The notes under the pieces were generated by a model that did not search any database, was not told the DNA's origin, and worked only from the letters and a program-made list of their open reading frames with translations. Below are positions 1 to 31,682 of a DNA stretch of 31,682 nt, piece by piece. A program made the position numbers and the translations under genes. The stretch is from a virus, in the IMG/VR virus record IMGVR_UViG_3300034106_000906, positions 1 to 31,682 of that record; one strand, written 5' to 3'. Position 1 is the first letter of the stretch, and every line of letters starts with the position of its first letter.

Positions 1-97
1 AGTCATCGATGATAGTTGCCTCGCCTTGAAACTCAAAGCTCAGTACATCAATTATAAATCTCTTGTTTACGTTCCAATAAAAATCTCTTGTGTTCAT
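1..97 (-). CDS. Hypothetical protein, 5' end only (runs off left edge)
   Basis: An ATG at 97 read leftwards opens a frame with no stop before the window edge, giving about 32 residues beginning MNTRDFYWNVNKRF. The AT-rich leader (AATTTAATTAAA before the ATG) resembles leaders of other genes here, and the frame follows a minus-strand series with the same direction. No motif is recognised in this fragment, so no function is proposed. It is probably the next gene of the same minus-strand operon; the true length cannot be seen. Confidence 0.5.
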   Translation of the reverse strand, partial: MNTRDFYWNVNKRFIIDVLSFEFQGEATIIDD

Positions 98-118
98 TTT
101 AATTAAATTTGATTGTGA

Positions 119-232
119 TTAAAATACAAATACCATTAAGAAAAAATAGATATAAAAAATACCGAATGCTAATAGTGAGCAATAGAATGTGAATTCAATT
201 ACCTCTCTTGTTGTTGCTTTTTGATTTCTCAT
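119..232 (-). CDS. 37-residue membrane peptide
   Basis: A short frame starts at ATG 232 and stops at TAA 119-121. The product begins MRNQKATTREVIEF and then is almost wholly hydrophobic and aromatic (residues about 13-37), so one membrane-spanning helix is likely, with the short charged N-terminus outside it. The gene lies 13 nt after the stop of the next upstream gene and has the leader box TAACAAC directly before ATG, as do its neighbours, which supports real translation. It resembles the other 37-residue peptide at 2130-2243 in length, N-terminal M-x-NQ-x-x-T pattern and layout. Function unknown; a small membrane or inner-membrane effector is only a guess. Confidence 0.5.
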   Translation of the reverse strand: MRNQKATTREVIEFTFYCSLLAFGIFYIYFFLMVFVF

Positions 233-245
233 GTTGTTAGTGTTT

Positions 246-434
246 TTATTTGTTTATGTAAATTACTCTGCCTTTAATTATTAAATAGCCGTCCTCAATT
301 TTATGCGCTGTGATTTTGTAGGTATAAATACTGTACTCCATTGAATATGGCATATTGCCTTGAAAGTAAATGTTGTCATATCCGGCAATCTTTAGTGCCT
401 CAATTTTGTTTTTTGCTTTTACAATAGTTTCCAT
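246..434 (-). CDS. Small hypothetical protein (62 aa)
   Basis: A 62-residue protein beginning METIVKAKNKIEALKIAGY. The first 20 residues look helical and basic, and the rest has alternating hydrophobic residues with many tyrosines and isoleucines, suggesting an alpha-beta fold. The start at 434 is supported by the leader CCTAACAAC just before it, nearly identical to the leader of the 37-residue gene downstream. A 20-bp palindrome (461-480) sits 26 nt upstream of the start. No family is recognised and no function is assigned. Confidence 0.65.
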   Translation of the reverse strand: METIVKAKNKIEALKIAGYDNIYFQGNMPYSMEYSIYTYKITAHKIEDGYLIIKGRVIYINK

Positions 435-452
435 GTTGTTAGGTTTTTATTT

Positions 453-488
453 GTTAGAGATTGTGTCTTTCAAGACACAACCCCTAAC
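453..488 (-). promoter_or_regulatory. Palindrome A / extended hairpin
   Basis: The core is TTGTGTCTT-TC-AAGACACAA (461-480), a perfect 9-bp inverted repeat. In a minus-strand transcript the flanks GUUAGGGG and UCUCUAAC pair as well, using two G-U wobbles; on the plus strand the same positions would be A-C mismatches. This points to an RNA hairpin made from the minus-strand operon. It lies between the amidoligase stop and the next start. No T-run follows, so it does not look like a simple terminator. It could be an operator, a processing site or an attenuator. Confidence 0.55.
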
Positions 489-500
489 TTGTGATTAAAT

Positions 501-1400
501 TTATAAATATTGTCTGATTGCATCTGATATCACGCCCGTGTTGATAAAGTTTTGGAAGTCTTTAGCTAATGCCATCTTCTCGTTAACCTTTGCCTCGTCA
601 TTGTTATACATTGACATCAGGATAGGTTTAACATGCTTGAGTAACTTGTCAAAGCTACCGACCTCATTTACGCTGTAGTTAACGACCTCATACATTAGCT
701 CGTAACGTCTCATCATCTGCTTTACTGATTCAACCTTGTTAGGTATTCTGAATTCAACTATGCCGTGACCATGACCAAAGTTTTTAACTAAGCATACCTG
801 ATACTTTGAGTGCCAATCAGATGAATTGCCTTCGTAGTATTCATCTGCCGTTCTCATTCGCTTGTTGTAGCTACAGTAATAGTTTTGCAATCTCTTCGGG
901 AACAAAGCGTAAATCAATCCGCTGAAATTCCTGACCTTTACAAGTATCTGACTTCCGTTCAATCCCTTTACGCCGATGTTGATATGACCTCCGCATCTGT
1001 TGTCACTTGGGCTGTAGCTATCGTCAATAATTCGATTAGCTTTGTGCATCATATCGAATACCTTTGTGCGCCATTGTGACTGAGGAAGCAAAGGTAAAAC
1101 GTGCGTCACTGCCTCAACACCACAACTTCCGTCTCTTTCAAAACCACAGAACAATTCGTACTCTTTTAGCGCTGAGCTATGAAAGCTATTTTTTTCAACT
1201 TCAAAACCTATCGTAAATTTGCTCTCAAAATCTCTGTCTAACTTTACTAGCGAGTACTGTCTGTCCTTAGGTTTAATGCTGTCGGCATCGGCTTTGTATG
1301 GTGATTTATTTAGCATCAAAGGATTAGGTTTTCCGTGATAGCTGTGCAATACACCTCTGCTGTAATCGTTTGTCAATTGGTATTCAATTCCTTTTTTCAT
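501..1400 (-). CDS. Amidoligase-like protein (COOH-NH2 ligase family)
   Basis: A 299-residue protein with the spaced motifs of phage and bacterial amidoligases of the glutamine-synthetase-like COOH-NH2 ligase group (Amidoligase_2): IGFEVEK at 64-70, ERDGSCGVEAVT at 88-99, CGGHINIG at 136-143 and EFRIPN at 216-221. In that family the acidic pairs, the histidine of the GGH motif and the late E-x-R residues form the ATP/metal active site and join a carboxylate to an amine. Substrate is unknown; peptide tagging or wall/peptide modification are family-level possibilities. The start at 1400 has leader CACTAACACA before ATG. It is flanked by palindrome B upstream and palindrome A downstream. The motif match is clear; the biological role is inference. 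Confidence 0.68.
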   Translation of the reverse strand: MKKGIEYQLTNDYSRGVLHSYHGKPNPLMLNKSPYKADADSIKPKDRQYSLVKLDRDFESKFTIGFEVEKNSFHSSALKEYELFCGFERDGSCGVEAVTHVLPLLPQSQWRTKVFDMMHKANRIIDDSYSPSDNRCGGHINIGVKGLNGSQILVKVRNFSGLIYALFPKRLQNYYCSYNKRMRTADEYYEGNSSDWHSKYQVCLVKNFGHGHGIVEFRIPNKVESVKQMMRRYELMYEVVNYSVNEVGSFDKLLKHVKPILMSMYNNDEAKVNEKMALAKDFQNFINTGVISDAIRQYL

Positions 1401-1445
1401 TGTGTTAGTGTTTTTATGTTTAAATAATTAGATTAGTTACTTTAA

Positions 1446-1467
1446 TTTGTGTCTTGTAAGACACAAA
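1446..1467 (-). promoter_or_regulatory. Palindrome B (10-bp arms)
   Basis: TTTGTGTCTT-GT-AAGACACAAA is a perfect 10-bp inverted repeat, with the same core as palindromes A and C. It lies between the stop of the 199-residue gene and the start of the amidoligase-like gene, 45 nt upstream of that start. The surroundings are AT-rich without a T-run on either side, so a regulator-binding site or RNA processing hairpin fits better than an intrinsic terminator. Confidence 0.55.
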
Positions 1468-1498
1468 CTCATCAGTGATTTATAGAGACTTTGAACTC

Positions 1499-2098
1499 TT
1501 AATCTATTTGGCTTAGTAAGAATGCAATTGCTTGCAAGATTTCATCTTTGCTATTTGTAGTCTTCACTACATTGTCAGCGTTTACTCTTACTGCTACATT
1601 AGTATTAGACTTGAAAGATAGAGTGAAGATTGTTTCAGTTTTTTCGCTTTCTTCTGTCTCTTCGCTTTCTTCTGTCTCATCTAAGCATTCAGGATTTTTT
1701 GCGAATTTCAGCAAGTTCTCAAGATTGCGCTTTGAGTATCCGCCATTTGCGTCAATCTCATCGCATTTTGCCTTGAAGCTTTCCACAATCTCATTCTCTA
1801 ATTTTCCACATCTTGTTAGCTTGTAGAAGAAAGATTTTTGATATCCGTAAACTTTCATTCCAAACTCTTCGTTAGACCATGAAATTCCCTCTTCGGCACA
1901 TATTCGCTTTCCCTCTTCAGATGTAAACCATTCAAATGATTTCAACACTAAAGTTGATAAGGTTAATGTTTGCTCGAATTTTTTCTTTTTTGCATTGGTA
2001 ATGCCGTTTTGAATTCTCTTGATATTACCTAAGTTTAGGTTTTCTTTTACGATTGAAAGATTCAAAAAGCTTTGTTCGATTGATAGTAAATTTGTCAT
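1499..2098 (-). CDS. Hypothetical phage protein (199 aa)
   Basis: The N-terminal 120 residues are charged and helical, including FGMKVYGYQKSFFYKLTR at about 79-96, which has the spacing of a short recognition-type helical segment but is not a diagnostic motif. A low-complexity acidic stretch with repeated E-E-S/T-E (about 139-155) links this to a C-terminal beta-alpha segment (about 156-199). The acidic linker is typical of two-domain proteins. The start at 2098 is preceded by AACTTAACAATC, the same leader type as the neighbours. It is followed by palindrome B and the amidoligase gene. No family is recognised; DNA binding is possible but not shown. Confidence 0.65.
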   Translation of the reverse strand: MTNLLSIEQSFLNLSIVKENLNLGNIKRIQNGITNAKKKKFEQTLTLSTLVLKSFEWFTSEEGKRICAEEGISWSNEEFGMKVYGYQKSFFYKLTRCGKLENEIVESFKAKCDEIDANGGYSKRNLENLLKFAKNPECLDETEESEETEESEKTETIFTLSFKSNTNVAVRVNADNVVKTTNSKDEILQAIAFLLSQID

Positions 2099-2129
2099 GA
2101 TTGTTAAGTTTTTTTAGTTTTTAAAATGA

Positions 2130-2243
2130 TTAAAGCATTGGAATTAACATGATTGTTTCAACTATTATTAAAATTGAAACGATTGTAATTGCTACGATAA
2201 AGCATAACTCTACGATGTTTTCTGTTTTTGTTTGATTGCTCAT
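2130..2243 (-). CDS. 37-residue membrane peptide
   Basis: A short frame runs from ATG 2243 to TAA 2130-2132. The product begins MSNQTKTENIVEL and continues as a long hydrophobic helix (residues about 11-37) rich in Ile, Val and Leu. It lies 31 nt upstream of the 199-residue gene in the same direction, making it the first gene of the minus-strand operon. Its length and M-x-NQ-x-x-T start match the peptide at 119-232. Palindrome C and the tRNA-like element lie just upstream. Function is unknown. Confidence 0.5.
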   Translation of the reverse strand: MSNQTKTENIVELCFIVAITIVSILIIVETIMLIPML

Positions 2244-2280
2244 GATTATTAAGTATTAAATTGTTAATGAATTAAGTTAG

Positions 2281-2344
2281 ATGCAGTCACCTGAATCGAA
2301 CAGATGTTTGTGTCTTGAAAGACACATTGTACCATACACTGCAT
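2281..2344 (-). ncRNA. tRNA-like cloverleaf element
   Basis: Read on the minus strand, ATGCAGT (2344-2338) and ACTGCAT (2287-2281) form a perfect 7-bp closing stem. Between them are GTA-TGG-TAC (mini D-arm), the hairpin TGTGTCTT..AAGACACA (2309-2326) in the anticodon-arm position, and CATCTG-TTCGATT-CAGGTG, which has the canonical T-loop TTCGATT. Total length is 64 nt, short for a tRNA, and the middle loop cannot give a 7-nt anticodon loop. So it is better called tRNA-like or a decayed tRNA than a working tRNA. No encoded CCA follows (CTAA instead). Confidence 0.4.
2309..2326 (-). promoter_or_regulatory. Palindrome C (within the tRNA-like element)
   Basis: TGTGTCTT-GA-AAGACACA is an 8-bp inverted repeat with the same core as palindromes A and B. 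It lies 65 nt upstream of the first gene of the minus-strand operon. It can be read as the third operator or hairpin of the set, or as the middle arm of the tRNA-like fold. Confidence 0.5.
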
Positions 2345-2353
2345 TGTTTGTTA

Positions 2354-2384
2354 GCTACCCTTTAGCCTTATGCTACCTTTTAGC
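2354..2384. repeat. Two GCTACC(C/T)TTTAGC direct repeats
   Basis: GCTACCCTTTAGC (2354-2366) and GCTACCTTTTAGC (2372-2384) are 13-mers differing at one base, spaced 18 nt start to start. Each has GCTA/TAGC ends and could fold as a small hairpin; the second extends to ATGCTA/TAGCAT. They lie in the possible leftward leader upstream of the tRNA-like element. Confidence 0.45.
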
Positions 2385-2565
2385 ATTTGTAAGACACTTA
2401 GTGACTTTGTTCGTCAGCTTACCCGCATGTTCAAAGAAACCGTTACTCTGTACTCTGTAGTTATTGTGCCGACATCACGTCTGTACCTACATTTCCACAC
2501 CTTTCGTCCTATATCGCATATCGTGTATACTGCCTTGTGCTGTATCGCTTCCGATTATGTTGACA

Positions 2566-2573
2566 CAAATCTA
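2566..2573 (-). promoter_or_regulatory. Possible TAnnTTTG promoter for the minus-strand operon
   Basis: CAAATCTA on the plus strand is TAGATTTG on the minus strand, matching the Bacteroidota -7 box TAnnTTTG. No clear TTG box is seen about 20 nt upstream. If used, the transcript would have a leader of about 310 nt containing the repeats, the tRNA-like element and palindrome C before the first small gene. Confidence 0.33.
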
Positions 2574-2749
2574 TGTACTATTATTGTATTATTATAGTAT
2601 TTTAACATTTTATTTGATAAATATTTTTAGTGAAATGTGATAATCTTCGTGGAAGCCCGATAAACACTATGTTTTAAAAAAGAGGAAATGTTGCAGAAAA
2701 TTAAAACGTTAAGGATTTTAACACGGATTAAGCCTTTGTTAACATATCG

Positions 2750-2805
2750 GTAAACTATATTGGTTAAAAATAGTTTACTAAACTAAACGAGCTATTATAG
2801 TTTAC
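2750..2805. repeat. ATAGTTTAC iteron-like repeats
   Basis: GTAAACTAT (2750-2758) is the inverse of ATAGTTTAC, which then occurs at 2770-2778 and again at 2797-2805. The first two form an inverted pair around an 11-nt AT-rich spacer; the second and third are direct repeats 27 nt apart. Such short repeats in AT-rich DNA next to an odd-composition tract recall origin iterons or operators, but three copies are few. Confidence 0.4.
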
Positions 2806-2810
2806 TCCCT

Positions 2811-2931
2811 ATGTGCGCGAGCGCGTGTACATGTGTATGTGCGAGCGTGCGTGTGGCGTGCGTGCGCGTGACGGACGTGCGCGTGTGTGTGCGTGTATGT
2901 GCGTGTGCGCGAGCGTGTGCGTACCTGTGTA
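2811..2931. repeat. Alternating GT/GC tract (possible Z-DNA)
   Basis: About 120 bases are almost entirely alternating purine-pyrimidine (GTGCGTGT-type units), with G and T on the plus strand and very few departures. Nothing else in this AT-rich window is like it. Long alternating GC/GT runs can adopt left-handed Z-DNA under negative supercoiling. Frames across it on both strands give only low-complexity Cys/Val/Arg or His/Thr/Arg strings, so it is not coding. Confidence 0.75.
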
Positions 2932-3068
2932 GGAAAAAGCCTAAAAAATCCCGATGCGCAGGGCATTTCAGACCCCTACCCCTCGAAAAAAAAGTCGTTT
3001 TCCGCGTGGGGCAGATCACGTCAGATCGCTATGGAACCCAAACACTATACTTATTCAATATTTTTTAT

Positions 3069-3076
3069 TAGCTTTG
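3069..3076 (+). promoter_or_regulatory. TAnnTTTG promoter box
   Basis: TAGCTTTG matches the Bacteroidota -7 consensus and ends 25 nt before the ATG of the first rightward gene at 3102. No clear -33 TTG is visible, so this is a moderate prediction. Confidence 0.5.
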
Positions 3077-3101
3077 TGTAAACCTTTAAAAAAATAATAT
3101 T

Positions 3102-3350
3102 ATGTACAAGCAAAGATTAAGTATTAAGAACAGTATCTACCAGGGTGGTGGTGGATCTATGGATGGTTTGACTGTAAAGAACGGTCGATTAATCAACAAT
3201 AGACCATGTGGCAAGACTGGTATAGCTGAGATGGCTGAGGCTAGAGCTGAGGCTAAGAGACAAGCTAAGATTGACATGATTGCTGAGGGTTATGCTCGTG
3301 GTGAGATGATATCTGAGGCTAGGGAGAGTGTAATTAAGTATTTACTTTAA
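3102..3350 (+). CDS. Small hypothetical protein (82 aa)
   Basis: The protein begins MYKQRLSIKNSIYQGGGGS; the glycine run (15-18) separates a short basic N-terminus from a middle segment and a helical, Ala/Glu/Arg-rich C-terminal half (about 41-80) with repeated AEA/EAR units. That half is likely a long helix or coiled coil. The start is supported by the TAGCTTTG box upstream and the AT-rich leader. It is followed after 18 nt by the holin-like gene and is probably cotranscribed with it. No family is recognised. Confidence 0.65.
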   Translation: MYKQRLSIKNSIYQGGGGSMDGLTVKNGRLINNRPCGKTGIAEMAEARAEAKRQAKIDMIAEGYARGEMISEARESVIKYLL

Positions 3351-3368
3351 CCATTAAAAAATTATGTT

Positions 3369-3536
3369 ATGAGCAAGGAAATGTTATTAGGGATTGTAAG
3401 ACACGTTTTAACTTTTGGTGGTGGTCTTCTTGTTACCAAGGGCTTTATTGACCAGTCGATTATGCTTGAGTTAGTTGGTGGAGTTATCACATTGGTTGGT
3501 GGACTATGGTCTGTATTCAGTAAAAAGAAGTCATAA
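3369..3536 (+). CDS. Holin-like small membrane protein (55 aa)
   Basis: The protein starts MSKEMLLGIVRHVLTFGGG and has two hydrophobic segments: about residues 6-24, and 31-50 with the glycines GGVITLVGG. It ends in the basic tail SKKKS. The RHVLTFGGGLLVTKGFID and VTLVG-x-WSVFSK-like pattern is that of small phage holins of the Pam3-gp28 type, which form membrane lesions at the end of infection. It lies immediately before a strong terminator, away from the amidase gene at 12845, so the phage may carry two holin-like genes. Another small membrane role is possible. Confidence 0.6.
   Translation: MSKEMLLGIVRHVLTFGGGLLVTKGFIDQSIMLELVGGVITLVGGLWSVFSKKKS
3394..3404 (+). repeat. TTGTAAGACAC half-site copy
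   Basis: TTGTAAGACAC matches half of palindrome B (1455-1465) and the copy at 2387-2397. It lies inside the holin-like gene. It may be chance, but three identical 11-mers in 2 kb are worth recording. Confidence 0.3.
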
Positions 3537-3578
3537 TTCTACTGTTTAAATGTGGTAGAAGAATGTCGGATTTAAGAC

Positions 3579-3610
3579 TGGGGATCCTTAAATGGCATCC
3601 CCTTTTTTTT
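3579..3610 (+). terminator. Intrinsic terminator after the holin-like gene
   Basis: GGGGAT (3580-3585) pairs with ATCCCC (3597-3602), followed by eight T residues. It is 43 nt after the holin-like stop and closes the first short rightward operon. Confidence 0.8.
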
Positions 3611-3680
3611 AGAATAATACGAACTTCTTAGTATATGTAGTATATCATTTTTATATATTTTTTATTACTACTATTATTTA

Positions 3681-3720
3681 TGTCAATTATTGACACTAAG
3701 AATGTCAATATTATGTCAAT
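3681..3720. promoter_or_regulatory. TGTCAAT palindrome and repeats, probable operator
   Basis: TGTCAATTATTGACA (3681-3695) is a perfect 7-bp inverted repeat around one base. TGTCAAT recurs at 3703-3709 and 3714-3720. The cluster lies in the AT-rich gap between the terminator and the promoter of the chaperonin operon, where a repressor or activator would act. The binding protein is unknown; the winged-helix-type protein at 8106-8552 is one candidate. Confidence 0.5.
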
Positions 3721-3859
3721 AATATAGATATAACTAATTGATTATTAAGACTAATGTCGAAAATGTCGAATATAAAAACCAAATGATATTTAAAAAAAAA
3801 GTTGCGCATAATAAATATATATATATATAATAGGGAAAATGAAATTGTAAAATCAGCTA

Positions 3860-3890
3860 TTGCATAATTAAAAAATAATACTTATCTTTG
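3860..3890 (+). promoter_or_regulatory. Bacteroidota-type promoter of the chaperonin operon
   Basis: TTG (3860-3862) and TATCTTTG (3883-3890) are 20 nt apart, close to the usual -33/-7 spacing for the Bacteroidota housekeeping sigma factor. The -7 box ends only 4 nt before the ATG at 3895, so the first gene would have an almost absent leader unless a later start or another promoter is used. Confidence 0.6.
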
Positions 3891-3894
3891 TATC

Positions 3895-4149
3895 ATGAAG
3901 AAATATTTAATAGTTGCGCTTGCGGCATTCACCATTGAGGTAGCTTCAACTATGTATATATCAACTGTTGCAGATAGAAGTATTGCTATGATCTTTTGGG
4001 CGTTTGTTGGACCCTTCTTAGGGTTACCGTTCATTGCTTATCAGATTGAGGCAAAGAGTTGGTCTGACAGGATTATATTAGCTTTAGTTTCCGGAGTGGG
4101 ATATTCGTTAGGTGCGCTATTAGTTTTTTTATTAACATTCTATAATTAA
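3895..4149 (+). CDS. Small membrane protein (84 aa)
   Basis: Three hydrophobic segments are visible: about 4-24, 30-48 (containing FVGPFLGLPFIAY) and 58-82. Short polar loops lie between them. Acidic and basic residues in the loops (E15, D27, R28, E52, K54, D58) suggest a compact multi-pass inner-membrane protein. It is the first gene of the chaperonin operon and lies 9 nt before groEL. Similar small membrane proteins occur in many tailed phages without known function. I assign none. Confidence 0.65.
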   Translation: MKKYLIVALAAFTIEVASTMYISTVADRSIAMIFWAFVGPFLGLPFIAYQIEAKSWSDRIILALVSGVGYSLGALLVFLLTFYN

Positions 4150-4158
4150 ATCTAATTT

Positions 4159-5787
4159 ATGTTTGACAATTCACTTTACAATCCCAAGGATTTAGTCTTT
4201 GGGGATGACGGTCGCAAGATGTTGATCGATGGTATCAAAAAGATTGCAGGTGCTGTAAAGAGTACCTTAGGACCAGGGGGTAATACGGTCGTTATTGAGA
4301 GCCCCAGTCACACAAACAGCATTACAGTTACCAAGGACGGTGTCACTGTCGCCAAGGCGGTTGACCTGTTTGATCCGGTAGAGAACATTGCAGTGCGCAT
4401 GATGAAGGAGGCTGCGGAGCGTACCGCTACCAGTGCAGGTGATGGGACTACAACGTCAATCATCCTGACTGAGGCGATGGTCTTGGAGGGTACTCAGCGT
4501 ATTACTCCTGAGACGAATCGTACTGAGGTGTTGAGAGAGCTTGGTGACATCAGCAATGAGGTGGTCAATCAGCTTAAGAAGAAAGCCAAGAAGGTGACCA
4601 ACACAATGATCGTTGACGTGGCGGCAATATCAGCTAACAATGACAAGAGCATTGGGCAGATAATTGCTGAGGTGTATAAGGACGTAGGGCGTAATGGTAT
4701 CGTGACTGTTGAGAAGTCGCAGACCGCTGACACATATGCGGAGACTACCAAGGGTCTACAGATCAAGAGGGGCTATTCTTCCAATCTATTTATCAATGAC
4801 CATAAGAAGGACGAGTGTGTGCTTGACGATGTGATGGTATTGGTATCTGACATGGAGATAAGTAATGTGCTACAGATTGAGGGGATACTAAAGCCAATTA
4901 TCACGGAGGGTAAGAAGCTATTGATCGTAGCGCCATGCTCGACAAATGTCGTGAACACATTAGCGGCAAATGTCGTGAAGGGTAACCTTAAGGTGTGTGT
5001 CGTTCCACCGCCAAACTTTGGGTACAAACAGCATGAGCTGATGCAGGACCTGGCGCTAAGTGTGGGGGCTAACTACTTCAGCGAGAAGACAGGCGATGAC
5101 CTGAGCTTAATAAATTATGGGGACCTTGGTCATGCGGCAAAGGTGATCGTGTCTACCGACAAGACTATCGTATTGAAGTCAAGCGTAAAGTCTAAGGCTG
5201 AGGCTATTGACGAGAGAGTAAAACAGCTATGGGACGCACACGCTATGGCGAAGCGTAAAGGTGACAAGGACTTCATACTTGAGAGGATAGCGTCACTTAC
5301 AGGGGGCATTGGTGTTATCTACGTTGGTGGTAATACTGACCTGGAGCAGAAGGAGCTATACGATAGGGTTGACGATTCGGTATGCGCAGTAAGGTCAGCT
5401 CTAGAGGAGGGAATCCTTCCAGGTGCCGGTAAGGCTCTCTATGAGATTGAGATATTTTTTATAATGGGTCCTGACCCTAGTCCTGAGAGAAGGATCGCGG
5501 CACATATTCTACACGCTGCACTGACAACACCACTAGCACAGATCCTATCAAATGTAGGGCTTGACTATAAGAAAATATACACCTGTGACGTAAGTGATGG
5601 TTACGGTTACAATGTAAAGACCAAAGAGTTTGGTAACCTGATCAAGATGGGTGTCGTTGACCCATTGAAAGTTACGAGGAGCGCACTACAAAATGCAGTG
5701 AGCGTAGCAACAACAATTCTTAGCACCAACGCCATCATCACGATGGGTAGAAGTTTCGAGATTTCTAAATTATCAAACGGAATATAA
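4159..5787 (+). CDS. groEL: Phage chaperonin GroEL (60 kDa subunit)
   Basis: A 542-residue, full-length group I chaperonin. Equatorial ATP-site motifs are present: TLGPGG (36-41), TKDGVTVAK (58-66) and AGDGTTTS (93-100). D60 and D95 correspond to the ATPase aspartates near 52 and 87 of E. coli GroEL, and D406 to D398. The apical segment GYSSNLFIND (205-214) matches the substrate-binding region, and EEGILPGAG (416-424) replaces the usual EEGVVPGGG. The C-terminal GGM tail is missing; it ends ISKLSNGI. It probably folds phage proteins with the GroES encoded at 7883. The leader ATTAAATCTAAT is shared with groES. The gene seems richer in G and C than the later structural genes, which may reflect separate acquisition. 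Confidence 0.95.
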   Translation: MFDNSLYNPKDLVFGDDGRKMLIDGIKKIAGAVKSTLGPGGNTVVIESPSHTNSITVTKDGVTVAKAVDLFDPVENIAVRMMKEAAERTATSAGDGTTTSIILTEAMVLEGTQRITPETNRTEVLRELGDISNEVVNQLKKKAKKVTNTMIVDVAAISANNDKSIGQIIAEVYKDVGRNGIVTVEKSQTADTYAETTKGLQIKRGYSSNLFINDHKKDECVLDDVMVLVSDMEISNVLQIEGILKPIITEGKKLLIVAPCSTNVVNTLAANVVKGNLKVCVVPPPNFGYKQHELMQDLALSVGANYFSEKTGDDLSLINYGDLGHAAKVIVSTDKTIVLKSSVKSKAEAIDERVKQLWDAHAMAKRKGDKDFILERIASLTGGIGVIYVGGNTDLEQKELYDRVDDSVCAVRSALEEGILPGAGKALYEIEIFFIMGPDPSPERRIAAHILHAALTTPLAQILSNVGLDYKKIYTCDVSDGYGYNVKTKEFGNLIKMGVVDPLKVTRSALQNAVSVATTILSTNAIITMGRSFEISKLSNGI

Positions 5788-6038
5788 TGATAACATTAGA
5801 GAGGATCATTGACTTTTATGATGATTATGACTTTGTAACTGTAAAAGGATTTGACGCAGCTGTTGTTGGTGTAGAGCCTAATACTATGAGCTTGGTATAT
5901 TCAATTGAGATGTGTATCAAGATACTTGTAAAGGGTGGAATGAGCCAATTTGAAGCTACACAGTACTTTAATGACAATGTCCTGTTTTCATACGAAGGTG
6001 CCGATGCTCCAATTTTCATTTACACACTTAAAAATTAA
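5787..6038 (+). CDS. Conserved small phage protein (83 aa)
   Basis: The start codon overlaps the groEL stop by one base (TAATG), implying coupled translation. The protein is acidic and begins MITLERIIDFYDDYDFVTVKGFDAAVVGV. The pattern 'DDYDF..v.GFD.AvvGv....m.lvYS...ci.iL' followed by a second helix (SQFEATQYFNDNV) recurs in small phage proteins as I recall, with no known role. Position between groEL and a MazG-type gene suggests a general replication or host-takeover block, not a structural role. No catalytic motif is visible. Confidence 0.7.
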   Translation: MITLERIIDFYDDYDFVTVKGFDAAVVGVEPNTMSLVYSIEMCIKILVKGGMSQFEATQYFNDNVLFSYEGADAPIFIYTLKN

Positions 6039-6040
6039 CA

Positions 6041-6403
6041 ATGAACTTAAACGATATGGCTGTCAGCATCCACGCTGGCAATAAGGCAAGAGGATTTTGG
6101 GATGATGAGCGCAATGTAGGTGAGGCTTTGATGCTTGTAGTCACTGAGCTATCAGAGGCATTAGAGGCGCATAGGTCAGGTAAGTTTTGCACACAGGGTG
6201 ATAAGGTGGCGTACCTTGAGTCTGACGATATGGTGCAGGCATTCAAGAGCAATATCAAGGACACCTTTGAGGATGAGATAGCTGACGCAGTAATCCGCAT
6301 CCTTGACCTGTGTGGTGGTCTTGAGATTGACATTGATTTTCATATAAGGTCAAAGATGATGTACAACGCAACAAGACCTTACAAGCATGGAAAAAATTAC
6401 TAA
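6041..6403 (+). CDS. MazG-like nucleotide pyrophosphohydrolase
   Basis: The 120-residue protein is helical and carries the MazG-type metal-binding pattern: ELSEALEAHR at 36-45 (E-x-x-E) and EDEIADAVIRILD at 77-89 (E-x-x-D). The phrase NKARGFWDDERNVGEALM (14-31) is also typical of phage MazG-like proteins. The family hydrolyses nucleoside triphosphates to monophosphates and pyrophosphate. Proposed phage roles include clearing non-canonical dNTPs and altering the host nucleotide or alarmone pool. It lies 2 nt after the previous stop, in the chaperonin operon. The substrate cannot be told from sequence. Confidence 0.85.
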   Translation: MNLNDMAVSIHAGNKARGFWDDERNVGEALMLVVTELSEALEAHRSGKFCTQGDKVAYLESDDMVQAFKSNIKDTFEDEIADAVIRILDLCGGLEIDIDFHIRSKMMYNATRPYKHGKNY

Positions 6404-6421
6404 TCAATAACTAAATCAACA

Positions 6422-7273
6422 ATGAAACATTCTTTGCATTCGTCCTTTTATCCGCATATTGATGCGAAAAAATTTACAGCTGTCGTTAAGAAGCTAAGAC
6501 AATTCTTTGATGAGCGTGGATTCCTAGAGGTTCACACCCAAAACAGACTAAGCATACTTGCTGCTTGTGAGGATCCGTTCAATATAAGAACGTTTAACTA
6601 TAACAAGAGCACATATCCGCTACCTCAGACAGGGCAGATGTGGTTGGAGCATGAGCTTCTAACACAACCTGATGAGAAAGGTTTCTACTGCGTATCAACA
6701 AGCTACCGCAATGAGGCTGCCCCAATCGAGGGAAGACACTGTCTGATATTCCCAATGTTTGAGTTTGAGTTCAAGGGTAACATGACTGACCTGGCTTTAA
6801 TGGAGACTGAGCTTATAACATTCTTAGGTTTTAAAGGTTATGAGTACAGAAACTATGAGGATGTTTGTAAGGAGTACATGATCAACATTATTGACAATGA
6901 GGCTGAGACAAAGCTTTATAGAGAGGTGTCTGACGCAGTTCTTTTGATGAACTTCCCTGAGAGAACGAATCCATTTTGGAACATGAAGAGACACGAAAGT
7001 AACCCTGAGTTATCCAAGAAGATTGATGTTATCCTATGCGGTCAGGAGACAATAGGATCTGCTGAGAGAAGCTGCGATAAAGATCAAATGAGAAAGACCT
7101 TCTTCACTATTGAGGACGGTAAATACGCTGATAAGTTGTTTGAACTTTTCGGTCGTGATAGAGTAATGGCGGAACTTAATGAGTTCTTAGCTAATGACTT
7201 CATGCCTAGAGTAGGTGGTGGTATCGGTATCACCAGGCTAATCAGAGCCATGGAACTTAATAACCTTGTTTAA
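6422..7273 (+). CDS. Class II synthetase core, AspRS/AsnRS or AsnA-like ligase
   Basis: A 283-residue protein with all three class II synthetase motifs: motif 1-like FLEVHTQ (34-40), motif 2 SYRNEAA (94-100) with FPMFEFEF (110-117), and motif 3 GGGIGITRLIRAMEL (265-279). IDVILCGQETIGSAER (201-216) matches the pre-motif-3 segment of AspRS/AsnRS. No N-terminal OB anticodon-binding domain is present. Known proteins of this shape include AsnA and archaeal AspRS-like asparagine synthetases, which make an aminoacyl-adenylate and use ammonia. An asparagine synthetase or other amino-acid ligase is therefore likelier than a true tRNA synthetase. Exact substrate is unresolved. A terminator follows at 7296. 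Confidence 0.8.
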   Translation: MKHSLHSSFYPHIDAKKFTAVVKKLRQFFDERGFLEVHTQNRLSILAACEDPFNIRTFNYNKSTYPLPQTGQMWLEHELLTQPDEKGFYCVSTSYRNEAAPIEGRHCLIFPMFEFEFKGNMTDLALMETELITFLGFKGYEYRNYEDVCKEYMINIIDNEAETKLYREVSDAVLLMNFPERTNPFWNMKRHESNPELSKKIDVILCGQETIGSAERSCDKDQMRKTFFTIEDGKYADKLFELFGRDRVMAELNEFLANDFMPRVGGGIGITRLIRAMELNNLV

Positions 7274-7295
7274 ATGGGTTTGTTTTAGAATGTGT

Positions 7296-7326
7296 GGGGT
7301 TGGGGTAACACCCAGCCCTTTTTTAT
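7296..7326 (+). terminator. Intrinsic terminator after the ligase gene
   Basis: GGGTTGGG (7297-7304) pairs with CCCAGCCC (7311-7318), with one G-T pair, around loop GTAACA, followed by six T residues. It may be leaky, since the hydrolase and groES downstream have no obvious promoter box. The structure would also exclude the first part of the longest frame of the next gene as coding. Confidence 0.75.
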
Positions 7327-7343
7327 CACTAAAAAAAATACTT

Positions 7344-7856
7344 ATGAGGTATGCTATTTTATTTCTCTTGCTTGCTACGGCAACATCCTTTTCAAATTCA
7401 AAGGCGAAATCGCCTGAAATAAAAGAAGAAGTTTTTGTAAATTGGTCCATCAATAATAAACCTAAAGACGAATGGACAGATACAGACTGGTTAGCTAAGA
7501 TGATGATGTCAGAAGTGGCTGACTCAACAGACATAGAGAGCGTAAGACTAGTTGGAGTTACAGCTATCAACCACACAAAGATGCTTAACTGTACCCTAGT
7601 AGAGGCTCTAACCAAAAAAAGAGCGTTCTCAGGCGTAAATAACGAGGCGTATCACTGGTGGAGAGCGGAGCCAACAAGCGTACACAAAAAAATTGCCAAG
7701 GAGTTGGTGGAGAAAGGGCTAAAAAAGACAGACCCTAACGTCTTTGCCTTCTGCAATCTTAAAATAATTGATCCAATGGTACGAGATTGGTTCCTAAAAT
7801 TTAAAATTTATAAAGAAATTGGGGGTGTTACATTCTTTCTTTACGAGAAAAAGTAA
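7344..7856 (+). CDS. SleB-like cell wall hydrolase with signal peptide
   Basis: I choose ATG 7344 over an in-frame start at 7266 because the terminator hairpin lies between them and because 7344 gives a signal peptide (MRYAILFLLLATATSFS). The 170-residue protein has the SleB/CwlJ hydrolase pattern: DWLAKMMMSEVADSTD (48-63, with the likely catalytic E57), LVGVTAINHTK (69-79), AFSGV (94-98) and DPNVFAFCN (130-138). The family cleaves peptidoglycan. Export to the periplasm would put it on the wall from inside the cell. It sits between the ligase and groES, away from the lysis cassette, so a role in virion or early wall remodelling is possible. Confidence 0.6.
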   Translation: MRYAILFLLLATATSFSNSKAKSPEIKEEVFVNWSINNKPKDEWTDTDWLAKMMMSEVADSTDIESVRLVGVTAINHTKMLNCTLVEALTKKRAFSGVNNEAYHWWRAEPTSVHKKIAKELVEKGLKKTDPNVFAFCNLKIIDPMVRDWFLKFKIYKEIGGVTFFLYEKK

Positions 7857-7882
7857 TAATTTTAACAATTAAATCTAATAAA

Positions 7883-8140
7883 ATGAAACCAATAGGTAAG
7901 TACATTGTAATTACGTCAATTGACGAAGAAATTAAGACAGATTCAGGCATTATCCTGTCCGGAGAAGATGCAGGTCAATTCAGATACAAGAAAGGAAAGG
8001 TTGTTATGCCCGGTACTGACGTATTAGCAATCAAAGAAGGGGACGTTATCTACTACGATAAGGGACATTCCTTTACAATGATTATCAAGGACAATCAATA
8101 CACTATTATTCGAGAGGGAGACGTTGTTGTTGTTGAATAA
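7883..8140 (+). CDS. groES: Phage co-chaperonin GroES
   Basis: An 85-residue GroES homologue: MKPIGKYIVI at the start, mobile-loop region IKTDSGIILSGEDAG (17-31) in place of the usual KTxGGIVL, then KGKVVMPG (37-44), IKEGDVIYYDKG (50-61) and the C-terminal YTIIREGDVVVVE. The beta-barrel pattern and GII(L) tripeptide that contacts GroEL are conserved. It would cap the phage GroEL (4159) or the host one. The leader ATTAAATCTAAT matches groEL's. Its last 35 bases overlap the end of the winged-helix-type gene on the other strand. Confidence 0.92.
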   Translation: MKPIGKYIVITSIDEEIKTDSGIILSGEDAGQFRYKKGKVVMPGTDVLAIKEGDVIYYDKGHSFTMIIKDNQYTIIREGDVVVVE

Positions 8141-8552
8141 AAGCGTTCATCTCAGCAATCATATCCTTATAAACATTTTCCCTGTGCCTGGCACTTGCTA
8201 GGTACATGGGGTTATTACTTTTTGTTGTAGAGATTCTTTTTTTACCCTCTAACTTATCATATATAATACTGACAATCATTTTACTTTTCTCTGTCATTTG
8301 ATATATTTTACCTCTATTCTTAATCCTGCCTCTGAAGACTTCAAAATATCCTTGTTTTAAAAGTCTATCGAAACGTAATCTATCCCAACTAACAAGCCTA
8401 TTAAAATCTTGAAATCTATCCCTTGTAAAATAGGATTCAGAGTACATAAAAAGAAGGATGTCAAGGTCTGATTGAGTTAGACCATACTTTACCTTTATGA
8501 ATTGACGTACTACCCTCCAATATTTCAGATAGTCCCTATCATTTTTTGCCAT
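8106..8552 (-). CDS. Winged-helix-type DNA-binding protein, probable regulator
   Basis: A 148-residue basic protein on the minus strand. The N-terminal 100 residues (WRVVRQFIKVKYGLTQSDLDILLFMYS ... FDRLLKQGYFEVFRGR ... KIYQMTEKS) have the helix-helix-helix-wing pattern of MarR/PadR-like winged-helix domains. A C-terminal tail with NPMY..A and VYKDMIAEMNAF is conserved in similar Bacteroidota phage proteins as I recall. The start at 8552 follows a TATATTTG box (8580-8587) and the leader AAAATTTAATCAA. It is divergent from the small-protein cluster and convergent on groES, a good place for a switch between early and late genes. DNA binding is inferred. Confidence 0.65.
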   Translation of the reverse strand: MAKNDRDYLKYWRVVRQFIKVKYGLTQSDLDILLFMYSESYFTRDRFQDFNRLVSWDRLRFDRLLKQGYFEVFRGRIKNRGKIYQMTEKSKMIVSIIYDKLEGKKRISTTKSNNPMYLASARHRENVYKDMIAEMNAFIQQQQRLPLE

Positions 8553-8579
8553 TTGATTAAATTTTATTATATTTTTTTA

Positions 8580-8587
8580 CAAATATA
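8580..8587 (-). promoter_or_regulatory. TATATTTG promoter of the regulator gene
   Basis: The minus strand reads TATATTTGTAA, ending 28 nt before the ATG at 8552. It is 15 nt from the oppositely facing TATATTTG box at 8603, forming a compact divergent promoter pair. No clear -33 box is seen. Confidence 0.6.
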
Positions 8588-8602
8588 ATCAAGAATTGTT
8601 AT

Positions 8603-8610
8603 TATATTTG
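8603..8610 (+). promoter_or_regulatory. TATATTTG promoter of the small-protein cluster
   Basis: TATATTTG matches TAnnTTTG and ends 21 nt before ATG 8632. Its position shows that the in-frame start at 8596 would lie upstream of transcription, so 8632 is the true start. Confidence 0.6.
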
Positions 8611-8631
8611 ACAGATATAAAATTTTATACA

Positions 8632-8895
8632 ATGGCTAAGGAAAAAGAAACCAAAAAAGAAGAGAAAGAAGAAAGTAAATCTACCAATAGTCTTCAACAG
8701 AAGATGGATGATATTACTTTTAAGAATGATCAGATTAAAATGGTTAGAGATTTGCAGTCTGAGAATGCCAAACTTAAGCAAATGATGGGCAATAGAGGTG
8801 GAAAGAGGAGAGCTGAAGCTCCAAGAATTCAAGGTCTTCAAAGTATAAAAAACACTTTAGGAAGACAATTTCAAAAAAGAGGAACTGATTATTAA
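8632..8895 (+). CDS. Small charged coiled-coil protein (87 aa)
   Basis: I choose ATG 8632 because the promoter box lies at 8603-8610. The first 20 residues are a Lys/Glu block (MAKEKETKKEEKEESKS), followed by a helical segment with heptad-like spacing (LQQKMDDITFKNDQIKM ... LQSENAKLKQMM, about 20-53) and a basic glycine-rich tail (GNRGGKRR). This looks like a coiled coil with a basic, possibly nucleic-acid-binding end. It is the first of seven small genes. Function unknown; a minor virion or DNA-associated protein is a guess. Confidence 0.7.
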   Translation: MAKEKETKKEEKEESKSTNSLQQKMDDITFKNDQIKMVRDLQSENAKLKQMMGNRGGKRRAEAPRIQGLQSIKNTLGRQFQKRGTDY

Positions 8896-8915
8896 CGTTA
8901 TAAAAAAAGTTTAAG

Positions 8916-9074
8916 ATGAAAGGAAAATCAACTCCAAGTCTACCGATGTCATCTCGTATGCAGATGCCTGGTGGAGCAAAAGAAATGCCTAAGGTTATGC
9001 CTAAAAAAGGAGCTACTAAGAAAGTTATGACTGGTGCTGCTAAAAAAGGAATGCCTGCTAAAAAAGGATATTAA
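8916..9074 (+). CDS. Small Lys/Met/Gly-rich basic protein (52 aa)
   Basis: The protein starts MKGKSTPSLPMSSRMQMPGG and contains repeated MP-x-K and AAKKG units, with a net strong positive charge and no hydrophobic core. It is likely disordered. The stop overlaps the next start by one base (TAATG). Small peptides of this kind near structural genes may bind DNA or be internal virion components, but no family is recognised. Confidence 0.65.
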   Translation: MKGKSTPSLPMSSRMQMPGGAKEMPKVMPKKGATKKVMTGAAKKGMPAKKGY

Positions 9075-9346
9075 TGAAGTTCGATAGCCAGGAGTACATG
9101 GATAGAAACCAATTATTGAAGCGACTTGCTTCACAGGTTGGATCTACTAGTCTGGCTATCGGAATTTTAATTAAGAGAGGTGACATGAAATCGGATGGTA
9201 AGACATTAACAGAACAGGGGAAGAAAAGAAATGATATGACTGCTGAGGAAAGAGCTATAGATAGAGCGGTAAAACAGTCAAAAAGAAAACCATCAGAATA
9301 TAAATACAATCCATATACTAATCGAGCAACATTAAAAAATAAATAA
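9074..9346 (+). CDS. Small basic protein (90 aa)
   Basis: The start is coupled to the preceding stop (TAATG). The protein begins MKFDSQEYMDRNQLLKRLASQVG, has an N-terminal helix pair (about 1-35), and a C-terminal half rich in Lys, Arg, Asn and Tyr (TAEERAIDRAVKQSKRKPS, about 56-74). The family is not recognised. The basic composition matches the other small proteins in this cluster. A virion DNA-associated role is only inference from position. Confidence 0.65.
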   Translation: MKFDSQEYMDRNQLLKRLASQVGSTSLAIGILIKRGDMKSDGKTLTEQGKKRNDMTAEERAIDRAVKQSKRKPSEYKYNPYTNRATLKNK

Positions 9347-9347
9347 T

Positions 9348-9518
9348 ATGGCAACTAAGAAATCAATATCGAAAGAAGAAGTGATAGCCAAAGAAGAGCT
9401 AGTAGTACAGCCTGAAGTAACTGAAACTGTAGAGCAATTTGTTGAAAAGCAGCAGGTTCCTGTAGGTGAAGATGGCATTCTTGATAGAGCTTATATGAGC
9501 ATTAAATACAAAAAGTAA
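9348..9518 (+). CDS. Small acidic/Gln-rich protein (56 aa)
   Basis: Starts at ATG 9348, one base after the previous stop, and ends at TAA 9516-9518. The product is MATKKSISKEEVIAKEELV followed by a Glu/Val/Gln-rich helix and the end DGILDRAYMSIKYKK. Unlike its neighbours the middle is acidic. No family recognised. Tight spacing on both sides supports it as real. Confidence 0.6.
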   Translation: MATKKSISKEEVIAKEELVVQPEVTETVEQFVEKQQVPVGEDGILDRAYMSIKYKK

Positions 9519-9519
9519 T

Positions 9520-9810
9520 ATGGCTGATAAATCCAAGATGAAATGCAACAGTCCGACATCGTCTGACAGACCAGGGAAGAAAATGATGGTCAAGGCTTGT
9601 GCTAATGGACAAGAAAAGCTACTTCATTTTGGAGCTAAAGGCTACGGTCATAACTATTCTGCTGCTGCAAGAAAAAGTTTCAAGGCAAGGCATGGTTGTG
9701 ACACGGCAAGTGATAAGTTAACGCCAAGATATTGGGCTTGTAAGAAGCTATGGGCAGGTCCCGGTGGTAGCACTGCAAGTAATCCAAAAGGTAGACAAGG
9801 TAAATACTAA
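9520..9810 (+). CDS. Small Cys-containing basic protein (96 aa)
   Basis: The protein contains KCNSPTSSDRPGKKMMVKAC (8-27), a segment with EKLLHFGAKGY (32-42), and SFKARHGCDTASDKLTPRYWACKKLW (53-78). Four cysteines (9, 27, 60, 74) and His34/His59 give a possible metal site. The HFGAKGY..NYS..ARKSFKARH.CD...DKLTPRYWACK pattern is one I recognise from small proteins of many tailed phages and some large viruses, function unknown. Ends in the TAATG overlap with the next gene. Confidence 0.7.
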   Translation: MADKSKMKCNSPTSSDRPGKKMMVKACANGQEKLLHFGAKGYGHNYSAAARKSFKARHGCDTASDKLTPRYWACKKLWAGPGGSTASNPKGRQGKY

Positions 9811-10145
9811 TGAAAGACAGTTGCTATAAAAAAGTAAAGGCACAGTACGATGTATTTCCTTCAGCAAGGGCATCACAGGCAATAGCTAAGTGTCGCAAGG
9901 CTAGTGGAAACGTAGTAAAGTCTGAGAAAGGAACAAGCTTGAAGCGTTGGGATAAAGAGAACTGGGTAGATACAAGAACTAATAAACCATGTGGTGCAGG
10001 TGGAAAGAATGAGTACTGTAGACCGACAACAAAAGTGTCTTCCAAGACACCAAAAACTAAAGGAGAGATGACAGCTTCACAGCTTAGTGCTAAGAAGGCT
10101 GAGAAATTAAGAATAGGAATGGGAAACAGAGTGACAAAAGTTTAA
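9810..10145 (+). CDS. Small Cys-rich basic protein, DUF5872-like (tentative)
   Basis: A 111-residue protein beginning MKDSCYKKVKAQYDVFPSARASQAIAKCRK. The segment LKRWDKENWVDTRTNKPCG (44-62) followed by EYCRPTTKVSSKTPKT (68-83) is a pattern seen in phage and giant-virus proteins; I believe it corresponds to DUF5872, but could not check. Cysteines at 5, 28, 61 and 70 could bind metal. The DNA contains a palindrome GTGTCTT..AAGACAC at 10035-10050. It is coupled to the previous gene by TAATG. Function unknown. Confidence 0.7.
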   Translation: MKDSCYKKVKAQYDVFPSARASQAIAKCRKASGNVVKSEKGTSLKRWDKENWVDTRTNKPCGAGGKNEYCRPTTKVSSKTPKTKGEMTASQLSAKKAEKLRIGMGNRVTKV

Positions 10146-10149
10146 ATAT

Positions 10150-10302
10150 ATGAGCAAATTTTCTAAGTTAAGTGAAAAGATACAGAAGAAACAGGGTGTT
10201 AGTAAAAAGAGTGCTGACGCTATTACTGCTGCTATTGGTCGTAATAAATACGGTAAAGACAAATTTCAACAAATGGCTGTTGCCGGTAAAAAGAAAAAAT
10301 AG
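10150..10302 (+). CDS. Small basic protein (50 aa)
   Basis: ATG 10150 to TAG 10300-10302. The product begins MSKFSKLSEKIQKKQGVS and ends MAVAGKKKK. The middle KKSADAITAAIGRNKYGKDKF is helical. This is the 'SKLSEKIQKKQGVSKKSADAITAAIGRNKYG'-type small phage protein that often occurs with Cys-containing neighbours; role unknown. The segment resembles a short helix-loop-helix with a Lys tail and might bind DNA, but this is not shown. Confidence 0.65.
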   Translation: MSKFSKLSEKIQKKQGVSKKSADAITAAIGRNKYGKDKFQQMAVAGKKKK

Positions 10303-10304
10303 TT

Positions 10305-10472
10305 ATGAGTCAGAATAAAAACAAAGGACTAGGTGATACAATTGAGAAGATCACAAAGGCTACTGGCATCAAGAAAATAGTTGAAACAGTGTCAAAGGCT
10401 ACAGGCAAAGACTGTGGTTGTGACAAAAGAAGAGATGCATTGAATAGAATATTTCCATACGATAATAAATAA
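10305..10472 (+). CDS. Small protein with CGC motif (55 aa)
   Basis: ATG 10305 to TAA 10470-10472. The product has KGLGDTIEKITKATGIKKIVE (7-27) and ends with GKDCGCDKRRDALNRIFPY (34-52). GLGD..EKITKATGIKK...DCGCDKR...LN.IFPY is a recurrent small-protein pattern in phages of Bacteroidota as I recall. The CxC pair may be a metal or redox site. It is the last of the small-protein cluster and lies 6 nt before a virion-type protein. Confidence 0.65.
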   Translation: MSQNKNKGLGDTIEKITKATGIKKIVETVSKATGKDCGCDKRRDALNRIFPYDNK

Positions 10473-10478
10473 TAAATA

Positions 10479-10970
10479 ATGGCAAACGCAAGAATACAAC
10501 CAGGCAGAGCATTAACAGCATACAAGTCAGACTTTGCTGATATCCCATTTCCAGCAGTTGCTGAAACAGGAACTGATGATGGATCACCTGTTAGTCAATT
10601 AATTGATACAAGTAAAGACTTTGTTGCTTTAAATATCTATGCTGGTAATATTGTTTATAATACAGATACTGGAGAAGCTGCAACTATTACAGAAAATCCA
10701 TCTCCAGCTACACCTGATACTCTTGAGTTAAACGATAGTATATTTACAGGAGTAGGTGATAGCTACGTTATCTACCAATCAAGTACACAAGCAGGAGGTC
10801 AGAACACGGGATGTGTTCTTTATATTGGTACTGGCGGTGATCTTGAGGTTACTACAGCAGGTGGTGATAAGGTAATATTTATAGGTGTGCCTAATGGTAC
10901 GTTTTTGCCTGTTCAAGTATTAAAGGTTTGGAATACAGGTACATCAGGAGACATTATAGCCCTTTGGTAA
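10479..10970 (+). CDS. Virion beta-structural protein (163 aa)
   Basis: The protein starts MANARIQPGRALTAYKSDFA and divides into a middle beta domain (40-101; LIDTSKDF ... GDSYVIYQ) and a C-terminal domain (about 110-163) with GCVLYIGTGGDLEVTT and IFIGVPNGTFLPVQVLKVWNTGTSGDIIALW. The C-terminal pattern is common in small phage decoration, head or tail proteins. The middle domain has a clear relative in the connector-like protein at 25288. No catalytic residue is visible. It is most likely an accessory capsid or tail protein; exact position in the virion is not decidable here. The stop abuts the next start directly. Confidence 0.7.
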   Translation: MANARIQPGRALTAYKSDFADIPFPAVAETGTDDGSPVSQLIDTSKDFVALNIYAGNIVYNTDTGEAATITENPSPATPDTLELNDSIFTGVGDSYVIYQSSTQAGGQNTGCVLYIGTGGDLEVTTAGGDKVIFIGVPNGTFLPVQVLKVWNTGTSGDIIALW

Positions 10971-12335
10971 ATGACAACGATAACAATAACAGCAACATTA
11001 ACATCAAATTTAAATAATGGGGGTGGTGGTCCAATACCTACTCCAACTCCTCCTGTTAATATTGTTACTCCTAATGTAACAGGATCCTCTATAATTGGGC
11101 AAACACTAACAACTACTGATGGTACATGGACAGGTACTAACCCAATAACATATTCCTATCAATGGAAGAATAATGGAGTTGATATATTAGGTGAAACTAA
11201 TAGTACTTATGTAACTGTATTTGGTGACTATGGTGATTCAATAACTTGTGAAGTAACAGGTACAAATGTTGCAGGAAGTTCATCAGCTATTAGCAATTCA
11301 ATTGTTGTAACGGCAGCAGTTCCTGTAAATACATCAGCTCCTTCTGTATCAGGGAATAATGTAGTCGGTGAAACATTAACAACAACTAATGGTGCATGGA
11401 CAGGTACATCACCGATAACATATACTTATCAATGGGTTAGAGATACAACAAACATATCAGGTGAAGTATCAAACACATATACTTTAGTACAAGCAGACGC
11501 GACCTTTGTTGTTTATTGTGTAGTTACTGCTACAAATATAGGTGGATCCGCAAACGTTAATAGTGATTCTAATTATATATTAGATGCTGACGCTAATGCT
11601 TTCTTAACAGCAACAGCAATAACAGACAATACATTAGTCGTAGCTACAAATGAGCTTGTTGTTGACTTAAAAGGATATAGTATATACACTAGATTTACAG
11701 CATTGTATCCATTTATTGGTGGAACAGCAACTACTCATAAATTTAATTTAATAAATCCTTTAGATACCAATGCAGCCTTTAGAATAGAATGGCTCGGTGG
11801 TGTTACTCATAACGCTAATGGGATAACTGGAAACGGTACAAATGGTTATGGAGAGACATATATCAAACCAAGCGTTGACTTAGTATTAAATAGTACACAT
11901 ATAGCTTTTTGGTCAAAGACTAATAGTCAAAACGCTACAGCTGAAATGGGCATCCAGGATGGATCATTAAATGCTGGATTAAGAGTTATAACGAGAAATG
12001 CATCAAATCAAACACAATACCAGGTTAATGATAATGCAAGTACAATTGTATCATCTGTTACCGATTCAAGTGGTTTTTATTGTGCATCGAGAACGGCATC
12101 AAATAGCAGAAAATTATATAAAAATGGAACGGCTATTCAAACTGCAACATCGGCATCAACTACTAGAACAACAGCTACAATTCCAGTCTTAGGGCAAAAG
12201 AATTTTAATAATACAATGATGTCTTATTTGGCTAAGAACTTTATATTTGCATCTGCTGGTGGAGGGTTAAATGATACTCAAGCAGCTGATTATTATACAG
12301 CAGTTAATAAATTTCAAACAGCTATAGGGAGATGA
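10971..12335 (+). CDS. Adhesin-like tail protein, two Ig-like domains and lectin-like C-terminus
   Basis: A 454-residue protein. A short N-terminus with GGGGPIPTPTPP linker (17-28) precedes two tandem Ig-like domains (about 31-115 and 119-200), each with G-x-TLTTT-x-G-x-WTG ... PITY-x-YQW. The C-terminal part (about 208-454) begins NAFLTATAITDN and contains YPFIGGTATTHKFNL and GTNGYGETYIKPS, a ConA-like or LamG-like domain commonly found in phage tail proteins. Such domains bind carbohydrate, so a receptor-binding or adhesive role is likely. ATG follows the previous stop with no gap, and the stop overlaps the next gene (ATGA). Confidence 0.75.
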   Translation: MTTITITATLTSNLNNGGGGPIPTPTPPVNIVTPNVTGSSIIGQTLTTTDGTWTGTNPITYSYQWKNNGVDILGETNSTYVTVFGDYGDSITCEVTGTNVAGSSSAISNSIVVTAAVPVNTSAPSVSGNNVVGETLTTTNGAWTGTSPITYTYQWVRDTTNISGEVSNTYTLVQADATFVVYCVVTATNIGGSANVNSDSNYILDADANAFLTATAITDNTLVVATNELVVDLKGYSIYTRFTALYPFIGGTATTHKFNLINPLDTNAAFRIEWLGGVTHNANGITGNGTNGYGETYIKPSVDLVLNSTHIAFWSKTNSQNATAEMGIQDGSLNAGLRVITRNASNQTQYQVNDNASTIVSSVTDSSGFYCASRTASNSRKLYKNGTAIQTATSASTTRTTATIPVLGQKNFNNTMMSYLAKNFIFASAGGGLNDTQAADYYTAVNKFQTAIGR

Positions 12336-12538
12336 CATACGTTCACTTATTAACAACAGAGCAAAAGGATGAATTAGTAGGTCAATGGTATGATCCAGAC
12401 TCTTACTTCAACCCTATCCAAGATGCAAATGACGATTGGATTATTTCAGTCGAAGAAGTTGACCAATGTGTCAACCCTAATTTTTTGTGGGTTAAGGATT
12501 TACCATTGATTGAATATATACCAAAAGAAACTAACTAA
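12332..12538 (+). CDS. Small conserved tail-associated protein (68 aa)
   Basis: ATGA overlap with the adhesin gene suggests coupled translation. The 68 residues (MTYVHLLTTEQKDELVGQWY ... SVEEVDQCVNPNFLWVKDL) are acidic and aromatic. The end WVKDLPLIEYIP is a pattern found beside phage fibre genes as I recall. The single cysteine and ISVEEV helix give no function. It may be a fibre chaperone or tip protein, by position only. Confidence 0.6.
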   Translation: MTYVHLLTTEQKDELVGQWYDPDSYFNPIQDANDDWIISVEEVDQCVNPNFLWVKDLPLIEYIPKETN

Positions 12539-12540
12539 AA

Positions 12541-12852
12541 ATGAACTATTTACTTTTACAAGTTCCGCAACAACAAAGCGTTATTGATGTTCTTATAAAC
12601 TATGGTGTACTAGGAGTATTTGCTCTTCTTATGATAGGGGTTATCTACTATATGAGTAAGCATTTTATATCCTGGCATAAAAAAAATGAGAATAGAATAG
12701 TAGAGCTAGAGAAAAGACTTGAAACGTACCTTGTAGAGGATAGAACAACCTTAATGGAGGCTGTTATGTCAAACAACCATGTTATTGAAAACAATACTGC
12801 GCTTATGAAACAGTTGATTCAGATAATAGAGAAACTAGAAAAAAATGGCTAA
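12541..12852 (+). CDS. Holin-like membrane protein (103 aa)
   Basis: One strong hydrophobic segment at about 18-40 (VLINYGVLGVFALLMIGVIYYM) is followed by a basic stretch and a long coiled coil (about 48-101). This N-terminal membrane anchor with cytoplasmic coiled coil is the shape of BhlA/XhlA-type lysis accessory proteins and some holins. It overlaps the amidase start by 8 nt and comes first in the lysis cassette. An alternative is a structural membrane protein. Confidence 0.65.
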   Translation: MNYLLLQVPQQQSVIDVLINYGVLGVFALLMIGVIYYMSKHFISWHKKNENRIVELEKRLETYLVEDRTTLMEAVMSNNHVIENNTALMKQLIQIIEKLEKNG

Positions 12853-13498
12853 TAAACAAACAGTTCTTTATATTGACGCAGGGCATGGTGGATTAGACCC
12901 TATGACAAAAGAATACCTTACCCCTGAAAAGATAGGTAAGAAAACCTTACACACTAACGGTAAGGCGTACCATAATAACGGTTGGTTCTATGAAGGACAC
13001 TTCAATAGACAGATAGCAAAAAAGTTTATCGAGGAAGCAAAGAAGGCAGGATTCCATTGTGTACCTGTTTACCATCCATGGCAGGACAATAGTTTATCAG
13101 ATAGAACAGATACGGCAAACGCCATGAACCAAAAGTTTGGAACAAGGTCACTATTCCTTTCATTCCATGCTAATGCTGCCGGAGTAGGAACAGCACCACA
13201 GACAGGAGCTGAGGGTGTTTGCTCATTCGTCTATAAGTTAGGCACAGAGACAGCTAACCTGGCATTATCTGTTACTCAGAACTTAGAGAAGGTATTTGAC
13301 AAGTATGGTAGCAAAAGGAGAGCTTCTTTAGTGCTTGACAATCCACTTCATATTACTACAGCTACTAAGATGCCGGCTATATTGTTAGAGCTTGGGTTTT
13401 TTGACAGTGCAAACAATGCTGACTTATTGATCAACCCTACATTCAGAGATGAATTAGTAAAGGTAATGATTGAAACGTTAAAAACTAAATTAGCATAA
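12845..13498 (+). CDS. N-acetylmuramoyl-L-alanine amidase (Amidase_3 endolysin)
   Basis: A 217-residue single-domain enzyme. The zinc and catalytic residues of Amidase_3 are visible: DAGHGG with H14, E50 in WFYEGHFN, H108 in SFHANA and E182 in ILLELGFF. It cleaves the amide bond between muramic acid and L-alanine in peptidoglycan. There is no signal peptide, so it needs a holin (12541 or 3369). No separate binding domain is present, which is usual in phages of Gram-negative hosts. Its stop overlaps the next start (TAATG). Confidence 0.93.
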   Translation: MANKQTVLYIDAGHGGLDPMTKEYLTPEKIGKKTLHTNGKAYHNNGWFYEGHFNRQIAKKFIEEAKKAGFHCVPVYHPWQDNSLSDRTDTANAMNQKFGTRSLFLSFHANAAGVGTAPQTGAEGVCSFVYKLGTETANLALSVTQNLEKVFDKYGSKRRASLVLDNPLHITTATKMPAILLELGFFDSANNADLLINPTFRDELVKVMIETLKTKLA

Positions 13499-13833
13499 TG
13501 AAAAACTTTTATTTATACATATGCTTTGCAATAGTCATTATAGCCATGCTTATCTATTTTGTAAGTGAGCAGAACCTGACTAATAGATTTATAAATGACT
13601 TACAGAATAAAGAGCTTGAAAACATCAAAAAGATAGAGCGTAAACTTGACAGCCTTAAATCTGAAAGCGTAAAGATTGATAATGTTATTGACAGCCTAAA
13701 AAATTACATTGATATTAAAGAAAAGAAATTATCAATAAGCATACAAGAAATAAAAAATAAAAAAGATGTACCGACTCGTAATGTTAACGACAGTAGTTAT
13801 TTTTCTTTGCTTAAAGAGCTACAGCCAAAATAA
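13498..13833 (+). CDS. Spanin-like inner-membrane protein (i-spanin type)
   Basis: A 111-residue protein. An N-terminal hydrophobic segment (about 3-22, FYLYICFAIVIIAMLIYFV) is followed by a long periplasmic coiled coil (about 24-95). This topology is that of i-spanins (Rz-like), which link the inner and outer membranes at the last step of lysis in Gram-negative hosts. It begins at the amidase stop (TAATG). Its last 68 nt are shared, in another frame, with the next gene. Spanins diverge quickly, so the evidence is topology and position. Confidence 0.6.
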   Translation: MKNFYLYICFAIVIIAMLIYFVSEQNLTNRFINDLQNKELENIKKIERKLDSLKSESVKIDNVIDSLKNYIDIKEKKLSISIQEIKNKKDVPTRNVNDSSYFSLLKELQPK

Positions 13834-14221
13834 TCCGAAGATTGACATTAAGATAGTTGATAATGACACTGTCTTCGTTTTTAATAAAGCTTACGCAGTT
13901 TACCTGGTAAATAAGTTTGACAGCTTAAAACATTTTAAGACTGCATATTTTGACTGTACAGCCACTTTAGACAGTGCGGTGACAGTGATGTATGATTATA
14001 AGAAAATAATAGCTATAAATGACGATTTGATAGTAAATTTAAATAAACAAATACTATACTGCGATGAGCTTGCTGAGTCTTACAATAAGTCTGACAATTT
14101 AAACAAGGCGTTACAAGCTGATTTAAAAAAACAATTAAGAAGGACAAATCTTTGGAATGGCATTGGTTGGGCTGCTATATCAACAACAATATTAACTTCC
14201 ATACTATTTATAATAAAATAA
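13766..14221 (+). CDS. Second spanin-like protein with signal and C-terminal TM
   Basis: A 151-residue protein starting inside the preceding gene in the +1 frame (overlap 13766-13833). The N-terminus (MLTTVVIFLCLKSYSQ after the second Met) is a signal peptide-like stretch with a Cys but no perfect lipobox. A periplasmic helical region follows, and a C-terminal TM (about 131-150, WAAISTTILTSILFIIK) closes it. A signal plus C-terminal TM resembles unimolecular spanins, though it could be an o-spanin partner of 13498. Start may be 13766 or ATG 13781. No promoter upstream. Confidence 0.6.
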   Translation: MYRLVMLTTVVIFLCLKSYSQNNPKIDIKIVDNDTVFVFNKAYAVYLVNKFDSLKHFKTAYFDCTATLDSAVTVMYDYKKIIAINDDLIVNLNKQILYCDELAESYNKSDNLNKALQADLKKQLRRTNLWNGIGWAAISTTILTSILFIIK

Positions 14222-14226
14222 AATTT

Positions 14227-14234
14227 TATATTTG
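14227..14234 (+). promoter_or_regulatory. TATATTTG promoter box before the fibre operon
   Basis: TATATTTGTAA, a match to TAnnTTTG, ends 23 nt before ATG 14258. The leader ACTTAATCAAATTCAAATCAA resembles the leaders at 8552 and 21819. It lies right after the spanin-like gene, so it may start a new operon of structural genes. Confidence 0.55.
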
Positions 14235-14257
14235 TAACTTAATCAAATTCAAATCAA

Positions 14258-14497
14258 ATGGAAATCTTAAAAAATTACGTTTTACAGGAAGAATTAGAGA
14301 GAATACAGGCTATGAATGCTGACTTTGCTAAGGCTAAAATGGCATTAGGAGAGTTAGAATTAAACAAGCAGAGTATTTTAAATCAGATAAACGCTATGCG
14401 TCAAGAGTTTTATGACTATGAGAGATTGTTAATCAATAAGTATGGTCAAGACTCAGTGATAAACTTACAAACAGGAGAAGTAACTAAAAAAACATAA
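14258..14497 (+). CDS. Small coiled-coil protein (79 aa)
   Basis: Residues 1-62 are one long amphipathic helix (LQEELERIQAMNADFAKAKMALGELELNKQSIL...) with good heptads, followed by NKYGQDSVINLQTGEVTKK. Such short coiled-coil proteins ending in a 'G-x-x-xL-x-TGE' tail occur next to fibre genes in Bacteroidota phages as I recall. The start follows the TATATTTG box. It lies 2 nt before the fibre gene. A fibre-assembly or scaffold-like job is possible; function unknown. Confidence 0.65.
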   Translation: MEILKNYVLQEELERIQAMNADFAKAKMALGELELNKQSILNQINAMRQEFYDYERLLINKYGQDSVINLQTGEVTKKT

Positions 14498-14499
14498 TA

Positions 14500-15564
14500 A
14501 TGGCAAAGATAAGTACCTATGCATCTGTAGCACCATCGCTAAGTGATATGTTAATTGGAACTGACGTGAATGACATGGACAGTACTAAAAATTTTACGGT
14601 AGGAAGTATTATAAATCTAGCTTCTTCAAGTAGCTTGTTAGTTCCTTATACTGGTGCTAATGCTAATGTTGACTTGGGTGTTTATTCTATAGAGTCAAGC
14701 TCATTTATTGTGGGTGGTGGATTGTCTACACAGTTTTTAAAGGCTGATGGAACTTTAGATTCAACTACTTACTTGAGTACAAGTACAGCTGGCGCAACGT
14801 ATGTTCCATATTCTGGTGCTACACAGGATGTTGACTTAGGGTCAAATAACTTAACTGCTGACGTATTATTTACAACAGATAGAGTGCAGACAAGTTTGAT
14901 TGTTCCTGAAACAGGAGCTGGTGGTGTTATCGATATCGGATTGAAATTAGCACCGTATATAACTGTTGATACTGCAAATCAAAGAGTTGATTTAAATAAA
15001 CCTCTATATGTAGATAGTAGCACTGGTACAGCAGGACAGATATTAACAAGTCAAGGATCAGGATCTGAACCAACATGGGTAACGCCTGCGTATGTAGTTC
15101 CAAGTTACGGATCATTTTATGACACTACTACACAGACAACTGCCGGAAATGAGAACTTGGCAATGAAATTTAATACTACAGACACTAGTAGTACAAATGG
15201 ATTTAGTATTACTAATGATACATTAGGAAGACCTACAAGAATTACATCTACAGTAACAGGTATATATAATGTTCAATTTTCAGCACAACTTCATAAAACT
15301 TCAACAGGTCCTGCTCAACAGGTTTATATATGGTTTAGAGTAAATAATGTAGATATTCCTGATAGTGCAACAGTTCTTACATTAGCTAATAATGGAGATT
15401 TTTTAGTAGCTGCATGGAATTTTTTTACGCCATTAACGGCGGGTCAGTATGTAGAGATAATGTGGAGAGCATCGGCTTCAAATATTGAGCTTCAAAGGAA
15501 TACAACAATTCCGAGTGTTCCAGGTATTCCATCAGTTATAGCAACAATAGAAAAAGTGTCTTAA
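14500..15564 (+). CDS. Tail fibre/appendage protein (354 aa)
   Basis: Residues 1-45 (MAKISTYASVAPSLSDMLIGTD...) look like a virion-attachment segment. Two imperfect repeats follow: VPYTGANANVDLG (48-60) and VPYSGATQDVDLG (102-114), which are typical of fibre repeats in Bacteroidota phages. The C-terminal 140 residues (GFSITNDTLGRPTRIT ... QFSAQLHKTS ... VYIWFRVNNVDIPDSATVL ... PSVIATIEKVS) have a C1q/TNF-like jelly-roll pattern common at fibre tips. It is probably a trimeric host-recognition fibre. The stop overlaps the next start. Confidence 0.75.
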   Translation: MAKISTYASVAPSLSDMLIGTDVNDMDSTKNFTVGSIINLASSSSLLVPYTGANANVDLGVYSIESSSFIVGGGLSTQFLKADGTLDSTTYLSTSTAGATYVPYSGATQDVDLGSNNLTADVLFTTDRVQTSLIVPETGAGGVIDIGLKLAPYITVDTANQRVDLNKPLYVDSSTGTAGQILTSQGSGSEPTWVTPAYVVPSYGSFYDTTTQTTAGNENLAMKFNTTDTSSTNGFSITNDTLGRPTRITSTVTGIYNVQFSAQLHKTSTGPAQQVYIWFRVNNVDIPDSATVLTLANNGDFLVAAWNFFTPLTAGQYVEIMWRASASNIELQRNTTIPSVPGIPSVIATIEKVS

Positions 15565-15791
15565 TGGATATAAGAAAGATATCAGTAGGTCCTGACTATA
15601 AGAACGGAGCAATACATTATATCGTTGGGCAGAAAGTACTCAACGATAGTAATGCTATCCATCTTATAAAGAGAGACCCTGATACATTTTCTATCAAGAT
15701 ATACATAATAAACAAGAAGGGCGAGATAGTCCTTTGGAAAGAATTAAATCAAACAATTCCAATTTCAATCGAATTTAATATAGATTTTTAA
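15564..15791 (+). CDS. Conserved phage hypothetical (75 aa)
   Basis: Begins MDIRKISVGPDYKNGAIHYIVGQ and ends NQTIPISIEFNIDF. The start 'ISVGPDYK..AIHYIVGQ.VL' and 'iWKE.N..iPISIE.ni.F' pattern recurs in Bacteroidota phages of this architecture as I recall; no function is known. Overlaps both neighbours by one base (TAATG on each side), indicating coupled expression between a fibre and the GroES-like gene. The protein is likely a small beta domain. Position suggests tail or virion assembly. Confidence 0.65.
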   Translation: MDIRKISVGPDYKNGAIHYIVGQKVLNDSNAIHLIKRDPDTFSIKIYIINKKGEIVLWKELNQTIPISIEFNIDF

Positions 15792-16366
15792 TGAAATCAC
15801 TAACTCAGTTTATAGTTAAACCTATGAATGGGAGTCGATATAACAACATTAAAAACATAGCTGGTATAGACTTTATTGTCAATACGTCAGAGGAAGAGGC
15901 TAAGTTCTCGAACCGCTATGCTGAAGTTATAGAGACACCACTAGGTTATAACGGACCAATAAAGAACGGGGATACTTTAATAGTACACCACAATGCGTTT
16001 AAGTTTTACAATGACGTAAGAGGAAAACGCAGAAGCGGTAAGAGCTTTTTAAAAGATGACTTATTCTTAATAGATGAAGAGCAGTTCTTTTTATATAAGA
16101 GTGATGGTAAGTGGAATGCTTATGACAGGTATTGTTTTATAAAGCCAATACCGGCAACAGAGAGCTATATCAAAAAGCCATTCTCTTTAGAACCGTTGAT
16201 GGGTGTAATGGTATACCCCAACGAATATCTTAAAAGTAAGGGTGTCAACGAAGGTGATACCGTGTGCTTCGCCCCGAATGGCGAGTACGAATTTGACATT
16301 GATGGTGAAAAGCTATATAGGATGTACGATCATTTTGTAACACTGAAACTAAATCCGATATGCTGA
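15791..16366 (+). CDS. Conserved phage protein (191 aa), beta-barrel like
   Basis: The first 75 residues (FIVKPMNGSRYNN ... DFIVNTS ... AEVIETP ... IKNGDTLIVHHNAFKFYND) follow the same order of strands as GroES: a start strand, a loop, a turn and a GDTLIV strand. The resemblance is to the fold only; no direct GroES motif is found. The second half contains RYCFIKPIPATESYI and DGEKLYRMYDHFVTLKLNPIC. It is a conserved phage protein as I recall, role unknown. It begins at the preceding stop and is followed by an oxygenase-like gene. Confidence 0.6.
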   Translation: MKSLTQFIVKPMNGSRYNNIKNIAGIDFIVNTSEEEAKFSNRYAEVIETPLGYNGPIKNGDTLIVHHNAFKFYNDVRGKRRSGKSFLKDDLFLIDEEQFFLYKSDGKWNAYDRYCFIKPIPATESYIKKPFSLEPLMGVMVYPNEYLKSKGVNEGDTVCFAPNGEYEFDIDGEKLYRMYDHFVTLKLNPIC

Positions 16367-16368
16367 TA

Positions 16369-16839
16369 ATGACAAAAGATAATGTACTTAGTAGTCCAAA
16401 AATTTATGTCAGAGATATATTTGACATAGGATTTCAGGATGTAAAAGATGGAGATAAGGTATTTAAAAATATCCAATTCAGAGAAAAAGATGAGTTTTAT
16501 AAACTTGTTTCTTTTATATTTCCTAACTATTATGTAACTTATAATTTTGTTAGGCAGTCTCCTTTGAATCAGTTAGAGCCAAATTTCATACATACTGATG
16601 AAATGATGGGAGACATTACGGTTATTCTTTATTTAAATGAAGAGTCTCCTAAAGAAGATGGAACAACAATATATGACGATCAAGGCAATCCATTATGTAA
16701 ATTTTACTCAAAATTTAATAGGATGGTAGCATTTGAATCTGAAGTTCCTCACTCAAGAAATATATATGAAAACTTTGGAGAAGGAGAGCAGTCAAGATTG
16801 GTTCAGGTTATATTTTTAAAAGCAAAGGATGAGCACTAG
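16369..16839 (+). CDS. 2OG-Fe(II) oxygenase-like protein
   Basis: A 156-residue protein (or 159 from ATG 16360, which would overlap the preceding gene). The 2OG-Fe(II) facial-triad pattern is visible: H75-x-D77 in NFIHTDEMM, H128 in EVPHSR and R143 in QSRLVQVIF, spaced as in prolyl-hydroxylase-like enzymes. The family hydroxylates proteins or small molecules using 2-oxoglutarate and iron. Phage members are often near structural genes, so a virion or host protein may be the substrate. It sits just before TerS- and TerL-like genes, with 11-nt overlap. The match is motif-level. Confidence 0.65.
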   Translation: MTKDNVLSSPKIYVRDIFDIGFQDVKDGDKVFKNIQFREKDEFYKLVSFIFPNYYVTYNFVRQSPLNQLEPNFIHTDEMMGDITVILYLNEESPKEDGTTIYDDQGNPLCKFYSKFNRMVAFESEVPHSRNIYENFGEGEQSRLVQVIFLKAKDEH

Positions 16840-17110
16840 AGAAACAAAGTTGAAGATAATAGCAGCTGGTCATAGAGCAGTAGAAGAGTTGATTAAAGTT
16901 GCCCAAGAGAAGATTATAGCTCCAGAAAGTGGTGATGATTTATCAGCAGATAAGTTGAAAAACGCTGCGGCAACAAAAAAATTAGCTATATTTGATGCTT
17001 TTGAGATACTCAATAAGATTGAGGCAGAAAGAGAAGCCCTTGACTTTGCGGACAGGGGAATTAGTAAAGTAGAATCAAAACAAGGATTTGCAGAAAGAAG
17101 GTCAAAATAA
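16829..17110 (+). CDS. Small helical protein before terminase, possible TerS
   Basis: The 93-residue protein is helical (MSTRETKLKIIAAGHRAVEELIKVAQ ... DLSADKLKNAAATKKLAIFDAFEILNKIEAEREAL). The SADKLKNAAATKK-like segment occurs upstream of TerL in related phages as I recall. Small helical proteins in that place are often the small terminase subunit, which binds the packaging site, but no HTH is evident here. It overlaps the oxygenase-like stop by 11 nt and the TerL start by 23 nt. Confidence in a gene is high, in TerS moderate. Confidence 0.6.
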   Translation: MSTRETKLKIIAAGHRAVEELIKVAQEKIIAPESGDDLSADKLKNAAATKKLAIFDAFEILNKIEAEREALDFADRGISKVESKQGFAERRSK

Positions 17111-19337
17111 AAGCTTATATTATGTCGTAAAAGACTTGATACCTAAAGAATCAATTTCTAGAAAAAATAATTCTAGAACATGGGTCTATGGCTATAATGA
17201 TAAATATGACGTTGTTGTTATCTCAAAGACAGGTCAGATAGGCGAAATAATAAACATAAATGGTATAAACATAGCGCTTCCTTTAGAGCCTAATGAAATC
17301 CATAAAAGAAGCAATACAAAGTCTGAGCAGCACTGGGAAAGACTTAAAGTCCCAAGAGACCTTGAAAAGATATCTTCTATATTTAATTGGAACGAGAAAC
17401 CTATGGAGTTTAAAAACTTATGGGTTGATTATATCGAGCGAGAGTTCGACTATCGTGAGCAAGGTTTTTGGTTTATGAATAATGGCAATCCTTGTTATAT
17501 AACAGGATCGCACTATATGTATCTTCAATGGTCAAGTATTGACGTAGGATATCCTGACTTTCGTGAAGCTAACAGAATATTATTCTTGTATTGGGAAGCC
17601 TGTAAGGCTGACGAGAGATCATTTGGAATGATATACCTTAAGATAAGACGTTCAGGTTTCTCATTTATGACAGCATCTGAATGTGTTAATCAAGGAACTC
17701 TAGCAAGAGACTCAAGACTTGGAATCCTTTCTAAGACTGGTGCTGATGCTAAGAAGATGTTTACCGATAAGGTAGTACCAATCAATAGCAAACTTCCTTT
17801 CTTTTTTAAACCTATTATGGATGGTATGGACAAGCCAAAAACGGAGCTTGCTTTCCGTGTTCCAGCATCAAGGATTACAAAGAAGAATATGCACGAGATT
17901 GGAGATAATGACATCGTAGGATTAGATACAAGTATAGACTGGAAGAATACTGAGGACAACTCTTATGACGGTGAGAAGTTATTATTCTTAGCGCATGACG
18001 AGAGTGGGAAGTGGTTAAAACCAAATAATATTTTGAATAACTGGCGTGTAACGAAAACTTGTTTGCGTCTAGGTAGTAAGATTATCGGAAAGTGTATGAT
18101 GGGATCAACGTCAAACGCTTTGAATAAAGGGGGAGAGAATTTTAAGTCACTGTACTACGATTCGGATCCAAGTATTAGGAATGCCAATGGTCAGACAAAG
18201 AGTGGTCTGTATTCCTTATTCATTCCAATGGAGTGGAATATGGAAGGGTTTATTGATAGATATGGAATGCCAGTACTAAGGAAGCCAAGTGCCCATATAC
18301 AGGGAGTTGATGGTGGCATGATTAAGAATGGGGCTATTGACTATTGGGAAAATGAGGTTGACTCTTTAAAGAATGACGCTGATGCTTTGAATGAGTTTTA
18401 TCGTCAGTTCCCTAGGACAGAGTCACACGCATTTAGAGATGAAAGTAAGCAGGCATTATTTAACCTGACAAAGATATATCAACAGATTGATTATAACGAT
18501 TCATTGATACCTGAGCATTATTTGACAAGAGGGTCATTTTCGTGGAAGGATGGTATAAAAGATACTAAGGTTATTTGGACACCTAACAGGAATGGTAGAT
18601 TCTTAATAAGTTGGTTCCCACCTTCATACTATACGAACAATGTACATGAGAGGAACGGTATAAAATATCCAGGGAATGAACACTTAGGGTCTTTTGGATG
18701 TGACCCATATGATATATCAGCAGTAGTAGGTGGTAGAGGGTCGTGTGGATCATTACATGGTATGACAAAGTTCCACATGGACGATGCTCCAGCCAATGAG
18801 TTCTTTTTAGAATATGTAGCAAGACCACAAACAGCAGAGATATTTTTTGAAGAAATACTAATGGCTTGTGTTTACTATGGGATGCCGGTACTCATAGAAA
18901 ATAACAAACCACGATTACTATACCATTTTAAGAATAGAGGATACAGGGGTTATTGTATGAATAGACCGGACAAACAGCTCAATAAGCTAACAAAAACAGA
19001 GCGAGAACTTGGAGGAATACCAAACTCATCTGAGGATGTCAAGCAGTCTCACGCAGCAGCGATTGAGTCATATATTGAGAAGTATGTTGGATTAGATCAC
19101 ACAGGTGCGTATAGAGATCCTGACGTAATAGGAACTATGTATTTTACAAGGACATTAGAGGATTGGGCAAAGTTTGATATAAACGATAGAACAAAATATG
19201 ATGCTACGATTAGTTCAGGATTAGCAATAATGGCAAATCAAAAACACCTTTATATGCCTGAGAAGAAAGAATCGAAAATTATTATTAACTTTGCTAGATA
19301 TACAAACGATGGAATAACAAGTCAATTAATGAAATGA
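17088..19337 (+). CDS. Large terminase subunit (crAss-like type)
   Basis: A 749-residue packaging ATPase-nuclease. A degenerate Walker A region lies at about 184-193 (KIRRSGFSF) and Walker B at about 302-306 (LLFLAHDESG). The nuclease domain has FGCDPYD (about 537-543) and IENNK (about 603-607) as acidic and conserved sites, and a late HAAAIESYI segment. It cuts concatemers and drives DNA into the portal. The only possible starts in the open stretch are non-ATG; I accept TTG 17088, since the N-terminal residues LYYVVKDLIP and WVYGYN are conserved in this family. The first in-frame ATG would drop over 100 residues. The stop overlaps the portal start (ATGA). Confidence 0.88.
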   Translation: MQKEGQNKSLYYVVKDLIPKESISRKNNSRTWVYGYNDKYDVVVISKTGQIGEIININGINIALPLEPNEIHKRSNTKSEQHWERLKVPRDLEKISSIFNWNEKPMEFKNLWVDYIEREFDYREQGFWFMNNGNPCYITGSHYMYLQWSSIDVGYPDFREANRILFLYWEACKADERSFGMIYLKIRRSGFSFMTASECVNQGTLARDSRLGILSKTGADAKKMFTDKVVPINSKLPFFFKPIMDGMDKPKTELAFRVPASRITKKNMHEIGDNDIVGLDTSIDWKNTEDNSYDGEKLLFLAHDESGKWLKPNNILNNWRVTKTCLRLGSKIIGKCMMGSTSNALNKGGENFKSLYYDSDPSIRNANGQTKSGLYSLFIPMEWNMEGFIDRYGMPVLRKPSAHIQGVDGGMIKNGAIDYWENEVDSLKNDADALNEFYRQFPRTESHAFRDESKQALFNLTKIYQQIDYNDSLIPEHYLTRGSFSWKDGIKDTKVIWTPNRNGRFLISWFPPSYYTNNVHERNGIKYPGNEHLGSFGCDPYDISAVVGGRGSCGSLHGMTKFHMDDAPANEFFLEYVARPQTAEIFFEEILMACVYYGMPVLIENNKPRLLYHFKNRGYRGYCMNRPDKQLNKLTKTERELGGIPNSSEDVKQSHAAAIESYIEKYVGLDHTGAYRDPDVIGTMYFTRTLEDWAKFDINDRTKYDATISSGLAIMANQKHLYMPEKKESKIIINFARYTNDGITSQLMK

Positions 19338-21769
19338 AAGATATAATAATAGACATTCAGTACTCAAATTTCCCAAATCAATGGGCTACAGATGCAGAGA
19401 AAGCATCTGAAGGATATGGTCTTCAAGTTGGACAAGCTATCCAATACGAATGGTTTAGGAAGGATGGAACATCTTGCAGGTACTATGGTCGTTGGAGAGA
19501 ATATCATAGACTAAAACTTTACGCTAGGGGCGAGCAGTCAGTAGCAAAGTACAAGAATGAGCTAGCTATTGACGGTGACTTGTCTTACTTAAACATTGAC
19601 TGGACACCGGTTCCTGTTATCCCTAAGTTTGTTGACATCGTTGTTAATGGTATGTCTGATAGGTTATTCAAACCAAAGGCATACGCTCAAGATGCTATGT
19701 CACTTGCCAAGCGTAACAAGTATCAGGAGATGATTGAGATGCAGATGGCAGGTAAACCAATCCTAGAGAAGATACAACAGCATACAGGTGTCGATCCATT
19801 TATGATGGATCCTGAGCAGCTACCAGAGAATGATGAGGAGCTTTCACTCTATATGCAATTAAACTACAAACCTGCTATTGAGATAGCGGAGGAGGTAGCT
19901 ATCAATACTATCTTTGATGAGAACCACTACGAGGACATTAGAAAAAGACTAGACTACGACATTACTGTACTTGGTATAGCAATAGCAAAGCATGAGTTCT
20001 TACTGGGTGAAGGTGTTAAAGTGTCCTATGTTGACCCTGCTAATATAGTATTTAGTTATACAGAGGATCCATTCTTTAAAGATTGTTTCTACTGGGGAGA
20101 GATTAAGACTGTTCCTCTTACAGAACTATACAAGATCAACCCTAAACTAACTAAAGACGATCTACAGCAAATATCGCAGTATAGTCAAACATGGTACGAC
20201 TACTATAATGTAGCGAAACTATACGAGAGTGACCTGTTCTATAGAGACACCTGTACTCTAATGTACTTTAACTATAAGACTACAAAGAAGGTAGTATATA
20301 AGAAAAAGTCACTAGATAATGGAGGTACAAGGATGATACCAAAGGATGACACATTCAATCCTCCGGCAGAGATGATGGAGGAAGGATCATTTGAAAAGGT
20401 AGAGAAGACTATTGACGTATGGTATGAAGGTATCATGGTTATGGGTACTAACTATCTTCTTAAGTGGGAGATGGCTCAAAATATGGTAAGACCTAAGTCA
20501 TCATCACAGCACGCCATGCCAATGTTTGTAGCCTGTGCGCCAAGAATGTACAAGGGTGTTATTGAGAGTTTAGTAAGAAGGATGATACCATTTGCTGACC
20601 TTATTCAGATTACTCACTTAAAACTACAGCAAGTTATCAACAGGGTAGTACCTGATGGTGTATTCATTGACGCTGACGGACTTAATGAGGTTGACCTTGG
20701 AACTGGCGCAGCGTATAACCCTGAGGATGCATTAAGACTATACTTTCAAACAGGTAGTGTTATCGGTAGGAGCTTTACACAGGACGGTGAGTTTAATAAT
20801 GCTAGAGTTCCAATTACTCAGCTTACGTCAAACTCAGGTGCTGCTAAGACACAGATGTTGATAGCTAACTACCAACACTATATGGACATGATTAGGACCG
20901 TAACAGGTCTTAATGAGGCTAGAGATGGATCAAAGCCTGACCCTAACTCATTGGTAGGGCTACAGAAGTTAGCAGCCCTTAACTCAAATACAGCTACGAA
21001 GCATATCTTAGATAGCGGTCTATACATCTATCGTACCTTAGCAGAGGCAATTACTTACAGGGTTGCTGATATATTAGAGTACGCTGACTTTAAAGAGGAC
21101 TTCGCTACAAGAATAGGCAGATATAATGTGTCAATACTAAACGATATTAAGGATTTATACTTATATGATTTCGGGATATTTATTGAGATTTCTCCGGACG
21201 AAGAGCAAAAAGCACAACTCGAAGCGAATGTCCAAATGGCATTATCTAAAGGCGACATTAATCTTGAGGATGCTATTGATATTAGAGAGCTTAAGAACAT
21301 AAAGCTAGCGAATCAATTACTTAAGGTTAAGAGAGTTAAGAACGCTGAGAGAGAAGAGAAGATGCAGATGCAAAAGCAGGCTATGATGTCTCAACAACAA
21401 TTGCAGTCTCAGCAGATGGCTGCACAGACAGCAATACAAAAGATACAGCTTGAAGCACAGGCTAAGGCTCAGATTATACAAACGGAGATTGAGATGCAGA
21501 TGAAGAAGATGGAGTTTGAGGCTGGTATAAAATCACAACTGATGGCTGAAGAGTTCCAGTACAATGTTAAGATTCACGAGATGCAGTCAGGTCTATTGAC
21601 AAACAGAGAAAAAATGAAGGAGGATGAGAAGAATAAGCGTATTGGCATTCAGAATACTCAGCAGTCAAAACTAATAAATCAAAGAAAGAATAACTTGCCA
21701 CCAATGGACTTTGAGTCCAACGAGGACAGCCTAGATGGATTTGATTTAGCAGAATTTAATCCTAGATAA
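19334..21769 (+). CDS. Portal protein (811 aa)
   Basis: A large protein with the portal pattern of crAss-like phages: an N-terminal segment with YEWFRKDGTSCRYYGRWREYHRLKLYARGEQS, LDYDITVLGIAIAKHEF, PRMYKGVIESLVRRMIPFADLIQITHLKLQQ (the stem/helical centre), and GLNEARDGSKPDPNSLVGLQKLAALNSN. A long Gln/Met-rich coiled coil (about 660-770) ends it, with an acidic tail. Portals form a dodecamer at one capsid vertex and accept the terminase. It starts inside the TerL stop. The long C-terminal tail probably forms the barrel/crown. Confidence 0.88.
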   Translation: MKDIIIDIQYSNFPNQWATDAEKASEGYGLQVGQAIQYEWFRKDGTSCRYYGRWREYHRLKLYARGEQSVAKYKNELAIDGDLSYLNIDWTPVPVIPKFVDIVVNGMSDRLFKPKAYAQDAMSLAKRNKYQEMIEMQMAGKPILEKIQQHTGVDPFMMDPEQLPENDEELSLYMQLNYKPAIEIAEEVAINTIFDENHYEDIRKRLDYDITVLGIAIAKHEFLLGEGVKVSYVDPANIVFSYTEDPFFKDCFYWGEIKTVPLTELYKINPKLTKDDLQQISQYSQTWYDYYNVAKLYESDLFYRDTCTLMYFNYKTTKKVVYKKKSLDNGGTRMIPKDDTFNPPAEMMEEGSFEKVEKTIDVWYEGIMVMGTNYLLKWEMAQNMVRPKSSSQHAMPMFVACAPRMYKGVIESLVRRMIPFADLIQITHLKLQQVINRVVPDGVFIDADGLNEVDLGTGAAYNPEDALRLYFQTGSVIGRSFTQDGEFNNARVPITQLTSNSGAAKTQMLIANYQHYMDMIRTVTGLNEARDGSKPDPNSLVGLQKLAALNSNTATKHILDSGLYIYRTLAEAITYRVADILEYADFKEDFATRIGRYNVSILNDIKDLYLYDFGIFIEISPDEEQKAQLEANVQMALSKGDINLEDAIDIRELKNIKLANQLLKVKRVKNAEREEKMQMQKQAMMSQQQLQSQQMAAQTAIQKIQLEAQAKAQIIQTEIEMQMKKMEFEAGIKSQLMAEEFQYNVKIHEMQSGLLTNREKMKEDEKNKRIGIQNTQQSKLINQRKNNLPPMDFESNEDSLDGFDLAEFNPR

Positions 21770-21790
21770 TACTATATAATATTTTTTTTA

Positions 21791-21798
21791 TATTTTTG
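21791..21798 (+). promoter_or_regulatory. TATTTTTG promoter before the scaffold gene
   Basis: TATTTTTG matches TAnnTTTG and ends 20 nt before ATG 21819. The leader ATAAAATTTAATCAAATGG (21804-21822) is identical to that of the regulator gene at 8552, pointing to a shared expression class. Confidence 0.6.
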
Positions 21799-21818
21799 TA
21801 ACAATAAAATTTAATCAA

Positions 21819-22907
21819 ATGGAATTTAAAGCAGTAAAGTTAGTAGAAACAGGTGAACAAAAGAGTGTTCAGGAAGTAGAAAGACAACTATTAGATCAAC
21901 ATGAACAACAGTTAAAAGTTCAAGATGAATATCATCAGCAACAAGAGTCTATTGTTAACGATACACCTGAATATGAACTAAGGGAGGAAGATGTTCTTTC
22001 ATATATAGGCAAAAGATATAATAAGCAGATCAATTCATTCGATGATTTAATATCTGAGCGTAGTGCCGCTGAGGATATGCCTGAGGATGTAGCTGCTTAT
22101 ATGAAGTATAGAAAAGAAACAGGCAGAGGATTTGAAGACTTTCTCAAGTTGAACAAAGACTTCGATACAATGCCGGAAGAGCAGCTTTTAAAAGATTATC
22201 TATTATCAACTCAAGATGGTCTTGATGAAGACGATATTGATATGATGATGGATGATTACCGATTTGATGAGGATTTGGATGACGAGTCTTATATTAAGAA
22301 GGTAAAAGTTGCTAAAAAGAAAGCTGTCAATGAAGCAAAAAAATTCTTCAATACTCAGAAAGAGAAATATAAAACGCCCCTTGAGTCAAGCACGGCAGGA
22401 GTTTCTAAAGAAGAAAAAGAGGAGTTTGATGCTTATCGTCAGTACATGAGTCAGGCTAGGACTATAGAAGAGGAAAACAATCGTAAACGTCAATGGTTTG
22501 AACAGAAAACCAACGAGGTGTTTGATGGAGGATTCAAAGGTTTTGAGTTTAATATCAACAATAAAAAAATATTGTTTACTCCGGGAGAAGCTGCTGAACT
22601 TAAAAAGATACAATCAACTCCTACGAACTTTATAAATAAGTTTTTGGATGAGAGTGGCTTGATAAAAGATGCAGCAGGATACCACAAGTCATTAGCTGTG
22701 GCTATGAACCCTGAAAGGTTTGCCAAACACTTCTATGAGCAAGGATTGGCAGATGCAGCTGACGATTTTATGCGTAAGACTAAGAATATAAATATGTCTG
22801 AGCGTAAGGCTACGGAGGCTACTAGGGGGAATGATGGGTTTCAGGTTAAAGAGATTAATCCTGACCATGGAAGAAGTTTAAAAATCCGAAGTATCAAAAA
22901 ATTGTAA
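21819..22907 (+). CDS. Probable scaffolding/head assembly protein
   Basis: A 362-residue acidic, highly helical protein with no clear globular motif: Gln-rich N-terminus (about 13-48), acidic DEDDIDMMMDDY (about 137-148), helices with KKAVNEAKKFF and KEEKEEFDAYRQYMSQ, and a basic end (SLKIRSIKKL). The position between portal and MCP, the size and the composition fit a scaffolding protein, which directs capsid assembly and is lost before packaging. It lies 19 nt before the MCP and has its own TATTTTTG box. Identification rests on position and composition, not sequence signature. Confidence 0.65.
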   Translation: MEFKAVKLVETGEQKSVQEVERQLLDQHEQQLKVQDEYHQQQESIVNDTPEYELREEDVLSYIGKRYNKQINSFDDLISERSAAEDMPEDVAAYMKYRKETGRGFEDFLKLNKDFDTMPEEQLLKDYLLSTQDGLDEDDIDMMMDDYRFDEDLDDESYIKKVKVAKKKAVNEAKKFFNTQKEKYKTPLESSTAGVSKEEKEEFDAYRQYMSQARTIEEENNRKRQWFEQKTNEVFDGGFKGFEFNINNKKILFTPGEAAELKKIQSTPTNFINKFLDESGLIKDAAGYHKSLAVAMNPERFAKHFYEQGLADAADDFMRKTKNINMSERKATEATRGNDGFQVKEINPDHGRSLKIRSIKKL

Positions 22908-22926
22908 ACAATAAAATTGTTTTAAA

Positions 22927-24390
22927 ATGGCATTATTAAATAATCCTACATTTCAGCTGCAACCGGCAGCAGAAAGGGTAGCAGTAGCATCAAACTACAT
23001 CACAAACTTCAACTTCTTAAATCAGTATCTTCCTGATACTTATGAGAAAGAATTTGAGCGTTATGGTAACAGAACAATCGCATCATTCCTTCGTCTTGTA
23101 GGTGCTGAGATGCCATCTAATTCTGACCAAATCAAATGGGCAGAACAAGGTCGTTTGCATATCAAGTACAGAGTTGCTACTGCTCAGTCAGTTTCAACTA
23201 CAACTGCACAATTTGTTATTTCTGATTCAGGTGCAACAACTAGTGCAATTCGTGTGAATCAGACTATCTTTATTCAAATTAACGCTACAGGTGGTTCACT
23301 TAAAGCTATTGTTACAGCTGTTTCCGGTTTAACTATTGATGTTTCTTTCTACGATTCTCCTGCTAATGTTACTGCATCAGGTCTTGTCAATACTAATGTT
23401 TGTACTATATTTATTTACGGTTCTGAATTTAGAAAAGGACAGAATGGAATGGTAGGATCTTTGGAAGCAGAAGATGAAATCTACTCTAACAAGCCAATTA
23501 TTCTTAAGGATAAGTATTCTGTTAACGGTTCTGACATGGCTCAGATTGGTTGGGTTGAAGTAACAACTGAAAATGGTGCTACAGGATACCTATGGTACTT
23601 GAAGTCTGAGCATGAGACACGTCTTCGTTTTGAGGATTATCTTGAAACTGCTATGATTGAGGCTGTTCCTGCTGCTGCTGGTTCCGGTGCATTAACTTAT
23701 TTATCTCCATCTCCTAATCAAACTGAAGCAGGATCTGAAGGTGTATTCTACGTTGTTAACAGTCGTGGTAACGTATGGGGAGGAGGTTCTCCTACAACAC
23801 TTGCTGATTGGGATACAATCGTACAGCGTTTGGACAAGCAAGGTGCAATTGAAGAGAATGTAATATTTGTTAATCGTGAATTCAGTTTCAATATTGACGG
23901 TATGCTTGCAGGTCTTAACGGTTTAGGTGGAACAGGGACTGGTACAAACTTTTATGCACCTACTTCAACAGGAGCATCATTTGGTCTATTTGACAATGAC
24001 GTACAAATGGCTTTGAATCTTGGATTCTCAGGATTCAGACGTGGTTATGACTTCTACAAATCAGATTGGAAATACTTGAACGATCCAACTATGAGAGGTG
24101 GTTTATCTTCAGCTGCTGGTGCTTTAGGTACAATAACAGGTCTTCTTGTTCCTGCTGGTTCTACTTCTGTTTATGACCAAATCATGGGTAAAAACGCTAA
24201 GAGACCATTCTTACACGTTAGATACCGTGCTTCTGAGACTGAAGATCGTAGATATAAAACATGGATTACAGGGGGTGCCGGTGGTGCAACTAATAGTGAA
24301 GAGGATGCTATGAATGTAAACTTCCTTTCTGAGCGTTGTATTTGTACTCTTGGTGCTAATAACTTTGTATTATTCAGATACGGATCATAG
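22927..24390 (+). CDS. Major capsid protein (HK97-type)
   Basis: A 487-residue protein starting MALLNNPTFQLQPAAERVAVASNY. Near residues 40-70 EKEFERYGNRTIASFLRLVGAEMPSNSDQIKWAEQGR is typical of MCPs of crAss-like phages. An inserted beta domain (about 85-155) contains FVISDSGATTSAIRV and TVSGL-like strands. C-terminal parts include GFRRGYDFYKSDWKYLNDPTMRGG (about 371-394) and FLSERCICTLGANNFVLFRYGS. It forms the icosahedral shell with the HK97 fold. It is followed by a strong terminator, so it can be expressed highly. Sequence-level recognition, not checked by search. Confidence 0.82.
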   Translation: MALLNNPTFQLQPAAERVAVASNYITNFNFLNQYLPDTYEKEFERYGNRTIASFLRLVGAEMPSNSDQIKWAEQGRLHIKYRVATAQSVSTTTAQFVISDSGATTSAIRVNQTIFIQINATGGSLKAIVTAVSGLTIDVSFYDSPANVTASGLVNTNVCTIFIYGSEFRKGQNGMVGSLEAEDEIYSNKPIILKDKYSVNGSDMAQIGWVEVTTENGATGYLWYLKSEHETRLRFEDYLETAMIEAVPAAAGSGALTYLSPSPNQTEAGSEGVFYVVNSRGNVWGGGSPTTLADWDTIVQRLDKQGAIEENVIFVNREFSFNIDGMLAGLNGLGGTGTGTNFYAPTSTGASFGLFDNDVQMALNLGFSGFRRGYDFYKSDWKYLNDPTMRGGLSSAAGALGTITGLLVPAGSTSVYDQIMGKNAKRPFLHVRYRASETEDRRYKTWITGGAGGATNSEEDAMNVNFLSERCICTLGANNFVLFRYGS

Positions 24391-24405
24391 TTTTTAGTGA
24401 TTAAT

Positions 24406-24437
24406 GGAGGGTGTTTTGGCGAACACCCTCCTATTTT
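24406..24437 (+). terminator. Terminator after the major capsid gene
   Basis: GGAGGGTGTT (24406-24415) and AACACCCTCC (24422-24431) form a 10-bp stem with loop TTGGCG, followed by TATTTT. The T-run is short, so read-through is possible and may set the ratio of capsid to downstream proteins. Confidence 0.82.
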
Positions 24438-24460
24438 AAAATCTAATTAAATTAAATTTT

Positions 24461-25210
24461 ATGTCAGAAGTTAAAAAAGTTATCCTTAAGGATAAGATAT
24501 ATAAATTAAAAAATGGTACGCCATTATCTTATACATTAGCATCAAGAAACCATCCAAGATATCCATTGATGTGGTTTGATGAAAAAAATAATATAAATAG
24601 AGCATTAAGATATGCCTCCAACCAAAAGTCCCCATTTGAGGATGAGCAGGATGGAAATGCAATACTTGAGCCAGTTGTGTTTGAAGATGGGTTCTTAATT
24701 GTTCAAAAAAATAATCCTGTACTTCAAGCATTTTTAAGTTACCATCCAATGAATGGTATTGTGTTTGAGGAAGTTGATAAAGAAAAAGAAGCTAAGATTG
24801 ATATAGAAGCTTTAAATATTGAAGTTGATGCTTTAATAGCTGCAAAAAGTCTTACGATTGAACAGCTTGAAATGATGACGAGGGTAATATTTGGTAAAGA
24901 TCCATCAACCATTACAACGGCTGAATTAAGAAGAGATATATTGGTATATGCTAAAAAAGACCCAAGTGATTTCTTGCATATACTAAATGACCCTGAGCTT
25001 AAGTACCAATCAAAAATTGTATCGTTCTTTGAAAATAAACTATTGGTGCTTAGAAATAACAATAAGGAGATATGGTTTAATACACCTACTAATAAAAAGA
25101 AAATGTGTACGATACCTTATGGTGCTGACCCATACGATTTTGCTGGTCAATACCTACAAAATGACGAAGGGATAGATTTCCTTAAAATGCTCGAAACGTT
25201 TTTAGTATAA
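24461..25210 (+). CDS. Conserved virion-module protein (249 aa)
   Basis: A basic-acidic mixed protein: beta-rich N-terminus (VKKVILKDKIYKLKNGTPLSYTLASRNHPRYPLMWFD, 4-40), an acidic helical middle (about 105-150 with EVDKEKEAKIDIEALNIEVDALI), and a C-terminal domain (FFENKLLVLRNNNKEIWFN, KKKMCTIPYGADPYDFAGQYL). The pattern is found after MCP in related Bacteroidota phages as I recall, usually annotated only as structural or hypothetical. It could be a capsid-vertex or head-closure protein. It lies between two terminators, thus a single-gene unit. Confidence 0.6.
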   Translation: MSEVKKVILKDKIYKLKNGTPLSYTLASRNHPRYPLMWFDEKNNINRALRYASNQKSPFEDEQDGNAILEPVVFEDGFLIVQKNNPVLQAFLSYHPMNGIVFEEVDKEKEAKIDIEALNIEVDALIAAKSLTIEQLEMMTRVIFGKDPSTITTAELRRDILVYAKKDPSDFLHILNDPELKYQSKIVSFFENKLLVLRNNNKEIWFNTPTNKKKMCTIPYGADPYDFAGQYLQNDEGIDFLKMLETFLV

Positions 25211-25235
25211 TCGATAATAATAATATTTATTTTAA

Positions 25236-25267
25236 GGGGGTATAAAAAATATACCCTCTTTTTTTTA
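25236..25267 (+). terminator. Intrinsic terminator
   Basis: GGGTATA (25238-25244) pairs with TATACCC (25250-25256) around an A-rich loop, and a long T-run follows (to 25266). The T-run directly runs into a TATATTTG promoter box. Confidence 0.8.
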
Positions 25268-25273
25268 TATTTG
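25266..25273 (+). promoter_or_regulatory. TATATTTG promoter for the connector/tail operon
   Basis: TATATTTGTAA follows the terminator T-run and ends 14 nt before ATG 25288. It would start transcription of the genes 25288, 26258 and 27230. Confidence 0.62.
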
Positions 25274-25287
25274 TAAAAAAAGTATAA

Positions 25288-26247
25288 ATGATAAACTCAG
25301 TAAGAAATACAGTACAGTCTGTTCTTAATAAGAACAACTACGGATATATATCTCCGGCTGACTTTAACTTATATGCCAAGCAGGCACAGATGGAGATATT
25401 TGAGGAGTATTTCAGCACTTATAACAAGACTATAAACATGGAGAATGCCCGTATGTCAGGTACTGACTATGCGGACATAAAGAAGGCAGTTGCAGAGTTA
25501 TTAGAGCTATTTATATCAGTAGACTTCTTAGTGCCAAATCCTGCTGCATCAGGATATATAAACAATAATTACTTTGCTCCATCTGTTACTACCGTTGGTA
25601 ATGACTACTACATGATAAACAGAGTTAATTGCTATCCAACAAATCTAGATAGAGGTAATAATACTGCAACTATTCCATTCCGATTAGTTGACTCAGGTGC
25701 AAACTTTATAACAGCAGGTGTATCAGTAGGAGACATTGTGGTTAATACGACTAATTTTACAAGCGCATTTATAACTAATGTGTCTACGATTATGCTTCAA
25801 ATAACAAATAATTTATTTACAACAATAGGTAATAACTACGCTATATATAAAGCATCAAATGCAAGTGAGGCTGAGGCTGTATCTATGGGTAAGATAATGT
25901 TGCTAAACAATTCCTTACTAACAGCCCCATCAAATATATATCCAGCTTATACAATGTCTAATAACGGCATACTTACTGTTTATCCATCAACGATATCAGG
26001 GTATGGTGCTGTGCAAACTGTTTACTTTAGGTATCCTAAAGATCCTAAGTGGACATTTATAACGCTTACTAATGGTGAGCCTGTATTTGACCAGTCACAG
26101 CTAGACTATCAAGACTTTGAGCTTCCATTAGAGGATGAGTATAAATTAGCTATAAAGATATTACAGTACTGTGGTATAACGATAAGAGAGGGAGAGGTAG
26201 TGCAGTACGCGCTAGGTCAAGAAATGCAAAGAGACGCTAACACTTAA
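25288..26247 (+). CDS. Head-tail connector/ring-like protein (319 aa)
   Basis: An N-terminal helical part (1-80; VQSVLNKNNYGYISPADFNLYAKQAQMEIFEEYF), an inserted beta domain (132-190; FRLVDSGANF ... GNNYAIYK), and a C-terminal part with YPAYTMSNNGILTVYPSTISGYG, VYFRYPKDPKWTFITL and LEDEYKLAIKILQYCGITIREGEV. This N-terminal/C-terminal layout is seen in proteins that follow MCP in crAss-like phages and are thought to form head-tail rings. The beta insertion matches one in the 10479 protein. Role inferred from order. Confidence 0.6.
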   Translation: MINSVRNTVQSVLNKNNYGYISPADFNLYAKQAQMEIFEEYFSTYNKTINMENARMSGTDYADIKKAVAELLELFISVDFLVPNPAASGYINNNYFAPSVTTVGNDYYMINRVNCYPTNLDRGNNTATIPFRLVDSGANFITAGVSVGDIVVNTTNFTSAFITNVSTIMLQITNNLFTTIGNNYAIYKASNASEAEAVSMGKIMLLNNSLLTAPSNIYPAYTMSNNGILTVYPSTISGYGAVQTVYFRYPKDPKWTFITLTNGEPVFDQSQLDYQDFELPLEDEYKLAIKILQYCGITIREGEVVQYALGQEMQRDANT

Positions 26248-26257
26248 AATATAAATA

Positions 26258-27226
26258 ATGGGATATATATCGCAGTACGAATACTATACCAATAATGGTA
26301 ATAACCCTACAGATGCAAACTGGGGTTCATATCAGTATGTAAGTTTACAAGATATTGTCAATAACTTCTTATTGATGTACTCCGGTAATCACTCTTTAGT
26401 GAATAACGAGGAGCGATATAAGGTATTGTTCCATGCTAAGAGAGCGATACAAGAGTTGAACTATGACGCATTCAAAGAGATTAAGGTACTAGAGCTTAGT
26501 GTCTGTGACCAGCTCAGATACGTTCTGCCATCAGATTTTGTGAATTGGGTAAGAATATCTCTTTATGCAAATGGATTGCTCATGCCGCTTTCTGAGAACA
26601 TACAGACATTATCCTCAAAAGCATACTTACAGGATAATAACTGTAATATATTGTTCGATCAAAATGGTAATGTATTAGAGCCTCAGTATTCTAATATTGA
26701 CTATGACAGGATAAAGGGTATGAAAAAGAGTATCTATCTTAATCAAGGACACCAGTTCAATGGGCAAGAGGGATACTGCTGTGATGGTAACTGGTACTTT
26801 GACTATGGAATTGGTGATCGTATTGGTCTTAATACTGAGACAGCTAACCGTAACCCTACGTTTAACATTGACAAGAAAGCAGGGGTAATAAACTTTGACA
26901 GCTCAATTATAGGATATACTAGAGATTACAATCAAAATACTCCTCATCATAATAGATCCGCTACAGTTATTCTTGAGTATGTGTCTGATGGAATGGAGAA
27001 TGGTGACAACTCTGCTATATCAGTTAATAAATTATTTGAGCAATATATCTACGCTGCTATCAAATATGAGATATTAAATAGTAAATTTGGGGTTCAGGAG
27101 TACATCGTTGCAAGGGCTAGAAAGGAGAGAGGTGCTTTATTGAGAAATGCGAAAATTAGAATGAGTAATATTCATCCAGGAAGACTCTTAATGAACTTAA
27201 GAGGTATGGACAAGATAATAAAATAA
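26258..27226 (+). CDS. Tail adaptor-like protein (322 aa)
   Basis: MGYISQYEYYTNNGNNPTDANWGSYQYVSLQDIVNNFLLMYSG opens the protein; YKVLFHAKRAIQELNYDAF (about 53-71) and LRYVLPSDFVNWVRISLYANGLLMPL (about 85-110) resemble adaptor or tail-tubular-A-like proteins which bind the portal or ring. The C-terminal LFEQYIYAAIKYEILNSKFGVQEYIVARARKERGALLRNAKIRMS (about 258-302) is helical and basic. It lies 10 nt after the ring-like gene and 3 nt before the stabilization-type gene. A connector function is inferred from position and family resemblance. Confidence 0.65.
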   Translation: MGYISQYEYYTNNGNNPTDANWGSYQYVSLQDIVNNFLLMYSGNHSLVNNEERYKVLFHAKRAIQELNYDAFKEIKVLELSVCDQLRYVLPSDFVNWVRISLYANGLLMPLSENIQTLSSKAYLQDNNCNILFDQNGNVLEPQYSNIDYDRIKGMKKSIYLNQGHQFNGQEGYCCDGNWYFDYGIGDRIGLNTETANRNPTFNIDKKAGVINFDSSIIGYTRDYNQNTPHHNRSATVILEYVSDGMENGDNSAISVNKLFEQYIYAAIKYEILNSKFGVQEYIVARARKERGALLRNAKIRMSNIHPGRLLMNLRGMDKIIK

Positions 27227-27229
27227 TCA

Positions 27230-30200
27230 ATGGCAAACTTTACAAGGAATTTTATTGCAGGTAGAATGAATAAGACGTTTGACGAGCGTGTTATTCCTGA
27301 TGGAGAGTATATTGATGCGATGAACATTCGCATGGGTTCTACTGAGAGGTCAGAGGCTGGTGTCATTGAGAACACTAAAGGAAACCTGCCATTAACAACA
27401 TTGACATATATTGATGGTACGCCATTAACATCTGAGGCTAGATGTATTGGGGCTATTGACGATAGTGCAAATGAGACTCTTTATTGGTTTGTGCATGATC
27501 CTGATTTCACATCATCTCCTACAGGTAAGCTTGACTTGATTGTTTCTTACAATACAACTAGTCTGATATTGACATATCATGTAGTGAGTGTCAATGATGG
27601 AGGTGGTATAAACACTACACTTAACTTCAATCCACAGTATTTGATTACAGGGGTTAATCTTATTGAGAATCTATTATTCTTTACTGATGACTATAACCAA
27701 CCAAGATTCATAAACGTTACTAGGAACTATGACAATCCTGATGTGACATTTGTTGACAATAATGGATTACCTGATTTATTGGCAGAGGCATTATTGGTAA
27801 TTAAAAAGCCACCTACAGAATCACCTAGCATTAGCTTATTAGAGTTGGCTGGTCAGGAGAACTTCTTAGAGGAAAGATTTATATGCTTTGCATATAGGTA
27901 TAAGTATGCTGATGGAGAGTATAGTGCTACGTCACAGTGGACTGAGCCTGCTTTCTTTCCAAAACCTTTTATATTTAGCGAAGATAGCTTTTTAAATGAA
28001 GGTATGACCAATAAATATAATGGTGTTGATGTATCGTTCAATACAGGAGGACCATTAGTAGTTGGTATTGATTTATTATTTAAAGAAGCAACAAGCAATG
28101 TTATCAAAGTAATTGAGAAATTTGACAAACAAGTTGTTGGATGGATAGATAATACCATACAAACATATCAGTTTAGCAATAGCAAGATATTTACCATTCT
28201 TCCTGAGTCAGAACTTTTAAGGCTATATGATAACGTGCCAAGACTCTCAAAGGCTCAAACAATTATGGGCAATAGACTAATGTATAGCAACTACGTTGAT
28301 GGATATGACTTAATAGATAGTAATGGGTTTCCTGTGAATTTTGACTATGAAGCAGAGCTTATATCAAAAGATTATCAATCCTTAGCTCTTAATACAAGTT
28401 TATCTACTGGTAATTATAGCATAAATTCTCCTATATCTATTTCTGACTCAGTTTTAAATATTGACCTTGCAGGAATTGCGCTAAGAGAAGGTTATGTATT
28501 AACAGTAAATGTTATATTAAAAGGATATTATGACAATAATCCATTTAACGCTGTACCAAACTTTAATAGTATAAGTGTATCTTTTTCTTTTTCATTAAAT
28601 AAAGATTATTCTTCTGTATATCAACTAGCTACGAGTCAAGAGTTCCTTGATTTTATAGGTACATCATTAAATATTAAACCTGTTTTTAATCCTAGTGGTC
28701 TTGATTCTTGTGATGGTATTACTATTACTGATGTAATTAATTGTAATTATAAGAATTCTATTACAGTATTTAATACACCACCACCACCAGATGTTTGGTT
28801 AAAAAGACAGTGTGGTATAAATGGACCAAATGAGCCTATTTCAATTATATCATCACCATCAAGTAATATAATAGGAATTCAGTTTTTAGCTACAGAATAT
28901 CAAAAAGCACCAACTGGGGTTCCTAGTCGATTTGTTTATTATAAAATAACATCAAAGGAAGCATCGTTTAGTTTTAATGGAGCAGATAAAAGTTTACACA
29001 GCAATCGTGACTACGAAGTTGGTATAGTTTATATGGATGAGTTTAATAGAGCTACACCTGCAAATGTAAGTCAACTTAATACAGTTCACGTTCCATGTAG
29101 TTATTCACCTAACAAAAACTCAATAACAGTAACAATACCTACAAGTCAAATTGCCCCATACTGGGCTAAAAGATATAAGTTTGTATGTAAATCTGACCAA
29201 CATATATATGAGACTATTTATTCAAATATATGGTTTACAAATACATCTGACCAACAGACATATTTTTTACTTCAAGGCGAAAATGCAAGAAAGGTTCAAG
29301 ATGGAGATAGATTTATTGTTAAGGCAGATACCAATGGTCCTACAGCATCTTGTATTTATGCTACCGTACTAGATAAACAATCATATACATCAGGTTCAAT
29401 TCAGGTAACACCACCTAGTCCAGCAGGTGTTTATATGAAAATAAATGCTAATGACTTTAATATTAACAAAAGTGCAAACGCTGTTATTGCACCAGGTAGA
29501 AGAGAACAAATAGAAAGAGATGCAAATCAAGGTCCTATTCTTAGTTATCCAATGAATATACCTGATCCAGCAAATCCTGGTCAATTCATAGATTATTCTG
29601 TTCCTGCTGGGTCTGTAATTGTATTTGATATATTTTTTCAAAGAAAGGGAACAGGCAATCTTTGTGAAAAAAGGGAATACACATTAAAAAAGACTTATAC
29701 ATCTTCTAATAACTATACTAGTATGGAAGAATGGTTTAATTTAGATAATATTGCAGCTTCATTAAATGATGGAATTCAAAGCATAGGCAATAATCAATGT
29801 CCTGCAAATAATATATATATACCAACTAATGGGCTATTAACAACATATAGCTTATGTAATAATTATTGGCAATTTGTTAAAAATCTAACAACTCAAGAAT
29901 TACTCCTTCAGATATCTGGAACAACTGCTTGTTCCGGTTCCGGAAGAGATAGAGATTCCCTTGTATCTGCAAACATAATTGTTTATAGAGCTATTGATAA
30001 TGTCATTTTTGAAACTGAGCCAATAGATACACTGCCTGATGTATTCTTTGAAAATAATTTATCGTTCCCTATTGACAATGATGGCAACCACTTATCAAAT
30101 GGTGCAGTTGGAGATACAAGTCAAGATATAGGTGCAGGTATACCAGGTGTCATACAAACAGGGTTTTTTAACTGTTTTACATTTGGTAATGGTGCTGAGA

Positions 30201-31682
30201 GTTATAAGATAAGAGACTCAATCATAGGACGTGACTTTAACTTAGGAAATAGAGTTACAACCGTAGCTGCTCAAGACTACCGTGAAGAACGCAGGTTTGC
30301 AGACATAACGTACAGTGGTGTGTATAACCCTGAGACCAATGTGAATAAGCTTAATGAGTTCAATGGGGCTCTTTTGAATTATAAGAACCTAGAACTATCA
30401 TTCGGTGCTGTCTATATACTTGATGGTAGAGAGACTGATGTATTAGTTTTACAGGAAGATAGGGTGTCATATGTACTTGCAGGTAAGAATTTATTGTCAG
30501 ATGCTGCTGCTGGTGGTGCTATCACCTCAATCCCTGAGGTATTAGGTACACAGATTGCTAGAACAGAGAAGTATGGCATTAGCTTTAATCCTGAGAGCTA
30601 CATTCAGTGGGGATATGACAGATTCTTTACAGATGCTAAGAGAGGTGCAGTTATTCAACTTAAAGGTAACTCATACTCTAATGAGCAGTTAACTGTTATC
30701 TCCGAGCAGAATATGAGAACATGGTTTAGAGATACCTTTATAGGTTCGTTCAATACTCAAAAACTTGGTGGATTTGACCCATATATGAACGAGTATGTAT
30801 TGTCAATAAATGACATACAGCTACCTGAAGATAAGGAGTGTATCAAGTGCGGTACAACTCAGACGTTAACCTTTGCTCAGGGTGAAAGTATAAATGTAAA
30901 ATATAATTTCTGCTCAGATTTTGGTAATGCCTTAGGTAAAGTTGTTATTGAATGGAATGTCATGAGTATAGACCCAACAACAGAGTTTGAGGTTGACGCT
31001 GTTTACGATGGTGTCCTATATCCATCGGGCGTACAAACAAGCTCAGGGTCAATAGATTTCTTTAAACAATTACCAACACCAACAAGTGCAGAAATAAAAT
31101 TGAGCGTTACTGGTAATGTAGTACTAATGATAACCGTAAGATGTCCTGAGCAAGAGCCAATGACATTAGTTGAGGTGGTATTTACATTAGATTCAGATTC
31201 GGGCAATTCAATGCTAAATCAGTTTAATTATGTTAATGGTGTTTATACATCACCAACTCAGAATAGAGGTTATATTTTTGGAAGCGGAACAGGTAATCCA
31301 TTAGTAACTCTTTATAATGTGACTAATGGTTTTGTAGGTCAAGGTAATCTACCTCCTGAAGGAGCAACGATGAGGCTTCAAACAAATGAGACACCAACTT
31401 GGATAACGTTTGACTTTAACCCTGCATTTAACAAGTTTAGATACGCTAGAACAAGTGTGCTATATGGTAATAATAACGTAGATATGCAAACTCTATTGAG
31501 CGTGTCTAGTGAAGCTACACCAATAGTAAATCCAAGCACAGGTATTCACTATGCTGATTTTACTGTTCCGCCTAGTGTTGATGGTCAATACCTGTACATA
31601 ATATGGGACTTAAGAAAGTCTACTGAGGTTCAGCTTTGTACTAGCGATAATCTTGAGGCGGTATGTTGTGAATGCGATCCAT
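27230..31682 (+). CDS. Large tail 'stabilization'-type protein, 3' end missing
   Basis: The frame opens at ATG 27230 and stays open to the right edge, so at least 1,484 residues. The start MANFTRNFIAGRMNKTFDERVIPDGEYIDAMNIRMGS and the conserved block YKIRDSIIGRDFNLGNRVTTVAAQDYREERRFADITYSGVYN ... FGAVYILDGRETDVLVLQEDRVSYVLAGKNLLSDAAAGGAITSIPEVLGTQIARTEKYGISFNPESYIQWGYDRFFTDAKRGAVIQL (about 992-1145) are features of the crAss-like 'stabilization protein', thought to build the tail tube or muzzle. After it are beta domains with CIKCG (about 1206) and a Cys-rich end (AVCCECDP). Likely a tail tube-like multimer; complete length unknown. Confidence 0.8.
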   Translation, partial: MANFTRNFIAGRMNKTFDERVIPDGEYIDAMNIRMGSTERSEAGVIENTKGNLPLTTLTYIDGTPLTSEARCIGAIDDSANETLYWFVHDPDFTSSPTGKLDLIVSYNTTSLILTYHVVSVNDGGGINTTLNFNPQYLITGVNLIENLLFFTDDYNQPRFINVTRNYDNPDVTFVDNNGLPDLLAEALLVIKKPPTESPSISLLELAGQENFLEERFICFAYRYKYADGEYSATSQWTEPAFFPKPFIFSEDSFLNEGMTNKYNGVDVSFNTGGPLVVGIDLLFKEATSNVIKVIEKFDKQVVGWIDNTIQTYQFSNSKIFTILPESELLRLYDNVPRLSKAQTIMGNRLMYSNYVDGYDLIDSNGFPVNFDYEAELISKDYQSLALNTSLSTGNYSINSPISISDSVLNIDLAGIALREGYVLTVNVILKGYYDNNPFNAVPNFNSISVSFSFSLNKDYSSVYQLATSQEFLDFIGTSLNIKPVFNPSGLDSCDGITITDVINCNYKNSITVFNTPPPPDVWLKRQCGINGPNEPISIISSPSSNIIGIQFLATEYQKAPTGVPSRFVYYKITSKEASFSFNGADKSLHSNRDYEVGIVYMDEFNRATPANVSQLNTVHVPCSYSPNKNSITVTIPTSQIAPYWAKRYKFVCKSDQHIYETIYSNIWFTNTSDQQTYFLLQGENARKVQDGDRFIVKADTNGPTASCIYATVLDKQSYTSGSIQVTPPSPAGVYMKINANDFNINKSANAVIAPGRREQIERDANQGPILSYPMNIPDPANPGQFIDYSVPAGSVIVFDIFFQRKGTGNLCEKREYTLKKTYTSSNNYTSMEEWFNLDNIAASLNDGIQSIGNNQCPANNIYIPTNGLLTTYSLCNNYWQFVKNLTTQELLLQISGTTACSGSGRDRDSLVSANIIVYRAIDNVIFETEPIDTLPDVFFENNLSFPIDNDGNHLSNGAVGDTSQDIGAGIPGVIQTGFFNCFTFGNGAESYKIRDSIIGRDFNLGNRVTTVAAQDYREERRFADITYSGVYNPETNVNKLNEFNGALLNYKNLELSFGAVYILDGRETDVLVLQEDRVSYVLAGKNLLSDAAAGGAITSIPEVLGTQIARTEKYGISFNPESYIQWGYDRFFTDAKRGAVIQLKGNSYSNEQLTVISEQNMRTWFRDTFIGSFNTQKLGGFDPYMNEYVLSINDIQLPEDKECIKCGTTQTLTFAQGESINVKYNFCSDFGNALGKVVIEWNVMSIDPTTEFEVDAVYDGVLYPSGVQTSSGSIDFFKQLPTPTSAEIKLSVTGNVVLMITVRCPEQEPMTLVEVVFTLDSDSGNSMLNQFNYVNGVYTSPTQNRGYIFGSGTGNPLVTLYNVTNGFVGQGNLPPEGATMRLQTNETPTWITFDFNPAFNKFRYARTSVLYGNNNVDMQTLLSVSSEATPIVNPSTGIHYADFTVPPSVDGQYLYIIWDLRKSTEVQLCTSDNLEAVCCECDP

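Follow-up and report, generated by a model that had tools for sequence, protein, structure and literature searches.

A palindrome repeated across the genomes of aquatic Bacteroidetes phages: probable dispersed operators and their unusual overlap with self-cleaving RNAs

Palindromes in the window

Why does one short palindrome recur between the early genes of a phage, and is it read there as DNA or as RNA? The question is raised by the IMG/VR record IMGVR_UViG_3300034106_000906, whose 31,682 nucleotides are referred to here as the window. The first-pass annotation had reported inverted repeats at 461–480, 1446–1467 and 2309–2326 in a minus-strand operon, and these are indeed a perfect 20-mer, a 20-mer (1447–1466) and an 18-mer. 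All contain the 16-bp core GTGTCTT-NN-AAGACAC, which has four copies in the window, starting at 463, 1449, 2310 and 10035.

463–478, no strand: probable operator core, copy A; centre TC, perfect 20/20 palindrome at 461–480
1449–1464, no strand: probable operator core, copy B; centre GT, perfect 20/20 palindrome at 1447–1466
2310–2325, no strand: probable operator core, copy C; centre GA, perfect 18 bp at 2309–2326 and 19/20 of the 20-mer
10035–10050, no strand: fourth probable operator core; centre CC, within a plus-strand 111-aa late gene
2387–2397, plus strand: isolated half-site TTGTAAGACAC; weak
3394–3404, plus strand: isolated half-site TTGTAAGACAC, within a 55-aa ORF; weak
246–434, minus strand: 62-aa ORF downstream of copy A

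Palindromic 20-mers, with up to three mismatches allowed, occurred 0 times in 100 dinucleotide-preserving shuffles, and the palindromes of the window are real and far above chance. Half-site TTGTAAGACAC, also claimed earlier at 2387 and 3394, is present at both and has three matches when copy B is counted, against 0.03 expected. The first-pass annotation overlooked the fourth core, as well as the overlap of copy B with a twister and of copy C with a tRNA-like fold (both described below).

The repeats had been placed 26–65 nt before a gene start. This holds for copies A (28 nt) and B (48 nt); copy C lies 211 nt from the start of the 199-aa ORF, and about 65 nt from a start only if a 37-codon ORF is counted. 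The latter, at about 2130–2243 on the minus strand between copy C and the 199-aa gene, has a predicted membrane-like segment. Copy A can be lengthened by G-U pairs in the minus-strand RNA only, as had been noted, giving 17 bp instead of the 9 bp of Watson-Crick pairing, and forms the apex of a 17-bp minus-strand RNA hairpin at about 455–490 (MFE −23.1 kcal/mol, z −6.5). We agree that copies A–C are not intrinsic terminators, since no T-run follows any of them in the window. A T-run does follow the palindrome in some relatives, behind the capsid gene.

The palindrome in related phages

The window, which has portal, GroEL and GroES genes, is a member of a group of podoviruses with genomes of ~60 kb. 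Among annotated relatives MW202828 is the best (portal 75% identical); Flavobacterium phage elemo and Maribacter phage Panino come next at 45–48%. A nucleotide search of the window against the annotated phage collection gave no match. Relatives were collected by scanning IMG/VR with a conserved early protein, the motifs of which we take to recall amidoligase-type enzymes. This yielded 80 loci and 775 kb of sequence.

501–1400, minus strand: conserved 299-aa early gene, the anchor for relatives; no Pfam match

Nearly all of these relatives carry the core. In the 775 kb we counted 250 sites with distinct flanks, a number which, like our other site counts, includes orthologous sites of related genomes and thus not only independent events. 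Three control palindromes had 0 occurrences in the same sequence; a fourth, GTCTGTT..AACAGAC, had 17 matches and proved to be the palindrome of another lineage. The centres of the 250 sites are all pyrimidine-purine (CA 147, TA 44, TG 44 and CG 15), and compared with these the window centres TC, GT, GA and CC are exceptional.

In each of the 20-odd relatives of ~60 kb that are near-complete, one 16-bp palindrome outnumbers all others, usually with 6–17 copies. It is GTGTC-N6-GACAC in most and GTCTC-N6-GAGAC, GTCTG-N6-CAGAC or GTGTCGTTAACGACAC in some. Exact copies number 6–16 per near-complete genome for the GTGTCTT type, 15 in G073 and 16 in G074 for GTCTGTT..AACAGAC, 6 in G043 for GTCTCTT..AAGAGAC and 14 in MW202828 for GTGTCGTTAACGACAC. 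When the six inner bases are left free, GTGTC-N6-GACAC is common to most genomes, with up to 17 sites in each, compared with 0.05 in shuffles of one genome. Looser or altered centres are seen in G049, G060, G038 and G057, those of G049 and G038 including unpairable ones. A search for a repeated palindrome in G045 and G064 found none; the 199-aa gene described below is present and highly diverged in G045, and the copy in G064 is cut by the contig end.

On a portal tree, in which some deep branches are poorly supported, the GTCTC, GTCTG and GTGTCG genomes and the two genomes without a palindrome are scattered among the GTGTCTT genomes, and the specificity has therefore changed several times. In these switches both half-sites change together. 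With one multi-copy palindrome per genome and half-sites that switch jointly, the earlier proposal of one regulator is well supported, and the palindrome is neither absent from relatives nor spread at random, the two outcomes that had been named as speaking against it. Judged from sequence, it is the site set of a whole group of aquatic Bacteroidetes phages, even within genes.

Placement and promoter context

The density of sites per 10 kb is 14.6 in early gaps, 5.2 in late gaps, 3.0 in early coding sequence and 0.58 in late coding sequence; these classes derive from mechanical ORF calls, and some “coding” sites may be gap sites. The sites are thus enriched in early gaps and not confined to the gaps of the operon, the pattern for which the first-pass annotation had proposed to look. 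The fourth core of the window lies, as in relatives, at orthologous codons (VSSKTP) of the 111-aa late gene, and many genomes of the relatives have conserved sites at orthologous positions within four genes: groEL, terL, the late gene for the 111-aa protein and an early gene of ~483 aa. Another conserved site follows the major capsid gene of relatives.

Two positions flank the first large early gene, which encodes the 199-aa protein. A leader site is found within 400 bp before this gene in 59 of the 74 loci that have it, nearly always 189–300 bp upstream, and copy C occupies this position at 211 bp. A site no more than 120 bp after the stop codon is present in 53 of the 74 loci, mostly at 2–4 nt; copy B lies at 34 nt. 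The Bacteroidetes-type −7 element TAnnTTTG clusters 120–200 bp downstream of the leader site (27 of 29 matches in the loci examined), so that the leader site is usually upstream of a likely promoter. The spaced form of the promoter motif was not seen in the window.

Ribozymes and tRNA-like folds at the palindromes

Copies B and C are each embedded in a larger predicted RNA structure.

1429–1506, minus strand: predicted self-cleaving ribozyme of the twister type P3 (RF03154), in the gap from the 199-aa to the 299-aa gene
2278–2345, minus strand: tRNA-like fold (MFE −21.2, z −2.7), with copy C as the “anticodon” arm

The twister match is full-length and above threshold (61.8 bits, E 2.4e-12, gathering score 39.9, model positions 1–73 of 73), and copy B is its hairpin P1. 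From the twister architecture, cleavage would presumably fall at the U-A step just 3′ of the copy B hairpin, and we assume that the cut would leave this hairpin on the 3′ end of the upstream RNA. Unlike RF03154 in general, the P1 letters are here fixed by a genome-wide motif, and only one of the four sites in the window lies in a twister. No twister-P3 was reported at the same threshold in 30 loci of relatives, where hammerheads occur instead. The fold around copy C has an acceptor-like stem, a short D-like arm and a T arm with a TTCGATT loop. It was rejected as a tRNA gene, as ARAGORN found none in the window and Rfam made no call, and we describe it as tRNA-like only.

The relatives have two kinds of hammerhead, 106 in total and all on the sense strand, and 48 of them have the GTGTCTT palindrome just upstream. 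Those of type III (L006, L010, L014 and others) score 40.4–45.3 bits with RF00008, below the gathering score of 48.5 (E 4e-7 to 1e-5), and have the core CUGAUGA...GAAA and all three stems. For hammerheads between the genes of a phage operon, a role in dividing long transcripts into shorter mRNAs has been proposed (PMC3088659); unlike these, the type III hammerheads of the relatives carry the palindrome of their genome as a hairpin directly 5′ of stem III. In GTCTG genomes the palindrome is instead the loop of stem III in type I hammerheads, a type found in L007, L023, L027, L044, L076 and L077. Many hammerheads have an unrelated hairpin in place of the palindrome. The place for a hairpin is therefore a feature of the ribozyme module, and it is taken up by the operator where there is one. 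No hammerhead was found in the window. In relatives, types I and III coexist in single early operons, all in the sense orientation; the stem III hairpins of type I are long.

In other gaps the palindrome is found beside minihelices consisting of an acceptor and a T arm. Such minimal tRNA-like elements, with little or no anticodon arm, stand directly 3′ of the palindrome at L008:6628, L016:4376, L018:4876, L045:4901 and MW202828:43745, and are possible RNase P substrates in mRNA. The RNA-processing step suggested by the first-pass annotation is thus retained in part, given the twister at copy B and the hammerheads adjoining sites of relatives; it would be a separate layer on a core that is itself a DNA site.

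Candidate binding protein

A candidate for the protein that binds the palindrome is encoded between copies B and C.

1499–2098, minus strand: 199-aa protein, first large early gene, candidate palindrome binder; predicted HTH

The 199-aa protein has no match among Pfam and PDB sequences and falls in no recognised DNA-binding family. Its AF2 model (mean pLDDT 90) has a helical domain, in which helices 76–84 and 88–98 form the predicted HTH, and a C-terminal beta-beta-alpha domain. Foldseek gave no confident structural match in the PDB (nothing below E 0.9) and four similar unnamed proteins in the viral library.

At least two sites are present in 78 of the 79 loci found through the 199-aa protein, and gene and palindromes are both absent from the 50 kb read of each of the phages elemoA and Panino. 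GTGTCTT genomes keep the putative recognition stretch GWQKSFFYK, which is changed in G043, G073, G074, G070, MW202828 and G045. Identity of the protein to that of the window is 23–28% in G045, G073 and MW202828, which have another or no palindrome, compared with at least 37% elsewhere; the portal proteins of these three genomes are unremarkable despite the diverged 199-aa gene. We therefore regard the 199-aa protein as the likely binder. The genomes that share GTCTG differ from each other in the putative recognition helix, which is a point against this assignment and makes any helix-to-site code hypothetical.

No integrase was seen in the genomes examined, and 84,980 bacterial and archaeal genomes contained no relative of the 199-aa protein with the pattern used. 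A search of 30 sequences for the ParA motif KGGxGK(S/T) in an ATPase-like context, which was a motif search only, gave none. These negative results on integrase, ParA and bacterial relatives, for the genomes examined and the motif and pattern used, make a role as lysogenic repressor unlikely.

DNA site, RNA hairpin or other function

The sites within genes separate a DNA from an RNA reading of the core. They are read in three frames (CVFEDT, CLQRH, VSSKTP and VFEDT), and in GTCTC and GTCTG genomes the encoded residues follow the palindrome, with LFEET or LFQQT in place of VFEDT, and SLQRD in place of CLQRH. Their flanks pair no better than shuffled ones and do not extend the stem. Among variants altered in one arm, the sense RNA would still pair through G-U in 7 and be broken in 16, which is no preference for G-U. 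Given coding sites without a stem extension and one-arm variants without a leaning towards G-U, it is as a DNA site that the core is conserved, and the palindrome is very probably an operator in double-stranded DNA. The sequences point to an architecture of two 5-bp half-sites (GTGTC/GACAC) 11 bp apart on the duplex. An early idea from the hammerhead contexts, that a 3′-end hairpin is the chief role, was demoted in view of the coding sites; and a pure RNA hairpin as the primary element was rejected on the three coding frames, the missing wobble preference and the unextended coding sites.

The gap sites behave differently from this in part. Their flanks pair beyond shuffles, most strongly beside hammerheads, and their sense-strand centres are CA in 68 cases and TG in 14, a bias that a symmetric DNA site leaves unexplained. 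Together the flank pairing and the centre bias suggest a second, RNA-level constraint in gaps. They could also mean that the hairpin itself is functional, as a site for an RNA-binding protein or an RNase or as a 3′-end protector, with DNA conservation being secondary, and the links with twister, hammerhead and tRNA-like elements and the one-strand lengthening of copy A by G-U pairs would fit. We find this quite unlikely, given the many unextended sites in mid-gene, degenerate copies in which broken pairs are no less frequent than wobbles, and a leader site that is mostly upstream of the promoter-like motif. Moreover, MW202828 has its sites as bare 16-mers, most of them placed after one stop codon and before the following start codon, and mostly without ribozymes. 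A DNA site need not be regulatory, and one for replication, packaging or cassette recombination, or a self/non-self mark for a nuclease or methyltransferase, would agree with a spread over the whole genome that takes in terL and the ~483-aa early gene, and with sites between many early genes that resemble cassette boundaries. The enrichment in early gaps and the fixed spot upstream of the 199-aa gene fit operon control better, and such a function seems very unlikely.

An HTH protein on dispersed sites might also organise, condense or segregate the genome without controlling transcription, like ParB, Noc or KorB. The 16-bp palindromes are spread across a 60-kb replicon, late genes included, and a second look at structural matches of the full 199-aa model listed Spo0J/ParB 1vz0 (Z 5.2, rmsd 4.9, 98 residues), KorB (Z 3.5) and Noc (Z 3.4). 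Common arrangements, however, give Z values in this range, and ParB was missing from the matches of the domain-only model. The protein also seems too short for a CTPase domain, and the sites are concentrated in early-gene gaps and not in one cluster. A ParB partition system proper was rejected, as a search of seven genomes for the ParB HTH domain PF17762 gave nothing up to E 5, with control genomes matching, and the motif search of 30 sequences found no ParA; an architectural role more generally appears unlikely. If the binder is not the 199-aa protein, it could be the product of a lone minus-strand 148-aa gene beside groES (window 8106–8552), which is regulator-like, conserved in all 23 genomes searched, weakly matched to a phage transcriptional-regulator family and labelled “repressor protein” in MW202828. 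This gene is also present in elemoA (E 1e-20), whose 50 kb of sequence read lack dispersed palindromes; this makes the 148-aa protein a less likely binder. The divergence of the gene does not track palindrome type. We consider this assignment improbable.

Proposed mechanism and comparison with known systems

We infer that the palindrome is the operator of a dimeric HTH protein, most likely the 199-aa product. The dimer would read the half-sites GTGTC and GACAC one helical turn apart, with the six inner bases as a secondary determinant of recognition. Since dispersed sites stand before the gene itself, in gaps of the early region and in a small number of late genes, genome-wide control of early transcription is probable. 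The early protein, bound to its 6–17 sites, would dampen early transcription throughout the genome in the manner of stoperators: it would cover the early promoter region and stop elongating polymerase in every gap, and its own synthesis would be among the targets. The sites in late genes may limit read-through or antisense transcription. In gaps the palindrome would additionally form an RNA hairpin, as an arm of, or an upstream shield for, self-cleaving ribozymes or tRNA-like elements.

We lean towards a transcriptional roadblock or repression as the main role, and slightly favour the explanation as a whole, a double-stranded operator through which an HTH protein, most likely the 199-aa one, controls early transcription. 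A tentative extension is that the 16-mer works on two levels: in duplex DNA a new family of global HTH regulators of phages would bind it as their operator, and in RNA it would be the hairpin that a local self-cleaving element (type III or type I hammerhead, twister-P3 or tRNA-like RNase P substrate) leaves on the 3′ end of the upstream mRNA, thereby coupling transcription control with the formation of mRNA ends.

The system resembles the stoperators of cluster A mycobacteriophages such as L5 and Bxb1, which also have many copies per genome, many of them off promoters, a lineage-specific site, a diverging phage-encoded DNA-binding protein (here a candidate) and a site near the regulator gene (PMC6550527). 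L5 stoperators are asymmetric 13-bp sites bound by a two-domain monomer (PMC9283540), and their phages are temperate and have an immunity repressor. The sites described here, in contrast, are 16-bp palindromes, some of which overlap ribozymes, in phages where no integrase was seen, and the candidate binder is an early gene product without a known fold. Instead of the asymmetry and single orientation of L5 sites there is a partial sense bias, in the centre only. In size (16 bp), spread and the location of some sites far upstream of promoters, the palindromes are similar to the operators OB of KorB, a helical DNA-binding protein that exerts long-range control of genes of plasmid RK2 (PMC11790492). 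KorB is a ParB-family CTPase clamp, whereas the 199-aa protein has no ParB sequence match. On this comparison we regard the palindromes as a form of dispersed phage operator that, unusually, overlaps with self-cleaving RNAs. The motif, sought in four forms, had no occurrence in 5.4 million open papers, and literature searches on dispersed palindromes in Flavobacterium phages gave nothing relevant.

For a large group of Bacteroidetes phages, most of them uncultured, the palindromes would define a regulatory code that spans the genome, and they would give a likely role to a conserved, unannotated early protein. The several natural switches of specificity, in which about ten sites, including codons within genes, changed together, amount to a natural experiment in regulator-operator co-evolution. 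The unusual overlap of operator and ribozyme stem indicates that the “variable” arms of ribozymes can carry information at the DNA level.

Two further elements were observed in the window. A strong hairpin, GGAGGGTGTTTTGGCGAACACCCTCC, follows the major capsid gene at 24406–24432 on the plus strand, where relatives have their signature palindrome with different letters. The divergent intergenic region between early and late genes contains, at 2811–2935, a GT/GC-rich simple tract (GTGTGCGTGTGCG...) in this AT-rich phage.
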